A stretch of DNA of 64,000 nt, from the NCBI RefSeq assembly GCF_900156625.1, contig NZ_FTOB01000004.1, positions 682,001 to 746,000 of the forward strand, given 5' to 3'. Below are positions 1 through 64,000 of the stretch, piece after piece. How positions within the stretch are numbered: the first letter of the stretch is position 1; each line of letters begins with the position of its first letter. The notes beneath the pieces were generated by a model, which saw only the letters and a list, made by a program, of their open reading frames with translations, was not told the origin of the DNA and made no database searches. The stretch is from Zobellia uliginosa. GTDB taxonomy: Bacteria; Bacteroidota; Bacteroidia; Flavobacteriales; Flavobacteriaceae. The translations under genes and the position numbers were made by a program.

Positions 1-7
1 TAAAAGT

Positions 8-556
8 ATGAAAAATAATGAATTAGAGGCCCTTCAATATCCGATAGGAAAATTTCAACGTCCGAAGGAAATTGGCCACGAACAGATTCAGGAATGGATT
101 GAGGTTCTTGAGAAATTGCCCAATGAATTAACTCTATTGGTCGAGGGCTTGACCGAAGAACAATTGGAAACCCCTTATCGACCGGGAGGATGGACGGTAA
201 GACAGACCATACATCATATAGCCGATAGCCATCACAACAGTTATATACGCTTTAAATGGGCCTTGACGGAAGACACCCCCATAATTAAGGCCTACGACGA
301 GAAGGCCTGGGCCGAACTTTTTGACAGCAGAACGGCCCCCGTACAATTGGCATTAGACCATTTGAGCGCCGTTCATGGCAGATTGGTCTACTTGTTAAAG
401 GGGCTGGGCGAAGAACAGTTAAAACGAGGGTTTATACATCCGGATAGCCGTGTAGAGGTCGCTTTAGATGAGAATATCGGTCAGTATGCATGGCACGGGC
501 GGCATCACTTCTCGCATATATACAACCTAATGCAAAGAAAGGGCTGGGCCCGCTAA
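8..556 (+). CDS. DinB/YfiT-like putative metal-dependent transferase
   Basis: 182 aa, about the usual length for the DinB/YfiT four-helix-bundle family, which includes bacillithiol transferases. The family signature is visible: a Gly-Gly-Trp-Thr-Val stretch at residues 60-64, followed by a helix with His69, His70, His75 and His76, and near the C-terminus an H-x3-H pair (His163 and His167). A His triad of this type binds a divalent metal in characterised YfiT proteins. There is no signal peptide, so it is probably cytoplasmic. The gene starts only 7 bases into the window, so its promoter is not visible. It converges on the thioredoxin-like gene with only 10 bases between the stop codons. The fold call is confident; the substrate (a thiol S-transfer is known for relatives) is inferred. 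Confidence 0.85.
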   Translation: MKNNELEALQYPIGKFQRPKEIGHEQIQEWIEVLEKLPNELTLLVEGLTEEQLETPYRPGGWTVRQTIHHIADSHHNSYIRFKWALTEDTPIIKAYDEKAWAELFDSRTAPVQLALDHLSAVHGRLVYLLKGLGEEQLKRGFIHPDSRVEVALDENIGQYAWHGRHHFSHIYNLMQRKGWAR

Positions 557-566
557 AGAACTTGCG

Positions 567-1124
567 CTATTTTTTCCATTTGATATTACAGCCGATACTC
601 GGTTTTTGTACTTCGCTTATCTTTTGGTTGTCCAATAGCGCATCTATGGCATTTCGGAGGTCTTTTCCGGTTACGGGAATACCATTTTCAGGTCTTGAAT
701 CGTCCAATTGTCCCCGATATACCAATTTTAGGTCGGCATTGAACAAATAAAAATCGGGTGTGCATGCGGCATCATAGTCCTTGGCCACTTTCTGGGTATC
801 GTCATAGAGATAGGGAAAGGTGTAACCTTCTTCTTCGGCTACCGCTTTCATAAGATGAGGGGCGTCTTGTGGATAGTTTTTCACATCATTGCTGGAGATA
901 GCGATGAAGCCGATACCCTTATCTTGGTAAGTTTTGGCGAGACGGACCAATTCGGGGTTGATATGTTTTACAAAAGGACAGTGATTGCATATAAAGGCGA
1001 TAAGCGTTCCCCTGGTTCCCTTAAGGTCGTTTAGGGCCGAGGTTTCTCCCGTAATCGTATTTTGAAGCTCGAAATCTGGTGCTGTCGTGCCGAGAGGAAG
1101 CATATTGCTTGGTGTTCTTGCCAT
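567..1124 (-). CDS. Thioredoxin-like / AhpC-TSA family protein
   Basis: 185 aa protein of the peroxiredoxin-like thioredoxin-fold group. The redox motif Cys-Asn-His-Cys-Pro lies at residues 46-50, straight after the beta strand LIAFI. The cis-proline region reads ACTPDFYLF (about residue 120), and the C-terminus SIGCNIKWK is characteristic of this subgroup. There is no signal peptide, so it is probably a cytosolic thiol-disulfide or peroxide-handling protein. The start is the ATG at 1124; the divergent csaA gene begins 115 bases away, so both promoters must lie in that gap. The family is clear, but the actual substrate is unknown. Confidence 0.85.
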   Translation of the reverse strand: MARTPSNMLPLGTTAPDFELQNTITGETSALNDLKGTRGTLIAFICNHCPFVKHINPELVRLAKTYQDKGIGFIAISSNDVKNYPQDAPHLMKAVAEEEGYTFPYLYDDTQKVAKDYDAACTPDFYLFNADLKLVYRGQLDDSRPENGIPVTGKDLRNAIDALLDNQKISEVQKPSIGCNIKWKK

Positions 1125-1238
1125 TATGTTCTGTTGTTATCGATTTAAATTGGTAAAAACTGTTTTGTGCCTCTTTGCCAAACCACAATCTATTTTTACC
1201 TTCATATTTTTTATAGATACGAACAAAAATAGAAAATA

Positions 1239-1577
1239 ATGGACGAAACGATAAACTGGCAAGACTTTGCAAAGATAGATATGCGGGTGGGAACGATTGT
1301 AGAAGTTAATGATTTTCCCGAAGCGCGCAATCCGGCCTATCAGGTGCATATTGATTTTGGAGGGGAAATAGGTATAAAAAAAACCTCGGCGCAGATTACT
1401 GCCCTATATACAAAAGAGCAGCTACTGGGTACCCAAGTGGTTGCCGTAGTCAACTTTCCGAAGAAACAAATTGCCAATTTTATGAGTGAATGTCTTATCT
1501 TGGGTGCCGTCAACGGCAAAGACGTTGTACTCTTACAACCGGAGGCAACTGTAGCCAACGGACTCAAAATATCATAA
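1239..1577 (+). CDS. csaA: tRNA-binding protein CsaA
   Basis: 112 aa, the normal length for CsaA, a small homodimeric OB-fold protein with export-related chaperone activity and similarity to the tRNA-binding domain of methionyl-tRNA synthetase. The family opening IDMRVGTI is at about residues 13-20. The middle segment GIKKTSAQIT and the later stretch NFPKKQIANFMSECLILG match the tRNA-binding OB fold. It is followed after 4 bases by the bile-acid symporter-like gene, so the two may be co-transcribed. Probably cytoplasmic. Family assignment is firm; the cellular role rests on work in other bacteria. Confidence 0.9.
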   Translation: MDETINWQDFAKIDMRVGTIVEVNDFPEARNPAYQVHIDFGGEIGIKKTSAQITALYTKEQLLGTQVVAVVNFPKKQIANFMSECLILGAVNGKDVVLLQPEATVANGLKIS

Positions 1578-1581
1578 TTGA

Positions 1582-2502
1582 TTGACCGAAACCCTTCTAG
1601 ATAACGTATCACTTAATTTTGACGCCCAGGCACAATGGGTATTGAATGTTTCGCTTTCACTGGTCATGTTCGGCATTGCCCTAGAAATATCCGTACAAGA
1701 TTTTAAGACGCTTTTTCAAACTCCCAAAGCTATTTTTACGGGACTCCTGAGTCAATTTGTGCTATTGCCCTTCGTTACTTTTCTTTTAATTCTATGTATT
1801 GAACCTGTGGGAAGTCTAGCCTTGGGGATGATCATGGTCGCCGCCTGTCCTGGGGGTAATGTTTCTAATTTTATATCACATATAGCGGGAGGTAATACGG
1901 CCCTTTCGGTCAGTCTTACGGCCGCAGCTACTTTGTTGGCCGTGGTAATGACCCCTTTAAACCTACAATTTTGGGGCGGACTCTATGGGCCTACGCAAAA
2001 TATTCTTAAGGAGGTAGCCCTGTCGCCATGGCAAATGGTGGGGTTGGTCTCGCTTTTATTGGGCCTGCCCTTGGTCTTGGGTATTTGGTTGAACCATATA
2101 AAACCGGCCTTGGCTAAAAAAATGGGGAAAGTTCTTAAAACGGTATCGCTGATATTTTTTATACTATTGGTATTTTTGGCCTTGTATAATAACCGAGCGG
2201 TATTTTACGACTATATAATGTACGTTTTTTGGATCGTGGTATTGCATAATGTGTTGGCATTTTTAACGGGTTTTTCGTTTGCCAAGCTTATGGGCCTATC
2301 GGAAAAAAATGTGCGTTCCATTACTATAGAAACGGGTATTCAGAATTCGGGATTGGGACTTCTTTTGATTTTTTCCTTTTTTGATGGTCTTGGCGGAATG
2401 GCGCTATTGGCCGCCTTTTGGGGAATTTGGCATTTGGTGTCCGGTCTTTTGCTGGCCGCTTTTTGGGGTTATAAACCAATTAAAACAGAAAAACTGACTT
2501 GA
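1582..2502 (+). CDS. Bile acid:sodium symporter family transporter
   Basis: 306 aa polytopic inner-membrane protein of the BASS / arsenical-resistance-3 fold, with about nine hydrophobic segments. The family's diagnostic stretch AACPGGNVSNFISHIAGGN is present around residue 90, and a second conserved segment, ETGIQNSGLGL, lies around residue 250. These form the crossed unwound helices of the ion and substrate site in known members. The start is a TTG at 1582, four bases after the csaA stop; the first in-frame ATG would remove the first helix, so TTG is preferred. Its stop overlaps the start of the acyltransferase gene by 4 bases, implying translational coupling. Substrate unknown (bile acids are unlikely in a free-living bacterium; organic anions are plausible). 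Confidence 0.82.
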   Translation: MTETLLDNVSLNFDAQAQWVLNVSLSLVMFGIALEISVQDFKTLFQTPKAIFTGLLSQFVLLPFVTFLLILCIEPVGSLALGMIMVAACPGGNVSNFISHIAGGNTALSVSLTAAATLLAVVMTPLNLQFWGGLYGPTQNILKEVALSPWQMVGLVSLLLGLPLVLGIWLNHIKPALAKKMGKVLKTVSLIFFILLVFLALYNNRAVFYDYIMYVFWIVVLHNVLAFLTGFSFAKLMGLSEKNVRSITIETGIQNSGLGLLLIFSFFDGLGGMALLAAFWGIWHLVSGLLLAAFWGYKPIKTEKLT

Positions 2503-3542
2503 AAAATATTGGCTATCGATTACTAAAGGTCTGGATCAAGTCCGGATTGTATTTGTATTATGGGAAAATAAGGGTTTCTGGGCTCGAGAACGTGCCCAAG
2601 GATAAAGCGGTGTTATTTTTGCCCAATCACCAAGGTGCCTTGTTGGATGTGTTGTTGATTGCTATCGATTGTAATCGTAAGCCTTTCTTCCTGACACGAT
2701 CGGATGTCTTTACCAAACCGACCTTGAAAAAATTCTTTTCGTATTTAAGAATGATCCCTATCTACCGTATACGGGATGGGAGGGAAGCCCTTAAAAATAA
2801 TCAGGCCGTCTTCGACCAATGTGCGGAAATATTCAAAGACAATCATGCCATTGTAATGTTTCCCGAAGCCAACCACAATATCAAACGACGGGTAAGGCCC
2901 TTGAGCAAGGGCTTTACGCGAATTTTGTTCAATGCCGTCGAACGATTGCCCGAAACGGAACTCTATATTGTGCCCGTAGGGCTAAACTATAGGAGTAATT
3001 CTGGCTTTCCCGATAAGGTAGCCCTTTACTACGATAAGAATATCTTGGTCAATACCTTGTATGACCCCAAGGATGTGCAAGCTTCGGTGAATAGGGTGAA
3101 GGGAAAAGTTTCCGATAGGTTGAAACAACTGACTACACATATTGAGGACTTCAATAATTATGAAAATATAGCGGGGCAGTTGAACCGCATGGACGTCGAT
3201 TTCTTAAATCCTTTTGAAACGAACAAGGTGATAGAGGGATTGGATCCATCTGTAAAGGTATCGGGGCAAGTAAGGAAAAAAGGCCCCTTAAGGGCCGTTG
3301 CCGATGCTATTTTTGAAGTGCTGAACTTTCCGGTTATCTTACTCTGGCGTAAATGGGCCAAGCCAAAGGTTTGGGAACCTGAGTTTATGGGAACGCTCCG
3401 ATTTGGATTTTCCTTATTGGCCTATCCTGTGTATTATGCGCTTTTGTTTACGTGTATTGCCCTGTTTTGTGATAGTCTTGTAGCCTTGGCCGTAATTTTG
3501 GCCTTGTTCGTATATAATTGGGCCTATGTAAGAAGTAATTGA
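2499..3542 (+). CDS. Lysophospholipid / glycerol-phosphate acyltransferase (PlsC-like)
   Basis: 347 aa; the N-terminal ~230 residues are an acyltransferase domain. The catalytic block NHQGALLD has His44 and Asp50, i.e. H-x5-D rather than the textbook H-x4-D. The second block MFPEANHN (about residue 120) corresponds to the FPEG substrate-binding motif. The C-terminus has two strongly hydrophobic stretches (about 295-345), so the enzyme is membrane-anchored, probably acting on lysophospholipid at the inner membrane. It is longer than classic PlsC (~245 aa). Translation starts at a TTG that overlaps the previous stop (TTGA), so it is coupled to the symporter gene. A bidirectional terminator follows directly. 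Confidence 0.83.
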   Translation: MKNIGYRLLKVWIKSGLYLYYGKIRVSGLENVPKDKAVLFLPNHQGALLDVLLIAIDCNRKPFFLTRSDVFTKPTLKKFFSYLRMIPIYRIRDGREALKNNQAVFDQCAEIFKDNHAIVMFPEANHNIKRRVRPLSKGFTRILFNAVERLPETELYIVPVGLNYRSNSGFPDKVALYYDKNILVNTLYDPKDVQASVNRVKGKVSDRLKQLTTHIEDFNNYENIAGQLNRMDVDFLNPFETNKVIEGLDPSVKVSGQVRKKGPLRAVADAIFEVLNFPVILLWRKWAKPKVWEPEFMGTLRFGFSLLAYPVYYALLFTCIALFCDSLVALAVILALFVYNWAYVRSN

Positions 3543-3565
3543 AGCGGGCCCTTAGGTATAGGCAT

Positions 3566-3598
3566 AAAAAAAACGACCGTATGTGGTCGTTTTTTTTA
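3566..3598. terminator. Bidirectional intrinsic terminator
   Basis: Stem AACGACC/GGTCGTT with a 6-base loop, flanked by an A-run on the left and a T-run of 8 or more on the right. It works in both directions and separates the convergent acyltransferase and DUF3276 genes. Confidence 0.85.
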
Positions 3599-3615
3599 TT
3601 TAGGTTGTAAGTCTT

Positions 3616-3996
3616 TTAAATATCGTCGAAGCTTACATCCGTAAAACTTTCGGTGCTCGAAGGCTTCATTTCTCCGTTGGTGACAATTTCTTCTTCTTTT
3701 TTGAAATCTTTTTGGTGACGTTCGGAGATTACTTCTGAGCCCTTTTCCTCGATAATGAAATTCATCATTTCCTCTACATTGTCCTTAAAGGCCTGAAAAT
3801 CTTCCTTGTATAGGTATATTTTGTGTTTCTTGTAGTGGAAAGAGCCATCGTCGTGAGTAAATTTTTTACTCTCTGTAATCGTTAAATAATAATCTCCTGC
3901 CTTGGTACTTCTTACATCAAAAAAATATGTGCGTCTACCTGCCCGTAATACTTTGGAATGAATTTCCTCCTGGTCCATTGAATCTTTTTCGTTCAT
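3616..3996 (-). CDS. PUR/DUF3276 family nucleic-acid-binding protein
   Basis: 126 aa. The central ~70 residues match the single-copy bacterial PUR-alpha-like domain (DUF3276) found in Bacteroidota and spirochaetes: KVLRAGRRTYFFDVRSTKAG, then YYLTITESKK and KHKIYLYKEDF. The domain binds RNA/DNA in characterised homologues. The C-terminal ~40 residues are acidic, serine-rich and probably disordered. No signal peptide. The call is strong for family; the target nucleic acid is unknown. Transcription ends at the shared bidirectional terminator. Confidence 0.85.
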   Translation of the reverse strand: MNEKDSMDQEEIHSKVLRAGRRTYFFDVRSTKAGDYYLTITESKKFTHDDGSFHYKKHKIYLYKEDFQAFKDNVEEMMNFIIEEKGSEVISERHQKDFKKEEEIVTNGEMKPSSTESFTDVSFDDI

Positions 3997-4068
3997 CGCG
4001 TTTAGTGTCTAGTTAATAGTGTTAATCTTTCAAAAATGTAAAAAAAAAGCCAATACGACAACAATTTT

Positions 4069-5823
4069 TTAGTTTTCTTTCTCTGAAAGTTGAGTGAAGT
4101 ACAGATCTTTATAATATCCGTCAACACTGTTTAAATCACTATGGTTGCCCTCTTGAAGAAGTTCTCCATTGGAAAGAACCAAGACCTTATCGGCGTTTTT
4201 CGCCGAAGAAACACGATGGCTGACAATAAGGGTGGTACGATTTTTTGAGGCTTTTTTCAGATTGTTCAGAATTTCTTCTTCAGTTTCTGTGTCAACTGCT
4301 GAAAGACAATCGTCAAAAAGATATATTTCGGGTTTTTTTAAGAGGGCACGCGCAATAGAGACCCTTTGTTTCTGTCCACCGCTCAGGGTAATGCCCCTTT
4401 CGCCCAATACAGTGTCGTAGCCCTTGGTGAAACCTATGATGTTTTCATGTACTACCGCTGCTTTGGCCGCATTGATAACCTCTTCGTCGGTAGCATCTTC
4501 CTTACCGAATTTAATGTTGTTCTTTATGGAGTCTGAAAATAAAAAGGCATCTTGGGGTACCGCACCGATGGCTTGGCGTAAACTGTTAATATTCAATTGC
4601 TCTATAGGGGTATCGTCTATTAAGATTTCACCTGAGGTCACATCGTAAAGTCGGGCCACAAGATCTAGAATAGTCGACTTCCCTGACCCGGTCTTTCCTA
4701 ATATGGCTACCGTTTCCCCTTCGTTTATGGTAAAAGAAATATTCTTGAGGGCCGTAATTTCAGTATCTTCATAAGTAAAGCTTACATTTCTGAATTCGAT
4801 TTTTCCTTTAACGGGCGTTTCTTCGAGTATGGTATTCTTGATATCAGGCGATTCTTTTAAAAATTCGTTGATCCTTTTCTGTGAGGCTTCCGCCCTTTGT
4901 ACGATAGAGGTCAACCAACCGATAATGGCTACTGGCCAAGTAAGCATGTTTACGTAGAGAATGAACTCTGCAATAACCCCGGAAGAGGCTATTTCCCCAT
5001 TTATATATTGTTTTCCTCCTATGTAAATAACGAAAATGTTACTAATGCCTATGAGTAAGACCATTAGGGGAAAGAACCAAGCGTTGACCTTTGCCAGATC
5101 CATACTCTTGTTTTTTCCTTCAAGGGCAAGGGAGCTGAGGTCGTTATTGATGTTAGGCTCCAAGGCATATGCCTTGATGACCGAAACCCCCGAAAACACT
5201 TCTTGGGTAAAGGTTGAAAGGGTAGAGAGGTATTGCTGAACAACCGTACTGCGTTCATGGATCACTTTGCTGATATAATAAATAAGTACCGACAATATCG
5301 GTAAGGGTATTAAGGTGTAGGCGGCGAGTTTCGGGGCCGTCATGAACATAATCGGTATGATACAGGCAAAGAGTGTTAGGGTGTTTATACCGTACATTAG
5401 TGCCGGTCCGGTATACATTCGCACTTGGTTTACATCTTCGCTGATGCGGTTCATTAAGTCGCCCGTCCGGTTCTTTTTGTAGAAATTTAGACTTAGAAAT
5501 TGATAGTGGTCGAAAATTTCGTTCTTAAGGTCGTACTCGATATAGCGCGAAACGTTAATTATCGTCTGCCGCATTAAAAAGGTAAAGAAGCCCGATAAGA
5601 GGGCGGCACCCACAATGATCAGTATGTATTCAAGAAGGAAATCCTTGGCGGTTGGTTCCGAGATCTTATCGTTCATGAAATCCTCGATGACCGTAATGGA
5701 TTCTTTGACGTATCGGGGCATGACCAGTTGAAGTACCCGGGCAATGATGGTAATGAACAACCCGACCAATAATTTCGACCAGTATTTTTTAAAGTATTTA
5801 TTTAGGTGTGCAAGTTCCTTCAT
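4069..5823 (-). CDS. ABC transporter, fused permease and ATPase (MsbA-like)
   Basis: 584 aa half-transporter exporter. Residues 1-330 form six transmembrane helices. The nucleotide-binding domain follows, with Walker A GKTGSGKST near residue 376, signature LSGGQKQRVSIARAL near 480, and Walker B IYLFDDCLSAVD near 500. The residue after the Walker B aspartate, normally the catalytic glutamate, is Asp here, a substitution known from degenerate sites in heterodimeric exporters. The switch histidine (SHR) is intact. A homodimer would therefore have Asp at both sites, or a partner is encoded elsewhere. A -7-like promoter element lies ~35 bases upstream. The substrate (lipid, drug or peptide) cannot be told from sequence. 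Confidence 0.88.
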   Translation of the reverse strand: MKELAHLNKYFKKYWSKLLVGLFITIIARVLQLVMPRYVKESITVIEDFMNDKISEPTAKDFLLEYILIIVGAALLSGFFTFLMRQTIINVSRYIEYDLKNEIFDHYQFLSLNFYKKNRTGDLMNRISEDVNQVRMYTGPALMYGINTLTLFACIIPIMFMTAPKLAAYTLIPLPILSVLIYYISKVIHERSTVVQQYLSTLSTFTQEVFSGVSVIKAYALEPNINNDLSSLALEGKNKSMDLAKVNAWFFPLMVLLIGISNIFVIYIGGKQYINGEIASSGVIAEFILYVNMLTWPVAIIGWLTSIVQRAEASQKRINEFLKESPDIKNTILEETPVKGKIEFRNVSFTYEDTEITALKNISFTINEGETVAILGKTGSGKSTILDLVARLYDVTSGEILIDDTPIEQLNINSLRQAIGAVPQDAFLFSDSIKNNIKFGKEDATDEEVINAAKAAVVHENIIGFTKGYDTVLGERGITLSGGQKQRVSIARALLKKPEIYLFDDCLSAVDTETEEEILNNLKKASKNRTTLIVSHRVSSAKNADKVLVLSNGELLQEGNHSDLNSVDGYYKDLYFTQLSEKEN

Positions 5824-5855
5824 GAAAGGTTTCGGCTAAGAAATATGTAATTGGC

Positions 5856-5863
5856 CAAAGATA
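5856..5863 (-). promoter_or_regulatory. Bacteroidota -7 promoter element (ABC exporter)
   Basis: Read on the minus strand the sequence is TATCTTTG, matching the Bacteroidota -7 consensus TAnnTTTG, about 33 bases before the exporter start codon. No clear -33 TTG partner was seen. Confidence 0.5.
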
Positions 5864-6091
5864 GTGGTTTGGGTATAAACGAAATGTTATAAATACCATA
5901 AGATATTGCCTCCATATCGATTTACGCCCGTCGGCCCCGATATTTTATATACGTTAAATTTACGGTAAGTTTTAAAATTGAACGGGCTTCAAGGGACTTA
6001 AATACAAGGCTTTGCGGAGGTCTGAAAATATTAAAGTGAAATGAAGCTGTCGTTTCATCGGTTTGTATAGTAGTCTTTTGGGCTTTATTCT

Positions 6092-6100
6092 TATTTTTGC
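6092..6100 (+). promoter_or_regulatory. Bacteroidota -7 promoter element (nusB)
   Basis: TATTTTTGC fits TAnnTTTG plus the usual following pyrimidine, 44 bases upstream of the chosen nusB ATG at 6145. It overlaps a possible upstream TTG start (6097), which supports the ATG. Confidence 0.55.
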
Positions 6101-6144
6101 GGCGTGAGAGTCAAACCAATACTATTCCAAAAAAGTTCTTTAAA

Positions 6145-7092
6145 ATGCTAACACGAAGACATATACGGGTAAAAGTGATGCAATGTATTTATGCCATTAC
6201 CCAATCTAAAGATGAGTCTTTAGAAAAACAAGAAAAATTTCTGCGGTTTAGCATAGATAATATGTACACGCTCTATCTACTCATGATGAGCCTTATCATC
6301 GAAATTCACCAAAGAGGGGCCGAGCAATTGAAGATTTCGTCAAAGAAATATTTGGCCACGGCTTCCGATACCTTTCCCGATCAAAAGAAATTTGTAAATA
6401 ACCGATTGCTTTCCCAAATCGTCAACAACGAACCGCTAAAGGCAGAGCTGAAAAAACGCAAGCTCGAAAATTGGTATTTGAACGAAGAGTACGTAAAGAT
6501 CATTTATAACAATATTGTAGCGAGTTCAACCTATGAAGACTATATGTCGGCAGAAGGCAGTAATTGGGCCGAAGATAAGGAGTTCGTCGTTACCTTGTTC
6601 AAAGATGTCATTGCCCCGGATGAAAAGATTTACGACTATTTTGAGGATAACAACCTTACTTGGGTAGATGATATTCCTATTGTAAACACTTTTATCCTTA
6701 AAATGCTAAGAAAGGTCAAGCCCGACCATCCCACCTCTTATTTCTTGCCTCGCTTGCTCAAGGATCAGGAAGATCTGGATTTTGCCAAAAAACTCTTGCG
6801 GAAAACCTTGCTCAAAGATGCCGAGCTGACCAAAGAGATTGAGGGTAAGACGCCCAATTGGGATAAGGACCGTATTGCCGATATGGATGCCATACTTTTA
6901 AAAATGGCCATATGTGAACTTCTAAACTTTCCGTCCATACCTGAAAAAGTAACGATTAACGAATTTTTGGAAATCGCCAAGGAGTATTCTACCCCTAAGA
7001 GCAGTATTTTTATCAATGGAATTTTAGACAACCTTGTAAAAGAATACAAAAAGGATGGAAAGCTTAACAAAATGGGTAGGGGGCTCATTTAA
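6145..7092 (+). CDS. nusB: Transcription antitermination protein NusB
   Basis: 315 aa from the ATG at 6145 (LTRRHIRVKVMQCIYA). The C-terminal ~110 residues are the NusB domain: DAELTKEIEGK, then DRIADMDAILLKMAICELL and the typical PEKVTINEFLEIAKEYS block with GILDNLVKEY. NusB binds boxA RNA with NusE (S10) to promote rRNA antitermination. Classic NusB is ~140 aa; here, as in other Bacteroidota, about 170 extra residues precede and split the domain. The gene is followed by a DUF1573 lipoprotein (40 bases) and yajC, a conserved order in this phylum. Family firm; the role of the extra segment is unknown. Confidence 0.9.
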   Translation: MLTRRHIRVKVMQCIYAITQSKDESLEKQEKFLRFSIDNMYTLYLLMMSLIIEIHQRGAEQLKISSKKYLATASDTFPDQKKFVNNRLLSQIVNNEPLKAELKKRKLENWYLNEEYVKIIYNNIVASSTYEDYMSAEGSNWAEDKEFVVTLFKDVIAPDEKIYDYFEDNNLTWVDDIPIVNTFILKMLRKVKPDHPTSYFLPRLLKDQEDLDFAKKLLRKTLLKDAELTKEIEGKTPNWDKDRIADMDAILLKMAICELLNFPSIPEKVTINEFLEIAKEYSTPKSSIFINGILDNLVKEYKKDGKLNKMGRGLI

Positions 7093-7132
7093 AATAAATG
7101 ATTAATTTTGCTTTTAAACTAAAGTTAGAGAT

Positions 7133-7603
7133 ATGAAAAAAACATTTTTTGCCTTAAGTATATTTTCACTTTTGGCGTTTGTTTCTTGTAAAGAAAATGC
7201 GTCGAGTAAAGTAAAATCAGATAATGTTACCGAGGCTGCACAGCGCGATGAAGCCAGTAAGCAGGTTCCGGTAATGGAGTTTGAGAAAGCAGAGCATGAC
7301 TTTGGTACCATTGAACAAGGTACGCCACAAGAAACCATTTTTACTTTTAAAAATACGGGTAATGCCCCGTTAATCATAACCAGTGCCACCAGTTCTTGTG
7401 GTTGTACGGTTCCAAACCCACCAAAAGATCCTATCGCACCAGGTGAACAAGGGGAATTGGTAGTGAAGTTCAACGGATCGGGCCAGAACCAGGTTACCAA
7501 AACGATCACCGTAAATGCCAATACCGAAAAAGGAACCGAGCAATTACGTATCAAGGCTTTTGTTAACCCTAAAGGGGCGGCTCCGGTAGGACCAACCAAA
7601 TAA
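7133..7603 (+). CDS. DUF1573 domain lipoprotein
   Basis: 156 aa. The N-terminus is a lipoprotein signal ending in LLAFVSC (Cys20), followed by a polar linker. The DUF1573 immunoglobulin-like domain starts around residue 50 with FEKAEHDFGTIEQGTPQ and continues TFTFKN-like (IFTFKNTGNAPLIITSATSS), with the conserved CGCTVP motif near residue 95. DUF1573 proteins are cell-envelope proteins of unknown function, abundant in Bacteroidota. It sits between nusB and yajC, with 40 and 25 bases of spacing, and is very likely co-transcribed. Function unknown. Confidence 0.85.
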   Translation: MKKTFFALSIFSLLAFVSCKENASSKVKSDNVTEAAQRDEASKQVPVMEFEKAEHDFGTIEQGTPQETIFTFKNTGNAPLIITSATSSCGCTVPNPPKDPIAPGEQGELVVKFNGSGQNQVTKTITVNANTEKGTEQLRIKAFVNPKGAAPVGPTK

Positions 7604-7628
7604 TAATAGATTTAGATACTAAATAAAT

Positions 7629-7916
7629 ATGGGTGATATAGGACAGTTTCTTCCGATGATATTGATTTTTGTGGTAGCGTATTTCTTTATGATACGCCCA
7701 CAAATGAAGCGTCAGAAAGATGAAAAGAAATTCGCGGCTGAATTAAAAAGAGGCGATAGGGTAATTACTAAAAGTGGTTTGCACGGTAAGATCATGGATT
7801 TGAACGATAGCGATTCTTCGTGTATTCTTGAAACCATGGCCGGTAAATTAAAATTCGATCGTTCTGCGATTTCAATGGAACTGAGCAAAAAACTGAACGC
7901 TCCCGAAAAGAAGTAA
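7629..7916 (+). CDS. yajC: Preprotein translocase subunit YajC
   Basis: 95 aa, the usual length. One N-terminal transmembrane helix (about residues 6-22, ending in FFMIRPQMKRQK, the family hallmark) is followed by a small cytoplasmic domain with GDRVITKSGLHGKI. YajC associates with SecDF as an accessory of the Sec translocon. It is the last gene of the nusB-DUF1573-yajC group, which ends at a strong terminator 24 bases downstream. Confidence 0.93.
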   Translation: MGDIGQFLPMILIFVVAYFFMIRPQMKRQKDEKKFAAELKRGDRVITKSGLHGKIMDLNDSDSSCILETMAGKLKFDRSAISMELSKKLNAPEKK

Positions 7917-7939
7917 GCATACATTGTAGTACATATAAA

Positions 7940-7970
7940 ACACCGCTAAGCAATTAGCGGTGTTTTTTTT
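7940..7970 (+). terminator. Intrinsic terminator of the nusB-yajC operon
   Basis: Perfect 10-bp stem ACACCGCTAA/TTAGCGGTGT closed by a GCAA (GNRA-type) tetraloop and followed by a run of T. Confidence 0.92.
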
Positions 7971-8028
7971 GGTCGTTATGCTAGGGTAAATTAGTATATT
8001 GATCTCTTGAACAAAACAACCAAAATAG

Positions 8029-9378
8029 ATGTACCGGAATAGACGAAATTTTATAAAGAAAAGTTCCTTGGCCTTGGCGGGTTCGGGAGCGGCATTTTTA
8101 TTTCCCATGGAGCTGTTGGCCACGCTCCGCAAAAAGGTGGGGCCGAACGACCAGATCAATGTAGGGCTTATTGGCTGCAAGGGTATGGGGTTTAGCGATT
8201 TGACGTCTATGCTAAAAATAAGCGAGATCAATGTAATGGCACTCTGCGACGTAGACGAAGCTGTTCTTAAGGCTAGGACGGAAGACCTCGAAAAGGCAGG
8301 GATTAAAAAACCGTTGTGGTATCGCGATTATCGTAAGCTGCTCGAGAATAAAGACATCGACGTGGTCATTATAGGCACGCCGGACCATTGGCATTGCCTG
8401 CAGTTGACCGATGCCTTGATGGCGGGAAAAGATGTCTATTGCGAAAAGCCCATAGCCAACTCCATTCAAGAGTCGAATATAATGCTAAACTACGTTAGTG
8501 CTAGTGACCGAATGGTGCAGATCGGACAATGGCAACGTAGTCAACCCCATTTTGTAGATGCCATTAATTTTGTGCATTCGGGCAAATTGGGCAATATACG
8601 TTTGGCAAAAGCTTGGGCCTACCAAGCTTGGATGAAACCTGTGCCCATTGTAGCCGATTCTGCCGCGCCGGAAGGTGTAAACTATAAAATGTGGTTGGGT
8701 CCGGCGCCGGAGCGCGCCTTCAACGCAAACCGTTTCCATTTTAATTTTCGATGGTTTTGGGATTATGCAGGTGGCCTAATGACTGATTGGGGTGTGCACC
8801 TGTTGGATTATGCTTTATATGGAATGAAGGCGGGAACCCCTAAGTCGGTAATGGCCTTGGGAGGGAAATTTGCCTATCCGAACGATGCTTCCGAAACCCC
8901 GGATACCTTACAGACCGTTTTTGAATACGACGGATTTTCAATTCTTTGGGAACATGCTACGGGTATTGATGGGGGGAATTACGGACGTAACCACGGTATA
9001 GCCTTTATAGGTAATAACGGTACTTTGGTGGTCGATCGGAACGGTTGGGAAGTGATACCTGAGGAAGAATTTGCAGGATGGGGCAAGAAAGGCACCCCTA
9101 AAATGGAAGCTGTCTCCTATGACAAGGGGAATGCTAGTGGATTGGATTTGCATACGGCAAATTTTATCGATGCGGTAAAGAGTCGTGATAGTTCTAAATT
9201 GAATGCCCCAATTAAGGTTGGGTATGATGCCGCTTTGGTATCGCATATGGGCAACGTAGCTTTTAAGACGGGCAACCGAATCTATTGGGACGAGGCTTCC
9301 GGAAAGTTTAAGGAAGAGGAAGCCAATAAGTTGATTACGGCCAACTATCAGAATGGCTGGAAACTACCTATGCTCTAA
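8029..9378 (+). CDS. Tat-exported Gfo/Idh/MocA family oxidoreductase
   Basis: 449 aa. The N-terminus carries a twin-arginine type signal (RRNFIKKSSLALAGSGAAF, residues 5-23), so the protein is probably folded with NAD(P) in the cytoplasm and exported to the periplasm. The Rossmann domain follows (INVGLIGCKGMG near residue 43; VVIIGTPDHWH near 112). The family's catalytic Glu-Lys-Pro is in CEKPIANS (about 136). The C-terminal domain contains GGLMTDWGVHLLDYALYG, with the conserved catalytic histidine. Members oxidise, reduce or isomerise sugars and sugar derivatives. It is a stand-alone gene here with no sugar-locus neighbours, so the substrate is unknown. Confidence 0.88.
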   Translation: MYRNRRNFIKKSSLALAGSGAAFLFPMELLATLRKKVGPNDQINVGLIGCKGMGFSDLTSMLKISEINVMALCDVDEAVLKARTEDLEKAGIKKPLWYRDYRKLLENKDIDVVIIGTPDHWHCLQLTDALMAGKDVYCEKPIANSIQESNIMLNYVSASDRMVQIGQWQRSQPHFVDAINFVHSGKLGNIRLAKAWAYQAWMKPVPIVADSAAPEGVNYKMWLGPAPERAFNANRFHFNFRWFWDYAGGLMTDWGVHLLDYALYGMKAGTPKSVMALGGKFAYPNDASETPDTLQTVFEYDGFSILWEHATGIDGGNYGRNHGIAFIGNNGTLVVDRNGWEVIPEEEFAGWGKKGTPKMEAVSYDKGNASGLDLHTANFIDAVKSRDSSKLNAPIKVGYDAALVSHMGNVAFKTGNRIYWDEASGKFKEEEANKLITANYQNGWKLPML

Positions 9379-9422
9379 ACCATAGGGCTGCCACATATAA
9401 AATAGGGAAGGGCTAGGATGTT

Positions 9423-10022
9423 TTACCGGTATAGGTCGTTCAAGCCTTTTCCTTTGCCAATCATCGGCAAAATCTTGTCAAGCCGACTTAGTTTTGTTTT
9501 TTCACGCTTGGCCTCTGTAATGTATGTTGCGTATTCACGCTGCTTGTAAGGAGGTAGTTTTTCAAAAGCGTTTTTAGCGGTGGGGTTGGTGTCCAAGGCG
9601 TTTTTTAGTTCGGCCGGAAGGCTGGTCGTAGGTTTTTTTGTATTCGAAGGGCGAATCGGTTCAATGCCCTTTTTTTGATTTTCTATGGCTTCGTTGAGGT
9701 ATGTGGATACCTTTGTGGGGTTTATTTCCTTTTCCGAAAAAAACTTCCAATGGCGCATGGCTTTGGTCTTTCCCTTTTGTGCATTTTCAAGAAGGTTTTC
9801 GGGGTCGTTTAAAAATACTCCGTTAAAGAACCAGATGCCGAAGTGGTGTTTGAACTTGCAAATGGCCAACACATTTTTTTTGTCCAAGGTATAGGTCGGA
9901 AAATTCCATTTATAGGTTTCCTCTAAATCGGTTTTCAAAACGAGTTGGCGCAAGAAGGCGACACCATTTTTAAAATGGTGTGCTTCGGCGTAGTAGGCTT
10001 CTACTTTTTCGGCTATATCCAT
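9423..10022 (-). CDS. YdeI/DUF1801 family protein
   Basis: 199 aa from the ATG at 10022 (MDIAEKVEAYYAEA); an upstream ATG at 10061 would add 13 residues unlike the family. The N-terminal ~115 residues match the DUF1801 (YdhG-like) fold, with YKWNFPTYTLDKKNVLAICKFKHHFGIWFF. The C-terminal ~60 residues form the YdeI/OmpD-associated domain, with LKNALDTNPTAKNAFEKLPPYKQREYATYI. No signal peptide. The function is not established for the family. Head-on to the Gfo/Idh gene (45 bases apart) and 45 bases downstream of pepT on the same strand. Confidence 0.82.
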   Translation of the reverse strand: MDIAEKVEAYYAEAHHFKNGVAFLRQLVLKTDLEETYKWNFPTYTLDKKNVLAICKFKHHFGIWFFNGVFLNDPENLLENAQKGKTKAMRHWKFFSEKEINPTKVSTYLNEAIENQKKGIEPIRPSNTKKPTTSLPAELKNALDTNPTAKNAFEKLPPYKQREYATYITEAKREKTKLSRLDKILPMIGKGKGLNDLYR

Positions 10023-10067
10023 TAGGGAAGTACAATAAGTTGACTTCCCTAAGATAAGCATTTGTAG

Positions 10068-11297
10068 TTATACGGTCTTTTTGGCTACCAGTTCGCAGAT
10101 TTTGATGATGACCTCGGTGGCCTTTATCATGCTCTCTACGGGAATATATTCGTATTTTCCGTGAAAGTTGTGCCCGCCGGCAAAAATATTGGGGCATGGG
10201 AGTCCCATATAGCTGAGTTGTGAGCCATCGGTGCCGCCACGTATGGGTTTGATAATGGGGGTTACGCGCATGGCTTCCATGGCCTCCTTGGCAATTTCTA
10301 CGATGTGGTATACTGGTTCTACTTTTTCCCTCATATTAAAATACTGATCTTTTAATTCGAGGGTAATACAATTGCCGTGAATTGAATTTAATTTATCGGT
10401 AATATTACGAAGGAGCTGTTTTCTTTTTTCAAAATGGTCTTTGTCGTGGTCACGTACGATAAGCTCAAATTCAGCATGTTCTATAGAGCCTTGAATGTGG
10501 TGTACGTGAAAGAAGCCTTCGCGTCCCTCGGTATTTTGAGGGGTTTCTTCCGGTGGTAAAATCTCGAGGAATTCGCTGGCGATGCTTATGGCGTTTACCA
10601 TTTTGTTTTTGGCGTATCCCGGATGTACGCTCTTTCCTTTTATTACCACCTTGGCACTGGCCGCATTGAAATTTTCGAATTCTAGTTCGCCAATTTGGCT
10701 TCCGTCCATGGTATAGGCCCAATCGGCATCGAATTTTTCAACATCAAAATGATGTGCCCCACGACCAATTTCTTCATCGGGGGTAAAACCGACCCTGATT
10801 TTTCCGTGCTTTATTTCCGGATGGTTGATAAGGTATTCCATGGCCGTGATAATTTCGGTGATGCCGGCCTTGTCATCGGCGCCCAAAAGGGTGGTTCCGT
10901 CAGTAGTGATGAGGGTCTGGCCCTTATACTGCAACAAATCCTCAAAATAATCGGGAGAGAGTATAATATTTTCGTGGGGGTTCAGTACAATGTCCTTGCC
11001 GTCGTAATTCTCTATAATTTGTGGATTGACATTGGTAGCCGTAAAATCGGGAGAGGTGTCAAAATGTGATATAAAGCCTATGGTAGGTACTTCGATGTTG
11101 AGATTACTGGGCAGGGTGGCCGTAATGTAGGCGTTGTTGTCGATGGAAACTTCCTCCATGCCAATTTCCAGTAATTCTTCGACGAGTAAGTCTGCTAAAT
11201 GCCATTGTTTTTCGGTGCTGGGCGTGGTCTTTGATTTGGGGTCGCTTTGAGTATCGATTTTTACATACTTCAAAAAGCGATCGATGATATGCTGCAT
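10068..11297 (-). CDS. pepT: Peptidase T (tripeptide aminopeptidase)
   Basis: 409 aa, standard length for this M20B zinc metallopeptidase, which removes N-terminal residues from tripeptides in the cytoplasm. Metal-binding motifs are all present: SHFDTSPD (His ~79), LLGADDKAG (Asp ~141), TPDEEIGRG (catalytic Glu-Glu ~175), TMDGSQIG (Asp ~196) and AGGHNFHGK (His ~378). [19 protein letters not shown] is the family-specific C-terminal block. A full two-part promoter of the Bacteroidota type lies just upstream. High confidence. Confidence 0.95.
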
Positions 11298-11314
11298 CTA
11301 AAATGTTTTTAAAT

Positions 11315-11347
11315 CAAAAGTACAAAATTGGGCTTACTAGATACAAA
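11315..11347 (-). promoter_or_regulatory. Two-part Bacteroidota promoter of pepT
   Basis: On the minus strand TTTG (11347-11344), 21 bases, then TACTTTTG (11322-11315). Both boxes fit the TTTG / TAnnTTTG consensus at an accepted spacing; the -7 box ends 17 bases before the pepT ATG. Confidence 0.6.
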
Positions 11348-11441
11348 CGAAGCCTGTTTTAAGACTATGTTTTTAGTGTATTTCTTTCGTGTGCGTTGAA
11401 AAATACCTAACTTATGATGGAATTAACTTAAATAATCAATT

Positions 11442-14423
11442 ATGAAAAGAATGTATTTTTTATGCTATGTGCTGTTTTTTTTGGGCATAGCCATTGGAAG
11501 TGCTCAAATCACAGGTACGGTTTCAGATGAAGATGGCCCACTACCCGGTGCATCCGTAGTGGTCAAAGGAACGACGACAGGTTCCACTACCGATTTTGAC
11601 GGATTATTTACGATCAATGCGGAGGTTGGCGATAAGCTGGTTATTTCTTACATCGGTTATGAAACCAAAGAGGTCACGGCCCAGTCGGGTACAATGAAGA
11701 TCAAATTATCTTCGGGAGTAGCCTTGTCAGAGGTTATTATAGTGGGCTCGCGTAACCCGAACAGAACGGCTACCGAGAGTATGGTTCCGGTAGATGTAAT
11801 TAGTATGAAAGAACTGAACAGTGTTGCCCCACAGGTAAACTTAAATCAGATCTTGAATTACGTAGCACCTTCCTTTACTTCAAACACCCAAACTATTTCA
11901 GATGGTACGGATCACATTGATCCGGCTTCTTTAAGGGGCTTAGGTCCTGACCAGGTTTTGGTACTGATTAATGGTAAAAGAAGACATACCTCTTCTTTGA
12001 TCAATGTAAACGGAACTTTCGGACGCGGTAGCGTTGGTACCGATTTAAATGCTATACCGGCAGCTGCCATTCAGCGTATTGAAGTTTTAAGAGATGGGGC
12101 GGCCGCCCAATATGGTTCTGATGCCATAGCGGGGGTCATCAATATCGTTTTGAACAAGAGTGTGAACGAATTGAACATGTCGGTTACCTCTGGTGCTAAT
12201 TTTTCCAAGAACGCCAATGATCAAACAGGCGGGGTAGATGGGGCCACAACTAACATAGCTGCTAGTTATGGGGTTTCTTTAGGGGAAAAAGGAGGTTTGT
12301 TAAACCTTTCTGGTGATTTTGATGTTCGTCAAGATTATAGTAGGATGAAGGAGTGGGAAGGTGGAATTTTTAATGCGTATAACTCAATAGAAAGGCTAGC
12401 GTTAGGTGAAAACTTAGATATTGCCAATCTGCAAGATGCCGATGTAGTTAGACTGTCTCAAAATTTACCCTATTTTGACCAAAATGATAGGGATATTATA
12501 AATGGATTCTCTTCATCTGAATTGCATACCCCAACAAAGAAGGATGATGATGGCAATATTATATTTTATAATCCGCTTTCTAATGATGTTACTGATTCGG
12601 AACTTACTGAAAGAAACCAGAAACGAAGCGATTACAATATGAGGGTCGGTCAGTCGGCTTTACGTGGGGGAAGAATTTTTGCCAACTTTTCCTTGCCTTT
12701 GGATGATAACGGTACCGAAGTCTATTCCTTCGCCGGTATCAGTTCAAGAACGGGTAATTCAGCAGGTTTCTATCGTTTGCCCAATCAAAGCAGAACCTAT
12801 ACACCTGCCTATATGAACGGATTTTTACCTGAAATCAATTCAACTATTAAAGACAGGTCGCTATCGGTCGGTATTAAAGGAAAGATCAATGAATGGGATG
12901 TGGACTTGAGCAATACCTACGGAAAGAACTCTTTTTTATATACCATAGGAAATACCTTTAATGCTTCTATGCAAAATGCATCACCTACCCTTTTTGATGC
13001 AGGGGGATTTTCTTTTGCGCAGAATACGGCCAATTTAGATGTAAGCCGCTTTTTTGAAGATGCGTTGTCTGGATTGAATGTGGCTTTTGGAGCGGAATAC
13101 CGTGTTGAAAATTACGATATAGTGGCTGGGGAACCAGCTTCTTATGGGCAATATGATGGTACGGGGAATATAAATAATCCTTATGATGATATTGTTAGGG
13201 ATGCTGCTGGTGTTCCCGTGTTGGATGCAGAGAAAAAAACAATACCAAATCCAAATTCGGATGTACGTGTACCAACGGATTTCTTCGGGGAATCTAGACC
13301 TGGTGGGTCACAGGTTTTTCCCGGTTTTGGACCGTCAAATGAATTGTCTAGAGGAAGAAGTAGTGTTGCCGGTTATATTGATTTAGAAGCGGATTTTTCA
13401 GAAAAATTCGTTGCTAGTTTTGCTACACGTTTTGAGAATTATAGCGATTTTGGTTCTACCATCAATTTTAAATTGGCAACACGTTATAAGGTCAATGATA
13501 ATATAAACCTTAGGGCCGCAGGGAATACGGGTTTCAGGGCTCCTTCCTTACATCAGATAAACTTCAACTCTACACCTACTATTTTTGATCAGAATGGCGA
13601 CCCGCAAGAAGTGGGTACCTTTGCCAATGATAGTAGGGCCGCTAAGCTTTTGGGTATTCCTGAATTGAAGGAAGAAACTTCAAGTAGTATAAGTGTTGGT
13701 TTTACGGCCAAGATTCCGGATGCAAACTTAACCTTGACCGTAGATGGATATTATGTGGAAATCAATGATAGGGTAGTGTATACAGGTCAATTTGAAGGCC
13801 CGGGTACAGGAACTGAATTGGATAATTTGCTAAGTCAGGCAAATGCAACAGCTGCTTCCTTCTTTGCAAATGCGATCAATACGGAATCTCGTGGATTGGA
13901 TATAGTGCTTACGCATACGGCCAACTTAAGTGATAACTGGAGGTTGAAATCCGATTTGGCGGGTACCTTGTCTAAAACGAATCAAATAGGTGATATTAAT
14001 TCATCAAAAGTGTTAGAAGATGCGGGTCTTGTAAATACTTATTTCCCGGAAGATAGCAGAGTGTACCTGGAAGAGGCTGTCCCTCGTACGAAAATCAACC
14101 TTTCCAACAGCCTTACTTCCGATAAATGGATCATGTTCTTAAGAAATGTGTACTTTGGGGAAGTTACCGAAGCGACTACGGTCATAGCCAACCAACAGGT
14201 TTTTGGAACCAAGGTGGTGACCGACCTTTCCATTGGTTATAAGGCTACCGATGCCTTGACCTTGACCATTGGGGCCAATAACTTATTGGATATCTACCCC
14301 GACAGGGCCGAAGATCAATACAATAACCGTAGTGATGGCCGATTCGATTGGTCGCGTAGGGCACAACAGTTCGGTATTGGAGGACGGTTCTTGTTTGCCC
14401 GTGTAAGTTTCGCTTTAAAGTAG
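11442..14423 (+). CDS. TonB-dependent receptor with carboxypeptidase-like N-terminal domain
   Basis: 993 aa outer-membrane receptor. A signal peptide (residues 1-~22, ending in GSAQ) is followed by a carboxypeptidase-D-regulatory-like domain (ITGTVSDEDGPLPGASVVVK to LVISYIGYETKEV, ~24-95). The plug follows, with LRGLGPDQVLVLINGKRRHT (~165) and IEVLRDGAAAQYGSDAIAGV (~212), and then a ~22-strand barrel ending in FLFARVSFALK. It takes up a ligand too large for porins, driven by TonB. No SusD partner is adjacent, so it is not a classic polysaccharide system. It is a clear paralogue of the receptor at 38742-41690 (same plug motifs and barrel ending). Ligand unknown. Confidence 0.88.
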   Translation: MKRMYFLCYVLFFLGIAIGSAQITGTVSDEDGPLPGASVVVKGTTTGSTTDFDGLFTINAEVGDKLVISYIGYETKEVTAQSGTMKIKLSSGVALSEVIIVGSRNPNRTATESMVPVDVISMKELNSVAPQVNLNQILNYVAPSFTSNTQTISDGTDHIDPASLRGLGPDQVLVLINGKRRHTSSLINVNGTFGRGSVGTDLNAIPAAAIQRIEVLRDGAAAQYGSDAIAGVINIVLNKSVNELNMSVTSGANFSKNANDQTGGVDGATTNIAASYGVSLGEKGGLLNLSGDFDVRQDYSRMKEWEGGIFNAYNSIERLALGENLDIANLQDADVVRLSQNLPYFDQNDRDIINGFSSSELHTPTKKDDDGNIIFYNPLSNDVTDSELTERNQKRSDYNMRVGQSALRGGRIFANFSLPLDDNGTEVYSFAGISSRTGNSAGFYRLPNQSRTYTPAYMNGFLPEINSTIKDRSLSVGIKGKINEWDVDLSNTYGKNSFLYTIGNTFNASMQNASPTLFDAGGFSFAQNTANLDVSRFFEDALSGLNVAFGAEYRVENYDIVAGEPASYGQYDGTGNINNPYDDIVRDAAGVPVLDAEKKTIPNPNSDVRVPTDFFGESRPGGSQVFPGFGPSNELSRGRSSVAGYIDLEADFSEKFVASFATRFENYSDFGSTINFKLATRYKVNDNINLRAAGNTGFRAPSLHQINFNSTPTIFDQNGDPQEVGTFANDSRAAKLLGIPELKEETSSSISVGFTAKIPDANLTLTVDGYYVEINDRVVYTGQFEGPGTGTELDNLLSQANATAASFFANAINTESRGLDIVLTHTANLSDNWRLKSDLAGTLSKTNQIGDINSSKVLEDAGLVNTYFPEDSRVYLEEAVPRTKINLSNSLTSDKWIMFLRNVYFGEVTEATTVIANQQVFGTKVVTDLSIGYKATDALTLTIGANNLLDIYPDRAEDQYNNRSDGRFDWSRRAQQFGIGGRFLFARVSFALK

Positions 14424-14450
14424 GATATCGAAAAGAAAGAATAAATAGGG

Positions 14451-14482
14451 AAGACCTTTCGAAAGAACGGTCTTTCTTTTTG
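14451..14482 (+). terminator. Intrinsic terminator after TonB receptor
   Basis: AAGACC/GGTCTT stem around a 12-base loop, followed by TTCTTTTTG. It also contains an inner TTTC-GAAA pairing. Confidence 0.65.
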
Positions 14483-14568
14483 TTTAAGGGTGTCATACAT
14501 GGAAGAAGTATAATTTTTCACTTAAAATGGTGTTTATATAAATGGATTCAAATTTTAAAAAGAGGTAT

Positions 14569-15006
14569 ATGTTGCGAAAATTATACGGTTCAATAGTGTT
14601 TTTGATGCTTTTTACATCGGCAAGTGCCCAAAATTGTACATTGGATATAGGCGGAAAGAACAATGAGGCCATCAAGACTATTTTTCAATTGAACGAAGAG
14701 CAAATAAGCACTATGGAAGCCCTACAAGGCGAACTTGAGGTGCAGACCAAGGATATTGAAGGGCAAATAGAAAAGTTGTTGGCCGAACATCCGCAAAGCA
14801 GCGAAGAAGACCTTATTAAATTGGCGGAAAAATACAAGGTATTGCAGCAACAGTTGGTGCAGGCGGCCTACGACAGTGATAAAAAACTCTTGTCGCTCTT
14901 CAATTCAAAGCAGTATGAGCGCTATCTTCGACTCTGTAATGAAGCTATAAGGATACCTATCAAGGTAATTCCTAAAAATTATGAAATCCCTGAAGGGGAA
15001 GAGTAA
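14569..15006 (+). CDS. Small secreted helical protein of unknown function
   Basis: 145 aa from the ATG at 14569, which is preceded by an AAAAAGAGG ribosome-binding stretch; an ATG at 14542 would add nine charged residues before the signal and is less likely. A signal peptide spans about residues 1-20 (LRKLYGSIVFLMLFTSASAQ). The mature part is almost entirely helical and charged (EEQISTMEALQGELEVQTKD and LIKLAEKYKVLQQQLVQAAY), suggesting a helical hairpin or coiled coil, vaguely like Spy/CpxP-type periplasmic helices. Two Cys residues (one near the mature N-terminus, one near the end) could pair. Not recognised as a named family. It lies between the TonB receptor and pyrD, behind a terminator. 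Confidence 0.7.
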   Translation: MLRKLYGSIVFLMLFTSASAQNCTLDIGGKNNEAIKTIFQLNEEQISTMEALQGELEVQTKDIEGQIEKLLAEHPQSSEEDLIKLAEKYKVLQQQLVQAAYDSDKKLLSLFNSKQYERYLRLCNEAIRIPIKVIPKNYEIPEGEE

Positions 15007-15103
15007 GCTTTTAAGGGGAAGGACACTTCTTTTTTAGGGGCCGTTCCATGTCCCGACATATAAAAATAGTAGTAAGTTATGCCTGTACTAGGGGGTAAGT
15101 TTG

Positions 15104-15112
15104 TATTTTTGC
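15104..15112 (+). promoter_or_regulatory. Bacteroidota -7 promoter element (pyrD)
   Basis: TATTTTTGC, an exact TAnnTTTG match, 19 bases before the pyrD ATG. This implies a very short leader. Confidence 0.55.
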
Positions 15113-15131
15113 GCAAATCCTATATACCCTC

Positions 15132-16175
15132 ATGTATAAGTCTATTCTTCAGCCCATACTTTTTTTGCTAGATGCCGAAAAAGCCCATCACCTTACCTTT
15201 TCTTTAGTCCGTTTTCTTTGTAAAATTGGTTTTTCTGGCCTGTTCGAGGCCATCTATAAAATAGAGGACCCACGTCTGGAAAAGGAAGTCTTTGGGATTC
15301 GGTTCAAAAATCCAGTAGGTCTGGCGGCGGGTTTCGATAAAGATGCCAAGCTCTACAATGAGTTGTCCAATTTTGGGTTCGGTTTTGTTGAGATAGGAAC
15401 CTTAACGCCCAAACCCCAAGACGGAAATCCTAAAAAGAGATTGTTCAGGTTAAAGCCAGATCAGGCGATTGTCAACCGTATGGGGTTTAACAATAAGGGG
15501 GTTGTCGATGCCGTAGAGCGATTGAAAAAGGAGCACAAAGTGCTCATTGGGGGCAATATTGGAAAAAACAAGGTTACACCTAATGAAAATGCGGTTTCAG
15601 ATTACCTTATTTGTTTTGATGCCCTTTTTGATCACGTCGATTACTTTGTGGTCAACGTAAGTTCACCTAATACGCCTGGCCTGCGCGAGCTTCAAGATAA
15701 AGCTCCGTTGACCGCCCTTTTGCTGGAACTGAAAGCCGAAAACACAAAACTGGCACAGCAGAAGCAAACAAAGGAAAAGCCGATTCTATTGAAGATCGCC
15801 CCAGACCTTACGGACGAACAGCTTCTGGATATTATCGCTATTGTGGGCGATACTAAAATAGATGGTGTTATTGCAACCAATACGACCATTGGGCGAGAAC
15901 ACCTAAAATCAGATGCTTCTCTCGTTAATGAAACGGGTGGGTTGAGTGGAAAACCATTGACCAAAAGAAGCACGGAAGTGATTCGGTTCTTGGCGGAAAA
16001 AAGCAAGAAAGCCTTCCCTATAATAGGTGTGGGAGGTATACATTCCGAAGGGGATGCACTCGAAAAATTAGAAGCAGGGGCAGACCTTGTTCAGTTGTAC
16101 ACCGGTTTTATCTACGAAGGACCGGCCTTGATAAAACGGATCAATAAAGCCATTCTTAAAAAGCAAGGGTACTAG
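15132..16175 (+). CDS. pyrD: Quinone-dependent dihydroorotate dehydrogenase (class 2)
   Basis: 347 aa, typical for class 2 enzymes, which oxidise dihydroorotate to orotate in pyrimidine synthesis and pass electrons to the membrane quinone. The N-terminal ~45 residues are the amphipathic membrane-binding helices. FMN-barrel motifs follow: [11 protein letters not shown] (~63), NRMGFNNKG (~115), [14 protein letters not shown] (~178, with the catalytic Ser of class 2), ATNTTIGRE (~250), and [29 protein letters not shown] (~300). Single gene with its own -7 element. High confidence. Confidence 0.96.
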
Positions 16176-16206
16176 AATCTAGCTGGCCTTTAAGGTGATA
16201 CTGATC

Positions 16207-16626
16207 TTATTTGGCCCAATAATCTACAACGAGCACATCGTCTAAATGCGGTCCTAAAATGTCGCCAAAGGCTTTATGGTCGGGATGGGGCAAATAAATG
16301 GCGCGGTCTTCCTCGCTGTTGAAGGTAAGGAAGAAACAATGGGTAAATCCTTGGTTTAATCCCTCAGGACTGTTGTTCAGTCCCCACTCATATCCGACGA
16401 TTTGTGGAATTTTAGAGGGTAGGGCGGTAAATGCCTCCTCAACTTTTTTGATGTCTTCTTTTGTGGTTTCGGGTTTGAACTTGAATAATACTACGTGCCG
16501 TAGCAGACTGTCTTTTTGCATGCTGATAGATTGATCGGTTTGGTGGGCGGTCCTATTTTTGAAGGCCAAAGAAAGTAAGGCGAACAAAACGAGGCACAAG
16601 GTGAGTGTAAGATAACTTTGTTTCAT
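16207..16626 (-). CDS. Dabb-domain (stress-responsive alpha/beta barrel) protein, exported
   Basis: 139 aa. The N-terminus (residues 1-~25) is a hydrophobic signal or anchor (LTLTLCLVLFALLSLAF). The remainder is a Dabb ferredoxin-like dimeric barrel: LRHVVLFKFKPETTKEDIKKVEEAF, then THCFFLTFNSEEDRAIYLPHPDHKAF, ending DVLVVDYWAK. These match the domain's conserved start and its HPxH block. Family members range from plant stress proteins to polyketide-type enzymes, so the function is unknown. It converges on pyrD with 31 bases between stops. Confidence 0.83.
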   Translation of the reverse strand: MKQSYLTLTLCLVLFALLSLAFKNRTAHQTDQSISMQKDSLLRHVVLFKFKPETTKEDIKKVEEAFTALPSKIPQIVGYEWGLNNSPEGLNQGFTHCFFLTFNSEEDRAIYLPHPDHKAFGDILGPHLDDVLVVDYWAK

Positions 16627-16852
16627 GATATAGTCGTTTCTCTGTAATTCAATATATACTTGATGTTAAAAAAGGCAATAATGCTACATACGTATAACTT
16701 AAGGAAAGACAGGAGGGAAGCCTCTCAAAAAAACTAAACGGTCGGTAAGATATAAAAAAGAGTCGTTACTTTAGCGCCGTGTCACCGGAATCGCCCTAAA
16801 AATCGTGTATGTATTGGTTGGGAAACCGACAATGACGCTCAATATTTTAAAA

Positions 16853-17479
16853 ATGAATTACGAAACACTCTATACTTTTATGCTGGCCACCATGGCCTTG
16901 TCCATTTCGCCGGGCCCTGATAATATCTATGTATTGATGCAAAGTCTGGTCAATGGTAAAAAACACGGATTGGCTACTACGGCGGGACTCATGTCGGGTT
17001 GTCTGGTGCATACGAGTTTATTGGCCTTTGGGGTGTCAATGGTGATCAAGGAAAGTGACACCCTCTTTTTTGGAATTAAATTGTTGGGGGGCATTTACCT
17101 CTTTTATCTGGCGTACAAGGTGTTTAAAAGTAGTGGCTCGTTAAGTTTGACCGAAGGTTCGGTACCTAAAAAAGGGCTCTGGGAGCTATTTCGGCAGGGG
17201 TTTATCATGAATGTATTAAACCCCAAGGTTGCTATTTTCTTTTTGGCCTTCTTTCCTGGTTTTCTCTTTAGCGATGACATGAGTACTGTAGTTCAGTTCT
17301 ACGTGCTAGGGCTGGTCTTTATGTTCGTTTCCTTTATAATTTTCAGCCTAATAGCGGTGCTTTCGGGGAGTATTTCGTCGTATTTTACATCGAACCCCAA
17401 AATGGGAATTTATCTAAAATGGCTTCAAATCATTGTCTTTGTTGGCATTGCGGTCTATATTCTGGTATCGGATAAATAA
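16853..17479 (+). CDS. LysE/RhtB family amino-acid exporter
   Basis: 208 aa from the ATG at 16853 (MNYETLYTFMLATMALSISPGPD). A longer frame from 16805 would add 16 residues lacking family similarity. Six hydrophobic segments and the diagnostic SPGPDNIYVLMQSL near residue 18, with GLMSGCLVHT and FIMNVLNPKVAIFFLAFFPGF, identify the LysE/RhtB family of inner-membrane exporters of amino acids and related compounds. The HMG-CoA lyase gene follows 58 bases later on the same strand. The substrate cannot be assigned. Confidence 0.88.
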   Translation: MNYETLYTFMLATMALSISPGPDNIYVLMQSLVNGKKHGLATTAGLMSGCLVHTSLLAFGVSMVIKESDTLFFGIKLLGGIYLFYLAYKVFKSSGSLSLTEGSVPKKGLWELFRQGFIMNVLNPKVAIFFLAFFPGFLFSDDMSTVVQFYVLGLVFMFVSFIIFSLIAVLSGSISSYFTSNPKMGIYLKWLQIIVFVGIAVYILVSDK

Positions 17480-17537
17480 TGCTAATTTTGATTAGTTTTA
17501 TGAGTGGTTTCTGCTGCCTCATAAGAAATGTAAGCAC

Positions 17538-18404
17538 ATGATGGAAAAGGTGAAGGTAATCGAATGTCCTAGGGATGCCATGCAAGGCATCAAACCTTTT
17601 ATTCCTACCGGTGAAAAGGTAAAGTACATTCAGGCTTTGCTGGGGTGTGGTTTCGATACTATAGATTTTGGGAGTTTTGTATCCCCTAAGGCCATTCCTC
17701 AAATGGTAGATACCGCAGAGGTATTGTCGCAATTGGACTTGTCGAAGACCCAGAGTAAATTGTTGAGTATTGTGGCTAATGTTAGAGGGGCCCAAGAAGC
17801 ATCGCAGCATCCCGAAATTCAGTATTTGGGATATCCTTTTTCCATATCGGAGAATTTTCAGATGCGTAATACGCATAAAACCATAGATCAGTCGGTGGGA
17901 ATACTTCAAGAAATATTAAATATAGCCGACGCCTCGGGAAAAGAAGTGGTGACGTATATATCAATGGGTTTTGGTAATCCATATGGAGATCCGTGGGATG
18001 TGGACATCGTAGGGGATTGGACCGAAAAATTAAGTGCCATGGGGGCTAAGATACTCTCGCTTTCCGATACCGTAGGTTCGTCTACCCCAGAGGTTATCAA
18101 CTACCTGTTCTCAAATTTGATTCCCAAGTATCCCGATATTGAATTTGGTGCCCATTTGCACACTACACCGACCCGGTGGCATGAAAAGGTAGATGCCGCC
18201 TATAGATCGGGTTGCCGTAGGTTCGACGGGGCGGTTCAAGGGTTCGGAGGTTGCCCGATGGCCAAAGATGAACTTACCGGAAACATGCCTACCGAGAAGA
18301 TGCTTTCGTATTTTACGGCGGAAAAGGTAGATAGCGGAGTCAATTGGATGGTTTTTGAAGCTGCATACAATAAGGCTACCGAGTTGTTTTCGCAGTACCA
18401 CTAG
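17538..18404 (+). CDS. Hydroxymethylglutaryl-CoA lyase
   Basis: 288 aa TIM-barrel lyase that cleaves HMG-CoA to acetoacetate and acetyl-CoA, the last step of leucine breakdown. Catalytic and metal-site residues are visible: Arg and Asp in ECPRDAMQG (~9-17), the His-x-His metal pair in GAHLHTTP (~202-204), and the catalytic cysteine in GFGGCPMAKDELTGN (~238). The loop after the Cys has Met where Tyr/Phe is usual. The start is the first of two adjacent ATGs (17538/17541). Its stop codon shares CTAG with the stop of the broken minus-strand gene that follows. A related DRE-TIM enzyme (HMGL-like) cannot be excluded, but the motifs favour HMG-CoA lyase. Confidence 0.85.
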   Translation: MMEKVKVIECPRDAMQGIKPFIPTGEKVKYIQALLGCGFDTIDFGSFVSPKAIPQMVDTAEVLSQLDLSKTQSKLLSIVANVRGAQEASQHPEIQYLGYPFSISENFQMRNTHKTIDQSVGILQEILNIADASGKEVVTYISMGFGNPYGDPWDVDIVGDWTEKLSAMGAKILSLSDTVGSSTPEVINYLFSNLIPKYPDIEFGAHLHTTPTRWHEKVDAAYRSGCRRFDGAVQGFGGCPMAKDELTGNMPTEKMLSYFTAEKVDSGVNWMVFEAAYNKATELFSQYH

Positions 18405-18767
18405 TTTTTGTTTCCTCCACACATTCGGTTCAGATAACTATCCAAATTAAGTTGAAATAGGGTGCCTTCCACCAAGTCGTGCACGGCGTTCAATTCTTGT
18501 AGGTTCATGGCTAAGGTAATCTGTGGTGCCGGAGTGTCTAAAAGTAGCGACCTACAGGTTTCATGTTGTTGGCAATCCTAGCATAGGGCATTGCTGTTCA
18601 TCGTACACTCAATGTTCTTTTATAACTGTACGAGTTCTTTTTCGGTTAATAGCAGACCTGTATCCCTAAAGACGATCTGTATCTTCCTGATGTCTTTTAT
18701 CGTGTTTCTTTTCCATTGAAATGCAACGCCAAAGGGGTTGTGGTATATGGGGGTAATGTCGTCCATA
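18401..18767 (-). pseudogene. Disrupted ~121-codon gene (two in-frame stops and a +1 frameshift)
   Basis: Reading the minus strand from ATG at 18767 gives a continuous protein-like sequence starting MDDITPIYHNPFGVAFQWKR. It is interrupted by TAA (18623-18621) after ELVQL and by TAG (18581-18579) after NSNALC, then continues DCQQHETCRSL. The frame then shifts by one base in a run of five A on the plus strand (18540-18544). After the shift it reads on as LDTPAPQITLAMNLQELNAV to a TAG at 18403-18401. The total length is 367 = 3x122+1 bases, exactly one base too many. The Cys-rich middle and the two half-frames look like one ancestral small cytoplasmic protein of unknown family. The last codon overlaps the HMG-CoA lyase stop. 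Confidence 0.72.
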
Positions 18768-18890
18768 GTGTGATTTTTTTTTGGTATTTGGGGTTGAACA
18801 ATTTTATATTATGGGTTATGCTAATCAGAGCTATCCGCTCCTTTAAATAGGGATTTATGCCCTGTACATTCTGAATCAAAAATAGTATTT

Positions 18891-18913
18891 TTATTTAGAT
18901 TAATTATAAATAG
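18891..18913 (+). promoter_or_regulatory. Putative operator copy 1 (Fur-like, imelysin locus)
   Basis: TTATTTAGATTAATTATAAA (first 20 bases) matches copy 2 at 18 of 23 positions. TATTTA and TAAATA form its outer dyad. About 170 bases upstream of the DUF4856 gene. Confidence 0.45.
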
Positions 18914-18983
18914 TATGGAAATACCCCAAATTTTTATCCCCGATTTTATTCCCCTAGGAGCGGCAATGGCAATGAGGGTCTTA

Positions 18984-19006
18984 TTATTTAGAATAAATAA
19001 AAATTA
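18984..19006 (+). promoter_or_regulatory. Putative operator copy 2 (Fur-like, imelysin locus)
   Basis: Begins TTATTTA-GAA-TAAATAA, a perfect 7-bp inverted repeat with a 3-base spacer, then AAAT. It is 20/21 identical to copy 3 in front of the imelysin gene. The centre lies about 90 bases before the DUF4856 start. Confidence 0.55.
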
Positions 19007-19082
19007 TTTTGCACAGGCAAGCTTCATGTATTAGCTTTGCCACACAATTTAAATCAAGTCTAAATAAACACTTACTCCTATA

Positions 19083-20306
19083 ATGAAAAAAGCCCTGTTT
19101 ACATTGGCCCTTAGTTCGGCAATAGTCCTTACATCATGTAGTTCAGATGATGATGCGTCAGGAATGGACGAAACCATTACGATCGATAATCCCATTAGTT
19201 ATTCTTTTGAACGCGATGGCGAGTCTACCGTAAGTTTCAGTGGTCAGACCACCCGTATCAAAATGGCGCAAGAGCTTTTGGGTAATTTTTTGGATGAAAC
19301 TAATACGGCCGAAAGTTTGAAGTCCATGTTCGCCCATGATGAAGGTGTGGTCGATTTTGAGGATGCCGAGTTAAACGCTTCGGATAAAAGTTTACGGAGT
19401 AAGACGGCGGCCTCCGTAGATTATTTTTATGCAAATACGACGGACCAAGCCCTTATCCGTGCCGATTTCGAGTCATGGATAGAAGCTCAGGTAAATGAAG
19501 TTTTTGAAAACTGGAATGTTAGCGCGGCTGCGGGAATTGCAGGTCAATTGGCCGACGGTGAAAAAATACGCTATGTAAGCGCAAAAGGTCTTGAGTACAA
19601 TCAATTGTTCGCCAAAGGCCTGATAGGGGCTTTAATGACCGATCAAGCGCTCAATAACTACTTGAGTACAGCGGTATTGGATGAATCGTCCAATCGTGCC
19701 GATAACGATGCCGAAACGGTATTGGAGGGCAAGTCTTATACCAATATGGAACATAAATGGGATGAGGCCTATGGTTATGTGTATGGCTTGAATGCCGATG
19801 CTTCTGATCCCAATGCCGATTTGGGAGCCGATAGTTTTTTGAACGAATACATAGGGAAACTTGAAGAAGATGCCGATTTCGCCGGAATAGCAGATGATAT
19901 ATTTCAAGCCTTTAAATTGGGGCGTGCTGCCATTGTAGCGGGAGATTATGAAGTACGTGATGCCCAAGCTGAAATTATTCGAGAGAAAATATCATTAGTG
20001 CCTGCTGTTAGGGGAGTATTTTATATGCAGCGTGCAAAAGCGACCTTAGCGGATGAGGTACCTAATTACGCAAGTGCTTTTCACGCATTGTCTGAAGCTT
20101 ATGGGTTTATCTATAGTTTGCGTTTTACGCGAAAGCCGGGTACGGACACCCCGTATTTTTCAAAAACCGAATCTGATGAGCTTCTAGAAGAATTAATGGA
20201 TGATGGAGCCAATGGCTTGTGGGATTTAAAAGCGGAAACCATAGATGAAATTTCGGAAGATATCGCCGAACGTTTCGGATTTACCGTAGCCCAGGCTGCT
20301 GACTAA
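19083..20306 (+). CDS. DUF4856 lipoprotein
   Basis: 407 aa. It starts with a lipoprotein signal (KKALFTLALSSAIVLTSC, Cys19), then an acidic serine linker (SSDDDASG). The body matches DUF4856, a Bacteroidota family: SYSFERDGESTVSFSGQTTR near residue 40, MEHKWDEAYGYVYG near 220, and FKLGRAAIVAGDYEVRDAQ near 280. The HxWDEAYGY-type motif and a helical make-up recall the imelysin fold. It is probably anchored at the outer membrane or in the periplasm. It heads the locus DUF4856 - imelysin - HTTM - TonB receptor, so a role in iron (or similar cofactor) capture is inferred. Two motif copies lie upstream and a terminator downstream. Confidence 0.82.
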   Translation: MKKALFTLALSSAIVLTSCSSDDDASGMDETITIDNPISYSFERDGESTVSFSGQTTRIKMAQELLGNFLDETNTAESLKSMFAHDEGVVDFEDAELNASDKSLRSKTAASVDYFYANTTDQALIRADFESWIEAQVNEVFENWNVSAAAGIAGQLADGEKIRYVSAKGLEYNQLFAKGLIGALMTDQALNNYLSTAVLDESSNRADNDAETVLEGKSYTNMEHKWDEAYGYVYGLNADASDPNADLGADSFLNEYIGKLEEDADFAGIADDIFQAFKLGRAAIVAGDYEVRDAQAEIIREKISLVPAVRGVFYMQRAKATLADEVPNYASAFHALSEAYGFIYSLRFTRKPGTDTPYFSKTESDELLEELMDDGANGLWDLKAETIDEISEDIAERFGFTVAQAAD

Positions 20307-20342
20307 TGGGGTTGCCCAAGATTAAAATTTAAGTGTTTTTTA

Positions 20343-20387
20343 AAAAAAAAGCAGTGTCTGTTAGTTAATTACAGGCTGCTTTTTTTA
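20343..20387 (+). terminator. Intrinsic terminator between DUF4856 and imelysin genes
   Basis: AAGCAG...CTGCTT outer stem with an inner CTGT/ACAG pairing around a 9-base loop, flanked by A and T runs. It would lower read-through into the imelysin gene, which has its own motif copy just after. Confidence 0.7.
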
Positions 20388-20394
20388 CTTTTGC

Positions 20395-20417
20395 TTAATT
20401 AGAATAAATAAAAATAA
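20395..20417 (+). promoter_or_regulatory. Putative operator copy 3 (Fur-like), before imelysin gene
   Basis: TTAATTA-GAA-TAAATAA followed by AAAT; one difference from copy 2 over 21 bases. It ends 4 bases before the imelysin ATG (20421), so a bound protein would also cover the ribosome-binding region. Confidence 0.55.
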
Positions 20418-20420
20418 GCT

Positions 20421-21557
20421 ATGAGGAGGTTTTTTGCCCTATTTACCGTGGCCACAATGATATGGGCCTGCAGCTCGGATAGTAGTGGAGGAGGTTCATC
20501 GGATGACGTGGATCCGGAACCTGAATCGGTTAGTTTTGAACGGGGACCCATGTTGGCTAACTGGGCCGACAATATTATCAAACCTTCCTATGAAGCTTTT
20601 TCTAGTGAAATGTCGGATTTGCAAACAGCATTTGATACATTCAAAGCCGATGCTACCGAAACCAACCTTGTAGCCTTTAGGGATTCATGGTTATCCGCCT
20701 ATAAAATGTGGCAAAGGGTTTCTATGTTCGAGATAGGTCCGGCCGAAACGGTTGGCTTACGCTTAAACATGAACATTTATCCTACTGATGGGCCTAAAAT
20801 AGACGGTTTTGTAACCTCGGGAACTTATGATCTTGGCCTTGCTTCCAACAGAAATGCCAAAGGCTTCCCTGCTTTAGATTACTTAATTAACGGCTTGGGC
20901 GATACCGATACGGATATCGTGGCAAAATATAATGGAGCTGAAAAAGAAAACCTGATTGCTTATACCGAAGCCATTATTGCCGATATGTCAAGTCTTACAT
21001 CCGGGGTACTTGCAGAATGGAATTCAGGATATAGGGATACTTTTGTGGCCAATGACGGTGCGTCTGCGACCGCATCGGTAGACCGGTTTATCAACGATTA
21101 TATTTTTTACTTTGAGAAATATTTGAGAGCTGGTAAAATGGGAATTCCCTTAGGTGCTTTTTCGGAAAGTGTACTTCCCCAAAATGTTGAGGCCTATTAC
21201 AAAGCCGATGTTTCTAACGAACTTTTTATAGAGGGATTTGAAGCTGTGCACGATTTTTTCAATGGCGTACATTATGGAAAAACGACATCTGGCGAAAGCC
21301 TGGCGTCTTACTTGGATGCACTGAACGAGGTGAAAGATGGTGAAGATTTAACAAAGCTAATCAACGAACAGTTCGACTTGGCTAAGACTAAGGTGGAAGC
21401 CTTGGCTCCTTTTCGTCAAGAACTTGAAGATAATGTGCCGCCCAAAAATATGCTTTTGGCGTATGACGAGGTACAACGCATCGTTCCTTTGTTCAAAGTG
21501 GATATGGTTTCGGCCATGAGCGTTAGTATAGATTTTGTTGATGCCGATGGCGACTAG
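20421..21557 (+). CDS. Imelysin family lipoprotein
   Basis: 378 aa. A lipoprotein signal ends at Cys17 (FFALFTVATMIWAC), followed by a Ser/Gly/Asp linker. The mature part is the two-bundle helical imelysin fold, with FRDSWLSAYKMWQRVSMFEIGPAE near 90 and the block GFPALDYLINGLGDTD near 150. In characterised imelysins that block is G-x-H-x-x-E; here it is G-F-P-A-L-D, so the putative metal residues His and Glu are replaced by Pro and Asp. Imelysins are iron-regulated envelope proteins linked to iron uptake. The HTTM gene follows 3 bases later, so the two are very probably co-translated. Family firm; biochemical role inferred. Confidence 0.87.
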   Translation: MRRFFALFTVATMIWACSSDSSGGGSSDDVDPEPESVSFERGPMLANWADNIIKPSYEAFSSEMSDLQTAFDTFKADATETNLVAFRDSWLSAYKMWQRVSMFEIGPAETVGLRLNMNIYPTDGPKIDGFVTSGTYDLGLASNRNAKGFPALDYLINGLGDTDTDIVAKYNGAEKENLIAYTEAIIADMSSLTSGVLAEWNSGYRDTFVANDGASATASVDRFINDYIFYFEKYLRAGKMGIPLGAFSESVLPQNVEAYYKADVSNELFIEGFEAVHDFFNGVHYGKTTSGESLASYLDALNEVKDGEDLTKLINEQFDLAKTKVEALAPFRQELEDNVPPKNMLLAYDEVQRIVPLFKVDMVSAMSVSIDFVDADGD

Positions 21558-21560
21558 AAA

Positions 21561-22928
21561 ATGAAAGGTTTTTTCGGTAAACATATATCAGCCCCTATAG
21601 AGGCCGCCCCTTTGGCGGTCTTTCGTATTTTATTTGGCGTGATGATGTTGCTGGGTATTGTAAGATTTTGGAGCTACGGATGGATTGAAAAATTATACAT
21701 ACAGCCTAAATTCTTCTTCTCATATTATGGCTTTGAATGGGTGAAACCTTTGGGTGTCTATACCTACCTCATATTTATTATCTGTGGACTTTCGGCCATC
21801 TTTGTAGCACTGGGGTATAAGTATAGAATGGCGATTATTGTGTTTTTTCTCAGCTTTACCTATATAGAGTTGATGGATAAGACCACCTATCTCAACCACT
21901 ACTACTTTATTAGTCTGCTTAGCTTTCTAATGATTTTTTTGCCTGCCAATGCTTACTTTTCTTTGGATGCGAAACTAAACCCTAAAAAAGCCTTTCAGAA
22001 GATTCCGGCTTGGACGGTCAATGGTATCAAGCTCATGTTGGGCATCGTTTATTTTTATGCCGGATTGGCCAAGCTGAACTCCGATTGGCTTTTTGAGGCC
22101 ATGCCCTTGAAAATTTGGTTGCCCTCTAAATTCGATACCCCGCTTTTAGGACAGTTTTTGCACGAAGAATGGGTGCAATATGCTTTTAGCTGGTTCGGCG
22201 CCGGTTATGATTTGGCCATTCCATTCTTGTTGTTGTACAAAAAGACACGCCCTTTTGCCTTTTTAATGGTGGTAGTCTTTCATGTAACGACACGGGTGCT
22301 GTTCCCTATTGGGATGTTTCCATATGTCATGATAGTCTCTACGTTAATATTCTTCGATTCATCTTTCCATCATAAGCTCTTGAGCTATGTTAGTGGTCTT
22401 TTCCGAATACCCAAAAATCGCTTTGACAACGGTCAGGTCTTGGTTTTGACCTCGAATGTAAAAACGAATTCCAAACTGGTTGTAATAGCTGTCTTTTTTG
22501 CGGTGCAATTGTTGATGCCTTGGCGCTATCTAGCGTATCCGGGAGAATTGTTTTGGACGGAAGAGGGATATCGTTTCTCTTGGCGGGTGATGCTTATGGA
22601 AAAATCGGGCTATGCCCAGTTCAAGGTGGTGAGCAAAGATTCAGGGAGGTGGTTTTATGTCGATAATTCCGATTTTTTGACGCCCTTCCAAGAAAAACAA
22701 ATGTCTTTTCAACCTGATTTTATATTAGAATACGCACATTATCTGAAAAGGCATTTTGAAAAAGATGGACACAAAAATGTGCAAATATTCGTCGATTGCC
22801 GGGTAGCCTTGAACGGGAGGTTAAGTACTACCTACATCGACCCAAAAGTAGACCTTGCCCAAGAGCGGGAGTCGTTTGAACATAAAAGTTGGATAATACC
22901 TTTTACTGATGAAATTAAGGGAATTTAG
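21561..22928 (+). CDS. HTTM-domain (gamma-carboxylase-like) membrane protein
   Basis: 455 aa. Residues ~1-290 are a multi-spanning membrane region of the HTTM family, related to vitamin K-dependent gamma-glutamyl carboxylase. The hallmark MDKTTYLNHYYFISLLSFLM lies near residue 110, with GIVYFYAGLAKLNSDWLFEA near 165. The C-terminal ~130 residues are soluble (FSWRVMLMEKSGYAQFKVVS to a basic-acidic end). Known carboxylases use reduced quinone to carboxylate Glu residues; whether this protein is active is unknown. It is 3 bases behind the imelysin gene and overlaps the next TonB receptor by 20 bases, so all three are a translationally coupled unit. A role in maturing the imelysin or receptor is an inference. 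Confidence 0.83.
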   Translation: MKGFFGKHISAPIEAAPLAVFRILFGVMMLLGIVRFWSYGWIEKLYIQPKFFFSYYGFEWVKPLGVYTYLIFIICGLSAIFVALGYKYRMAIIVFFLSFTYIELMDKTTYLNHYYFISLLSFLMIFLPANAYFSLDAKLNPKKAFQKIPAWTVNGIKLMLGIVYFYAGLAKLNSDWLFEAMPLKIWLPSKFDTPLLGQFLHEEWVQYAFSWFGAGYDLAIPFLLLYKKTRPFAFLMVVVFHVTTRVLFPIGMFPYVMIVSTLIFFDSSFHHKLLSYVSGLFRIPKNRFDNGQVLVLTSNVKTNSKLVVIAVFFAVQLLMPWRYLAYPGELFWTEEGYRFSWRVMLMEKSGYAQFKVVSKDSGRWFYVDNSDFLTPFQEKQMSFQPDFILEYAHYLKRHFEKDGHKNVQIFVDCRVALNGRLSTTYIDPKVDLAQERESFEHKSWIIPFTDEIKGI

Positions 22929-25383
22929 TATCGTATTTATAGTATTCTTAACCTCGTTTTCCGGCTTTTCGCAGATTACGATTTCTGGTAAGGTAACGGA
23001 TAAAAAAGGGAAGCCAGTTCAAGATGCAGAGGTGTATTTAAAAGAGGTGCAACTTCTAAAAACTACCGATGCCGATGGTAATTTTGAATTTCCCGATATT
23101 TCCGGAGGTAAGTATACCGTAGTAGTCTTCGCTTTTGAATATGATATATATGAAAAGGAATTGACCTTTGATTCCGCCTTTAATCTTAATGTTCAACTTC
23201 AACGTATAAAATCACAGGAACTTTCAGAGGTGGTTCTGACCCAAAGAAGGGAAAAGATATTCGCTTTAAAGCAATTAAAAAAGGTGGAAGGCACCGCTAT
23301 TTATGCCGGTAAAAAAACAGAGGTCGTGCTTATGGAGGGCCTTACCGGAAACCTTGCGGCCAACAATGCCAGACAAATCTACAGCCAGGTTGTGGGTTTG
23401 AATATTTATGATAATGGCGATGCCGGTTTGCAGCTAAATATTGGAGGTAGGGGATTGGACCCTAATAGAACGGCTAATTTCAATACACGCCAGAACGGTT
23501 ATGATATTAGTGCGGATGTGTTGGGTTACCCGGAAAGTTATTATACCCCACCTGCGGAAGCGCTTGAGGAAATTCAAGTAGTACGTGGTGCGGCTTCTTT
23601 GCAATACGGCCCTCAATTTGGGGGCTTGATCAATTTTAAGTTTAAAAAGCCAAATCCCAACAAAGAAATAGAGCTCATTTCCCGTCAGACCGTCGGTTCG
23701 TACAATCTGTTTACAAGCTTCAATAGTTTGGGGGGTACGGTGGGTAAATTCAGTTATTACACCTATCTGAGTTATAAAGATGGAAATGGCTTCCGGCCGA
23801 ATTCAAATTTTAACAGCAAGAACTATTTTACGCATTTGGGCTACGAGATTTCCGATAAAACCAAAGTAAGCCTAGAGACCACGTTCTTGCACTATTTAGC
23901 GAAGCAACCAGGTGGTCTGACCGATGCCCAATTTTATGAAAATCCAAGGTTTAGCAATCGTGATAGAAACTGGTTCGAAGTAGATTGGCGCCTATATTCG
24001 TTTCGTTTAGATCACGCCTTTTCTCCAAAGACAGATTTTAGTCTCAACGTTTTCGGTTTGAATGCCTCTCGTAGGGCCTTGGGTTTTCGTACCAATAGGG
24101 TTTCCCAAGATGATATTATTACTGAACCAAGGGAATTGTTGATCGATGATTTTAGCAACTGGGGTGCAGAAGCAAGGGTGTTGACAAGATATAAAATGGC
24201 GGGTACCGAATCGGCTCTTTTATTAGGTTCCAAAATTTATAAAACCAATAATGACCAAAGGCAAGGATCGGGCACTGCGGCTGCCGATGCCGATTTTAAT
24301 TTTGCCGATGCCAGTTTTCCAAACTATGAAAGACAGTCTCAGTTCAATTTTCCGAACTTCAATGTGGCTTTGTTCGGGGAGAACATCTTCAACCTTTCAG
24401 ATAGATTGGCCGTAACACCGGGGTTTCGTTTGGAACACATTAAAACAGAAAGTATAGGTAGCTACCAAGAGATTGCTTTAGATTTGGCAGGTAACCCATT
24501 ACTGAATAGAGCGGTAGAAGATAACAGGGTTTTTGATAGAACCTTTGTTCTGTTAGGACTGGGGGCTACATATAAGCTGTCGCCTAGTGTGGAGTTATAC
24601 GGTAATTTTTCACAAAACTACCGTTCCGTAACTTTTAGTGATATACGGGTGGTGAATCCTTCTTTTCAAGTCGATCCAAATATTTCAGATGAAGATGGCT
24701 TTACCGCAGATTTTGGTGCCAGGGGAAGATTTAAAGATATGTTATCGTATGACGTAAGCTTATATGGGCTTTATTATGATAATAGGCTAGGGGAGATATT
24801 GAAAGAGGAAACGCAGGTTAACGCAGCTGGAGAAGAAGTTTCAACAGGAAGGTTGTTGCGGGCAAGAGGCAATATAGGAACCGCGTTTATTTATGGCCTC
24901 GAAAGTTTTGCAAACTGGAGCTTAAAGGAAACCTTCTTTCCACAATCGGAAAAAGTGAAATTGAATTACTTTGCCAATGTGGCGATCACTAAATCGGAAT
25001 ACCTTTCTTCTGAACGGAACAATGTAGAAGGCAAGGAAGTGGAATTCATACCTGAGGTAAATCTTAAGACGGGATTAAATTTTGGTTATGATAATCTTTT
25101 GGGAAGCCTTCAGTATACTTATTTTGCCGATCAGTTTACCGATGCTACCAATGCGTCACAAGACGTAAATGATAACCAAAGAGGAATAGAAGGGGTGATT
25201 CCTGCCTATGATATTTTGGATTTTTCGCTCTCGTACACCTATAAAAAATGGAAGTTGGAAGCGGGTATCAATAACCTTTTAGATAATTCATATTTTACCC
25301 GAAGGGCTACAGGTTACCCGGGGCCAGGTATTATTCCATCCGAACCGAGAACATTTTATACAACGCTTCAGCTCAAATTGTAG
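22909..25383 (+). CDS. TonB-dependent receptor of the imelysin locus (FecA-like)
   Basis: 824 aa outer-membrane receptor. Signal peptide (~1-20, ends in FSGFSQ), carboxypeptidase-like domain (ITISGKVTDKKGKPVQDAEV, ~22-95), then a plug with LQLNIGGRGLDPNRTANFNT near 175 and IQVVRGAASLQYGPQFGGLI near 225, then a barrel ending TFYTTLQLKL. The plug resembles FecA-type iron-chelate receptors more than SusC. The ATG sits inside the end of the HTTM gene (20-base overlap), so its expression follows that of the imelysin operon. It is distinct in length and sequence from the receptor pair at 11442 and 38742. Ligand inferred to be a ferric chelate or haem; not demonstrated. Confidence 0.87.
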   Translation: MKLREFSIVFIVFLTSFSGFSQITISGKVTDKKGKPVQDAEVYLKEVQLLKTTDADGNFEFPDISGGKYTVVVFAFEYDIYEKELTFDSAFNLNVQLQRIKSQELSEVVLTQRREKIFALKQLKKVEGTAIYAGKKTEVVLMEGLTGNLAANNARQIYSQVVGLNIYDNGDAGLQLNIGGRGLDPNRTANFNTRQNGYDISADVLGYPESYYTPPAEALEEIQVVRGAASLQYGPQFGGLINFKFKKPNPNKEIELISRQTVGSYNLFTSFNSLGGTVGKFSYYTYLSYKDGNGFRPNSNFNSKNYFTHLGYEISDKTKVSLETTFLHYLAKQPGGLTDAQFYENPRFSNRDRNWFEVDWRLYSFRLDHAFSPKTDFSLNVFGLNASRRALGFRTNRVSQDDIITEPRELLIDDFSNWGAEARVLTRYKMAGTESALLLGSKIYKTNNDQRQGSGTAAADADFNFADASFPNYERQSQFNFPNFNVALFGENIFNLSDRLAVTPGFRLEHIKTESIGSYQEIALDLAGNPLLNRAVEDNRVFDRTFVLLGLGATYKLSPSVELYGNFSQNYRSVTFSDIRVVNPSFQVDPNISDEDGFTADFGARGRFKDMLSYDVSLYGLYYDNRLGEILKEETQVNAAGEEVSTGRLLRARGNIGTAFIYGLESFANWSLKETFFPQSEKVKLNYFANVAITKSEYLSSERNNVEGKEVEFIPEVNLKTGLNFGYDNLLGSLQYTYFADQFTDATNASQDVNDNQRGIEGVIPAYDILDFSLSYTYKKWKLEAGINNLLDNSYFTRRATGYPGPGIIPSEPRTFYTTLQLKL

Positions 25384-25560
25384 AGTGCTTGCAAAGGGGT
25401 TTAAGGGGGATTATGGGGCTTTTCAAGATGTGGGTACGAAAAAAGGTAAGATCATTTTTGTTTATGGGGATATCACCTCAAAGCCTGTGGGCAATTTCCG
25501 AGTAAATAGTTTTAGTCATATTCCCCTTGGTCAATAGACTGAATAACAAATTAATTTCAC

Positions 25561-25569
25561 TACATTTGC
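25561..25569 (+). promoter_or_regulatory. Bacteroidota -7 promoter element (guaB)
   Basis: TACATTTGC fits TAnnTTTG, 23 bases before the guaB ATG at 25593. It lies downstream of a longer possible start (25527), which is therefore unlikely. Confidence 0.6.
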
Positions 25570-25592
25570 ACGCAATTAAATCTTTAATTGCT

Positions 25593-27065
25593 ATGCAAGC
25601 CCACCTAAACAAAATCGTTGGAGAAGGTCTCACTTATGATGACGTACTCCTAGTCCCCGCCTTTTCAGAAGTCCTCCCTAGAGAGGTAAATATTCAAAGC
25701 AAGTTTACGCGTAACATTACGATCAATGTCCCGGTTGTTTCGGCGGCCATGGATACGGTTACCGAGTCGCGTATGGCCATTGCCATTGCCCAAGAAGGGG
25801 GTATTGGGGTGTTACATAAGAATATGACCATCGAGCAACAAGCGGTAAAGGTGCGCAAGGTAAAGCGTGCAGAAAGTGGAATGATTATCGATCCGGTTAC
25901 ATTGCCCTTGAATTCTTTTGTGCGTGATGCCAAGGCGAACATGAAAGAGTATAGTATCGGTGGTATTCCCATAGTTGACGATGAAGGCAAACTGATCGGG
26001 ATCGTTACCAATAGGGACCTTCGTTTTGAGAAAAACAATGACCGTCCGATTTCCGAGGTAATGACCTCTAAAAATTTGGTTACGGTGAGCGAGGGTACTT
26101 CATTGGAGCAGGCCGAAGACATTCTTCAAGAAAATAAAATCGAAAAATTACCGGTAGTCGATAAGGACAATAAGTTAGTGGGACTTATCACGTTTAGGGA
26201 TATCACAAAACTTACCCAGAAACCTATCGCCAATAAAGATACGTATGGAAGGTTGCGCGTAGCGGCGGCCATAGGGGTAACCCCCGATGCGGTCGATCGG
26301 GCGGAGGCATTGGTAAATGCCGGCGTTGATGCCGTGGTTATTGATACGGCCCATGGCCATACCAAAGGTGTGGTGGCTGTTTTAAAAGAAGTAAAAAAGA
26401 AATTTCCTGACCTTGATGTTATTGTAGGTAACATTGCTACGGGCGAGGCTGCCAAATATTTGGTTGAAGCTGGGGCAGATGCCGTAAAAGTGGGTATCGG
26501 ACCTGGTTCCATTTGTACCACCCGTGTAGTTGCAGGGGTAGGTTTTCCTCAATTTTCGGCTGTACTCGAAGTTTCCGCCGCCATTAAAGGCTCCGGTGTT
26601 CCGGTAATTGCCGATGGAGGCATCCGTTATACTGGTGATATTCCAAAAGCTATCGCCGCTGGTGCCGATACGGTAATGTTAGGTTCCCTATTGGCAGGAA
26701 CTAAAGAATCTCCAGGGGAAACCATTATCTATGAAGGTCGAAAATTTAAATCGTACCGAGGTATGGGGTCTGTTGAAGCCATGAAAGAAGGTAGCAAAGA
26801 CCGTTACTTTCAAGATGTGGAAGACGATATTAAAAAATTGGTTCCAGAAGGTATCGTGGGCCGCGTACCTTACAAAGGGGAACTTTATGAAAGTATCCAC
26901 CAATTTGTAGGTGGTCTCCGTGCCGGTATGGGGTATTGCGGGGCTAAGGATATCAATGCCTTGAAAGAAAACGGTCGTTTCGTTAAGATTACCGCTAGTG
27001 GTATTAACGAAAGCCATCCCCATGATGTGACCATTACCAAAGAATCACCTAATTACAGTAGGTAA
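25593..27065 (+). CDS. guaB: Inosine-5'-monophosphate dehydrogenase
   Basis: 490 aa from the ATG at 25593, the normal IMPDH length. It oxidises IMP to XMP with NAD+, the committed step of GMP synthesis. Seen: [18 protein letters not shown] (~10-28); a tandem CBS (Bateman) insert with [20 protein letters not shown] (~130) and [19 protein letters not shown] (~190); the catalytic loop [17 protein letters not shown] with the active-site Cys (~305); [19 protein letters not shown] (~335); and the flap [14 protein letters not shown] with VPYKG. A second, longer start at 25527 lies upstream of the -7 element and is rejected. High confidence. Confidence 0.97.
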
Positions 27066-27070
27066 GCTTA

Positions 27071-27094
27071 TGCGGGGGGCGGTCGCTCCCCGCA
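27071..27094. terminator. GC-rich hairpin between guaB and the M1 peptidase gene
   Basis: TGCGGGG/CCCCGCA stem with a 10-base loop, five bases after the guaB stop. No good T-run follows on either side, so termination efficiency is uncertain. Confidence 0.5.
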
Positions 27095-27097
27095 ACT

Positions 27098-29665
27098 TTA
27101 TTCTTCTTTTTTCTTATTTCGTGACTGTACCCGGTGCAAATCGTCCGAGGCTTGCATCAGCTTGCTCAACAATGTAGGTTCTAAATCGGGGTTGTCATTT
27201 AAGTATTCCTTTAAAATGGTATAGGCCTCGGCAGAAGTCTGTTTGCCAATGGTGTTGCTGAGCCATCCTTTTGGAAAGAAAATATCCCCAGTTTTTTGAA
27301 TCTCTTCCAATAGATCAAGGCTCGCCCTTAGGTTTACAAGGCTTTCCTTTGCGCGCAAGGGGTGGTTGAGGTAGGCCAAGGCCTGCAAGACCCATGATTC
27401 CTTCTGTCGGTTCCCCTCGTCTTTAAGGGAGTTGAAAAATCGATTCCTAACGGTTTTGTCTTTCGATAGGGAAGGGAGGAGGAAGTTGAACTCCGCCAGT
27501 TTATCGGGATTGTCGATGGCTTTTTCCGCCTGCTCTAGAATGCGCTGGGAATCGGAATGGCCGAATAGGGCCAAGCGCATTGCCATCTTTGTATAATCGT
27601 CTTGGTTGAGCTTTAAATTGGGTATGAGGAGGTCTTTGTGCCAAACTTGGTACAATTGTTCTTTCGATTCTTCGGAATAGGCCACTGAGCTAAAAGTCGA
27701 AAACAGGCTTTTTTTAATGTTGGCCGGAAGTTCTGATTGCAGTTGTGCCCAAAGTTGATTGGCAAGCCGTGGTTGGTATCTTGTTCTTTCTTCAGGGCTA
27801 AGGTACTTCCAGAAGATAGTGGTCGTATAACCGGATAGTAAATTGACCAATAGCTCATTTTTTTCGCTAACTAACTTTTGACCGAAAAAATCCAGTAAAC
27901 TTGTAGGGGCGAGAGCTCCGTTTAAAGTGTTTTCATAAGTATTGATATACATATAACCACGGGCGACGTCATCTTCGATTGTGAGGTCGTTTTTTGTGTT
28001 GTGGATAGGAAAAACACCATAGCCCATGCCATTGGAGTTGTAAATGATCGATATGGGTTTCGGCTTGCCTATAGCTTCGGGAAGGTTGATACTACTTCCG
28101 TTCATATCGACCAAAACCTTTTGTAAGCCGTCTTTGTAGACCAAGGTCAGTTCAAAGGTCTGTGGCCATACGTGGTAGCTGTTGTCTTCGGCGGTCTGGC
28201 TTATTTCAAAGGAGGATATGTTCTGGTTGGCATCGTAGACAATTTGTTCGTGAAATATAGGGCGACTAGGACTGTTGACCCATACTTCGCTCCATTCTTC
28301 AATGTCTATGTCCGATTTACCGTCAAGAATATGTACAAGGTCGCTCCATTCGGCATTGCTGTTTTTGTAAGTTGTAATATATTCCTGTATTCCCTCTTGA
28401 AAAGCCTCTTTCCCGATAAGGGCTTCTAGCTGCCGCATCATTATCGGGGCTTTGCTATAGATGATGCTTCCGTATAATGAGCCTGCATTGTTGAGGTTGT
28501 CGAGCTTTTGACGAATTGGGTTTGAGCCCTTGGTCCGGTCTTCGCTATAGGCCCTGGGGTAATGGGTAGTCATAAATGAAAGGTCGTGGTTGATGTCAGG
28601 AAAGGCCGGATTCGCTATTTTGTCGGCAATAAAATTGGCAAAGACTTCCTTCATCCAAACATCGTTGAACCAGTTCATGGTGACCAGATCGCCGAACCAC
28701 ATATGGCTGGTTTCGTGCGCTATAAGTTTTAGTCGTCGCAGTTTTTGGTTTTTTGTGGAAGTCGTGTCGAGAAATAGGGCTTCTTCTTTGTATTGAATCG
28801 CGCCAACATGCTCCATTCCGCCGTATTGAAACCCCGGAATGGCCGCAAAGTCGAGTTTTTGGAAGGGAAATGGGTGATGGGTATAGGCTTCTAAAAAGGA
28901 TATGGATTGCTGGTGTAGACGAAAGATCGTATCGGCGCTGTAGGCAACCTTGTCATCGTCGGTTTCCCTGTATAATAGGGTCATGTCGAATTTACCCGGA
29001 TTTTGGCGGGTGGTTTCGAATTTGCCGGCCACAAAAGAGAAGAGGTACGTGCTCATTAGGTCCGACGGGCCAAAATAGTGCTTGCTGAATCCGTTGATTT
29101 CCTCTTTCTTTATTTCGGGAGCCCCGCAGAGCACGGCCCAATCTTTGGGTGCCGTAATCTCCATGGAGTAGGTGGCCTTGATATTCGGTTGGTCGAAACA
29201 CGGGAAGAGGGTTCGGGCACGATCAGGTACTAAAAGAGTATATAGGTAGTCGTCGTTGCGGTTCAGCGATGATTCGCCGGCCGTAAATACTATTTCTATG
29301 CTGTTTTTACCGAGTTTGAGGTGTTTGGCGGGTATGGTGATGTGCTCTTTTTGATGGAGGATCCCAATGGTCTTCCCATTGGCTTGAATCGATTTTAAAT
29401 GCTTGCTTTCTTCTTTGAAATCTAAATATAAAGGGGTGTCTAGATTTGAAATTTGCAAGCTCAGAAGGAGTTTGGAGGCAATAGGTACTGTCTTTTCTTC
29501 TGGAATTTGAAACTCGAGGCGGTATTCGACCTCGGAAACTTGGTCTTTTCTGTAATTCGCCAATTCTAAGGAAACGCCATTTGTCAACTCGGGCGGCTGG
29601 TTTTTGGGCTCTTTGCACGAAAAGAGGAATAAGCCGGTAAGGGCTGCGATAAAGAATATTTTCAT
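27098..29665 (-). CDS. M1 family aminopeptidase lipoprotein
   Basis: 855 aa. A lipoprotein signal ends at Cys17 (IAALTGLFLFSC). The zinc site HETSHMWFGDLVTMNWFNDV (His-Glu-x-x-His, ~315) is followed 18 residues later by the third ligand Glu in MKEVFANF. The exopeptidase N-terminus-binding motif, usually GAMEN, reads GGMEH here (in QYGGMEHVGAI, ~280). The C-terminal half is helical (ERAP1-like). It is likely tethered in the periplasm or outer membrane to trim peptides. Aminopeptidase N type is the best name; specificity is unknown. Confidence 0.9.
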   Translation of the reverse strand: MKIFFIAALTGLFLFSCKEPKNQPPELTNGVSLELANYRKDQVSEVEYRLEFQIPEEKTVPIASKLLLSLQISNLDTPLYLDFKEESKHLKSIQANGKTIGILHQKEHITIPAKHLKLGKNSIEIVFTAGESSLNRNDDYLYTLLVPDRARTLFPCFDQPNIKATYSMEITAPKDWAVLCGAPEIKKEEINGFSKHYFGPSDLMSTYLFSFVAGKFETTRQNPGKFDMTLLYRETDDDKVAYSADTIFRLHQQSISFLEAYTHHPFPFQKLDFAAIPGFQYGGMEHVGAIQYKEEALFLDTTSTKNQKLRRLKLIAHETSHMWFGDLVTMNWFNDVWMKEVFANFIADKIANPAFPDINHDLSFMTTHYPRAYSEDRTKGSNPIRQKLDNLNNAGSLYGSIIYSKAPIMMRQLEALIGKEAFQEGIQEYITTYKNSNAEWSDLVHILDGKSDIDIEEWSEVWVNSPSRPIFHEQIVYDANQNISSFEISQTAEDNSYHVWPQTFELTLVYKDGLQKVLVDMNGSSINLPEAIGKPKPISIIYNSNGMGYGVFPIHNTKNDLTIEDDVARGYMYINTYENTLNGALAPTSLLDFFGQKLVSEKNELLVNLLSGYTTTIFWKYLSPEERTRYQPRLANQLWAQLQSELPANIKKSLFSTFSSVAYSEESKEQLYQVWHKDLLIPNLKLNQDDYTKMAMRLALFGHSDSQRILEQAEKAIDNPDKLAEFNFLLPSLSKDKTVRNRFFNSLKDEGNRQKESWVLQALAYLNHPLRAKESLVNLRASLDLLEEIQKTGDIFFPKGWLSNTIGKQTSAEAYTILKEYLNDNPDLEPTLLSKLMQASDDLHRVQSRNKKKEE

Positions 29666-29759
29666 GAACTTTTGAAATTCGCGATTTGCTATGGGAAAAT
29701 GAAAGTACTCAAAAGTAAAAACGAATACAAGTAGATAGGGTATCTAAGTTTTAAGACAT

Positions 29760-29792
29760 AAAAAAACCGATATCGTTTGAAGCGATATCGGG
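29760..29792 (-). terminator. Intrinsic terminator of the thioredoxin-family gene
   Basis: On the minus strand, CCGATATCG, 7-base loop, CGATATCGG, then a run of seven T. A perfect 9-bp stem. Confidence 0.88.
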
Positions 29793-29819
29793 TTATATAT
29801 GATCTTATCGTTAGGGACT

Positions 29820-30344
29820 TTACTTTCCTTCTCCGGCGTAAGTCTTCCAGTCTTGTTCTTTGTAAATGTTGTCGCCAAAGTATCTGGCAATATTTAAGAA
29901 AGGCTCGGGTTTTTGATATCCGGGTACGGGTGAAAGCATGTTCATTTCCTCGTCAAGGAAAATCGTAGTCGGATAACTCAACCGTCCCTGCATTAGGGCA
30001 GCGGCAAATTCGTGATAGCCTTTTCTTCCGGAGGGAACGAACTTGTAGGTCTTTCCCTTGAACTCTATGGGCTCTTTGCCCTCGCCATCGAGTTTGACCA
30101 TGTAAAAGTTCTCGGCCATATAGGCAGCGACCTCTGAATTTTGAAAGGTATCCTTATCCATCTTCTTGCACCAACCGCACCAGTCGGTATAGACATCGAT
30201 AAATATTTTCTTGGGATTTTTTTCGGTAGCCACCAATTCGGCAGCCTCGTTCCAGCTTAACCATTGCACTTCTTGGGCACTCAGGGTCAGGGCCGATAGT
30301 CCCATAAAAACAAAAAGGATGGTTTTCAAGGCAGATACTCTCAT
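29820..30344 (-). CDS. Secreted thioredoxin-family protein
   Basis: 174 aa. A signal peptide spans residues 1-~23 (KTILFVFMGLSALTLSAQ). The thioredoxin-like domain has the redox motif WCGWCKKMDKDTF near residue 57 and a cis-Pro region LSYPTTIFLDEEMN near 120. This belongs to the thioredoxin_7/DUF255-like group common in Bacteroidota, acting in the periplasm as a thiol oxidoreductase, reductant or chaperone. lysA is 60 bases upstream on the same strand and may share its transcript. Family firm, substrate unknown. Confidence 0.86.
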   Translation of the reverse strand: MRVSALKTILFVFMGLSALTLSAQEVQWLSWNEAAELVATEKNPKKIFIDVYTDWCGWCKKMDKDTFQNSEVAAYMAENFYMVKLDGEGKEPIEFKGKTYKFVPSGRKGYHEFAAALMQGRLSYPTTIFLDEEMNMLSPVPGYQKPEPFLNIARYFGDNIYKEQDWKTYAGEGK

Positions 30345-30404
30345 GTTACTTTTTTCAATGGTTAGTCCAACAACTATACCAAAACTAACGAAAATACCTG
30401 ATCT

Positions 30405-31646
30405 TTATTTTGCCAGGGCCTTTTCCTTTTTCTTGACGAATAGGTCTTTAACGTCGATTTGGTGTTTGACGAGGTCTTCAAAGGTTTCGCGTTCCCGAAT
30501 TAAGATCGCTTTGCCTTCGTGCCACAGTACTTCTGCCGGACGGAATCTAGAGTTATAGTTGCTCGCCATGGTAAAGCAATATGCACCTGCATTTTTGAAA
30601 CAAAGAATGTCGCCTTCACTTATTTCGTTGATCCTTCTGTTACTGGCAAAGGTGTCGGTCTCACAGATATAGCCTACTACAGAGTAATAGCGCTCCCTGC
30701 CCGCAGGATTGGATATGTTGATGATACGGTGCGTAGCCCCATATAGCATTGGACGGATCAAGTGGTTGAACCCAGAATCTATACTGGCGAAAACCGTTGA
30801 GGTCGTTTGCTTGACGACATTGACCTTGGCCAGAAAATGACCGGCTTCGCTTACTAAGAACTTACCGGGTTCAAAGGCAAGTGTCAATTCTTTGCCGTAC
30901 TCTTTGCAGAATTCATTGAAGCGCGAACCTAGTTTTTTGCCCAATTCCTCTACGTTGGTCTCGATATCGCCTTCTTTGTAAGGTACTTTAAAACCGCTAC
31001 CGAAGTCTATAAAATCTAAATTCTTGAAGTTTTTGGCGGTTTCAAACAAGATTTCGGAAGCGTATAAAAATACATCGATATCAAGAATATCGCTTCCGGT
31101 GTGCATGTGAATACCGTTGATGTTCATTTTGGTCACCTCTACTATGCGCAATAAGTGCGGAATCTGGTGAATGCTGATACCGAATTTGGAATCAATATGG
31201 CCCACGGAAATATTTGAATTGCCGCCCGCCATCACATGGGGGTTGATTCGAATACAAACGGGTACATCAGGATGTTTGCTGCCGAATTGCTCTAAGATAG
31301 AAAGGTTGTCTATGTTGATACGGACACCAAGTTTGGAGGCTTCTTCGATCTCTTCCAAGGAAACACCATTGGGCGTAAAAATTATCGATTCAGGTTTGAA
31401 ACCCGCAAGTAGGCCCAATTGAACCTCTTGAATGGAAACGGTGTCAAGTCCGCTCCCCAGATTATTCATCAATTTGAGTATGGCTACATTGGACAATGCT
31501 TTGGCCGCGTAGTTCAATTTTAGTTTCTTTACGCTTCCAAAGGCATTTGTAAGTCGTTGAAACTGAGAGATTATTTTTTCCGAATCGTAAACGTAGACGG
31601 GGTCTCCAAAGGTTTTTGCTATATTGAGCAAATCAGTATGATTCAT
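30405..31646 (-). CDS. lysA: Diaminopimelate decarboxylase
   Basis: 413 aa, standard length; converts meso-diaminopimelate to lysine with PLP. Motifs: LNYAAKALSNVAILK with the PLP-binding Lys (~48), GIHMHTGSDILD (~180), DFGSGFKVPYK (~210), AFEPGKFLVSEAG (~260), the CETDTFA catalytic Cys block (~330), and AGAYCFTMASNYNSRFRPAEV (~365). Same strand as, and 60 bases upstream of, the thioredoxin-family gene. No other lysine genes are nearby. High confidence. Confidence 0.96.
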   Translation of the reverse strand: MNHTDLLNIAKTFGDPVYVYDSEKIISQFQRLTNAFGSVKKLKLNYAAKALSNVAILKLMNNLGSGLDTVSIQEVQLGLLAGFKPESIIFTPNGVSLEEIEEASKLGVRINIDNLSILEQFGSKHPDVPVCIRINPHVMAGGNSNISVGHIDSKFGISIHQIPHLLRIVEVTKMNINGIHMHTGSDILDIDVFLYASEILFETAKNFKNLDFIDFGSGFKVPYKEGDIETNVEELGKKLGSRFNEFCKEYGKELTLAFEPGKFLVSEAGHFLAKVNVVKQTTSTVFASIDSGFNHLIRPMLYGATHRIINISNPAGRERYYSVVGYICETDTFASNRRINEISEGDILCFKNAGAYCFTMASNYNSRFRPAEVLWHEGKAILIRERETFEDLVKHQIDVKDLFVKKKEKALAK

Positions 31647-31812
31647 AATACTTCAGTATTTGGGGCGAATTTAACCCGATTAAGCGTTATGAGCAAAAAA
31701 ACAATCACAAATATGAAAAATACAACAAATTGTTATTTTTGAAACACGTGTTGAATTTTATTATTTGTGATTCTTCATTTGAGTTGTACTTTTAGCCTAA
31801 ATATTTTGCATC

Positions 31813-32451
31813 ATGAGACTGCCTTTATTTCCTTTACAATCCATTTTTTTTCCTGGGGAAACCGTACCCCTGCATATTTTTGAAGACCGGTATAAACAAC
31901 TCATTTCCGATTGTAGGAAAGAAGCCTTGACCTTTGGGATCCCGGTTTATATCAATAATGGTATGACCTATGGTACCGAAGTGCAATTGGTGGAGATAGT
32001 CAACTCTTATGACAACGGGGAGATGGATGTAACCTGTGTCGGCCGTCAAGTCTTCCGTATATTGAGCTTTGAGAACCAGATGCCGGGCAAGCTCTACGCT
32101 GGTGGTACCGTAGAATTTCTTGACAGTGTTAACGATGCCGATAAGACATTGAAAAAAACGGTACTGGACCAAATATATCGATTGTACGACCTTATGGGCG
32201 TGTCGTATTCGCCCCTGCCCCTCGAGAAGTTCAACAGTTATGTGTTGGTGCATAAAATGGGACTCTCGTTCGAGCAAGAGTACGAGCTTTTGCAAATGCC
32301 AAGGGAAAGTGACCGCATGCTTTTTATGCAATCGCATTTGGAGTCTACAATCGCTATGTTAAACGAGGTGAACCGTACGAAGAAAACTATTGAAATGAAC
32401 GGGAACTTCAAGAATTTCGACCCATTGGATTTTAAGGACTTCAATTTGTAA
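31813..32451 (+). CDS. LON substrate-binding-domain protein
   Basis: 212 aa consisting only of the Lon N-terminal (PUA-like) domain, without ATPase or protease. Conserved features: LPLFPLQSIFFPGETVPLHIF at the N-terminus, DRYKQLISDCRK, and the later MDVTCVGRQVFRILSF. Stand-alone proteins of this type are widespread and of unknown function; substrate recruitment is a guess. Divergent from lysA (166 bases between starts), with sucC 179 bases downstream under its own -7 element. Confidence 0.86.
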   Translation: MRLPLFPLQSIFFPGETVPLHIFEDRYKQLISDCRKEALTFGIPVYINNGMTYGTEVQLVEIVNSYDNGEMDVTCVGRQVFRILSFENQMPGKLYAGGTVEFLDSVNDADKTLKKTVLDQIYRLYDLMGVSYSPLPLEKFNSYVLVHKMGLSFEQEYELLQMPRESDRMLFMQSHLESTIAMLNEVNRTKKTIEMNGNFKNFDPLDFKDFNL

Positions 32452-32595
32452 TTAGGGCTTTAAAGTGAAATTCAAGAAGTTGAACAAAGCGTTTTGCTTC
32501 GTTCTAAGCCTGAATTTTATTTGACTCCTTAAGGACTTCAAAAATTGTTAAGCAACTAACTCTATAATTCATTAGTCTAAATGCCGTGGGTTTGC

Positions 32596-32604
32596 TATTT
32601 TTGC
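32596..32604 (+). promoter_or_regulatory. Bacteroidota -7 promoter element (sucC)
   Basis: TATTTTTGC, an exact TAnnTTTG match, 26 bases before the sucC ATG. Confidence 0.6.
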
Positions 32605-32630
32605 TTTCGAATCTAAATATACCTTAATAT

Positions 32631-33824
32631 ATGAATCTTCACGAGTACCAAGGAAAAGAGATTTTGGCCAGTTTCGGTGTGCGCATTCAGCGCGGTATAG
32701 TGGCCCATAATTCAAAGGAAGCGGTTGAGGCTGCAAAACAATTGACTGCAGAGACCGGAACCGGATGGCATGTAATAAAGGCTCAGGTACATGCGGGCGG
32801 CCGTGGTAAAGGTGGAGGTGTAAAATTGGCCAAAAACCTAAAGGAAGTAGAAGAAATTGCCGGAAACATTATTGGAATGAACCTGATTACCCCGCAGACA
32901 TCTGCAGCAGGTAAAAAGGTACATCAAGTTTTGGTCGCCGAAGATGTTTATTATCCAGGTGATAGCGAAACCAATGAGTTCTATATGTCCGTACTTTTGA
33001 ACAGGGGTACTGGAAGAAACATGATCATGTACTCTACTGAAGGGGGAATGGATATCGAAGAGGTGGCCGAGAGCACTCCGCACCTTATCTTTACGGAAGA
33101 GATCGATCCCGCTACAGGTCTTTTGCCTTTCCAGGCACGAAAAATAGCCTTTAACCTAGGCCTTTCGGGTACGGCGTTCAAAGAGATGACAAAGTTCGTT
33201 TCCGCCTTGTACAAAGCATATGTAGAGAGTGACTCCAGTATGTTCGAAATCAACCCTGTGTTAAAAACATCGGATGATAAGATCATGGCCGTAGATGCTA
33301 AAGTATCTATCGATGACAATGCGCTTTTCCGCAGAAAGCAATATGCCGAAATGCGTGATTTGCGAGAAGAAAACCCTATTGAAGTAGAAGCCCGTGCAGT
33401 GGGCCTTAACTATGTTGACCTTGACGGAAACGTAGGTTGTATGGTTAACGGCGCCGGATTGGCAATGGCAACTATGGACTTGATCAAAATGGCAGGTGGT
33501 GAGCCGGCTAACTTCTTGGATGTTGGTGGTACAGCCGATGCTAAAAGGGTAGAGGAAGCTTTCCGAATTATCTTAAAGGATGAAGGTGTTAAGGCTATCC
33601 TTATCAACATATTTGGTGGTATCGTTCGTTGTGACCGTGTAGCACAAGGCGTTGTTGACGCTTACAAGAACATGGGTGATGCGATTAAAGTGCCGATTAT
33701 TGTTAGACTGCAAGGTACTAATGCAGAACTTGCCAAGGAAATTATCGACAACTCTGGTTTGGCCGTACACTCAGCCGTTCAGTTTCAAGAAGCTGCCGAT
33801 AAGGTTAAGGAAGTTTTGAGTTAG
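32631..33824 (+). CDS. sucC: Succinate-CoA ligase, beta subunit
   Basis: 397 aa, the usual length. The ATP-grasp domain occupies the N-terminal ~235 residues (MNLHEYQGKEILASFGV; VIKAQVHAGGRGKGGGVKLA at ~45-65; FEINPVLKTSDDKIMAVDAK at ~205). The CoA-ligase domain follows, with GNVGCMVNGAGLAMATMDLI and ANFLDVGGTAD (~290) and FGGIVRCDRVAQGV (~325). It forms the TCA-cycle enzyme with SucD, but sucD is not in the neighbourhood; in this family the two subunits are often separated. Strong terminator 30 bases after the stop. High confidence. Confidence 0.96.
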   Translation: MNLHEYQGKEILASFGVRIQRGIVAHNSKEAVEAAKQLTAETGTGWHVIKAQVHAGGRGKGGGVKLAKNLKEVEEIAGNIIGMNLITPQTSAAGKKVHQVLVAEDVYYPGDSETNEFYMSVLLNRGTGRNMIMYSTEGGMDIEEVAESTPHLIFTEEIDPATGLLPFQARKIAFNLGLSGTAFKEMTKFVSALYKAYVESDSSMFEINPVLKTSDDKIMAVDAKVSIDDNALFRRKQYAEMRDLREENPIEVEARAVGLNYVDLDGNVGCMVNGAGLAMATMDLIKMAGGEPANFLDVGGTADAKRVEEAFRIILKDEGVKAILINIFGGIVRCDRVAQGVVDAYKNMGDAIKVPIIVRLQGTNAELAKEIIDNSGLAVHSAVQFQEAADKVKEVLS

Positions 33825-33853
33825 TATTCAATACGATATATAATTTAAAGAAG

Positions 33854-33881
33854 GGGGCGATATTCATATCGCCCCTTTTTT
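33854..33881 (+). terminator. Intrinsic terminator of sucC
   Basis: GGGGCGATA, 4-base loop, TATCGCCCC, then six T. A perfect 9-bp stem. Confidence 0.9.
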
Positions 33882-34105
33882 ATGTCTTGCATTTCGATAG
33901 TTGACGCTTATATACGACCGTTTTTAAGGATCGACTAGGTTCAGGTCGTGCCAAAACCTAACATATCGTTAGATATTACCCTTGTTTTATGACATTAATG
34001 TTTTAGAGTGTTAAATTTTGGTAAATTATGAATATGTGAGCGCTGTTTTGCGATATCTTTAATATGAATTAGCGAACGGATTTTTATATTTCAAACCAAA
34101 ATATC

Positions 34106-34450
34106 ATGAAAAAAGCAGTTTATACCTTAATCTTAGTAATGGCGTTGGGTATCAATTACGGTATGGCCAACACTCCTGTAAAACACAAACCGAAAATTTC
34201 AAAGGTGCTTACTTCACAAATTTACCAGATGCTGGGTGAATACGAGGTGCCAAATGACATTAGAGGGGCCAAGGCCGAAGTACGTGTGGCCGTTGACAAG
34301 GGCAATTACTTGAGAATTCTATCCATCGAAACCGATAATGCCCAACTGGATAAATATATTAGAAGTGCAATTGATTTTGAGCGACTTGCAAAAGGGTCGT
34401 TTGAACAAGGTGTAGTCTATCGCATTCCGATAGAAGTAGCAAAAAAATAG
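34106..34450 (+). CDS. Small secreted protein, paralogue of 42869-43204
   Basis: 114 aa. Signal peptide (residues 1-~21, AVYTLILVMALGINYGMA), then a ~90-residue domain: ISKVLTSQIYQMLGEYEVP, KAEVRVAVDKGNYLRILSIE, DKYIRSAIDFERLAKG, ending GVVYRIPIEVAKK. The beta-alpha-beta pattern (V-x-V, ILSIETDN, helix, G-x-x-Y-x-[IL]-P) resembles a TonB C-terminal-like fold. It shares this pattern with the 111-aa product at 42869-43204, so the two are paralogues. Not recognised as a named family. The gene has its own terminator, and its 281-base upstream region (33825-34105) holds only the sucC terminator and AT-rich sequence. Confidence 0.75.
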   Translation: MKKAVYTLILVMALGINYGMANTPVKHKPKISKVLTSQIYQMLGEYEVPNDIRGAKAEVRVAVDKGNYLRILSIETDNAQLDKYIRSAIDFERLAKGSFEQGVVYRIPIEVAKK

Positions 34451-34472
34451 TTTTCTATTTTCGAAAAAAGTA

Positions 34473-34500
34473 AACGGCCCCTTTAGAGAGGCCGTTTTTT
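34473..34500. terminator. Bidirectional intrinsic terminator
   Basis: AACGGCC/GGCCGTT stem with a 10-base loop and T-run to the right; on the minus strand it is followed by TTTACTTTTTT. It lies between the small secreted gene and the convergent alanine dehydrogenase gene. Confidence 0.85.
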
Positions 34501-34517
34501 ATGGGGTATTTTCAAGT

Positions 34518-35603
34518 TTAGATTTGAAAGGCTTCCTTGATTTCGTCATAAACGATTTCTCCTTCTATAATGTTCAGGCCTTTTTGTAGGCAGGCATCTT
34601 CTTCGGTGGCCTTTTGCCATCCGAGGTTGGCCAGTTTAATGACATAGGGTAGGGTTACGTTGGTCAAGGCCATGGTTGAGGTATGCGGCACTGCTCCTGG
34701 CATATTGGCCACACAGTAATGTACGACATCGTCTATGATATATATGGGGTCTTCGTGCGTGGTAGGTTTCGTGGTTTCAACGCAGCCTCCTTGGTCTACG
34801 GCCACATCGACGATAACCGTTCCTGGGCGCATTTCCTTAAGCATGTCCTTGGTAATCAGGTTGGGGGCCTTTGCTCCTTTTAGCAATACACCGCCTATAA
34901 TCAGGTCGTGGGTCTTGATATGCTTCCTAATGTTGAATTCGTTTGAGAATTCGGTGACCACATGAGGGGGCATTACATCGTTGACATAGCGCAAACGCTT
35001 CATGTTGATATCTAAGATGGTGACGTGGGCGCCAAGTCCCGCCGCCATTTTTGCGGCCTGAATGCCGACTATTCCGGCACCTAAGACCAGTACCTTGCCT
35101 GGGGCTACACCGGGTACGCCACCTAATAGAACACCTCTTCCCTTTACAGGCTTCTCCAAGTATTTGGCCCCTTGTTGAATGGCCATTCTGCCGGCTACTT
35201 CAGACATGGGGGTCAATAGGGGCAGGGTGCCTTCATCGTCTTCCACTGTTTCGTAGGCAATACATATCGATTTGCTTTTCACCATGGCCTCGGTCAGGGC
35301 TTCGCTAGAGGCAAAATGAAAATAGGTGAATACGATTTGTTGTGGCTGTACCAATGCGTACTCTTCTTCTGTAGGCTCCTTTACTTTTACGATCATCTCG
35401 CTGATGCCGTAGACTTGACCTAAGGTGTCTAAGATAAGGGCGCCGGCTTTCTTGTAGTCGTTATCAAAAAATCCACTGCCTTCGCCTGCAGTGGATTGGA
35501 TGTATACGGTGTGGCCGTATTTGGTAAGTTCGTAAACACCTGCGGGGGTCATGCCCACCCGGCTTTCGTTGTTTTTTATTTCTTTAGGGATGCCTATCTT
35601 CAT
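34518..35603 (-). CDS. ald: Alanine dehydrogenase
   Basis: 361 aa from the ATG at 35603 (MKIGIPKEIKNNESRVGMTP); an upstream start at 35666 adds 21 residues that do not match the family. The enzyme interconverts L-alanine with pyruvate and ammonia using NAD. Seen: KEIKNNESRVGMTPAGVYEL (substrate Arg, ~15), a Lys-containing MIVKVKEPTEEEY block (~70), the Rossmann Gly motif GAGIVGIQAAKMAAGLG (~170) with acidic Asp in TILDINMKRL, and VAVDQGGCVETTKPTTH (~270) with NMPGAVPHTSTMAL (~300). Last gene of a minus-strand series with the AEC transporter and the receptor cluster; ends at the bidirectional terminator. Confidence 0.93.
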   Translation of the reverse strand: MKIGIPKEIKNNESRVGMTPAGVYELTKYGHTVYIQSTAGEGSGFFDNDYKKAGALILDTLGQVYGISEMIVKVKEPTEEEYALVQPQQIVFTYFHFASSEALTEAMVKSKSICIAYETVEDDEGTLPLLTPMSEVAGRMAIQQGAKYLEKPVKGRGVLLGGVPGVAPGKVLVLGAGIVGIQAAKMAAGLGAHVTILDINMKRLRYVNDVMPPHVVTEFSNEFNIRKHIKTHDLIIGGVLLKGAKAPNLITKDMLKEMRPGTVIVDVAVDQGGCVETTKPTTHEDPIYIIDDVVHYCVANMPGAVPHTSTMALTNVTLPYVIKLANLGWQKATEEDACLQKGLNIIEGEIVYDEIKEAFQI

Positions 35604-35726
35604 AGTGAACGGGGGCTTAAGATTAAAATGTGACTCTATTTGGGGTAATGCAATAGTAATTTCCAAAGAGGACGGTGCCTGTAAATTAAATTCAGATAAA
35701 GGGCCATTTGAACCTCGGAAGGTCTT

Positions 35727-36878
35727 TTAGTTTTCTTCCGATGATTGGTGGTTGGTGTTAAGACCGACATATGTACCGTATTGACCGGGTATTTCAGGAC
35801 TTTTGATTCCCTTGATTTTTTTGATGGCATAGGGAACAAAAGATACTATGGTCATACCTGCACCTATTAACAACAGGGGAAGCGGGCTAACAAATACTTC
35901 GCTAAACGAGAATATGCCGATTACCAAAATAGTGGAGAAGGGCAGGGAGCAGGCCAGGATATTTACGGCAAAGTTAATGTCGAAAGTTGGTTCGGCCTGT
36001 TGGTCGTTCTCTTCCATGCTGCTGACGGCACTCATATGGGCAAAAGGCCAGAAACTACAGGCGCTTTGGGGGAATACTACCAATAGAAGGACCAATGGGG
36101 CCGCTAAGGAAGGAAGCAATAGTACGAAAATACCCGAGATAAGGAAGGTAATGCCCGATCGGCGTACCAAAAGCGATAGGATGAGTCCGAATTCACCAGA
36201 TTTTATACGTACCGCCATGCCTATGAACAATAACACCAAAGGTGTCATCAATGTCTTTACGCTTAAGACCGTATTTTTTAGGAAAAGCGGTAGGGAATCT
36301 AGGTTTAGCCCGAAAGCCAAAAGTAACAGGCCGACGATCAAGACAAGGTTGATGGGTTCTTTGAGCAATGCAAGGCCTAGACTTTTTAGTTTATTTGAAG
36401 TGGAAGGCTTGCCTTCTTGGGCCGAACGAAGGTGGTACCAATTCATGGCGAGCATATAGAGCATAATGAGTACGAAAATTTTATTGCCCACATCGGCCAG
36501 TGCCGCCAATGCCAAGGAATCGTCACCTAGGTATATGGCCAAGAAAGGAAAGCAGGAGAGTCCGGGTGCCAATGAGGGGAGCAACATCATTATCGTGCGC
36601 TTTTTGGCACTTTGTTCCTTTGATAGTGATATGCCGAGTATGTATTTTGATGCGGCTAGCATGATCAAGTTGAATGCCAGGGCCAGTACGGGGAATATCA
36701 AAAGCGAACTGTCTAGTTTTATTTTTAATAAGGCAACGAATATAACAGCGGGCAGGGCTATGCTGAGTATGAGTACTTTAACCCCTTTTAAATCCTGTTT
36801 CGCTACTTTTTTTTGTAGCAGGAAGCCCAAACCAATTATGAGTAATAGTTCTAGAGTATTTTGAAGGGCGAAATTCAT
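35727..36878 (-). CDS. AEC family transporter
   Basis: 383 aa with about ten hydrophobic segments in two halves, the arrangement of the auxin efflux carrier / malonate-malate transporter family. Typical elements are the opening LLLIIGLGFLLQKK, the FVALLKI helix pair, and LFIGMAVRIKSGE (~235). AEC proteins move small organic acids across the inner membrane. The C-terminal ~30 residues are polar and probably cytoplasmic. It lies 123 bases upstream of the ald start on the same strand, and 112 bases behind the aminotransferase across a 13-bp inverted repeat. Substrate unknown; the context suggests an amino or keto acid. Confidence 0.83.
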   Translation of the reverse strand: MNFALQNTLELLLIIGLGFLLQKKVAKQDLKGVKVLILSIALPAVIFVALLKIKLDSSLLIFPVLALAFNLIMLAASKYILGISLSKEQSAKKRTIMMLLPSLAPGLSCFPFLAIYLGDDSLALAALADVGNKIFVLIMLYMLAMNWYHLRSAQEGKPSTSNKLKSLGLALLKEPINLVLIVGLLLLAFGLNLDSLPLFLKNTVLSVKTLMTPLVLLFIGMAVRIKSGEFGLILSLLVRRSGITFLISGIFVLLLPSLAAPLVLLLVVFPQSACSFWPFAHMSAVSSMEENDQQAEPTFDINFAVNILACSLPFSTILVIGIFSFSEVFVSPLPLLLIGAGMTIVSFVPYAIKKIKGIKSPEIPGQYGTYVGLNTNHQSSEEN

Positions 36879-36931
36879 GAGTAAGCAGTTTAAGGTTATT
36901 GTTTAGTCTGTAAGCGAGAAAGGCTTGTTGG

Positions 36932-36977
36932 GAGCCGAACATAAAAGCATCGGGTCGGTTGGTCTTATGTTCGGCTC
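36932..36977. repeat. 13-bp perfect inverted repeat (intra-cluster hairpin)
   Basis: GAGCCGAACATAA (36932-36944) and TTATGTTCGGCTC (36965-36977) with a 20-base loop, between the aminotransferase stop and the AEC transporter start. No T-run follows on either strand, so it is not a standard terminator. It could be an mRNA-processing or stability element, or an operator. Confidence 0.7.
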
Positions 36978-36990
36978 TTGGCCATTGAAA

Positions 36991-38178
36991 TTATGCCAGT
37001 ACCTTTTGTAGGGCCGTAGTAAAGAGTTTCATTTCTTCCATGGTACCCATGCTCACACGACACCAATTCTTGTCCATAATGCTGAAGGCGCGTACACCCA
37101 CGCGTTGTTCGGTCATTTTCTCCAAGAATTCTTTTCCTTCCATTTCAATTGGGAAAAGAATGAAGCTGGTGGAAGAGGGGACATATTCGTAGCCCATCTT
37201 ATCCAATACCGAATAAACGTATTCTCTACAGGCGGCGTTCAGTTTTCTTGATTTGTTCTGAAATTCAACGTCGTCCATACTTACGGATCCGGCAAATATG
37301 GTAGGGTAGGAGATTCCCATTCCCCCACGGGTGATTTTTGCGATTTTACCCAAAGTATCTTCTTGGGCCACGATGTATCCTAAGCGCAAGCCGGCCATAC
37401 CGTGTATCTTTGAGAACGTACGGGCTATGATAACGTCTTTCCCTTGGTTGATTAATGAGACCATGCTTTTTTCGGCGGCATCCTCTAAAAAGCCCAAATA
37501 GGCCTCATCTATAAAAACGGTTACTTTTTCTGAAACACGGGAACAGAAATCGACCAACTCTGCATGATCGGTCATACTGCCTGTTGGGTTGTTGGGGTTG
37601 CAGATGTATACCAATTTGGTGTCTGAATCTATCGCTGCTTCCATGGCCGCAAGATCATGTGACCAATCTTCCTTTAAAGGAACAGGTTTCCAAGTGGCAC
37701 CTGTAGCTTCTGCCACTTTTATAAGTGACATGTATGAGGGGTCTGCAGATACGATGTTTCCGCCTTCGGCAAATAAGACCATGGCAGTCTTTTCCAATAG
37801 GTCCGATGAACCGGGGGCCATCATAATGTTTTTGGCGGTAACCTTTTCTTCGACGGCGATTTTTTCCATTAACTCAAAAAGCTCTTTCCAGGCGTACCTA
37901 TTTCCTAAATGGGCCGTGCTTTTGAATGCTTCAATTGCTTTGGGAGATGGGCCGTAAGGGTTTTCGTTGGCGTTTAATTTGGCCAATAGTTTTGCGGTGT
38001 CGGGAAAGACCTCGGCGTTGTACTCTTTGAAAAAGGGACTGTAAAGTGTTTGTCCTTCCGCATTTATATGAAGTCCTCTGGCATTTGATTTGCCAAAAGT
38101 AACATTTGGGATGACCAGTGCTCCTGCAGCGGTTAGCATTCCTCTTTTTAACCAAGCTCTTCTGTCTAATGTGTTCAT
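36991..38178 (-). CDS. Tat-signal aminotransferase (HisC-like, class I/II)
   Basis: 395 aa. The N-terminus carries a twin-arginine type signal (LDRRAWLKRGMLTAAGALVI, residues 4-23), unusual for a PLP enzyme because it implies export after folding with cofactor. The aminotransferase body follows: KLNANENPYGPSPKAIEAF (~70), APGSSDLLEKTAM (~125), YICNPNNPTGSM (~195, the Asn that contacts PLP), FIDEAYLGFLED (~225), and the PLP-lysine block ARTFSKIHGMAGLRLGY (~255). The closest named family is histidinol-phosphate aminotransferase. It lies 28 bases behind a lipoprotein gene and in the same direction as a TonB receptor. Periplasmic aromatic or amino-acid conversion is an inference. Confidence 0.85.
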   Translation of the reverse strand: MNTLDRRAWLKRGMLTAAGALVIPNVTFGKSNARGLHINAEGQTLYSPFFKEYNAEVFPDTAKLLAKLNANENPYGPSPKAIEAFKSTAHLGNRYAWKELFELMEKIAVEEKVTAKNIMMAPGSSDLLEKTAMVLFAEGGNIVSADPSYMSLIKVAEATGATWKPVPLKEDWSHDLAAMEAAIDSDTKLVYICNPNNPTGSMTDHAELVDFCSRVSEKVTVFIDEAYLGFLEDAAEKSMVSLINQGKDVIIARTFSKIHGMAGLRLGYIVAQEDTLGKIAKITRGGMGISYPTIFAGSVSMDDVEFQNKSRKLNAACREYVYSVLDKMGYEYVPSSTSFILFPIEMEGKEFLEKMTEQRVGVRAFSIMDKNWCRVSMGTMEEMKLFTTALQKVLA

Positions 38179-38206
38179 AATGTGGTGTATTTAAGTTATA
38201 TAGTTG

Positions 38207-38707
38207 TTAGTTTGATTCTACCGGGTCAGCATTGGCGCCCAGGTCTCCCGTGGCTACTATGGTGTCGTCGGTGTCGCTTAAGTAAATGTTGATATGGGCA
38301 TCCATTTCTAGGATGGAACCGTAAAACGAGGTATCCGCTATCACAAAAAACTTGCTAGCGCTTAATTCTCCGCTATCTCCGGAAACCGAATCCAACTCCA
38401 GCATGGTAGTGGTTTCGGTTCCTATGGCCCCGCTAACGATTAGAGCCGGGTGGGTTGATCCTTCTATGGTGTTGTATAGGGATACTTGAACCAAAGTGCG
38501 GTCCAGATTGTCCTTCCAAAATACGATTCTTCCGTAAACATTGGATCCGGTTGGATCTGTTGATTCAATGTCATAGGCTACATATTCATTTAGTGTTCCT
38601 CCTCCATCGGCAGTAGTAAGTACTGGGCCCAACCTTTCTTGTTCACAAGAAAAAAGACCTGCGGTAACCACCATTGCTACTAAAATGTTCTTTATATGTT
38701 TTATCAT
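38207..38707 (-). CDS. Lipoprotein of unknown function
   Basis: 166 aa. Lipoprotein signal ending at Cys21 (ILVAMVVTAGLFSC). The mature part is beta-rich: GGGTLNEYVAYDIESTDPTG, VYGRIVFWKDNLDRTLVQVSL, then HPALIVSGAIGTETTTMLEL. The strand pattern with the HPAxI element is vaguely like a CHRD domain, but no confident family is recognised. It sits 34 bases behind the TonB receptor and 28 bases ahead of the aminotransferase, so it is co-transcribed and may be a surface partner of that receptor, in the position a SusD would hold but far smaller. Confidence 0.7.
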   Translation of the reverse strand: MIKHIKNILVAMVVTAGLFSCEQERLGPVLTTADGGGTLNEYVAYDIESTDPTGSNVYGRIVFWKDNLDRTLVQVSLYNTIEGSTHPALIVSGAIGTETTTMLELDSVSGDSGELSASKFFVIADTSFYGSILEMDAHINIYLSDTDDTIVATGDLGANADPVESN

Positions 38708-38741
38708 AATATTCTTTTTTAAATTTTTACCGAATTCATCA

Positions 38742-41690
38742 CTATAGTGTAAAGCTTAATCTACCAAAGTAGTATGAGCCTGATGACCCTTGCTGATAGT
38801 TGGAATACAGGTTGAAGGTTCTTAGCTCGTACCTTACAATTTCAGGGTATTCGTTAAAGATGTTGTTCCCACCAACAGTGAAGCTGATCTTATCCGTAAA
38901 GTTGTAAGTGATACCTATATCCGTAGTGAATTCTGGTGTAAAATATTGATCGGCGTAACCAAAGCTGCCATCAAGAAGCGTACGTTCTCTACTATCCCTG
39001 GTCTGTACGGAACCAAATCTTGTACCTCTTAGCATGGCAGAGAATTTACCAATGGAATAGTTCAAGGTTCCAATGATCTTGCTGCTTGGGGTTCCAGTTT
39101 CAAACTGTCCAATAAGACCTCTGTTTACGTAGTTGTCCGCTAGTTCGGCATCGGTAAGATTGGTGTTGAGGTCAGGAATATTTACGTTTTCAAATTTGTT
39201 TTCCCTGAATGTTCCTGAAAGTGTAACTCCTAATTTACCGGCTCCAAGATTGGTATTGTAATTTAGGACCGCTTCCACACCTTTGGTGCTTATGTCCCCA
39301 CCGTTAATTCTAAAACTGGCCAGACCGCTACCAATAATAGGGGAAAGTACAGGTGCTTGACCGGCATCAAACTCTCCAGTTTCAAATATTCTGTCAAAAA
39401 TGTCAATTTTATAAGCATCAACAGTTAAGTTCAATTTTCCTATTTTGGTAGTAAAACCTAAACTATAGTTTCTGGATCTTTCTTCTTGTAACTGGCCTAT
39501 TCCTAAAGCTCTTGCCGCAGAACTACTGTTAGGATAAAGTGTACCGTCAAACGGTGTTAGGCCAACAAAAAACGTGTAACTGTGCGAATAGTTCAGTTCT
39601 TGTAATGAAGGAGCTCTAAAGCCACTACTGAAAGAACCTCTTAGGGCAAAATTATCTCCAATTGAATAACGGGCAGCCACTTTACCCGTTAGCACGTTTC
39701 CAAAATCGGAATAGTTTTCTAGGCGAAGTGCACCGGAAACTAAAAATGCTTCGGTCACGTCTAGTTCCATATCTACATAAGCCGCCATTACCGAACGGTA
39801 AGAGTTACTTTCGTTTTCAGGTGCAAAACCTCTGAAACACTGGCAGTTTAGTGCATAATTTTTAACCAATTCTTGGCTTACCCCTGCGTATGGTAATACA
39901 ACTGGATTTCCGGAATCGTCTACAATAGGGGTACCGTTAAGGTCTTCTAGGGGAAAACCGTCAGGGCCAACTAAGGCTTGGTTGTCCTCTGTGGCGGTAA
40001 CAACACCTGCAGTACCGGCAGTCCAGCTTTCTTCCTGTCCTGCAACTATCGCATAGTTTTCAACTCTTAATTCACCACCAAAAGCCACGTTCAGTCCTGA
40101 TAGGACATCCTCATAGTAATTGGTAAAGTCCAAGTTCAATGTGTTTTGGGCAAAGCTGTGTGTTCCTAGGTACATATCGGTAGGAGAGCCTGTTCCTATA
40201 CTTGCGTTCCATGTGTTGAACATTCCGTATTTGGCAGAGTTCATACCAAAGCTGTTGCTAAGGTCAAAATCAAACTCACCAAGTTCACCTGTTAGGCCCA
40301 TTGATAAAGAAAGGTTGTATTGGTCCGTATAAATCTGGGGCCTAAACCCGTTTGGGTATAGGTCAAAGCTAGTTCTGTCCGCTTGAGCGGCTCTTCTGTA
40401 AAAACAACTATAAGCATCGGAATACTGGTAACCGAAATCCCCAAAAGCATAAAAATCCGTGGTTTCACTCAACGGATTTTCAAGATTAAAGCCAAAGCCC
40501 ATGAGCGTCTTGGCCGGCAGTCCTGAATACGTGGCTACATCTACTTGTTCAATGTCTCTTGCGGCCATGAGCCCTTCTACTGTTGTTAGTGAGCTTATTG
40601 CAGCAGCATTGCCGCTGGCTTGCGCTGCCACCAGTTCCGGGTTGGTTATTACGGGTCTTCCGTTTACATCGGTAGTTTGATTGTTCAGATAGGTGTCGCT
40701 GTAAAGTGGGGCTCTGTCTATTTCAAGAACTGTAGGGCGTATGGTACGTTCAGATTGACTTATTAAAGCTGATACGTTAAAGTATCCTCCGTTTTCAAAG
40801 CCAATTCCATAATTTCCGTCAAATTGAAAATTGAAACCGTCCCAGTCTCCCGAAGACCTGTTCAAGGCTTTTTCACCGTCGGTCAAATCCGAGTCGCTAA
40901 AATCTGGAGATTTGTTAGGGTAACCGCCCACGGTAAGGGTTCCGGTAAATTCACCGGTTCCCTTTTTGGTTACTACGTTTATAACACCGGCAATAGCGTC
41001 AGAACCATATTGTGCAGATGCCCCGTCACGAAGTATCTCTATATGGTCTATACCAATAGAAGGTATAAACTTCATGTCTACCGCATTAGACGGTGTACCT
41101 GTTTGTGATGCCGCTAAAATTGCCGAGGTATGCCTTCTTTTACCATTTACTAAAACTAGCATCTGGTTTGGGGCCAAACCCCTAAGGCTTGGCGGACTAA
41201 CAAAGGATGATAGGTCTCCACCACCACTTGTATAAGCGGTAAAAGAGGGTGCCGATGCCGCTAACATTTGTGAAAGGTCCTGTTGTGGCATATTAATAGC
41301 GTCTTTCTTAATATCGATAACATCTACCGGTACAGGAGTGTTCAATTTGGTTCTGGGCTGGCCCCGAGACCCGATTACTATCGTTTCAAGTAATTGTTCA
41401 GCAGCCATGGCCAAGGTTATGTTGAGTACTTCTTTACCGTTTACTGGAATTTCTTTAGTGCCGTATCCTAATGATGAAAAGATTAGGATAGCATCGCTAG
41501 GGACATCTATAGTATATTCTCCGTCAAAATTTGTAGTGGCACCTTTTGTTGTGCCTTTGATAATAATGTCTGTGCCAGGTAGCACGACTCCTTCTTCATC
41601 TATTACTGTTCCAGTAATAGTAATCTCTTGACCGTATGATATGTATATACAGTTTAAAAATAAGAGTGATAGTACGAGAGCTTTCTTCAT
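38742..41690 (-). CDS. TonB-dependent receptor of the aminotransferase cluster
   Basis: 982 aa from the ATG at 41690 (MKKALVLSLLFLNCIYISYG); a start at 41720 would add ten residues before the signal. Carboxypeptidase-like domain ITITGTVIDEEGVVLPGTDI (~23-95), plug with LRGLAPNQMLVLVNGKRRHT (~160) and IEILRDGASAQYGSDAIAGV (~210), barrel ending SGSYYFGRLSFTL. It is a paralogue of the receptor at 11442-14423 (same plug motifs, similar size). First gene of a minus-strand series with a lipoprotein and an exported aminotransferase; an Lrp-type regulator is divergent. No SusD. Ligand unknown; amino-acid- or peptide-like compounds are suggested by context. Confidence 0.88.
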   Translation of the reverse strand: MKKALVLSLLFLNCIYISYGQEITITGTVIDEEGVVLPGTDIIIKGTTKGATTNFDGEYTIDVPSDAILIFSSLGYGTKEIPVNGKEVLNITLAMAAEQLLETIVIGSRGQPRTKLNTPVPVDVIDIKKDAINMPQQDLSQMLAASAPSFTAYTSGGGDLSSFVSPPSLRGLAPNQMLVLVNGKRRHTSAILAASQTGTPSNAVDMKFIPSIGIDHIEILRDGASAQYGSDAIAGVINVVTKKGTGEFTGTLTVGGYPNKSPDFSDSDLTDGEKALNRSSGDWDGFNFQFDGNYGIGFENGGYFNVSALISQSERTIRPTVLEIDRAPLYSDTYLNNQTTDVNGRPVITNPELVAAQASGNAAAISSLTTVEGLMAARDIEQVDVATYSGLPAKTLMGFGFNLENPLSETTDFYAFGDFGYQYSDAYSCFYRRAAQADRTSFDLYPNGFRPQIYTDQYNLSLSMGLTGELGEFDFDLSNSFGMNSAKYGMFNTWNASIGTGSPTDMYLGTHSFAQNTLNLDFTNYYEDVLSGLNVAFGGELRVENYAIVAGQEESWTAGTAGVVTATEDNQALVGPDGFPLEDLNGTPIVDDSGNPVVLPYAGVSQELVKNYALNCQCFRGFAPENESNSYRSVMAAYVDMELDVTEAFLVSGALRLENYSDFGNVLTGKVAARYSIGDNFALRGSFSSGFRAPSLQELNYSHSYTFFVGLTPFDGTLYPNSSSAARALGIGQLQEERSRNYSLGFTTKIGKLNLTVDAYKIDIFDRIFETGEFDAGQAPVLSPIIGSGLASFRINGGDISTKGVEAVLNYNTNLGAGKLGVTLSGTFRENKFENVNIPDLNTNLTDAELADNYVNRGLIGQFETGTPSSKIIGTLNYSIGKFSAMLRGTRFGSVQTRDSRERTLLDGSFGYADQYFTPEFTTDIGITYNFTDKISFTVGGNNIFNEYPEIVRYELRTFNLYSNYQQGSSGSYYFGRLSFTL

Positions 41691-41977
41691 AAGTACAAGG
41701 TTTTGGTTGATACTAAACATTGTTCATTTGCCCAACCACACCTTATCCAATCGGGGGACGGTGGTCAAATGCAGATCTAAAGAAAAGTTCCGGATACTTA
41801 ACAGTGTCGATTGTCATTTTCTATGACGTAACGACAAGACAATATTAGTGTGACTTTTTGATTAAAAAAAATCCGACACCATTTTAAAATACTGTGTTTT
41901 AGTTGGTTGCGGGTGTGTAATCTACCGATATGGTAATTTTTGATAAAAAAATGATCAATATGACAGAATTGAGATTT

Positions 41978-41996
41978 TTAGATTTTAAAAATCTAA
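41978..41996. promoter_or_regulatory. Perfect 19-bp palindrome, candidate Lrp/AsnC operator
   Basis: TTAGATTTTAAAAATCTAA: 9-base arms around one central A. It lies 288 bases from the receptor start and 252 from the regulator start, i.e. near the middle of the divergent region. Confidence 0.6.
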
Positions 41997-42161
41997 CGAT
42001 ATGTAAATATTGCGTTATAAAACCATTTTTATGGCATCCAAAATTTGGTGCGGCCAATTTTTAATTATATCCATAAAAAAACGCCTTTTATTAGTGAATT
42101 ATAACTGTTTTTTTAAAATCATTAAACTATTTTTACTAAAATCATCTATTTGATAAATTAA

Positions 42162-42193
42162 ATTGAAAGATTTTTCAATCAATAAAGTTGATT
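42162..42193. promoter_or_regulatory. Two overlapping dyads upstream of the Lrp-family gene
   Basis: ATTGAAA-GATT-TTTCAAT (42162-42179) and AATCAA-TAAAG-TTGATT (42177-42193), sharing three bases and ending 54 bases before the regulator ATG. Likely autoregulatory or cluster operators; inference. Confidence 0.55.
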
Positions 42194-42247
42194 ATCAGGG
42201 TTTGAGCCTTGAAAAGAAGCAAATACTAACCGCGAAAAATACTACAG

Positions 42248-42709
42248 ATGAGAGATAAACTTGATGGAGTAGATTATAAAATATTGACCTTGTTGTCCGA
42301 CGACGCACAAATGCCGTATACCGAGGTTGCCAAAAGGGCCGGGATATCTCCGGGAACAGTTCATATGAGAACCCGAAAGATGAAGAATATGGGAGTGATC
42401 AAGGGGGCTACCCTGAGTTTAGATTATAGTAAGATGGGGTATAAAATGACGGTTTTTCTAGGGATTTACCTGCGTGAAAGTTTTTTGTACCGGGCGGTTA
42501 TGGACGAGCTTGCTAAAATTCGGGAAGTTGTAAAAATTCACCATAGTACGGGTAAGTACGATATATTTATTAAGGTCCATGCAAAAGATAGTCTTCACTA
42601 TCGTAATCTTTATCAAGAATCCATACTTACTATAGAGGGGATAAGGGGTATAGAGTCGTTTATATCGGTAGAGGAGAAAATGAGCAGGCATATAGACTTT
42701 GAAGGATAA
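42248..42709 (+). CDS. Lrp/AsnC family transcriptional regulator
   Basis: 153 aa, the usual size. N-terminal winged helix-turn-helix (LDGVDYKILTLLSDDAQMPY, then EVAKRAGISPGTVHMRTRKM, residues 4-45) and a C-terminal RAM ligand-binding domain (KMTVFLGIYLRESFLYRAVM; HHSTGKYDIFIKVHAKDSL; IRGIESFISVEE). Such proteins form octamers and sense amino acids. Divergent from the receptor-aminotransferase cluster across dyad-rich DNA, so it is probably its regulator and its own; this is inferred from position only. Confidence 0.9.
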   Translation: MRDKLDGVDYKILTLLSDDAQMPYTEVAKRAGISPGTVHMRTRKMKNMGVIKGATLSLDYSKMGYKMTVFLGIYLRESFLYRAVMDELAKIREVVKIHHSTGKYDIFIKVHAKDSLHYRNLYQESILTIEGIRGIESFISVEEKMSRHIDFEG

Positions 42710-42868
42710 TCGGCCATTGCCTGATGGCATTACATATAGCGCTTAAATAAAATGAGTCCACGGTAATGTTTTTTTTGATAATAAAACGTTAAAAACCGGT
42801 TTTTGGGTAACGATCGTATACTTTCTTCGTCTTTAAGGTATATCATCAATCATTTAAATCAACAAATC

Positions 42869-43204
42869 ATGAGAAATTTAAGTTTAGTATGGGTGGCTGC
42901 AATGCTGCTATCGGTCGGTAGCCTTTTTGCCAATGGGAAAGAGAGTGAAAAACCTTCAAGAAGTCTGGCTTATCAAATAGCTGAACTGTTAAGTGATAAC
43001 GAATTGACTGTCCAAGAGGTCGATAAGCTTGCGCGTGTACGCTTTACGTTGAATGAGCGGCAAGAGATCGTGATATTGGCGATTGATTCCGATAACGAGG
43101 TTGTAAAGGCCTTTGTGGAAGAAAGACTTGAAGCTAAAAAGGTAATTGTGCAAAGGTATAAGGCGGGTAGGACCTATACGTTGCCGGTGCGGATAGCCCG
43201 CTAA
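42869..43204 (+). CDS. Small secreted protein, paralogue of 34106-34450
   Basis: 111 aa from the ATG at 42869 (MRNLSLVWVAAMLLSVGSLF); a longer frame from 42803 would place 22 polar residues before the signal. Signal peptide ~1-20. The mature domain SLAYQIAELLSDNELTVQEV, ARVRFTLNERQEIVILAIDS, KAFVEERLEAKKV and GRTYTLPVRIAR aligns along its length with the 114-aa product at 34106-34450, including the final G-x-x-Y-x-[IL]-P pattern. A TonB C-terminal-like fold is suspected. Function unknown. Terminator 25 bases after the stop. Confidence 0.73.
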   Translation: MRNLSLVWVAAMLLSVGSLFANGKESEKPSRSLAYQIAELLSDNELTVQEVDKLARVRFTLNERQEIVILAIDSDNEVVKAFVEERLEAKKVIVQRYKAGRTYTLPVRIAR

Positions 43205-43228
43205 GCTGGGTTGTTGTAAGAAATACGA

Positions 43229-43268
43229 ATCCTGAGACCCGATTCATCACCGGACTCAGGATTTTTTC
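43229..43268 (+). terminator. Intrinsic terminator
   Basis: ATCCTGAG/CTCAGGAT stem with an 18-base loop, then a T-run. It overlaps the last codons of the convergent DUF1456 gene. Confidence 0.75.
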
Positions 43269-43618
43269 TTGTTCTTGTATTTTACGTTGGTAATATCTTT
43301 GTTTATCCGTTTCTGCTGCTGGGTCTTGAAATCCGGGCGCTTCTGTTTTAAAGGCTTTACGGGCTTCTTCATCAGTACCTCGCCAGGGTTTTTCGGGTTG
43401 TCCTTGGTTCCTCTTAAGTGGATAACAAGTCCGTTCAAGAAATTACGTAAAACTTGATCTCCACACTCTCGGTAATTGGGGTGGTCTTCTTTTCTGAAAA
43501 AAGCGCCCAATTCACTCTTGCTAATGTTGAAATCAACAAGTTTTAAGATGTCTACGATCTCATCATCGCGCAACATGAGGGCTACTCTAAGCTTTTTGAA
43601 AACATCGTTATTGTCCAT
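43256..43618 (-). CDS. DUF1456 (YehS-like) protein
   Basis: 120 aa from the ATG at 43618 (MDNNDVFKKLRVAL); an alternative ATG at 43624 adds two residues. It contains two copies of the short DUF1456 repeat: NDVFKKLRVALMLRDDEIVD with FNISKSELGAFFRKEDHPNY, and CGDQVLRNFLNGLVIHLRG. The C-terminal ~35 residues are highly basic (Lys/Arg-rich, KQKRPDFKTQQQKR), suggesting nucleic-acid contact. Cytoplasmic; function unknown. Confidence 0.87.
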   Translation of the reverse strand: MDNNDVFKKLRVALMLRDDEIVDILKLVDFNISKSELGAFFRKEDHPNYRECGDQVLRNFLNGLVIHLRGTKDNPKNPGEVLMKKPVKPLKQKRPDFKTQQQKRINKDITNVKYKNKKKS

Positions 43619-43863
43619 GGTCAAAAATTTTCGACAAGGTATTACAAATTAAACTTCCGACCACGATCACTAAGCAATAATCGGGTATATAATATGGGAA
43701 GTTAGCCTTCCAACCTATCCCTTTGACATACATTTTAAGTTTCAAAATGACAATTTGACTGATTCAAATGTTAAATAAATGCCAAAAAGTCAGTTAAAAG
43801 GACTTGGTACGTGAATTGTCTATAACAGTTCAAATTAAAAGTCTAATACAAAACATTGAAGTC

Positions 43864-44289
43864 ATGAGTATAGTAAAAAGAAATAACCTGGTTTTTCCTT
43901 CTTTGATGAATGATATTTTTAAACCGGACTGGTTTGGAGGTATGGAAAATGTAGCGGCTAGTTCACCTGCCGTAAATATTAAGGATAATGAAAAGAGTTT
44001 TGAGCTCGATTTAATGGTTCCTGGCAGGAAAAAAGAAGATTTTAATATAGAAGTCGATGCCGATTTATTGACTATTTCTTCCGAGATCAAGAAGGAGGAA
44101 GAAACAAATGAGGAGAATTACACCCGTCGTGAGTTTAGGTTTTCGTCTTTCAAGAGGGCATTTACCCTTCCGGAAACTATCGATTCCGAAGCGATCAAGG
44201 CGGAGTATATTGATGGGGTATTAAAAATTACCTTGCCCAAAAAAGAAGAAGCTTTGCCAAAGCCAAAGCGTGTTATTGAACTAAAATAA
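43864..44289 (+). CDS. Hsp20 / alpha-crystallin family small heat-shock protein
   Basis: 141 aa from the ATG at 43864 (MSIVKRNNLVFPSLMNDIF); a longer frame from 43804 has no family similarity. The alpha-crystallin domain spans ~35-130 (SSPAVNIKDNEKSFELDLMV; FNIEVDADLLTISSE; RREFRFSSFKRAFTLPETID). It contains the A-x-x-x-x-G-V-L signature in AEYIDGVLKITLPK, with a short C-terminal tail bearing the I-x-[IL]-like RVIELK. ATP-independent holdase chaperone in the cytoplasm. No CIRCE-type element was found in the 239 bases upstream. Confidence 0.93.
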   Translation: MSIVKRNNLVFPSLMNDIFKPDWFGGMENVAASSPAVNIKDNEKSFELDLMVPGRKKEDFNIEVDADLLTISSEIKKEEETNEENYTRREFRFSSFKRAFTLPETIDSEAIKAEYIDGVLKITLPKKEEALPKPKRVIELK

Positions 44290-44683
44290 ACGGTGGTTTG
44301 TTAGGTTGGATCTTAGTGGTTTGACCTTTCATAATTCCGATTTAGATCGGGTTTTATTTAGTTGGTTGGTTAGTTGAAGAAGCCCTTTAGATTTTTCTAA
44401 AGGGCTTTTTTTATGTTTGGAATTAGCCTTAAATTACCATTGTTATCTAACCTGTTTTTTCTCGGATGGGAGGGGAGAATTCAAAAAATACGAGCTGTTT
44501 GTCCCGAAGGTAAATCGGAGTCGGAAAGGGTGTGAAATTAAAGTATTTTTATAAGGAAAACACGATTTAGTCTTGTCTAAAAATTATATTCACTTAGCTT
44601 TTAATCAGTTTTTTAGTGGTTGTTATGTAAAGATTATGTATAAGTTGATTGATTTTTGTTAAATTTTGCTTTTTATGGGGAAA
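44290..44683. other. Intergenic region between hsp20 and uvrB
   Basis: 394 bases with no gene. It contains the hsp20 terminator and, just before it, a smaller CCGAT-TTAG-ATCGG hairpin (around 44338-44351) followed by GTTTT. The rest, up to the convergent uvrB stop, is AT-rich without recognisable features. Confidence 0.6.
44380..44413 (+). terminator. Intrinsic terminator of hsp20
   Basis: AGCCCTTTAGA, TTTT loop, TCTAAAGGGCT, then a run of T: a perfect 11-bp stem. Confidence 0.92.
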
Positions 44684-46672
44684 TCAGACTTGTTCTTGCA
44701 GTGATTTTATCTCGTCTCTCAATTTTGCCGCTTGTATAAAATCGAGTTCTTTGGCGGCTTTTTCCATGGCCTTTCTTTTCTCACGGACCATTTTTTCGAT
44801 TTGGTCTTTGGTCAGATAATCGAGCTCAGGTTCCGCGGCCCGCATTTCTTCTTTTTCAAAATGGTAGGTGGATACGGAATTTTTTGCCAGTACGCTATCC
44901 AAACTTTTATTCAGGGCCTTTGGGCTAATTCCATGTTCTGTATTGTAGGCAATTTGTTTTGCCCTTCGGTAGTTGGTTTGGTCAATCGTCTGCTGCATGC
45001 TATCGGTAATTTTATCGGCATACATGATGGCCTTTCCGTTGAGGTTCCTTGCGGCCCTTCCCACCGTTTGGGTCAGTGACCTGTTGCTGCGCAGAAAACC
45101 TTCTTTGTCCGCATCTAAGATCGCTACCAATGAAACTTCCGGTAGGTCCAATCCTTCACGAAGCAGGTTCACCCCTATCAATACATCAAAAATACCTTTC
45201 CTAAGGTCTTGCATGATCTCTACGCGCTCTAAGGTATCTACATCACTGTGGATGTATCTACAGCGAACATTTATCCGTGTGAGGTATTTGGCGAGCTCTT
45301 CGGCCATTCTTTTGGTCAAGGTGGTAACCAAGGTGCGTTCGTCTTTTTCGACACGTACTTGAATCTCTTCTACAAGATCATCGATTTGATTTTGGCTGGG
45401 CCTCACCTCGATTATAGGGTCTAAGAGTCCCGTTGGCCGTATCACTTGTTCTACAAACACCCCTTGACAGAGTTGTAATTCGTAATCCGCAGGGGTTGCG
45501 CTCACATATATGGCTTGGTTTTGTAAGGCCTCGAACTCTTCAAATTTTAAAGGGCGGTTGTCCATGGCCGCGGGAAGCCTAAAACCATAGTCTACTAAAT
45601 TCACCTTTCTTGAACGGTCGCCTCCGTACATGGCGTGTACTTGTGGTATGGTTACATGACTTTCGTCGATGACCATTAAGTAATCGTCGGGAAAGTAATC
45701 GAGTAAACAGAAAGGTCTGGTTCCGGGTTCCCGGCCGTCCAAATAACGGGAGTAATTCTCTATTCCGGAACAATACCCCAATTCCCGGATCATTTCAAGG
45801 TCAAAGTTCGTCCGTTCCTCAAGGCGCTTGGCTTCCAAGGGCTTCCCGATTTCCTTAAAATAGGCTACTTGGGCCACCAAATCATCTTGAATTTGGTGAA
45901 TTGCCCCTTGGAGTATATCGGGGGAGGTAACGAACATATTGGCCGGGTAGATATTCAAAGTCTCATACACCTCGATTACGTTGTTGTTGAACGGGTCAAA
46001 AGCCTCTATTTCCTCGATTTCGTCCCCGAAAAAATGAATGCGAAAGGCGTGGTCCGCATAGCTGGGGAAGACATCCACAACATCGCCCTTCACGCGAAAA
46101 TTACCGTTTCTAAAATCGGCGGTAGTTCTTGAGTAGAGGCTCTGCACCAATTGATGTAGGAACTTGGTACGGGCGATCACTTGGTCTTTTTTGATCGAGA
46201 TGACGTTCTTTTGGAATTCCACAGGGTTTCCAATACCGTACAGACATGAGACGGAGGCGACGACCAAAACGTCGCGACGCCCTGAGAGCAAGGATGAGGT
46301 GGCGCTCAAACGTAGTTTTTCAATATCTTCGTTGATGGAGAGATCTTTCTCGATGTACAATCCGGACGAGGGTATAAAAGCTTCCGGTTGGTAATAATCG
46401 TAATACGAAACAAAATACTCCACCGCATTTTCGGGAAAAAATTGCTTGAACTCCGAGTACAATTGGGCGGCCAAGGTTTTGTTATGGGCGAGCACCAAGG
46501 TAGGGCGCTGTACTTGTTCAATAACATTGGCCACGGTAAACGTTTTACCCGAACCGGTCACCCCTAAAAGGGTTTGGTAGCGTTCACCGGTTTCCATTCC
46601 CTCAACAAGTTGTTTTATGGCTTGGGGTTGATCGCCGGTCGGTTTGAACTCTGAGACTACTTTAAATTTCAT
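44684..46672 (-). CDS. uvrB: Excinuclease ABC subunit B
   Basis: 662 aa, normal for UvrB, the helicase-like damage-verification subunit of nucleotide excision repair. Walker A GVTGSGKT (~40), the damage-probing beta-hairpin YYDYYQPEAFIPSSGLYIEK (~92), DESH box VIDESHVT (~340), helicase motif V/VI NLLREGLDLPEVSLVAILDA (~505) and TQTVGRAARNLNGK (~540), and a C-terminal UVR domain MEKAAKELDFIQAAKLRDEI (~635) that contacts UvrC. Single gene, 59 bases from the decayed T9SS gene. High confidence. Confidence 0.98.
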   Translation of the reverse strand: MKFKVVSEFKPTGDQPQAIKQLVEGMETGERYQTLLGVTGSGKTFTVANVIEQVQRPTLVLAHNKTLAAQLYSEFKQFFPENAVEYFVSYYDYYQPEAFIPSSGLYIEKDLSINEDIEKLRLSATSSLLSGRRDVLVVASVSCLYGIGNPVEFQKNVISIKKDQVIARTKFLHQLVQSLYSRTTADFRNGNFRVKGDVVDVFPSYADHAFRIHFFGDEIEEIEAFDPFNNNVIEVYETLNIYPANMFVTSPDILQGAIHQIQDDLVAQVAYFKEIGKPLEAKRLEERTNFDLEMIRELGYCSGIENYSRYLDGREPGTRPFCLLDYFPDDYLMVIDESHVTIPQVHAMYGGDRSRKVNLVDYGFRLPAAMDNRPLKFEEFEALQNQAIYVSATPADYELQLCQGVFVEQVIRPTGLLDPIIEVRPSQNQIDDLVEEIQVRVEKDERTLVTTLTKRMAEELAKYLTRINVRCRYIHSDVDTLERVEIMQDLRKGIFDVLIGVNLLREGLDLPEVSLVAILDADKEGFLRSNRSLTQTVGRAARNLNGKAIMYADKITDSMQQTIDQTNYRRAKQIAYNTEHGISPKALNKSLDSVLAKNSVSTYHFEKEEMRAAEPELDYLTKDQIEKMVREKRKAMEKAAKELDFIQAAKLRDEIKSLQEQV

Positions 46673-46731
46673 TCCTTAAAATTACAAAAGAAGTGTGATT
46701 TAAAGGGGTTCAATTCAAATATTCCGTGCAT

Positions 46732-47455
46732 CTATCGGAGTACTGAAAAATGACCTGTATAGGTTTTACCCGAATCGGAGCTTTGAAACAAGTACCAATA
46801 ATCCGTTTCAGGTAGTTTTCGTGATTTTTCGGTGCCGTCCCAGCCCGTATATAAATCATCGGTAGAATAAATTACTCTACCATACCTGTCGAGGATACGT
46901 AATTTACCCGATTGTCCGCAAGGATTTTTTTTAGGCACGAACAAATCAAAACCACCATGACCCATAGGTCTATCGACCAGAATGTAGTACTGTTCTCCTG
47001 CAGTAACGGGAATAGGGGCAACGAAGCCATTACCATCTGGCCCTGGACCTTCGTTTTGGTCTACTTCGTTTTCGCTTAACCCTGTTATATTATCTTCTAA
47101 AGAAGCTTGGAGCGGATTTGTGGTAGCGCGTCCGGATGGGACTATCCCGGTTCTGGCAATCACTATTTGGACCAGAAATAAAAAAGTCATAATCAATTTC
47201 TAAATCACCATCCTTAGGTTGGATCGAGAAAGCCAGTCAGCCTTTATCGGCGATGGTAACATTTATCCATATGTTATTGACCTCTTGGTTTACACATGGA
47301 TTTGTAGCGGAATCTAATTCTTGTATGCCAAAACCTGAGGCATTACTTGAAATATCGCTATTTCCACAAACAACAATAGTATCGATACAGTCATTTGCTT
47401 GCTGGGATGTGCCACGGAAAAAGCTTGAAACAAAAATTAGTGTAAACAAAAATTT
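46732..47455 (-). pseudogene. Decayed T9SS type B sorting-domain protein
   Basis: Three remnants read as one ancestral protein. (1) 47449-47237 encodes a signal-like start, then CIDTIVVCGNSDISSNASGF and NNIWINVTIADKG, ending at an in-frame TGA (47239-47237). (2) The same frame continues LAFSIQPKDGDLEIDYDFFI and SGPNSDCQNRDSPIR, then is lost by a one-base shift near 47126-47132. (3) The next frame continues ATTNPLQASLEDNITGLSEN, GPGPDGNGFVAPIPVTAGEQ and YYILVDRP, then jumps after GHGGFDL directly into the end of a gliding-motility C-terminal domain (LRILDRYGRVIYSTDDLYTG to GHFSVLR), missing the usual FFTPNGDG start. So there is a stop, a frameshift and an internal deletion. No ATG start remains. 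Confidence 0.8.
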
Positions 47456-47463
47456 TATTGTGT

Positions 47464-47494
47464 TCGATTATATTCCAAGGTCGGATATAATCGA
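47464..47494. repeat. Inverted repeat between ABC permease and decayed gene
   Basis: TCGATTATAT / ATATAATCGA, 10-bp perfect arms with an 11-base loop. It lies 95 bases past the permease stop; no strong T-run follows. It may be a weak terminator or the old operator of the decayed gene. Confidence 0.5.
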
Positions 47495-47588
47495 AAGGCT
47501 AGGTAGCCAATAATTCGAAGGGATACATACTAGAAAACTAGGGCCTATTTCTACTGGATTACCGGTAGAAAACGTAAAGAATTAGCTT

Positions 47589-48422
47589 TTATAAATCCCG
47601 TTTTTTCAAAAGGGCATAGGAACCGTAAATAAAAATGGCCGTCCATGCCAACACAATAAGTATTTCGTACCAATGTACGTGATAGTTTAGAACAATTTCC
47701 TCTCCCATTTGGTTGACCGCGGTCTGTACGGCGCTCAATCGGGAGAAGGGTTCTTTTATCAGGTTCCACATGGCATTTAAGGGAAAAAAGCCCATAACAA
47801 AATCGGTGGTCTCCCCATCAAAAAAACGCCACCTGATGATGCCGCGTACAAAGGTCTCAAATACTTGCCATAGGATTAGAAACCCCAATGCAAAAGCCGA
47901 CCTTTTTACCAAGATGCCCAAGAAGAGGCAGAAAGAGAAAAAACCGACCAGTTTAACAAAAAACGCAAGGAGGAACTCCAATCCCGAAAAGATAATACCG
48001 ATTTCGTTAAAGTCGGAATAGATAAGCCCCAAAATAAGGGATACTACAAATACAAAGACTGTTGATGCTAAGGCGAAGGAAATGACGGTAAGAAACTTCG
48101 ATAGAATAAATTCCTTTTTTGAAAGTCCGTCTATCAAGTTTTGCTTAATGGTCTTGTTACTGTATTCGTTGGCCATCATGGACACGATGACAATGGCCAG
48201 AAACAATTTGAAAAATGCGGTTATAAAAGCGTTGAAGTGCCATATGTAGGGAAAGTTAAAAATCCCCTGTTCGGCCAAATGAAACTTTATCGGTCCGATA
48301 TCGAATTTAACCGCGGCGACTAAGGCAATGGAACTAAGAAGCACAAAGTAGGACAGGATTAAAATCTTGCTGGCCCTGTTGTTCCACAGTTTTATGAATT
48401 CTATTTGTAAGAGTCGAGTCAT
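47589..48422 (-). CDS. ABC-2 type transporter permease
   Basis: 277 aa with six predicted transmembrane segments. The N-terminal helix follows MTRLLQIEFIKLWNNRASKI, typical of ABC-2 permeases of the bacitracin/lantibiotic-exporter type, and a large periplasmic loop separates segments 1 and 2. It lies 5 bases behind its ATPase gene on the same strand. The pair forms an exporter of unknown substrate; antibiotic self-protection or lipid export are known roles of relatives. Confidence 0.85.
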   Translation of the reverse strand: MTRLLQIEFIKLWNNRASKILILSYFVLLSSIALVAAVKFDIGPIKFHLAEQGIFNFPYIWHFNAFITAFFKLFLAIVIVSMMANEYSNKTIKQNLIDGLSKKEFILSKFLTVISFALASTVFVFVVSLILGLIYSDFNEIGIIFSGLEFLLAFFVKLVGFFSFCLFLGILVKRSAFALGFLILWQVFETFVRGIIRWRFFDGETTDFVMGFFPLNAMWNLIKEPFSRLSAVQTAVNQMGEEIVLNYHVHWYEILIVLAWTAIFIYGSYALLKKRDL

Positions 48423-48427
48423 GGCTT

Positions 48428-49330
48428 TTAGTTGGATTGGTTTTTGGTCAAGGTCAAGAATTGCTCTTCAAGGCTTTCTTTTCTTTTAACTAGGTGAGAT
48501 AGTACAATACCTTGGTCAAACAGGGTTTTATTAAGTTTGCCGGCATCCATCTCTTCTTTTAAAAAGGCGGTGATATGGCCGTTTTCCAATTTTATTTGTC
48601 CGAAACTTGCGTGCTTTTCCAAGTAGGTTTTTAATTTGTCGAGGTCATGGGTCTTAAGCTCAAAAAAACCGTGACTTGCTAACAAGCCGTCGACACGACC
48701 GGAGTATAATTTTTCTCCTTTTCTTAAGATGATAACATGGCTACAGACCTTTTCGACTTCGTCAAGTAGGTGAGATGCCAATAAAATGGTCGTGCCCTGT
48801 GAGGCGATTTTCTTTATGATTTCCCGTATTTGGTGAATACCTTGGGGGTCGAGTCCGTTTGTCGGTTCGTCGAGAATTAAGATTTCGGGATCGTTGAGTA
48901 GGGCAGAGGCAATGGCCAAGCGTTGTTTCATTCCTAGGGAATAGGTTCTGAACTTACTGTCCTTACGATCGAGCAATCCGACAAGTTCTAGCTTTTCCTC
49001 TATTTTTTCTTCGCCGACCTCTTTAATCTTACAGACCAATTTCAGGTTTTGGACGGCGGTCATGTACGGGTAGAAATTAGGTCTTTCAATGATGGCACCG
49101 ACCCTTTTTAAGGCTTCATGGGTCGTTGAAGAGCCATCGAACCACTCGAAATCTCCGTCGGTTCGGTTCACGACGTTGAGAACAATGCCCAGAGTGGTGG
49201 ACTTTCCACTTCCGTTAGGGCCTAGAATACCGTAGACATGGCCTTTTTCAATCGAAAATGAAAGGTCTTTGACGGCGGTCAGGTACCCGAATTTTTTGGT
49301 GAGTTGGTTAACGCTTAGAATGGTGCTCAC
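48428..49330 (-). CDS. ABC transporter ATP-binding protein
   Basis: 300 aa. Walker A GPNGSGKST (~40), Q-loop region AIIERPNFYPYMTAVQNL (~92), signature YSLGMKQRLAIASALL (~133), Walker B ILILDEPTNGLDPQG (~152, catalytic Glu present) and switch His in LLASHLLDEVEK (~190). The C-terminal ~80 residues are a regulatory extension seen in BcrA-type ATPases. The start codon is GTG (complement of 49328-49330) and no Shine-Dalgarno is visible; an 8-bp inverted repeat covers it. The permease follows after 5 bases. Confidence 0.9.
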   Translation of the reverse strand: MSTILSVNQLTKKFGYLTAVKDLSFSIEKGHVYGILGPNGSGKSTTLGIVLNVVNRTDGDFEWFDGSSTTHEALKRVGAIIERPNFYPYMTAVQNLKLVCKIKEVGEEKIEEKLELVGLLDRKDSKFRTYSLGMKQRLAIASALLNDPEILILDEPTNGLDPQGIHQIREIIKKIASQGTTILLASHLLDEVEKVCSHVIILRKGEKLYSGRVDGLLASHGFFELKTHDLDKLKTYLEKHASFGQIKLENGHITAFLKEEMDAGKLNKTLFDQGIVLSHLVKRKESLEEQFLTLTKNQSN

Positions 49331-49369
49331 GTCAAGTGTTTTTTTAGATGGATTACTTAGTACTTGACG
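49330..49369 (-). promoter_or_regulatory. Inverted repeat covering the GTG start of the ABC ATPase gene
   Basis: CGTCAAGT (49330-49337) and ACTTGACG (49362-49369), 8-bp perfect arms and a 24-base loop. On the mRNA the second arm runs into the start codon, so pairing could hide it. Confidence 0.5.
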
Positions 49370-49399
49370 AGATACTTTATGGAATGTTACATAAAACTA

Positions 49400-51448
49400 C
49401 TAATTTCTATTTACGCGGTAGGTGATTTTTCTATTCGTTATCACGCTAGTAGGTCTACTCTTGTTTACTGTCACGGTTTCGGAAGGGTCGTCCGTAGTGA
49501 TATTGGAGTCGACCTGGTCTTGACTATTGCTTACCGTATTCGTATAGTTTGCAGTTGTCATATAGATATTGTCTAAACTGGCCCTAGTGACCAAGGTCAA
49601 AGTTTCTAGGTCACCGGAAGTCATACCTCCAACATTCCAATCGGGGTAAGTGAACGTTCCTTTGGATACGGAAGAGGAGATATATTCTAGACCAGGGGGT
49701 AAAACGTCGGTCAAGACCAGGTTGGTGACCGGGTCTATACCTAAGGTTTCAACGGTAATCGTAAAAGTGACCGTATCTCCTTCGGTAACCGTATTTTGGT
49801 CCGCATCTTTTCTTAGAATGATATCGGGTTCGCAATAGTAAGCGGTCAAAGGTTGCGAATCATAGGTACAGCCTCCTTTTGTAACCCGTACGTAGTAATC
49901 GCCTGCATTAGTCGGTGTATATGAGGCACTATTTGCACCTGCGATCAAAGCGCCGTTTTCAAACCATTGGTAATCATCAAAGTTGGGGTCGACAACGACC
50001 ACTTCTGCGTTGGGCAAGCAACCGCCGCCAGTTACTTGTAAGTCTACTTCCGGTACGGTATCAAAGCCTGAAAAATATCCGGCAATACCTCTAGCTCCAC
50101 TAAAACCGATAAATCCAACAGCAATTGGTCCCGTTGATTCTACGGTTACATCTCCGGTTAAACCCGCCACATAATAAGTTTTCCATAAGCTTGTTCCGGC
50201 AACTGCGGAAGGGGCGGGGAGGGCTACCGGTCCACTACCATCCGTTACCGTAATATTGGCATCTGGGGTTGAAGTAGAGGCAATTAGGGTTACCCCACCT
50301 GTCATGGTTATTCCTGCGGCATCTTCTATGTGCGTAATATTATCTACCGTATCGGGTAACAAACAGTTTACGGGGGCGATAAAGTTTAAGCCTTGGGTGT
50401 AAATAGCGCTTGCGCCTGCCATTAGTTGATAGGCATAGGCATCCTTTGAAGTGGTTACGTACATATTTCCTCCTGCGGAAGAAACCGAGTAATTGCTTTC
50501 GGGTATCTCAAAATAATCCCCATCATTTATAGTGGCAATAGGGGTGGTACTTCCGTTGACATAGATATTGGTGCCGTTTTGGGTACCGATAATAATTGGT
50601 TTTTCTGTTTCACTGGTACCGTTTCCTCTAATAAAAACATATTCCTTTCCCAGTTTATTTTGGGGTACCGGTTGGTCAATTGCAGCATCCCTACCCGTGT
50701 AACCGGTCCTAACACTTGTGTTAAGTCCCCCATTACTAATAACGATAGGTTTATTGGAAATCACGTCAGCTCCTAGCCAGCCGTCGGCATTTGCGGGAGT
50801 TTCACCAACATAGGCCTCAAAGACAAAAGATTCGTTGGCGTCTAAATTAATGGTGTAAGAATCAGCAGTTATTCCGTCTCTATCACTGCCCAACCGAAAT
50901 TCACAACCTGGGTCATAACCTGAAACTGTTACCGTAGTGCCATCTTCGGTAGCCATTATCCCCAGTGAATTTGTTAGACTTCCTTGAGTTCCTTTATTCG
51001 GGGTTCCTCCCCACTTAAAATGGGTTCCCATTGCCTGCCTTCCCTTACTGGTCAAGGAAGTTGCTTGTGAACCGGACCTACCTCTGTAGTTCACATAGAA
51101 TTTTTGGCCGCCTGGAGCTTCCAAGCGTAATCCACCACCTGTAAGGACTACTCCCGTACTATCATTGACCATCATGGTAATGTTGTTGTCCCCATTGGCC
51201 AGTACTATTTCTTGAGGCGTAGTTTTGGATAGGGTAGTAGTGGAATATGTTGTGGTAGACGTACCTTGATATATGTTAACGGGAAAAGCCGTGGTTTCCG
51301 GAGTGGATAAATAAATACTCTGTTGCGTAACAGCTTGGTTGTTGCCACCTTGTTTTAATGGTGGCAGATAATGAAGGTCGCTCAGCTGTGAAAACCCTGC
51401 GACAGACATCATAAAAAAAAGTATAAACGAAAATAACTTTAGTCCCAT
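49400..51448 (-). CDS. Secreted IgGFc-binding-like surface protein (short paralogue)
   Basis: 682 aa. Signal peptide ~1-19 (LKLFSFILFFMMSVAGFS). Residues ~20-470 match the IgGFc-binding-protein N-terminal-like region: QLSDLHYLPPLKQG, FYVNYRG, GIMATEDGTTVTVSGYDPGC, VISNGGLNT, KLGKEYVFIRGNG, VTTSKDAYAYQLMAG. An Ig-like module follows (DDYQWFENGALIAGANSASY, ~490), then a DUF11 module (ADQNTVTEGDTVTFTITVET, ~550-650). The last residues (NRKITYRVNRN) are not a recognisable T9SS sorting domain. The N-terminal two-thirds align closely with the 4110-aa protein that lies upstream in the same orientation. Secreted or surface-bound; an adhesion role is inferred. Confidence 0.82.
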   Translation of the reverse strand: MGLKLFSFILFFMMSVAGFSQLSDLHYLPPLKQGGNNQAVTQQSIYLSTPETTAFPVNIYQGTSTTTYSTTTLSKTTPQEIVLANGDNNITMMVNDSTGVVLTGGGLRLEAPGGQKFYVNYRGRSGSQATSLTSKGRQAMGTHFKWGGTPNKGTQGSLTNSLGIMATEDGTTVTVSGYDPGCEFRLGSDRDGITADSYTINLDANESFVFEAYVGETPANADGWLGADVISNKPIVISNGGLNTSVRTGYTGRDAAIDQPVPQNKLGKEYVFIRGNGTSETEKPIIIGTQNGTNIYVNGSTTPIATINDGDYFEIPESNYSVSSAGGNMYVTTSKDAYAYQLMAGASAIYTQGLNFIAPVNCLLPDTVDNITHIEDAAGITMTGGVTLIASTSTPDANITVTDGSGPVALPAPSAVAGTSLWKTYYVAGLTGDVTVESTGPIAVGFIGFSGARGIAGYFSGFDTVPEVDLQVTGGGCLPNAEVVVVDPNFDDYQWFENGALIAGANSASYTPTNAGDYYVRVTKGGCTYDSQPLTAYYCEPDIILRKDADQNTVTEGDTVTFTITVETLGIDPVTNLVLTDVLPPGLEYISSSVSKGTFTYPDWNVGGMTSGDLETLTLVTRASLDNIYMTTANYTNTVSNSQDQVDSNITTDDPSETVTVNKSRPTSVITNRKITYRVNRN

Positions 51449-51545
51449 TTTGAAACGCTAGCGAATGAATGTTTATCAAATCAACTCAAATTGTAGCATG
51501 TTGGCAAATATTAGTTGTCAAAACCTTGTTTGTAGTTGTTATCGG

Positions 51546-51584
51546 TAAAAAAAACAAAGGCAGTTACCTTTGTAACTGCCTTTA
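51546..51584 (-). terminator. Intrinsic terminator of the giant surface protein gene
   Basis: On the minus strand AAAGGCAGTTAC, AAAG loop, GTAACTGCCTTT, then G and eight T: a perfect 12-bp stem. Confidence 0.93.
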
Positions 51585-51601
51585 TTTTAGTTGATTGTTG
51601 T

Positions 51602-54600
51602 TTATCGGTAGAGGGTGAAATGTCCGACAAATTCCCTTGTGTCGGCCTCACCGTTCAATTTAATGATGTACCAGTAATCTCCAGAAGGAAGCTCTGAGTC
51701 TTGGTAAATCCCACTCCAACCATCTTGGTTGTCTCTAAAGCGGTATACGGTACGACCGTATCTGTCATAGATACTGATAAAGATATTCGGGAATATTTCA
51801 ATGTTTTTCGGTTTCCAAACGTCATTGGCACCGTCTCCGTTAGGCGTAAAGAAATTGGGGATCTCGATATCAATAAATTCCATAAAGATACTTTCGGTAG
51901 TCTCGCAGCCGTTTTCATCGACTACGGTAACCAAGTAGGTATCCGTTTTGGTGATATAGAAGACATTGTCGGAACCATTGTTGGTATCACCGAAATAATA
52001 GGTATAACCTTCCCTACCACCACTTACCGTTGCGGTAATCTCGTTGATATTGGTCTGTTCTACCGTTAGGCTCAATGGATCGAACGACTCTACCTCAAAT
52101 TCGTAGGTCGCCATACAGCCGTTCGCATGTGAAATGGCAATGTAATGGGAACCAGGAGCAAGATCCCTAAAGAATGGATTCAGTTGCATTTCAGATGGAT
52201 CAGTGGTATCTAGGCCGAACAGCACGTCTTTTTCTATGCTCGTATCATCAAGAACTATATTCACGTAATTGTTAGGTGTATTGCCGTTACATCCGTAGAC
52301 GGGTTGTACAAAAGCGCCTAGGTTGACTCCTTGGTCTATGGTTACCGAGATATTCTCTTCACAGCCCTGGGCGTCTTGAACATAGATGATATAGAATCCA
52401 GCTGCCAAACCGGTCAAACTGGTGCGGTCTTGAACAAAATCGGTTTCTGTTGACAAGCGTGTGCTATATGGGCCCGTGCCACCGGTAATGGTCAATTCAA
52501 TGGCTCCATTTTCCTCGCCTACACATATCTCGGGTGATGCAGTTGCAGTTACCTCAAGTACGGTTGGTTCGGTTATGGTAGCGTCGATCACCTCAAAACA
52601 TCCGTTGGAGTCTTGTGCAATAATGGTATAATCGCCTGGGGCCAGTTCTTCAAAAACATTGGTATTGCTAAACCGACTTAAGTTCGGGGAAATGGCATAT
52701 TGATAGGTGCCCGTTCCGCCAGTCATGTTCACCACGATGTTACCGTCATTGGCACTATTACAGGTGACATTGTTGATTTCGGTGTCGACCGCTAAAGGCG
52801 TAGGCTCGTCTATGCGGATTTCTTGGGAAACCAGTTCGCAATCTTCGCTCTGTACCCTTACGAAGTAGCTTCCCATTGGCAGGTCGGTAAATAGACCCGA
52901 TACTTGGTTTGCCCGTATCTCGTTGGTAAGTGTGGCATCGGAGAAAAGCGCATATTGGTAATTGCCCAATCCGCCTTCGGCCTCGGCCTCGATGGCTGCC
53001 GTGCTTTGTCCGTTACAGTTGACCGTAGCGGCCGAATCGTCTATGGAAACCTGTAGCGGTTCTATCGGATTAATGGTGACCCTGTTGGTCAGTACGGAGA
53101 CACAATTGAAACTATCGCGGATGTAATACTCATAAACACCGGGCGTGATGTTGGTGAACAAATGACTGTTCGGGCCACTGGTTTCGTTCATGACATTGTA
53201 GGTAGTTCCATCCGTACTCCACATATAGGGTGCGGTACCGCCCGAAGCCGTCAATAGCAATTCGGCATCGGACTGGCAGGTCAATCGTTGTGCCGTTACC
53301 AATTGTCCCCCTACTTCAGTAGGTTCAACAATTTCTTCAACCGCGGTTTCAAAGCTACAGTTCATATCATCTAAAATGGTGATGCTATAGAAACCGGACC
53401 TTAAATTATTGAAGGTGGCCGTCGTTTGTGAACTTGATGTTTGCAATTGGATAGTACCTGTTGCATCGGCATAGGTGTTGAGAATGTACCTGTAATTTGA
53501 GGTTACATTTCTTGGGGCGACCGCGGCCGTCACGGATGCATCCGTATCGTCTTTACATGCAAGTGTCGTACTCGTAATGCTTGCGGAAATCGGGTCGGGT
53601 ACGACGAGTTCGAAGGCATTGGCGAAAGTCGGGTTACAACCTAAATTATCGGTTACTTCCACGGTATACTGTCCGGCCCCCAATCCTTGGAAAAGGAAAC
53701 TATGTACTTGGTTGGCCGTGTACGTTGTGCCTGAGGCATTATGGGTCAAGATAATGTCATAGGGTGCTTCGCCTCCTAGGGGTGCGATATTGGCACTACC
53801 AAGATCATTGGTACAACCTACGTCTTCCGTATCGATTGTTGCCAAGGTTATCGGTGCGCTTGGTGTGGTAATGGTAAAAGAACGGACTTGACTACAATTC
53901 GGCAAATCGTCTTGTACCACTTCTACCAAATAATTTCCGGCAGGTACGGCGATGTCAGAGGTAGGCCCTACATTGATAGAATTCCCCGTGATTACTGCCG
54001 GTCCGTCGTCGGAGCGGTCCGCAGGGGTACCATTGGTGTCGTAGATATAGTATGAGAATCCTGTGGTATACGTAGCGTCTACGAGGGTCAATCGTATGCT
54101 GCCGTTATCGCCATGACAGATTACATCGGACAGCTTTTCAACGATGACATCAAACGTATTGGGTTCTTCTACCGTATGGGTTCGGGTAATTTCACATCCT
54201 GTGGTGATATTTCGAATACCAAAGGTATAGGTGCCTACGGCCAAATTCAAGAACTGGTTCGAAGCTTGGTATGTGGCAGACGGTAGTTGCCTGAACTCAT
54301 AGTTGCCAGGGTTGGATGTAAAGTCGGTAAAAGTGCTGCTAACATCTATACTGATATCTTCACCACTGTTAATACAGCTTATATCCCTATCTACGGTTAT
54401 GGTAGCATCTACCAAGGCATCGTAGGCGTTTACGGTAACGGTTTGTTCGGCAGAGCATCCGGCATCATCGAATACACGTACAATGACATTGCCGCCGGCA
54501 AAATCCGTATAGGTATATGTCGGGCTTGACCCACTTTGCAAAATAGTACCGGTTGCAACATCTTCGAACTCGTAACGGGAATAGGTGCTGCTGCCACCTG

Positions 54601-57600
54601 ACAGGGAAGCCTCGTCCAAGGTGATTAGGGCATTGTTGACCGCATTATCGGAAGTACAGCCAAATTGGTCTACAACCGGCGTATCGAAAGTAATGGCCGG
54701 GCGTTCATCAACCACAATAGTACGGGTTGTCGTGCAACCGTTTGTTCCTGTTGCAATAACATCATATGTGCCGGCGGCAAGGCCTTCAAAACTATTTGTC
54801 GTAGTATTGAATGTTGCACTGGCGGGACTTAAGGTATATAACAAAGGATTAATGCCATTATTTATTTCGGTAATCGCTATCGCACCGTCAGTACCTCCAT
54901 TACAAGTAACATCTGTCGCTGTGCCCGTAAAGTTGGGTACAACGGCATCTTCTACTTCCAAGGAGAATGTAATTGGGTTGCATAAAGGAGTATTGGTGTC
55001 ATAAACGGAAACGGAATACGTTCCTGCGCTTGAAGCACCATCCCAAACAATGGTATTCGCAGGACCGGGTATTGCCGTTCTTGCTTGGTTGACCGGTCCG
55101 GACACTTCATATTCAAAGGAACCGTATCCGTCAAAAGCGGCAATCGTAATTTCGGCATTCGGGCTGCCACTACAATCCAATAATTTGGTAATCTGTGCGG
55201 TAGCTTGAAATTTAGGTGCTATATCGAAGTTTTCCGAATTACCACATCCATTTACATCGGATATAGCAATCGTTTGTGTTGAAGTCGATGAACTTAATCC
55301 GGTAAGGGTATAAACACCTCCGACAAAATTGGCACTTTGTAGGGCACCGCCGTTCACACTTATATTGTACGAAGCGGTATCTGGAGTTGTGAGGGTTACA
55401 TCTACGGAATAGCTGCCTTCGGCCACACAGTAGTCATTTACGGTGACCGTGTCGATTTCAGGGGCCGTATCAAAGCCTACGGTAACCGAAGTGTGCTGGA
55501 TACAGTCATGGGCGTCTTTGATATAGACGATATAATCGCCGGCCGGTACATTTTCAGTGGTATTGGCTATCCAACCTGTTGATGTGGCGGTCGGAGCCGT
55601 AGCTGTATCGGGTAAATATTGATATGCATACGGACCAACTCCGTAGCGTCCCGATGCGGTAATGGTACCATCTTCGTTACAGTTGGCGTTTTTGGTCGCT
55701 GTAGCGGAAACTTCCAATAGGGTAGGGGCCTGTTCGATGACAAAAACATCGGAGGTATTTACACAACCGGCATTTGTACCGTCCGTCTCCGTAAAGAGAA
55801 TATAGAATTCCCCTGGAGGTAGAAGATCCTTTATTTCGGTTTCAGGTCCTCCGGCAGCCCCGGAAATACTTCCGGTTATTCCGGTAGTCGTATTGGTGGC
55901 GTAATGAAAGATCTCGTAACCGACGGTAGTGGCATCGTAACCCGAAATGGTGAATTCGACCTTACCATCGGAACTGCCGAAGCAAGTAATCGGTGTTGTG
56001 CCGTTTATGGTAGAAGTTAAATTGGAACTGGTAGAAACCGGAACCGTAGCTTCTTGCATGTATTCACAGTTGGTATCCGTATCGTGTACAATAAAGGTAT
56101 AGGTTACACCCGGTGTTAAACCTGTAAAATTATAAGTATTGTCTATTACAATGTCTTCAGGGAACCAAGCCGGATCGCTAGGGTCGTACGGAGGTGCCGG
56201 AAATATGGCGAAATAGAACGAACCAGCTCCCAATGGGCCTGTGGAAGCTTGGGCCTCCACTAGCATTTCCCCGCTTCCGGGCGTACAACCGGAGGCGCCT
56301 TGGGTCGTAATCAAAATATCCGGACCTGTGGCAATCGTAACCGAGCTCACGGTCTCGCAACCATTGAAGTCGGTTACGGTTACGGTGTATTCCCCGAAAT
56401 TTAAACCGGTAAAGGTATGGTCATTGGTGCCTGAAGAGGTGTCGTATGTTTCAGAAACACTAAAATCGGCATTATTGACCCTATAGGTATACGTTGCAGT
56501 ACCTCCAGTGGCATCGATAGTAATCGTACCTAACTCTGTGCCAGAAGGCGTACATTGTAAATCGGTAGATACAATATTCGGATTTATAATAGTTGGCTCA
56601 TTAATGGTTGTAGTTCCTGTTACGGAGCAATTTTTACTATCGGTTACGGTAATCGTATAATTACCAGCTGCCAAACTTGTGGTCTCCTTACCATAATCCG
56701 TTGCGCTTGTTGTGTTATATACATTAATGGTATATGGAGCTAAACCTACGGAAGTATCTATAACTATATCCAATGCACCGGTATCGTTCCCGTTACAAGT
56801 TAGGTCTGTCGGGGTAATACTTGTTATTGCCGGGGAAACGGCTTCCGTAACCGTTACGGCATTGGTAACAAATGTACATGGGGTAGGGGCAGAGGTATCG
56901 GTGGCCCTAAAGTAATAGGTGTTGGCCACATTCGTAGAAAAAGTATCTGCGGTAAATCCGCTAGCATCCCATGGGCCGGTCGGTGAAGTGGACCATTCGT
57001 AGGTATAGCTTCCAGAACCACCTGTGATATTTAGGTTTATTACAGCATCATCCGTACACGTTTTATCTGATTGTAAAGTCGCATTGCCTGTTAGTTGAGG
57101 GCTTATGGTAACTGTTTTTTGTACAGGTCCACAACTATAGCCATCCTCTACATCAATGGTATAGGTTCCGTTCGCCAAGCCTGAGAACGTATAGGACGTA
57201 GGGGTAGCGGCTGCCGGGTTAACCCAGCCCCCACCGTTTATCCTAAAGGTGTAGTCGCCATTACCAGAGGTTACATCAACGGTAATGGTAGCATTGTTTG
57301 CACCATCATAACATTCCGTAGAGGTAATATCGAAATCTATTGTTTCGGGAGCGGAAACCGTTACCGGAACAGTAGAAAGTACTTCACAAGCATTGGTGTC
57401 CCTAATACGGATTAGGTAATCGCCGTCGGCAACGTTGTTAAAGATCGTACTGGTTTGATAGCTTACGACAGGGGTGCCCGAAGTATCCTCCAATTGATAC
57501 TCATAACCTGGTGTACCACCCGTAGCCGAAGCTTCTAATGTAGCTCCCGTATTGAAGCATGTATATGCTGCTGTTTGTTGTAGGTTGGGTACTATGGCCG

Positions 57601-60600
57601 CTGGAGCGGTCAGGGTTACCGATGTGGCCGAAGTTGCCGTACATGAATTGTCATCTACTTTTCTAACCATTATTCCATATGTACCATCGCCCAGTGTAGC
57701 AGGGGTGGTAATTGGGGAGGTAGTTTCGGCAATCCAACCCGTACCCCCGTCCAAAGAATATTCATAGCCGAAGGCAGGGTCGAAATTATTGACTTCAAAA
57801 CGGATGCTTCCGTTTGTATTGCCGTTACAAGTAGGGTTGGTGCTTCCCAATATAGCCACTTCAAAGGCTTTTCCTGTTTCTACGGAAACCGTGATGTCTT
57901 GGGTTTTTTCACATAGTTCAGGAATCTGGGAGGCCTGGATATCGTCCAAAACCAAGAAGTTTCCATAGTCGCTATCCAAGTTGGTACGTAATATCACACC
58001 AACGCTTGTGTTTGCCCCAGAATTAAAGGTAAGCTCCCTTAAATGCCAATCATCGGCGTCGTTATTTTTAGGAATTGCCGTTGTGGCGGTGCTACCAATA
58101 ATGGTTCCTGAAGAATTTACAAGTTCTACAAGAATTTCAGGGTCGTTGCCCAAAGCACCGGTTTTTAGTAGGTTATAGGCATAAAAGGATATGGTAATGT
58201 CTTGATTTGGCAGAACTTCCAATCCGGTTCGAGACCATAAGATGTTGTTGCTGCCCGCTGAGGTACTTACCCCTATGGCCATGAATCTACCATCGGTTAG
58301 TCCCGTATGGTCGTTAGGGGTTCTCCATGAGGTGTTAGGGTTAGTAACCGCTGCAGTGACCGTATATTCCCCGTTGACCAAAATGCCTGCAGGACCAAGG
58401 TTACAAGTGGTTGCACTACCATTTTGGGGTTCAAAACAATATCCTGGCCCAATTTCTCCGATATCGGTACTTATACCCGTACCAAAATCTTCGAGGAACA
58501 AGGTACTTTGACTTGGGCTAAGTGCACTGCTATAACCGATGGTTACGGTTTGTGTACCGGGAGCGACATTATTGAAAACATTGTTGTCAATTGGTGAATT
58601 GTCCGTTCCGTTCAGTTTATAGGTGTATTCAAAATCCGTAGTGTTGGAAGGGGTAATCGTTATGATACCGTTACCATCACAGGCATAGGTGATGTCATTA
58701 TCAAAGCTTGGATCGGTCGGACTGTTCGGTACGGTGATTTCCATATCGAAGGTACAACCCAAGGCATCTTTGAGCACCAATTGGTAGGTACCCGAAGAAA
58801 GCCTTCTTTCATTCGTAGCTTGAAACGAACTACCTCCGTCAAAACTATATTCATAAGGTGCTTGCCCTCCATTGGCATTTAAAATCTTGATCAAGGCTCC
58901 TGAAGGATCGCAAGAGGCGTCTTCTACGATAGCCGGTGATGCTGTAAGTCTAAAGGGTTGAACGATTTCATAGTCTATGGAAGCCACGCATTCGTTGCTA
59001 CCTGTACCGCTTGAATCCTTTACGGTAATTGTATAGTTGCCGCTGGCAAGGCCGTTAAAGAAATTTTCGTTTTGGTAGGTGGTGCCTCCATCCAAACTAT
59101 ATTGGTAGGGTGGGGTGCCGCCCGAAGCGTTTATCGTCAAGACCGCGGTAGATGAGTCTGCACAAACAATATCGGTGTTAGTGGCAGAAATGCTAACGGT
59201 TCCCACGTCATCCATATGTACGATATTAGAGAATCCATAACACCCATTGTCATCTTTAACGATAAAAACATAGTCGCCATCTTCGTTGGGGAAATAGGTA
59301 GCAGGACTTCCCCTGTAACCGAATAAAAAGTTGGAGTTGGCAGTGAAATCCGTATCGGGAATACTGTTCTCATCGGCGTAATTCACAATGCCGTCCTTGC
59401 TCCAAATGGCGTATTGGTAGCCTGTGGTACCGCCCGAAGGGGTCAAGTTGATAACACCTGCGGTACATGTAATATTCTCCTGATTTGCAGCGGTCAATTG
59501 CAATTGTGGAATTTCATCCACGGTGATGGTCTGACTGTCGGTACAACCATCCGTAGTACTGGTGACCACTATATAATTGCCTGGGGCAACACCTGTAAAG
59601 GTGTGCGTATTGTCGTTGACGACCGGTTCCGATTGAATGAACGAGCCGCTACCTCCATTACTGCCGTCATCTAAGAACAACTCATAGCTGTAAGTAGGAG
59701 AAACGTTCAAGGCTTGTATGGCAATGGTTCCAAGTTCGTCGCAATCCGCTGGGGTACTGCTTAGGCTGACCTGAAAGTTTCGTTCTTGAATTCCTATGTC
59801 CTCGGTTTCAAAAATACAACCGTTCGGAATAGGGGCTCCGGTAGCAGGGTCGAGTTGGGTAACCTGTACTTTATAGGTGCCACTCGTACCAATGCTAAAA
59901 TCAGGACCTTGTCCTGCACTGAATGGAACCTCTATAGTATTGTTCGATACATTGTACAATTGATAACCGTAGCCGTTGCCTACACCGGTAATGCGTATGG
60001 AACCATCGGTATTACAGATAATATCCGAAGGGGTATAATCGAAGTCCAAGGTGTTTTGGTAGACGTTGAAATAGAAACGGCTGAAACACCCATTTTCATA
60101 AGCGATAACTACTCTAAAGCTTCCGCTTTCGGTCACTGTAAAATTATTTTGTACCGTCTGAACGTCCCAGCTACATGAACTGTTTGTATTGGCACATTTA
60201 TCGCTAACGGTTCCACAACTGGATTCGTTCAGTTTTTGCCATGTTATACTTTGTGCGTCAGTGATACCCAATTGGATGGAAGCACTGTCATTGATACCAC
60301 AAAGGAAAATGTTAGGCAGTAAACTTCCGTCTATGGAACATTCCACGACTTCACCTTGAATGTCGTTATCGGGGTTCGAATCACTATTGACTTGATTGAA
60401 GTAATCGATAATCGGGTTGGTCTGGACCGTTCCAAAACGATTTACGGTGATTCGTTCCACATGATCGGAACATCCGGCGGCTCCTGATTTTTCAACAATA
60501 TAGTTTCCTACTGTGGTGGCGGTAAAAGTACTTGGGTCGCCATTGTTCGGTAGGGTCTCCCCAGAATCGATTTGTCCGTTGTTGTTGGTGTCAATTGCCC

Positions 60601-63600
60601 AGTTGTAGGTGGTAAAACCGGAACCGGCGGTAAGGGTTACGTTATCGCCACAAAGTAGGACCGTTCTGGCTAGATTACAGTTGGTGAGTGCATTGGCTAC
60701 GTTATTGGTGGCAACTTCCAACGTGGTAGTACAGGCTCCTGCAGGATTACTGCCGTCCTCGTCCGAAAAAGTATTGGTGTTCACCGTGCCGGTATAAGTG
60801 GCATAGGCCTGGTTCTCAAGTTGCGATGCACAGGCGGCAACGAACTCGGAACAATTACCGGAAATGGAAACCGTTATTTTGATTTTGTACTCCGGATCTC
60901 CAATCTGCACCAAATCATCGGGAATGTTAAAGCTGATGGTTTGGGTATTGGGGTCGTAGGTATGCGAAGCCCCTGGTGCATCACTATAATCTACATTGTC
61001 TAAAGTAACGTTGTTGGGAAGTACGTCTCTTATCGTAAAATTTTGGGCATCGTCATCACCTGTATTTTGAAAACGGATGACATAGTTAAAGGTGTCTCCC
61101 AGGTTCAGGTCTTGGCCGTTAATATTTGTTCCGCCAAGTTCCTCTGAAGTATTTCCTAAAACAATGATAGGCGCATAAACTTGGGTGTATGAAGCTGCAT
61201 TTACGGTTCCGTCGGTAGGGTCGACTACAGGTACTCCCGTACCGTATTCTCCACCATCGCCACCATCTGCGGTGTCGTCTTTGTAAAATTCGTTGGCATC
61301 ACTACATCCGTCGCCATCACTATCTAAATCCAGTGAATCGGGGTAATTGTCACCATCGGTATCACAACCGGCCGTTAAAAGCACGCCACGCATATTGGTG
61401 GGGCCCCTGACATCTTGGTCTATGGTAACGGTATTGTTTCCAGAGGGGTTCCAAGCAATGGTACTGGGCGGGGTGTCAAGAACCATGGGCTCAAGCGGAC
61501 TACCAGTGGTCCTTTTGCCAAATAGTTCGAATGTACCGCTTTGGTCGATGACAATCCGAATTACGGGATTGCCATTGGAGCCACTTACGGTCCATATGCT
61601 CGAATTGCCATTTGTTCCATGTACGCTGCCATCTAAAAAGCGGGCATAATTCCCTCCGGCACCATTTTCAAATTGTATTTCCCCGGCGATATCATTACCA
61701 TTGATGCTTAAGTAGAACGAGTTGTCCAATGAGAATACGTCGAGTACCAAATAATTGTTGAGACTCATTAGGTCACTGGTAACCGGGGTGCCGTTATTGA
61801 TGTTGTAGGAAAGTGTGTCGCACTCGTCCTCGTCATAAATACCGTCATTGTCGTCGTCAAGGTCAACAATATCGATTACACCGTCTTTGTCAAAATCATT
61901 GTGAACGATGATGTGGGCAGATGGATTGTCATCCGTAATATTGGTATCGGGTTGATCTTGTGTGTTATATGCCGTATTGGTCAAACTTAACAATGGCAGC
62001 GTATCGATTTCATCCGCTTGTACCTCTAGGGTCAAAAATGCGGTTTCACCACCGTTCAAGGTTCCAATATTCCAAGTGTTTCCGCTCCAAGTACCTGTTA
62101 TCGTCTGTGCATTTACAAGGGTCAATCCAGCGGGAATATCATCCGTAATTCTTAAATTGGTCAATGGGCCAACACCAAGGTTTCTGACTTTTATGGTAAA
62201 GGTTGCCATTTCGCCTTCCACGATTTCAGGCTTGTCTACAGTTTTGTTCACCACGACATCGGGATCGCAATAATAGGCCGATATCGGTTGGGAATCGTAG
62301 GTACATGGCCCTTTGGTACCTCTAACGAAGTAGTCGCCCGCTACCGAAGGCGCATAGCTTTCACTATTTGCTCCAGGAATCAATACGCCGTCTCCAAACC
62401 ATTGGTAGGCATCAAAATTTCCCGTAGCCTCAAAAATTTCGGAACCTACGAAGCAACCACTTCCTCCGCGAATACCTAGATCAACAACAGGTACGGTGTC
62501 AAAACCTGAAAAATAACCGGCTACGCCACGTGCACCGTTCAAACCAAAAAATCCGACCGCAATAGGGCCAGTAGATTGTACGCTTACATTTCCGGTGAGG
62601 CTGGGTATAAAAATAGTTTTCCAGTCCGTAGACCCCGCTACCGGGGTCGAAGCCGGCAGTGCAACCGGGCCATTGCCATCGGTTACGGAAATATTGGCAT
62701 CAGGAGTGGTGGTGGCGGCAATGATGGTAACACCTCCGGTTACCGTAGTGCCCGCTATATTTCTAATATCGGGAATGTTGTCCATTACATCGGGTAAGAG
62801 ACAGTTTACCGGGGCAACAAAGTTAAGTCCGTGGGTATAAACCGCACTACCACCGGCCATTGATTGGTAGGCGTAGGCATCTTTTGAGGTCGTTACCAAC
62901 ATATTGGCTCCGGCCGAGTTACTGGAATAGTAGGTGCCGGGAATTTGAAAATATTCGCCATTGTCTATAGTGGCAACAGGCGTAGCACTACCGTTCACAA
63001 ATATCTGTGTGTTGTCGGCAATACCTATGATCAAAGGAAATTCGGTCGAATTGGTACCGTTACCCCTAACAAAAACATAATCCTTGCCCAATCTATTCTC
63101 GGGTACGGGTTGGTCGATGGCGGCATCCCTATTGCTGTTGCCGGCCTGTCTACCGGTGTTAAGACCACCGTTACTGATAACTATATTTTTATTGGCCTCT
63201 ACAGTCGCACCGATCCAACCGTCTATATGGGCGGTAGATTCCGATAAAACCGTTTCGAATACGAAAGATTCGTTGGCATCTAGGGTTATGGTATACGAAT
63301 CGTCGGTAAGTCCATCCGGGTCTCCTTGTAGGCGAAATTCACATCGAGGGTCATAGCCGTATAAGCGCACCGTGGTATTGTCTTCGGTAGCCATAATGCC
63401 CAAGGTGTTCGATTTTGAACTATGTGAACCAAGGTTGGGCAAGCCTCCCCATTTGAAACGGGTGCCCATCGAAACTCTACCTTTAGAGGTCAGCGATGCT
63501 GCCTGGGCCGATGAAACACCACGATAATTGACATAAAATCGGTTACCGCTAGGCGATTCAAACCTTAGGCCTGCATCGTCCAATACCACTCCTGTGTGGT

Positions 63601-63934
63601 TGTTGTCAACTAAGGTAATATTGTTGTCACCGTTGCTTAATGTATAAACGGCCGGACTAACATTATTGATATTAAAAGTAGCAATCGGAGTACCGCTTGT
63701 CCCTCTATAGGCGTTTACCGTAAAGGAGGTAGGCTCAGGCGTAGAAAGATAAATGGCCTGTTGCTGTATCGCTTGGTTGTTTCGCCCCTGTTTCAATGGG
63801 GGAAGGTAATGCAGGTCGCTCAACTGGGAGAAACCTAAAAATGCATTAAACACTGTTAAAAAGAAAAGAAGTACTTTAAGGTATGGTTTAAGCAAAGTAG
63901 TCATCGGCATGGATGGTTTGATGTGGAACAACAA
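51602..63934 (-). CDS. Giant SprB-like adhesin with IgGFc-binding N-terminus and T9SS type B sorting domain
   Basis: 4110 aa in one unbroken frame (possible starts at 63934, 63910 or 63904; the last best fits a signal peptide TTLLKPYLKVLLFFLTVFNA). Order: IgGFc-binding-like region (~40-480); Ig-like module (~490-550); DUF11 (~555-680); calcium-type Asp-rich repeats DKDGVIDIVDLDDDNDG (~680) and DTDGDNYPDSLDLDSDGDG (~860); second DUF11 (~920-1050); roughly two dozen SprB-like repeats (pattern CNG..G-x-I...GGT-xPY-x-YS-x-DGG...GL-xxG-xYT-x-x-V-xD-xxGC); one jelly-roll-like insertion (~1810-2010, LEDFGTGISTDIGEIGPGYC to LVLDDIQ). The C-terminus is a type B sorting domain (IPNFFTPNGDGANDVWKPKN to FVGHFTLYR, ~4020-4110). 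Exported by Sec, then by T9SS to the surface; an adhesion or gliding role is inferred. No sprF/porP-like gene is adjacent. Confidence 0.9.
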   Translation of the reverse strand: MLFHIKPSMPMTTLLKPYLKVLLFFLTVFNAFLGFSQLSDLHYLPPLKQGRNNQAIQQQAIYLSTPEPTSFTVNAYRGTSGTPIATFNINNVSPAVYTLSNGDNNITLVDNNHTGVVLDDAGLRFESPSGNRFYVNYRGVSSAQAASLTSKGRVSMGTRFKWGGLPNLGSHSSKSNTLGIMATEDNTTVRLYGYDPRCEFRLQGDPDGLTDDSYTITLDANESFVFETVLSESTAHIDGWIGATVEANKNIVISNGGLNTGRQAGNSNRDAAIDQPVPENRLGKDYVFVRGNGTNSTEFPLIIGIADNTQIFVNGSATPVATIDNGEYFQIPGTYYSSNSAGANMLVTTSKDAYAYQSMAGGSAVYTHGLNFVAPVNCLLPDVMDNIPDIRNIAGTTVTGGVTIIAATTTPDANISVTDGNGPVALPASTPVAGSTDWKTIFIPSLTGNVSVQSTGPIAVGFFGLNGARGVAGYFSGFDTVPVVDLGIRGGSGCFVGSEIFEATGNFDAYQWFGDGVLIPGANSESYAPSVAGDYFVRGTKGPCTYDSQPISAYYCDPDVVVNKTVDKPEIVEGEMATFTIKVRNLGVGPLTNLRITDDIPAGLTLVNAQTITGTWSGNTWNIGTLNGGETAFLTLEVQADEIDTLPLLSLTNTAYNTQDQPDTNITDDNPSAHIIVHNDFDKDGVIDIVDLDDDNDGIYDEDECDTLSYNINNGTPVTSDLMSLNNYLVLDVFSLDNSFYLSINGNDIAGEIQFENGAGGNYARFLDGSVHGTNGNSSIWTVSGSNGNPVIRIVIDQSGTFELFGKRTTGSPLEPMVLDTPPSTIAWNPSGNNTVTIDQDVRGPTNMRGVLLTAGCDTDGDNYPDSLDLDSDGDGCSDANEFYKDDTADGGDGGEYGTGVPVVDPTDGTVNAASYTQVYAPIIVLGNTSEELGGTNINGQDLNLGDTFNYVIRFQNTGDDDAQNFTIRDVLPNNVTLDNVDYSDAPGASHTYDPNTQTISFNIPDDLVQIGDPEYKIKITVSISGNCSEFVAACASQLENQAYATYTGTVNTNTFSDEDGSNPAGACTTTLEVATNNVANALTNCNLARTVLLCGDNVTLTAGSGFTTYNWAIDTNNNGQIDSGETLPNNGDPSTFTATTVGNYIVEKSGAAGCSDHVERITVNRFGTVQTNPIIDYFNQVNSDSNPDNDIQGEVVECSIDGSLLPNIFLCGINDSASIQLGITDAQSITWQKLNESSCGTVSDKCANTNSSCSWDVQTVQNNFTVTESGSFRVVIAYENGCFSRFYFNVYQNTLDFDYTPSDIICNTDGSIRITGVGNGYGYQLYNVSNNTIEVPFSAGQGPDFSIGTSGTYKVQVTQLDPATGAPIPNGCIFETEDIGIQERNFQVSLSSTPADCDELGTIAIQALNVSPTYSYELFLDDGSNGGSGSFIQSEPVVNDNTHTFTGVAPGNYIVVTSTTDGCTDSQTITVDEIPQLQLTAANQENITCTAGVINLTPSGGTTGYQYAIWSKDGIVNYADENSIPDTDFTANSNFLFGYRGSPATYFPNEDGDYVFIVKDDNGCYGFSNIVHMDDVGTVSISATNTDIVCADSSTAVLTINASGGTPPYQYSLDGGTTYQNENFFNGLASGNYTITVKDSSGTGSNECVASIDYEIVQPFRLTASPAIVEDASCDPSGALIKILNANGGQAPYEYSFDGGSSFQATNERRLSSGTYQLVLKDALGCTFDMEITVPNSPTDPSFDNDITYACDGNGIITITPSNTTDFEYTYKLNGTDNSPIDNNVFNNVAPGTQTVTIGYSSALSPSQSTLFLEDFGTGISTDIGEIGPGYCFEPQNGSATTCNLGPAGILVNGEYTVTAAVTNPNTSWRTPNDHTGLTDGRFMAIGVSTSAGSNNILWSRTGLEVLPNQDITISFYAYNLLKTGALGNDPEILVELVNSSGTIIGSTATTAIPKNNDADDWHLRELTFNSGANTSVGVILRTNLDSDYGNFLVLDDIQASQIPELCEKTQDITVSVETGKAFEVAILGSTNPTCNGNTNGSIRFEVNNFDPAFGYEYSLDGGTGWIAETTSPITTPATLGDGTYGIMVRKVDDNSCTATSATSVTLTAPAAIVPNLQQTAAYTCFNTGATLEASATGGTPGYEYQLEDTSGTPVVSYQTSTIFNNVADGDYLIRIRDTNACEVLSTVPVTVSAPETIDFDITSTECYDGANNATITVDVTSGNGDYTFRINGGGWVNPAAATPTSYTFSGLANGTYTIDVEDGYSCGPVQKTVTISPQLTGNATLQSDKTCTDDAVINLNITGGSGSYTYEWSTSPTGPWDASGFTADTFSTNVANTYYFRATDTSAPTPCTFVTNAVTVTEAVSPAITSITPTDLTCNGNDTGALDIVIDTSVGLAPYTINVYNTTSATDYGKETTSLAAGNYTITVTDSKNCSVTGTTTINEPTIINPNIVSTDLQCTPSGTELGTITIDATGGTATYTYRVNNADFSVSETYDTSSGTNDHTFTGLNFGEYTVTVTDFNGCETVSSVTIATGPDILITTQGASGCTPGSGEMLVEAQASTGPLGAGSFYFAIFPAPPYDPSDPAWFPEDIVIDNTYNFTGLTPGVTYTFIVHDTDTNCEYMQEATVPVSTSSNLTSTINGTTPITCFGSSDGKVEFTISGYDATTVGYEIFHYATNTTTGITGSISGAAGGPETEIKDLLPPGEFYILFTETDGTNAGCVNTSDVFVIEQAPTLLEVSATATKNANCNEDGTITASGRYGVGPYAYQYLPDTATAPTATSTGWIANTTENVPAGDYIVYIKDAHDCIQHTSVTVGFDTAPEIDTVTVNDYCVAEGSYSVDVTLTTPDTASYNISVNGGALQSANFVGGVYTLTGLSSSTSTQTIAISDVNGCGNSENFDIAPKFQATAQITKLLDCSGSPNAEITIAAFDGYGSFEYEVSGPVNQARTAIPGPANTIVWDGASSAGTYSVSVYDTNTPLCNPITFSLEVEDAVVPNFTGTATDVTCNGGTDGAIAITEINNGINPLLYTLSPASATFNTTTNSFEGLAAGTYDVIATGTNGCTTTRTIVVDERPAITFDTPVVDQFGCTSDNAVNNALITLDEASLSGGSSTYSRYEFEDVATGTILQSGSSPTYTYTDFAGGNVIVRVFDDAGCSAEQTVTVNAYDALVDATITVDRDISCINSGEDISIDVSSTFTDFTSNPGNYEFRQLPSATYQASNQFLNLAVGTYTFGIRNITTGCEITRTHTVEEPNTFDVIVEKLSDVICHGDNGSIRLTLVDATYTTGFSYYIYDTNGTPADRSDDGPAVITGNSINVGPTSDIAVPAGNYLVEVVQDDLPNCSQVRSFTITTPSAPITLATIDTEDVGCTNDLGSANIAPLGGEAPYDIILTHNASGTTYTANQVHSFLFQGLGAGQYTVEVTDNLGCNPTFANAFELVVPDPISASITSTTLACKDDTDASVTAAVAPRNVTSNYRYILNTYADATGTIQLQTSSSQTTATFNNLRSGFYSITILDDMNCSFETAVEEIVEPTEVGGQLVTAQRLTCQSDAELLLTASGGTAPYMWSTDGTTYNVMNETSGPNSHLFTNITPGVYEYYIRDSFNCVSVLTNRVTINPIEPLQVSIDDSAATVNCNGQSTAAIEAEAEGGLGNYQYALFSDATLTNEIRANQVSGLFTDLPMGSYFVRVQSEDCELVSQEIRIDEPTPLAVDTEINNVTCNSANDGNIVVNMTGGTGTYQYAISPNLSRFSNTNVFEELAPGDYTIIAQDSNGCFEVIDATITEPTVLEVTATASPEICVGEENGAIELTITGGTGPYSTRLSTETDFVQDRTSLTGLAAGFYIIYVQDAQGCEENISVTIDQGVNLGAFVQPVYGCNGNTPNNYVNIVLDDTSIEKDVLFGLDTTDPSEMQLNPFFRDLAPGSHYIAISHANGCMATYEFEVESFDPLSLTVEQTNINEITATVSGGREGYTYYFGDTNNGSDNVFYITKTDTYLVTVVDENGCETTESIFMEFIDIEIPNFFTPNGDGANDVWKPKNIEIFPNIFISIYDRYGRTVYRFRDNQDGWSGIYQDSELPSGDYWYIIKLNGEADTREFVGHFTLYR

Positions 63935-64000
63935 ACAAATAAAACGTACTTGGACAACATGGCTAAAAAAATGTTGGCAATCGTATCTATTCTGTTGTTT
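63935..64000. other. Upstream end region of the giant gene
   Basis: 66 bases up to the window edge, with no gene visible. The promoter of the giant gene must lie here or beyond the window. Confidence 0.5.

Follow-up and report, generated by a model that had tools for sequence, protein, structure and literature searches.

Candidate Fur operators of the flavobacterial type at the promoters of a conserved imelysin gene cluster in Zobellia uliginosa

The gene cluster and the Fur family

The window analysed here is a stretch of 64,000 nucleotides from Zobellia uliginosa (contig NZ_FTOB01000004.1, positions 682,001 to 746,000), and it carries a cassette of four forward-strand genes which together resemble an iron-uptake cluster. 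The first encodes a DUF4856 lipoprotein (19083..20306; PF16148, E 9e-162) and is followed by genes for an imelysin-like lipoprotein (20421..21557; PF09375, E 2.5e-29), an HTTM / vitamin-K-dependent gamma-carboxylase-like membrane protein (21561..22928; PF05090 and PF22777) and a siderophore-receptor-like TonB-dependent receptor (22909..25383; PF00593 and PF07715), the top NCBIfam match of which, TIGR01783, scored under its cut-off. The structure model of the DUF4856 protein had a mean pLDDT of 91.8; it gave no Foldseek match at E <= 0.001, and the best hit in a second structure comparison was an alpha-catenin-type chain (Z 7.7). Two imelysin-type entries scored Z 4.6 and 3.4, which is noise level for helical proteins. 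A sequence search of the solved structures gave no relative up to E 1.

Three Fur-family genes are present in the genome (5.30 Mb in 27 contigs). The best of these (E 7e-26) lies between the RelA/SpoT and adenylosuccinate synthetase (purA) genes and, among solved chains, its product is nearest to Fur proteins; purA is also found downstream of the Fur gene of F. psychrophilum (PMC9331221). Fur itself would most likely be encoded by the gene at G000:C13:506406-506768.

The motif copies and the DUF4856 promoter

A reading of the sequence made without database searches (the sequence-only reading) had described three copies of an AT-rich motif, at 18891, 18984 and 20395, and all three were found in those places. 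Recounting gave the same identities as before for copies 1 and 2 (18/23) and copies 2 and 3 (20/21), and the dyad reported in copy 2, with perfect arms TTATTTA and TAAATAA and GAA in the middle, is present. The dyad of copy 2 that fits a Fur box is centred at 18995 (18986-19004), and the reported dyad is centred 3 bases to its left, at 18992. Copy 3 was rightly placed close to the imelysin ATG, but not at the 4 bases given; the 23-base copy ends at 20417 and the ATG begins at 20421, which leaves 3 bases between them. One box near the DUF4856 promoter, at 19047-19065, had been overlooked.

Upstream of DUF4856, all on the forward strand, box 1 (copy 1, ATTTAGATTAATTATAAAT) occupies 18893..18911, at approximately -151 to -133 from the predicted transcription start, and box 2 (copy 2, ATTTAGAATAAATAAAAAT) occupies 18986..19004, at approximately -58 to -40 and immediately 5' of the -33 region. 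The predicted promoter consists of a -33-like element, TTTG (19008..19011), located 20 bases 5' of a -7 element, TAGCTTTG (19032..19039), which conforms to the flavobacterial consensus TAnnTTTG, positioned at -12 to -5 (PMC9723704). The fourth box, ATTTAAATCAAGTCTAAAT, lies on the other side of this promoter at 19047..19065, approximately +4 to +22. The distances to the following ATG are 171 bases for copy 1, 78 for copy 2, 17 for the fourth box and 5 for copy 3 (box 3, upstream of imelysin); copy 2, the fourth box and copy 3 are therefore within ~100 bp of a start codon and copy 1 is not.

Likeness to the published Fur box

The Fur box of Riemerella anatipestifer is a predicted 19-bp palindrome, ATTTAGAATTATTCTAAAT (PMC5609570, 2017). 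Table 5 of that report gives 11 sites, all within 100 bp of the start codon, and the boxes precede genes for iron uptake and haem uptake, among others. Purified R. anatipestifer Fur shifts four tested promoters in EMSA (PMC5609570), and a second EMSA study placed the protein at a promoter containing ATTTAGAATTATCCTAAAT (PMC10986502). The identity of the window boxes to the R. anatipestifer consensus is 17 of 19 for copy 1, 16 for copy 2 and 15 each for the fourth box and copy 3, and their mismatches to the refined flavobacterial pattern ATTTAGAWTNAWTCTAAAT number one, two, three and three, respectively.

A first matrix was built from 10 of the 11 published R. anatipestifer sites (RAYM_06185 was omitted, being the reverse complement of RAYM_06180). 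Among approximately 64,000 positions of the window this matrix ranked copy 1 (23.0), copy 2 (19.1) and copy 3 (17.3) first to third, followed by a position at 11296 (16.1) and then by the fourth box at rank 5 (14.9). When the window was shuffled 50 times, two of the shuffled versions attained 17.3, one attained 19.1 and none 23. In 2000 local dinucleotide shuffles, the score of copy 1 was never equalled, that of copy 2 was equalled three times, copy 3 once and the fourth box 52 times. Upstream of DUF4856 in relatives outside Zobellia, 52 distinct sites were used for a second matrix, which gave copy 1 26.4, copy 2 and the fourth box 22.3 each (tied second) and copy 3 13.8 (rank 4), with 8.5 at 11296 and at most 6.9 elsewhere; having been seeded by the first matrix, it depends on the published box, though not on the window. 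The core common to copies 2 and 3 has two window matches at up to three mismatches, both of them exact, against 0.28 expected, and two matches were reached in 2 of 100 shuffles.

The box at 11296 lies upstream of a TonB receptor gene at 11442. No claim is made for it; in eight other Zobellia the same register is partly kept in one only (10.3), and in three others a sequence resembling the box overlaps this place but in a shifted register (13.0, 13.8 and 16.3).

Distribution of the box in the genome

The sequence-only reading proposed that a genuine operator should be enriched beyond background AT-rich DNA, and its own literal motif was not. The 19-base core shared by copies 2 and 3 occurs exactly at two places in the 5.3 Mb, and at up to three mismatches it gave 24 genome matches, compared with 33 for the reversed control. 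It is unusable as a genome-wide search pattern, and judged by this core the idea would fall by the test that came with it. The palindromic Fur box ATTTAGAATNATTCTAAAT behaved differently, with 20 places at up to three mismatches against five for the reversed control. Sixteen of the 20 were intergenic by a simple open-frame call, as were three of the five control places, two of which overlap true box places.

The refined pattern ATTTAGAWTNAWTCTAAAT gave 39 genome places and its reversed control 18. Fifteen of the 39 have two mismatches or fewer, and only three have at most one, copy 1 among them. Ten of these best 15 adjoin iron, haem or Fe-S genes, two of the ten being the present locus, and the number rises to 12 if the neighbours of a multihaem cytochrome gene and a ferritin gene are counted. 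The targets include two intergenic regions between AraC and TonB receptor genes, a third TonB receptor, a TonB receptor with DUF6607, FeoA, HemA with an AraC gene, and an Fe-S assembly cluster with SufB. A box is also located 70 bases upstream of the start of a second imelysin gene. Others precede the multihaem cytochrome gene and a gene for a 111-residue protein without a Pfam match, which is followed by the ferritin gene. The remainder are an NAD(P) oxidoreductase with DUF547 and two places within open frames that have no clear target. TonB receptors are common in such genomes, and the four receptor cases therefore count for less than the other targets.

Conservation among relatives

Imelysin loci were collected from 57 relatives, the nearest named ones being Zobellia, and 55 (51 distinct sequences) were scored upstream of DUF4856. 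The other two, L080 and L094, were left out as they start inside or at the imelysin gene; other losses of cassette genes among the 57 fall at contig ends. Locus counts are not independent, since some rows are nearly identical (for example L062-L066 and L069/L070).

Recurrence of the motif wherever the locus occurs, which the sequence-only reading had made a test of its idea, was seen in full upstream of DUF4856: all 55 loci have a box scoring at least 14 in the 250 bp before the gene, against 4.8 in shuffles and no more than 33 with any of 200 column-permuted matrices. At a threshold of 17 the count is 45, against 0.6 in shuffles and at most 14 with the permuted matrices. The background in the rest of the relatives' loci (682 kb) was 30 matches at 14 or above, or 0.044 per kb. 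Copy 3 did not share this conservation and is limited to one clade.

Two separate boxes (at least 13) precede DUF4856 in 45 of the 55 relatives, compared with 0.6 in shuffles, and 43 of these 45 have TAnnTTTG between the two boxes nearest to the ATG, compared with 3.4 in shuffles. A box occurs within 50 bases of the ATG in 49/55, at 55-135 bases in 48/55 and at both in 42/55; 42/55 also have a box of at least 13 at 55-105 bases 5' of the ATG. This conservation indicates that the common core is a pair of boxes round the DUF4856 promoter, which in the window is copy 2 with the fourth box. The fourth box is present as the same box in the named Zobellia L043-L046, and in three of these four the copy 2 place scores only 11.3, the pair there being copy 1 and the fourth box. 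A counterpart of copy 1 at its own distance was found in 4/55 relatives, namely these four.

In 40 genomes of the relatives, the published pattern (up to three mismatches) had 879 matches in total against 503 for the reversed control, exceeding it in 33 genomes, falling below it in five and equalling it in two. At one mismatch or fewer to ATTTAGAWTNAWTCTAAAT, matches and control matches in 118 genomes of the phylum were 3 and 0 in the own genome, 29 and 4 in the family (10 genomes), 4 and 0 in the same order (two genomes), 20 and 1 in the same class (16 genomes) and 61 and 8 in other classes (89 genomes, 29 of which have a match). The box thus extends past the family, yet is absent from many genomes.

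The imelysin junction and copy 3

A terminator-like hairpin with a T tract lies between the DUF4856 and imelysin genes (20344..20386, forward strand; -15.7 kcal/mol, z -3.1). The end of the T tract meets the -7 element of a predicted separate imelysin promoter, TACTTTTG (20386..20393), and box 3 (copy 3, AATTAGAATAAATAAAAAT; 20397..20415) lies on the predicted imelysin transcription start. With the -7 element at -12 to -5, as published, this start is predicted at about 20398, which would put copy 3 at approximately -1 to +18 in a leader 23 bases long. Of 11 loci folded, 10 have a strong hairpin here (z -3.1 to -6.9), the stretch of the eleventh, L075, having been miscut; the stems vary in sequence from locus to locus and the hairpin itself is kept.

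Boxes scoring at least 14 occur at 9 of 54 imelysin junctions, against 0.9 in shuffles, a count equalled by two of 200 permuted matrices; at 17 or above there are 8 of 54, against 0.2, and none of the 200 equals this. A copy-3-like element was found in 15 of 55 junctions, 14 of the 15 with TAnnTTTG, as compared with 8 of the 40 others (Fisher 9e-7, kinship ignored). The L087 junction was trimmed by 104 bases for this purpose, since its start codon seemed misassigned.

Copy 3 might be mainly a leader or translation-initiation element, made up of the transcription start and an A-rich stretch before the ATG, that only happens to resemble the box, with copies 1 and 2 and the fourth box being the Fur operators. 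Several features speak for this. Copy 3 and the bases following it are nearly invariant in 13 alignment rows that were chosen for carrying it (the window and 12 loci, the copy-3-like L077, L081 and L087 being left out), and the hairpin before it changes. The canonical right arm is absent in the loci viewed, the element keeps company with the imelysin promoter as the TAnnTTTG counts above indicate, and it ends 5 bases from the ATG. Against this, a matrix derived from another genus places copy 3 third in the window, L081 carries a complete left arm, ATTTAGAAT, at this position, and a similar asymmetry is seen in the published site of RAYM_00450, 9 bases from its ATG (PMC5609570). Nor does it behave as a general leader element: the exact 17-base core occurs at 13 places in the 40 genomes. 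Nine of these are at the imelysin gene, one for every genome of the genus, two are at copy 2 in two of the same genomes, and the others are in two further genomes where the 3-kb surroundings are without any cassette gene. On balance we regard a leader element proper, with a function specific to this gene, as rather unlikely but as a serious alternative.

In the favoured reading copy 3 is a Fur operator that would have leader duties as well, and it would bind Fur although its left arm is weaker. A more speculative extension, which we put forward as possible but doubtful, is that the junction is a fused switch in which termination, initiation, iron repression and start-codon context are combined within ~75 bases, the T tract entering the -7 element and an asymmetric Fur operator covering the start and almost the entire 23-base leader. 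If so, the shape of the operator would be a compromise between overlapping tasks, and this would account for the near-invariance of copy 3 within its clade, in contrast to the drift of the other Fur boxes.

Proposed regulation and other regulators

Iron-loaded Fur binds boxes of this kind and represses. The motifs are very probably Fur operators of the flavobacterial type (consensus ATTTAGAWTNAWTCTAAAT) round the promoters of a conserved iron-uptake cluster, and would act as follows. When iron is plentiful, Fe-Fur would occupy the box 5' of the -33 region and the box 3' of the start, so that the DUF4856 promoter is held from both sides and RNA polymerase is blocked there; copy 1 may be an extra, more distal Fur site. 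The hairpin would separate DUF4856 from the imelysin, HTTM and TonB receptor genes, which would be under their own promoter, and copy 3 on the imelysin start site would let Fur control this second unit too. The sequence-only reading had also suggested that a regulator bound at copy 3 could block translation. This is unsupported; Fur acts on duplex DNA and a translation block does not follow.

The same reading had proposed a Fur-like repressor and an operator specific to the Bacteroidota. The Fur type of the motif, its departure from the enterobacterial box and its role in tying the locus together are retained; that the operator is newly defined is not, since the R. anatipestifer box and its EMSA were printed in 2017 and Table 4 of that report lists a like gene set (PMC5609570). 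The genes listed there as putatively Fur-regulated are RAYM_09779 (TonB receptor), 09784 (vitamin K-dependent gamma-carboxylase), 09789 (imelysin lipoprotein) and 09794 (hypothetical). Their values, in this order, were 2.11, 2.64, 3.07 and 2.41 for low iron versus iron in the wild type, 1.90, 1.39, 1.93 and 1.36 for the fur deletion versus wild type, both with iron, and 2.70, 2.77, 2.92 and 3.07 for low iron versus iron inside the fur deletion (PMC5609570). The effect of the fur deletion is therefore smaller than that of low iron. Since these genes respond to iron even when fur is deleted, Fur may be only one of the factors involved. That the cassette is under iron control has been published already, and in R. 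anatipestifer Fur takes part in this control but does not explain the whole of it.

This persisting response could mean that the motif serves a different iron-linked regulator, or that such a regulator controls the genes beside Fur; a repressor of the DtxR/MntR type and an activator like MliR are examples. An imelysin-like transcript of Bizionia argentinensis drops without MliR (PMC9478572), and with three Fur-family genes in the genome a paralogue could read the motif. However, R. anatipestifer Fur shifts promoters whose box the motif matches (PMC5609570, PMC10986502), no binding site for MliR is given in the part of its report consulted (PMC9478572), and the residual iron response is explicable by Fur sensing another metal or by a growth effect. 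We consider this alternative improbable. That the motifs are a chance likeness of AT-rich intergenic DNA might be argued from the 69-74% A+T of the region and from the lack of enrichment of the literal core, but the shuffles, the permuted matrices and the 55 of 55 relatives make it extremely improbable.

Comparison with known systems

The kind of operator described here is known already, and so, largely, is the regulation. The boxes, their two-sided layout and the terminator-promoter-box junction are new here and were not met in the literature searched. That search, outside subscription journals and RegPrecise, gave nothing for DUF4856. It also gave no paper treating imelysin together with HTTM, and it missed PMC5609570, where the HTTM gene is termed vitamin K-dependent gamma-carboxylase. 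For TTTAGAAT with Fur box it gave R. anatipestifer only, within the same limits, so that a description elsewhere is possible. Titles on the Fur regulon in Flavobacteri, on binding sites and on RegPrecise held nothing closer.

The result is tidy and essentially ordinary, and it defines no new kind of operator. It does assign candidate operators to a conserved cassette (DUF4856, imelysin, gamma-carboxylase-like HTTM protein and TonB receptor), the iron and Fur response of which had previously been listed without a box in R. anatipestifer, and the iron control of this cassette can now be tested directly.

The enterobacterial Fur box, GATAATGATAATCATTATC, has the same length of 19, is likewise palindromic and has a similar central pattern. 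When centred on it, copy 1 is identical at 9 of 19 positions, copy 2 at 8, the fourth box at 6 and copy 3 at 9, and at the best nearby offset the values are 12, 11, 9 and 11. The statement of the sequence-only reading that the motif is not the enterobacterial box was sound, as 6-9/19 when centred compares with 15-17/19 for the R. anatipestifer consensus.

In Pseudomonas aeruginosa, the operon PA4370-PA4373 also has Fur-controlled imelysin-like proteins (PMC3143127). The partners at the present locus are instead DUF4856, the HTTM/gamma-carboxylase-like protein and the TonB receptor, and none of the four genes encodes an EfeB-like peroxidase.

The closest system is the Fur regulon of R. anatipestifer, which shares the 19-bp palindrome type (PMC5609570; PMC10986502) and has four consecutive locus tags named like the present cassette (PMC5609570). 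RAYM_09779-09794 looks like this cassette, and the hypothetical protein is only presumed to correspond to DUF4856. Table 5 of that report has no box for its like gene set (PMC5609570), whereas here two boxes bracket the first promoter, a third lies farther upstream and one precedes imelysin. In this way the published R. anatipestifer box is extended to marine Bacteroidota, where its arrangement as two boxes is conserved.

Junction between the DUF4856 and imelysin genes

In the window, the T tract of a terminator-like hairpin continues into the predicted -7 element of the next promoter (20344-20393 for hairpin and element together), and by eye the same fusion of T tract and -7 element is present in the Zobellia and most of the Maribacter junctions. 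The comparison also took in 12 junctions from Aequorivita and Leeuwenhoekiella imelysin loci (L059-L065, L067, L071-L073 and L089). Copy 3, the predicted Fur box in front of imelysin, was absent from all 12, and hairpin-like sequence was retained in many of them, as judged by eye. As the -7 element TAnnTTTG was not found in 10 of the 12, imelysin in these genera may depend on read-through from DUF4856.

Proteins encoded by the cassette

The vitamin-K-dependent gamma-carboxylase-like HTTM protein (21561-22928) is a steady companion of imelysin and the TonB receptor in the iron cassette, a partnership that spans the Flavobacteriaceae to one Balneolaceae (locus L074) and one Saprospiraceae (locus L078) genome. 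The HTTM and TonB receptor genes overlap by 20 bases (22909-22928), which suggests that the two are translationally coupled.

Imelysins carry a GxHxxE motif (PMC3143127). At this position, assigned by eye, the cassette imelysin (20421-21557) has GFPALD. This resembles the IPPA-type branch, which is without the histidine.

The DUF4856 protein (19083-20306) has a conserved stretch, TxMEHKWDEAYGY, and its predicted structure is a high-confidence, mostly helical model for which fold comparison returned no clear match. The protein weakly matches the NCBIfam FEA1-related lipoprotein (25.8 bits, cut-off 250); FEA1 is an iron-assimilation protein of algae.

Fur-box-like sites outside the cassette

A Fur-box-like sequence, ATCTAAAATGTTTTTAAAT (11296-11314), lies 127 bases upstream of the TonB receptor gene at 11442 and ranks fourth in the window with the published-site matrix. 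Among other Zobellia it is found in the same register in one, and there only partially; in three more, a sequence that resembles the box overlaps this place but is shifted in register (scores 13.0-16.3). Elsewhere in the Z. uliginosa genome, a Fur box with 2 mismatches (L135:1501-1519; G000:C16:713555) is located 70 bases upstream of a second imelysin gene, whose product (PF09375, E 1e-72) is more typical than the cassette imelysin.

Comparison with Riemerella anatipestifer

Judged from the gene names in Table 4 of PMC5609570, R. anatipestifer has a like HTTM partnership. For most of the Fur-regulated genes listed there, among them those of the cassette, the response to iron persists when fur is deleted and is often of wild-type strength. 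Flavobacteria may have a second iron-linked regulator.
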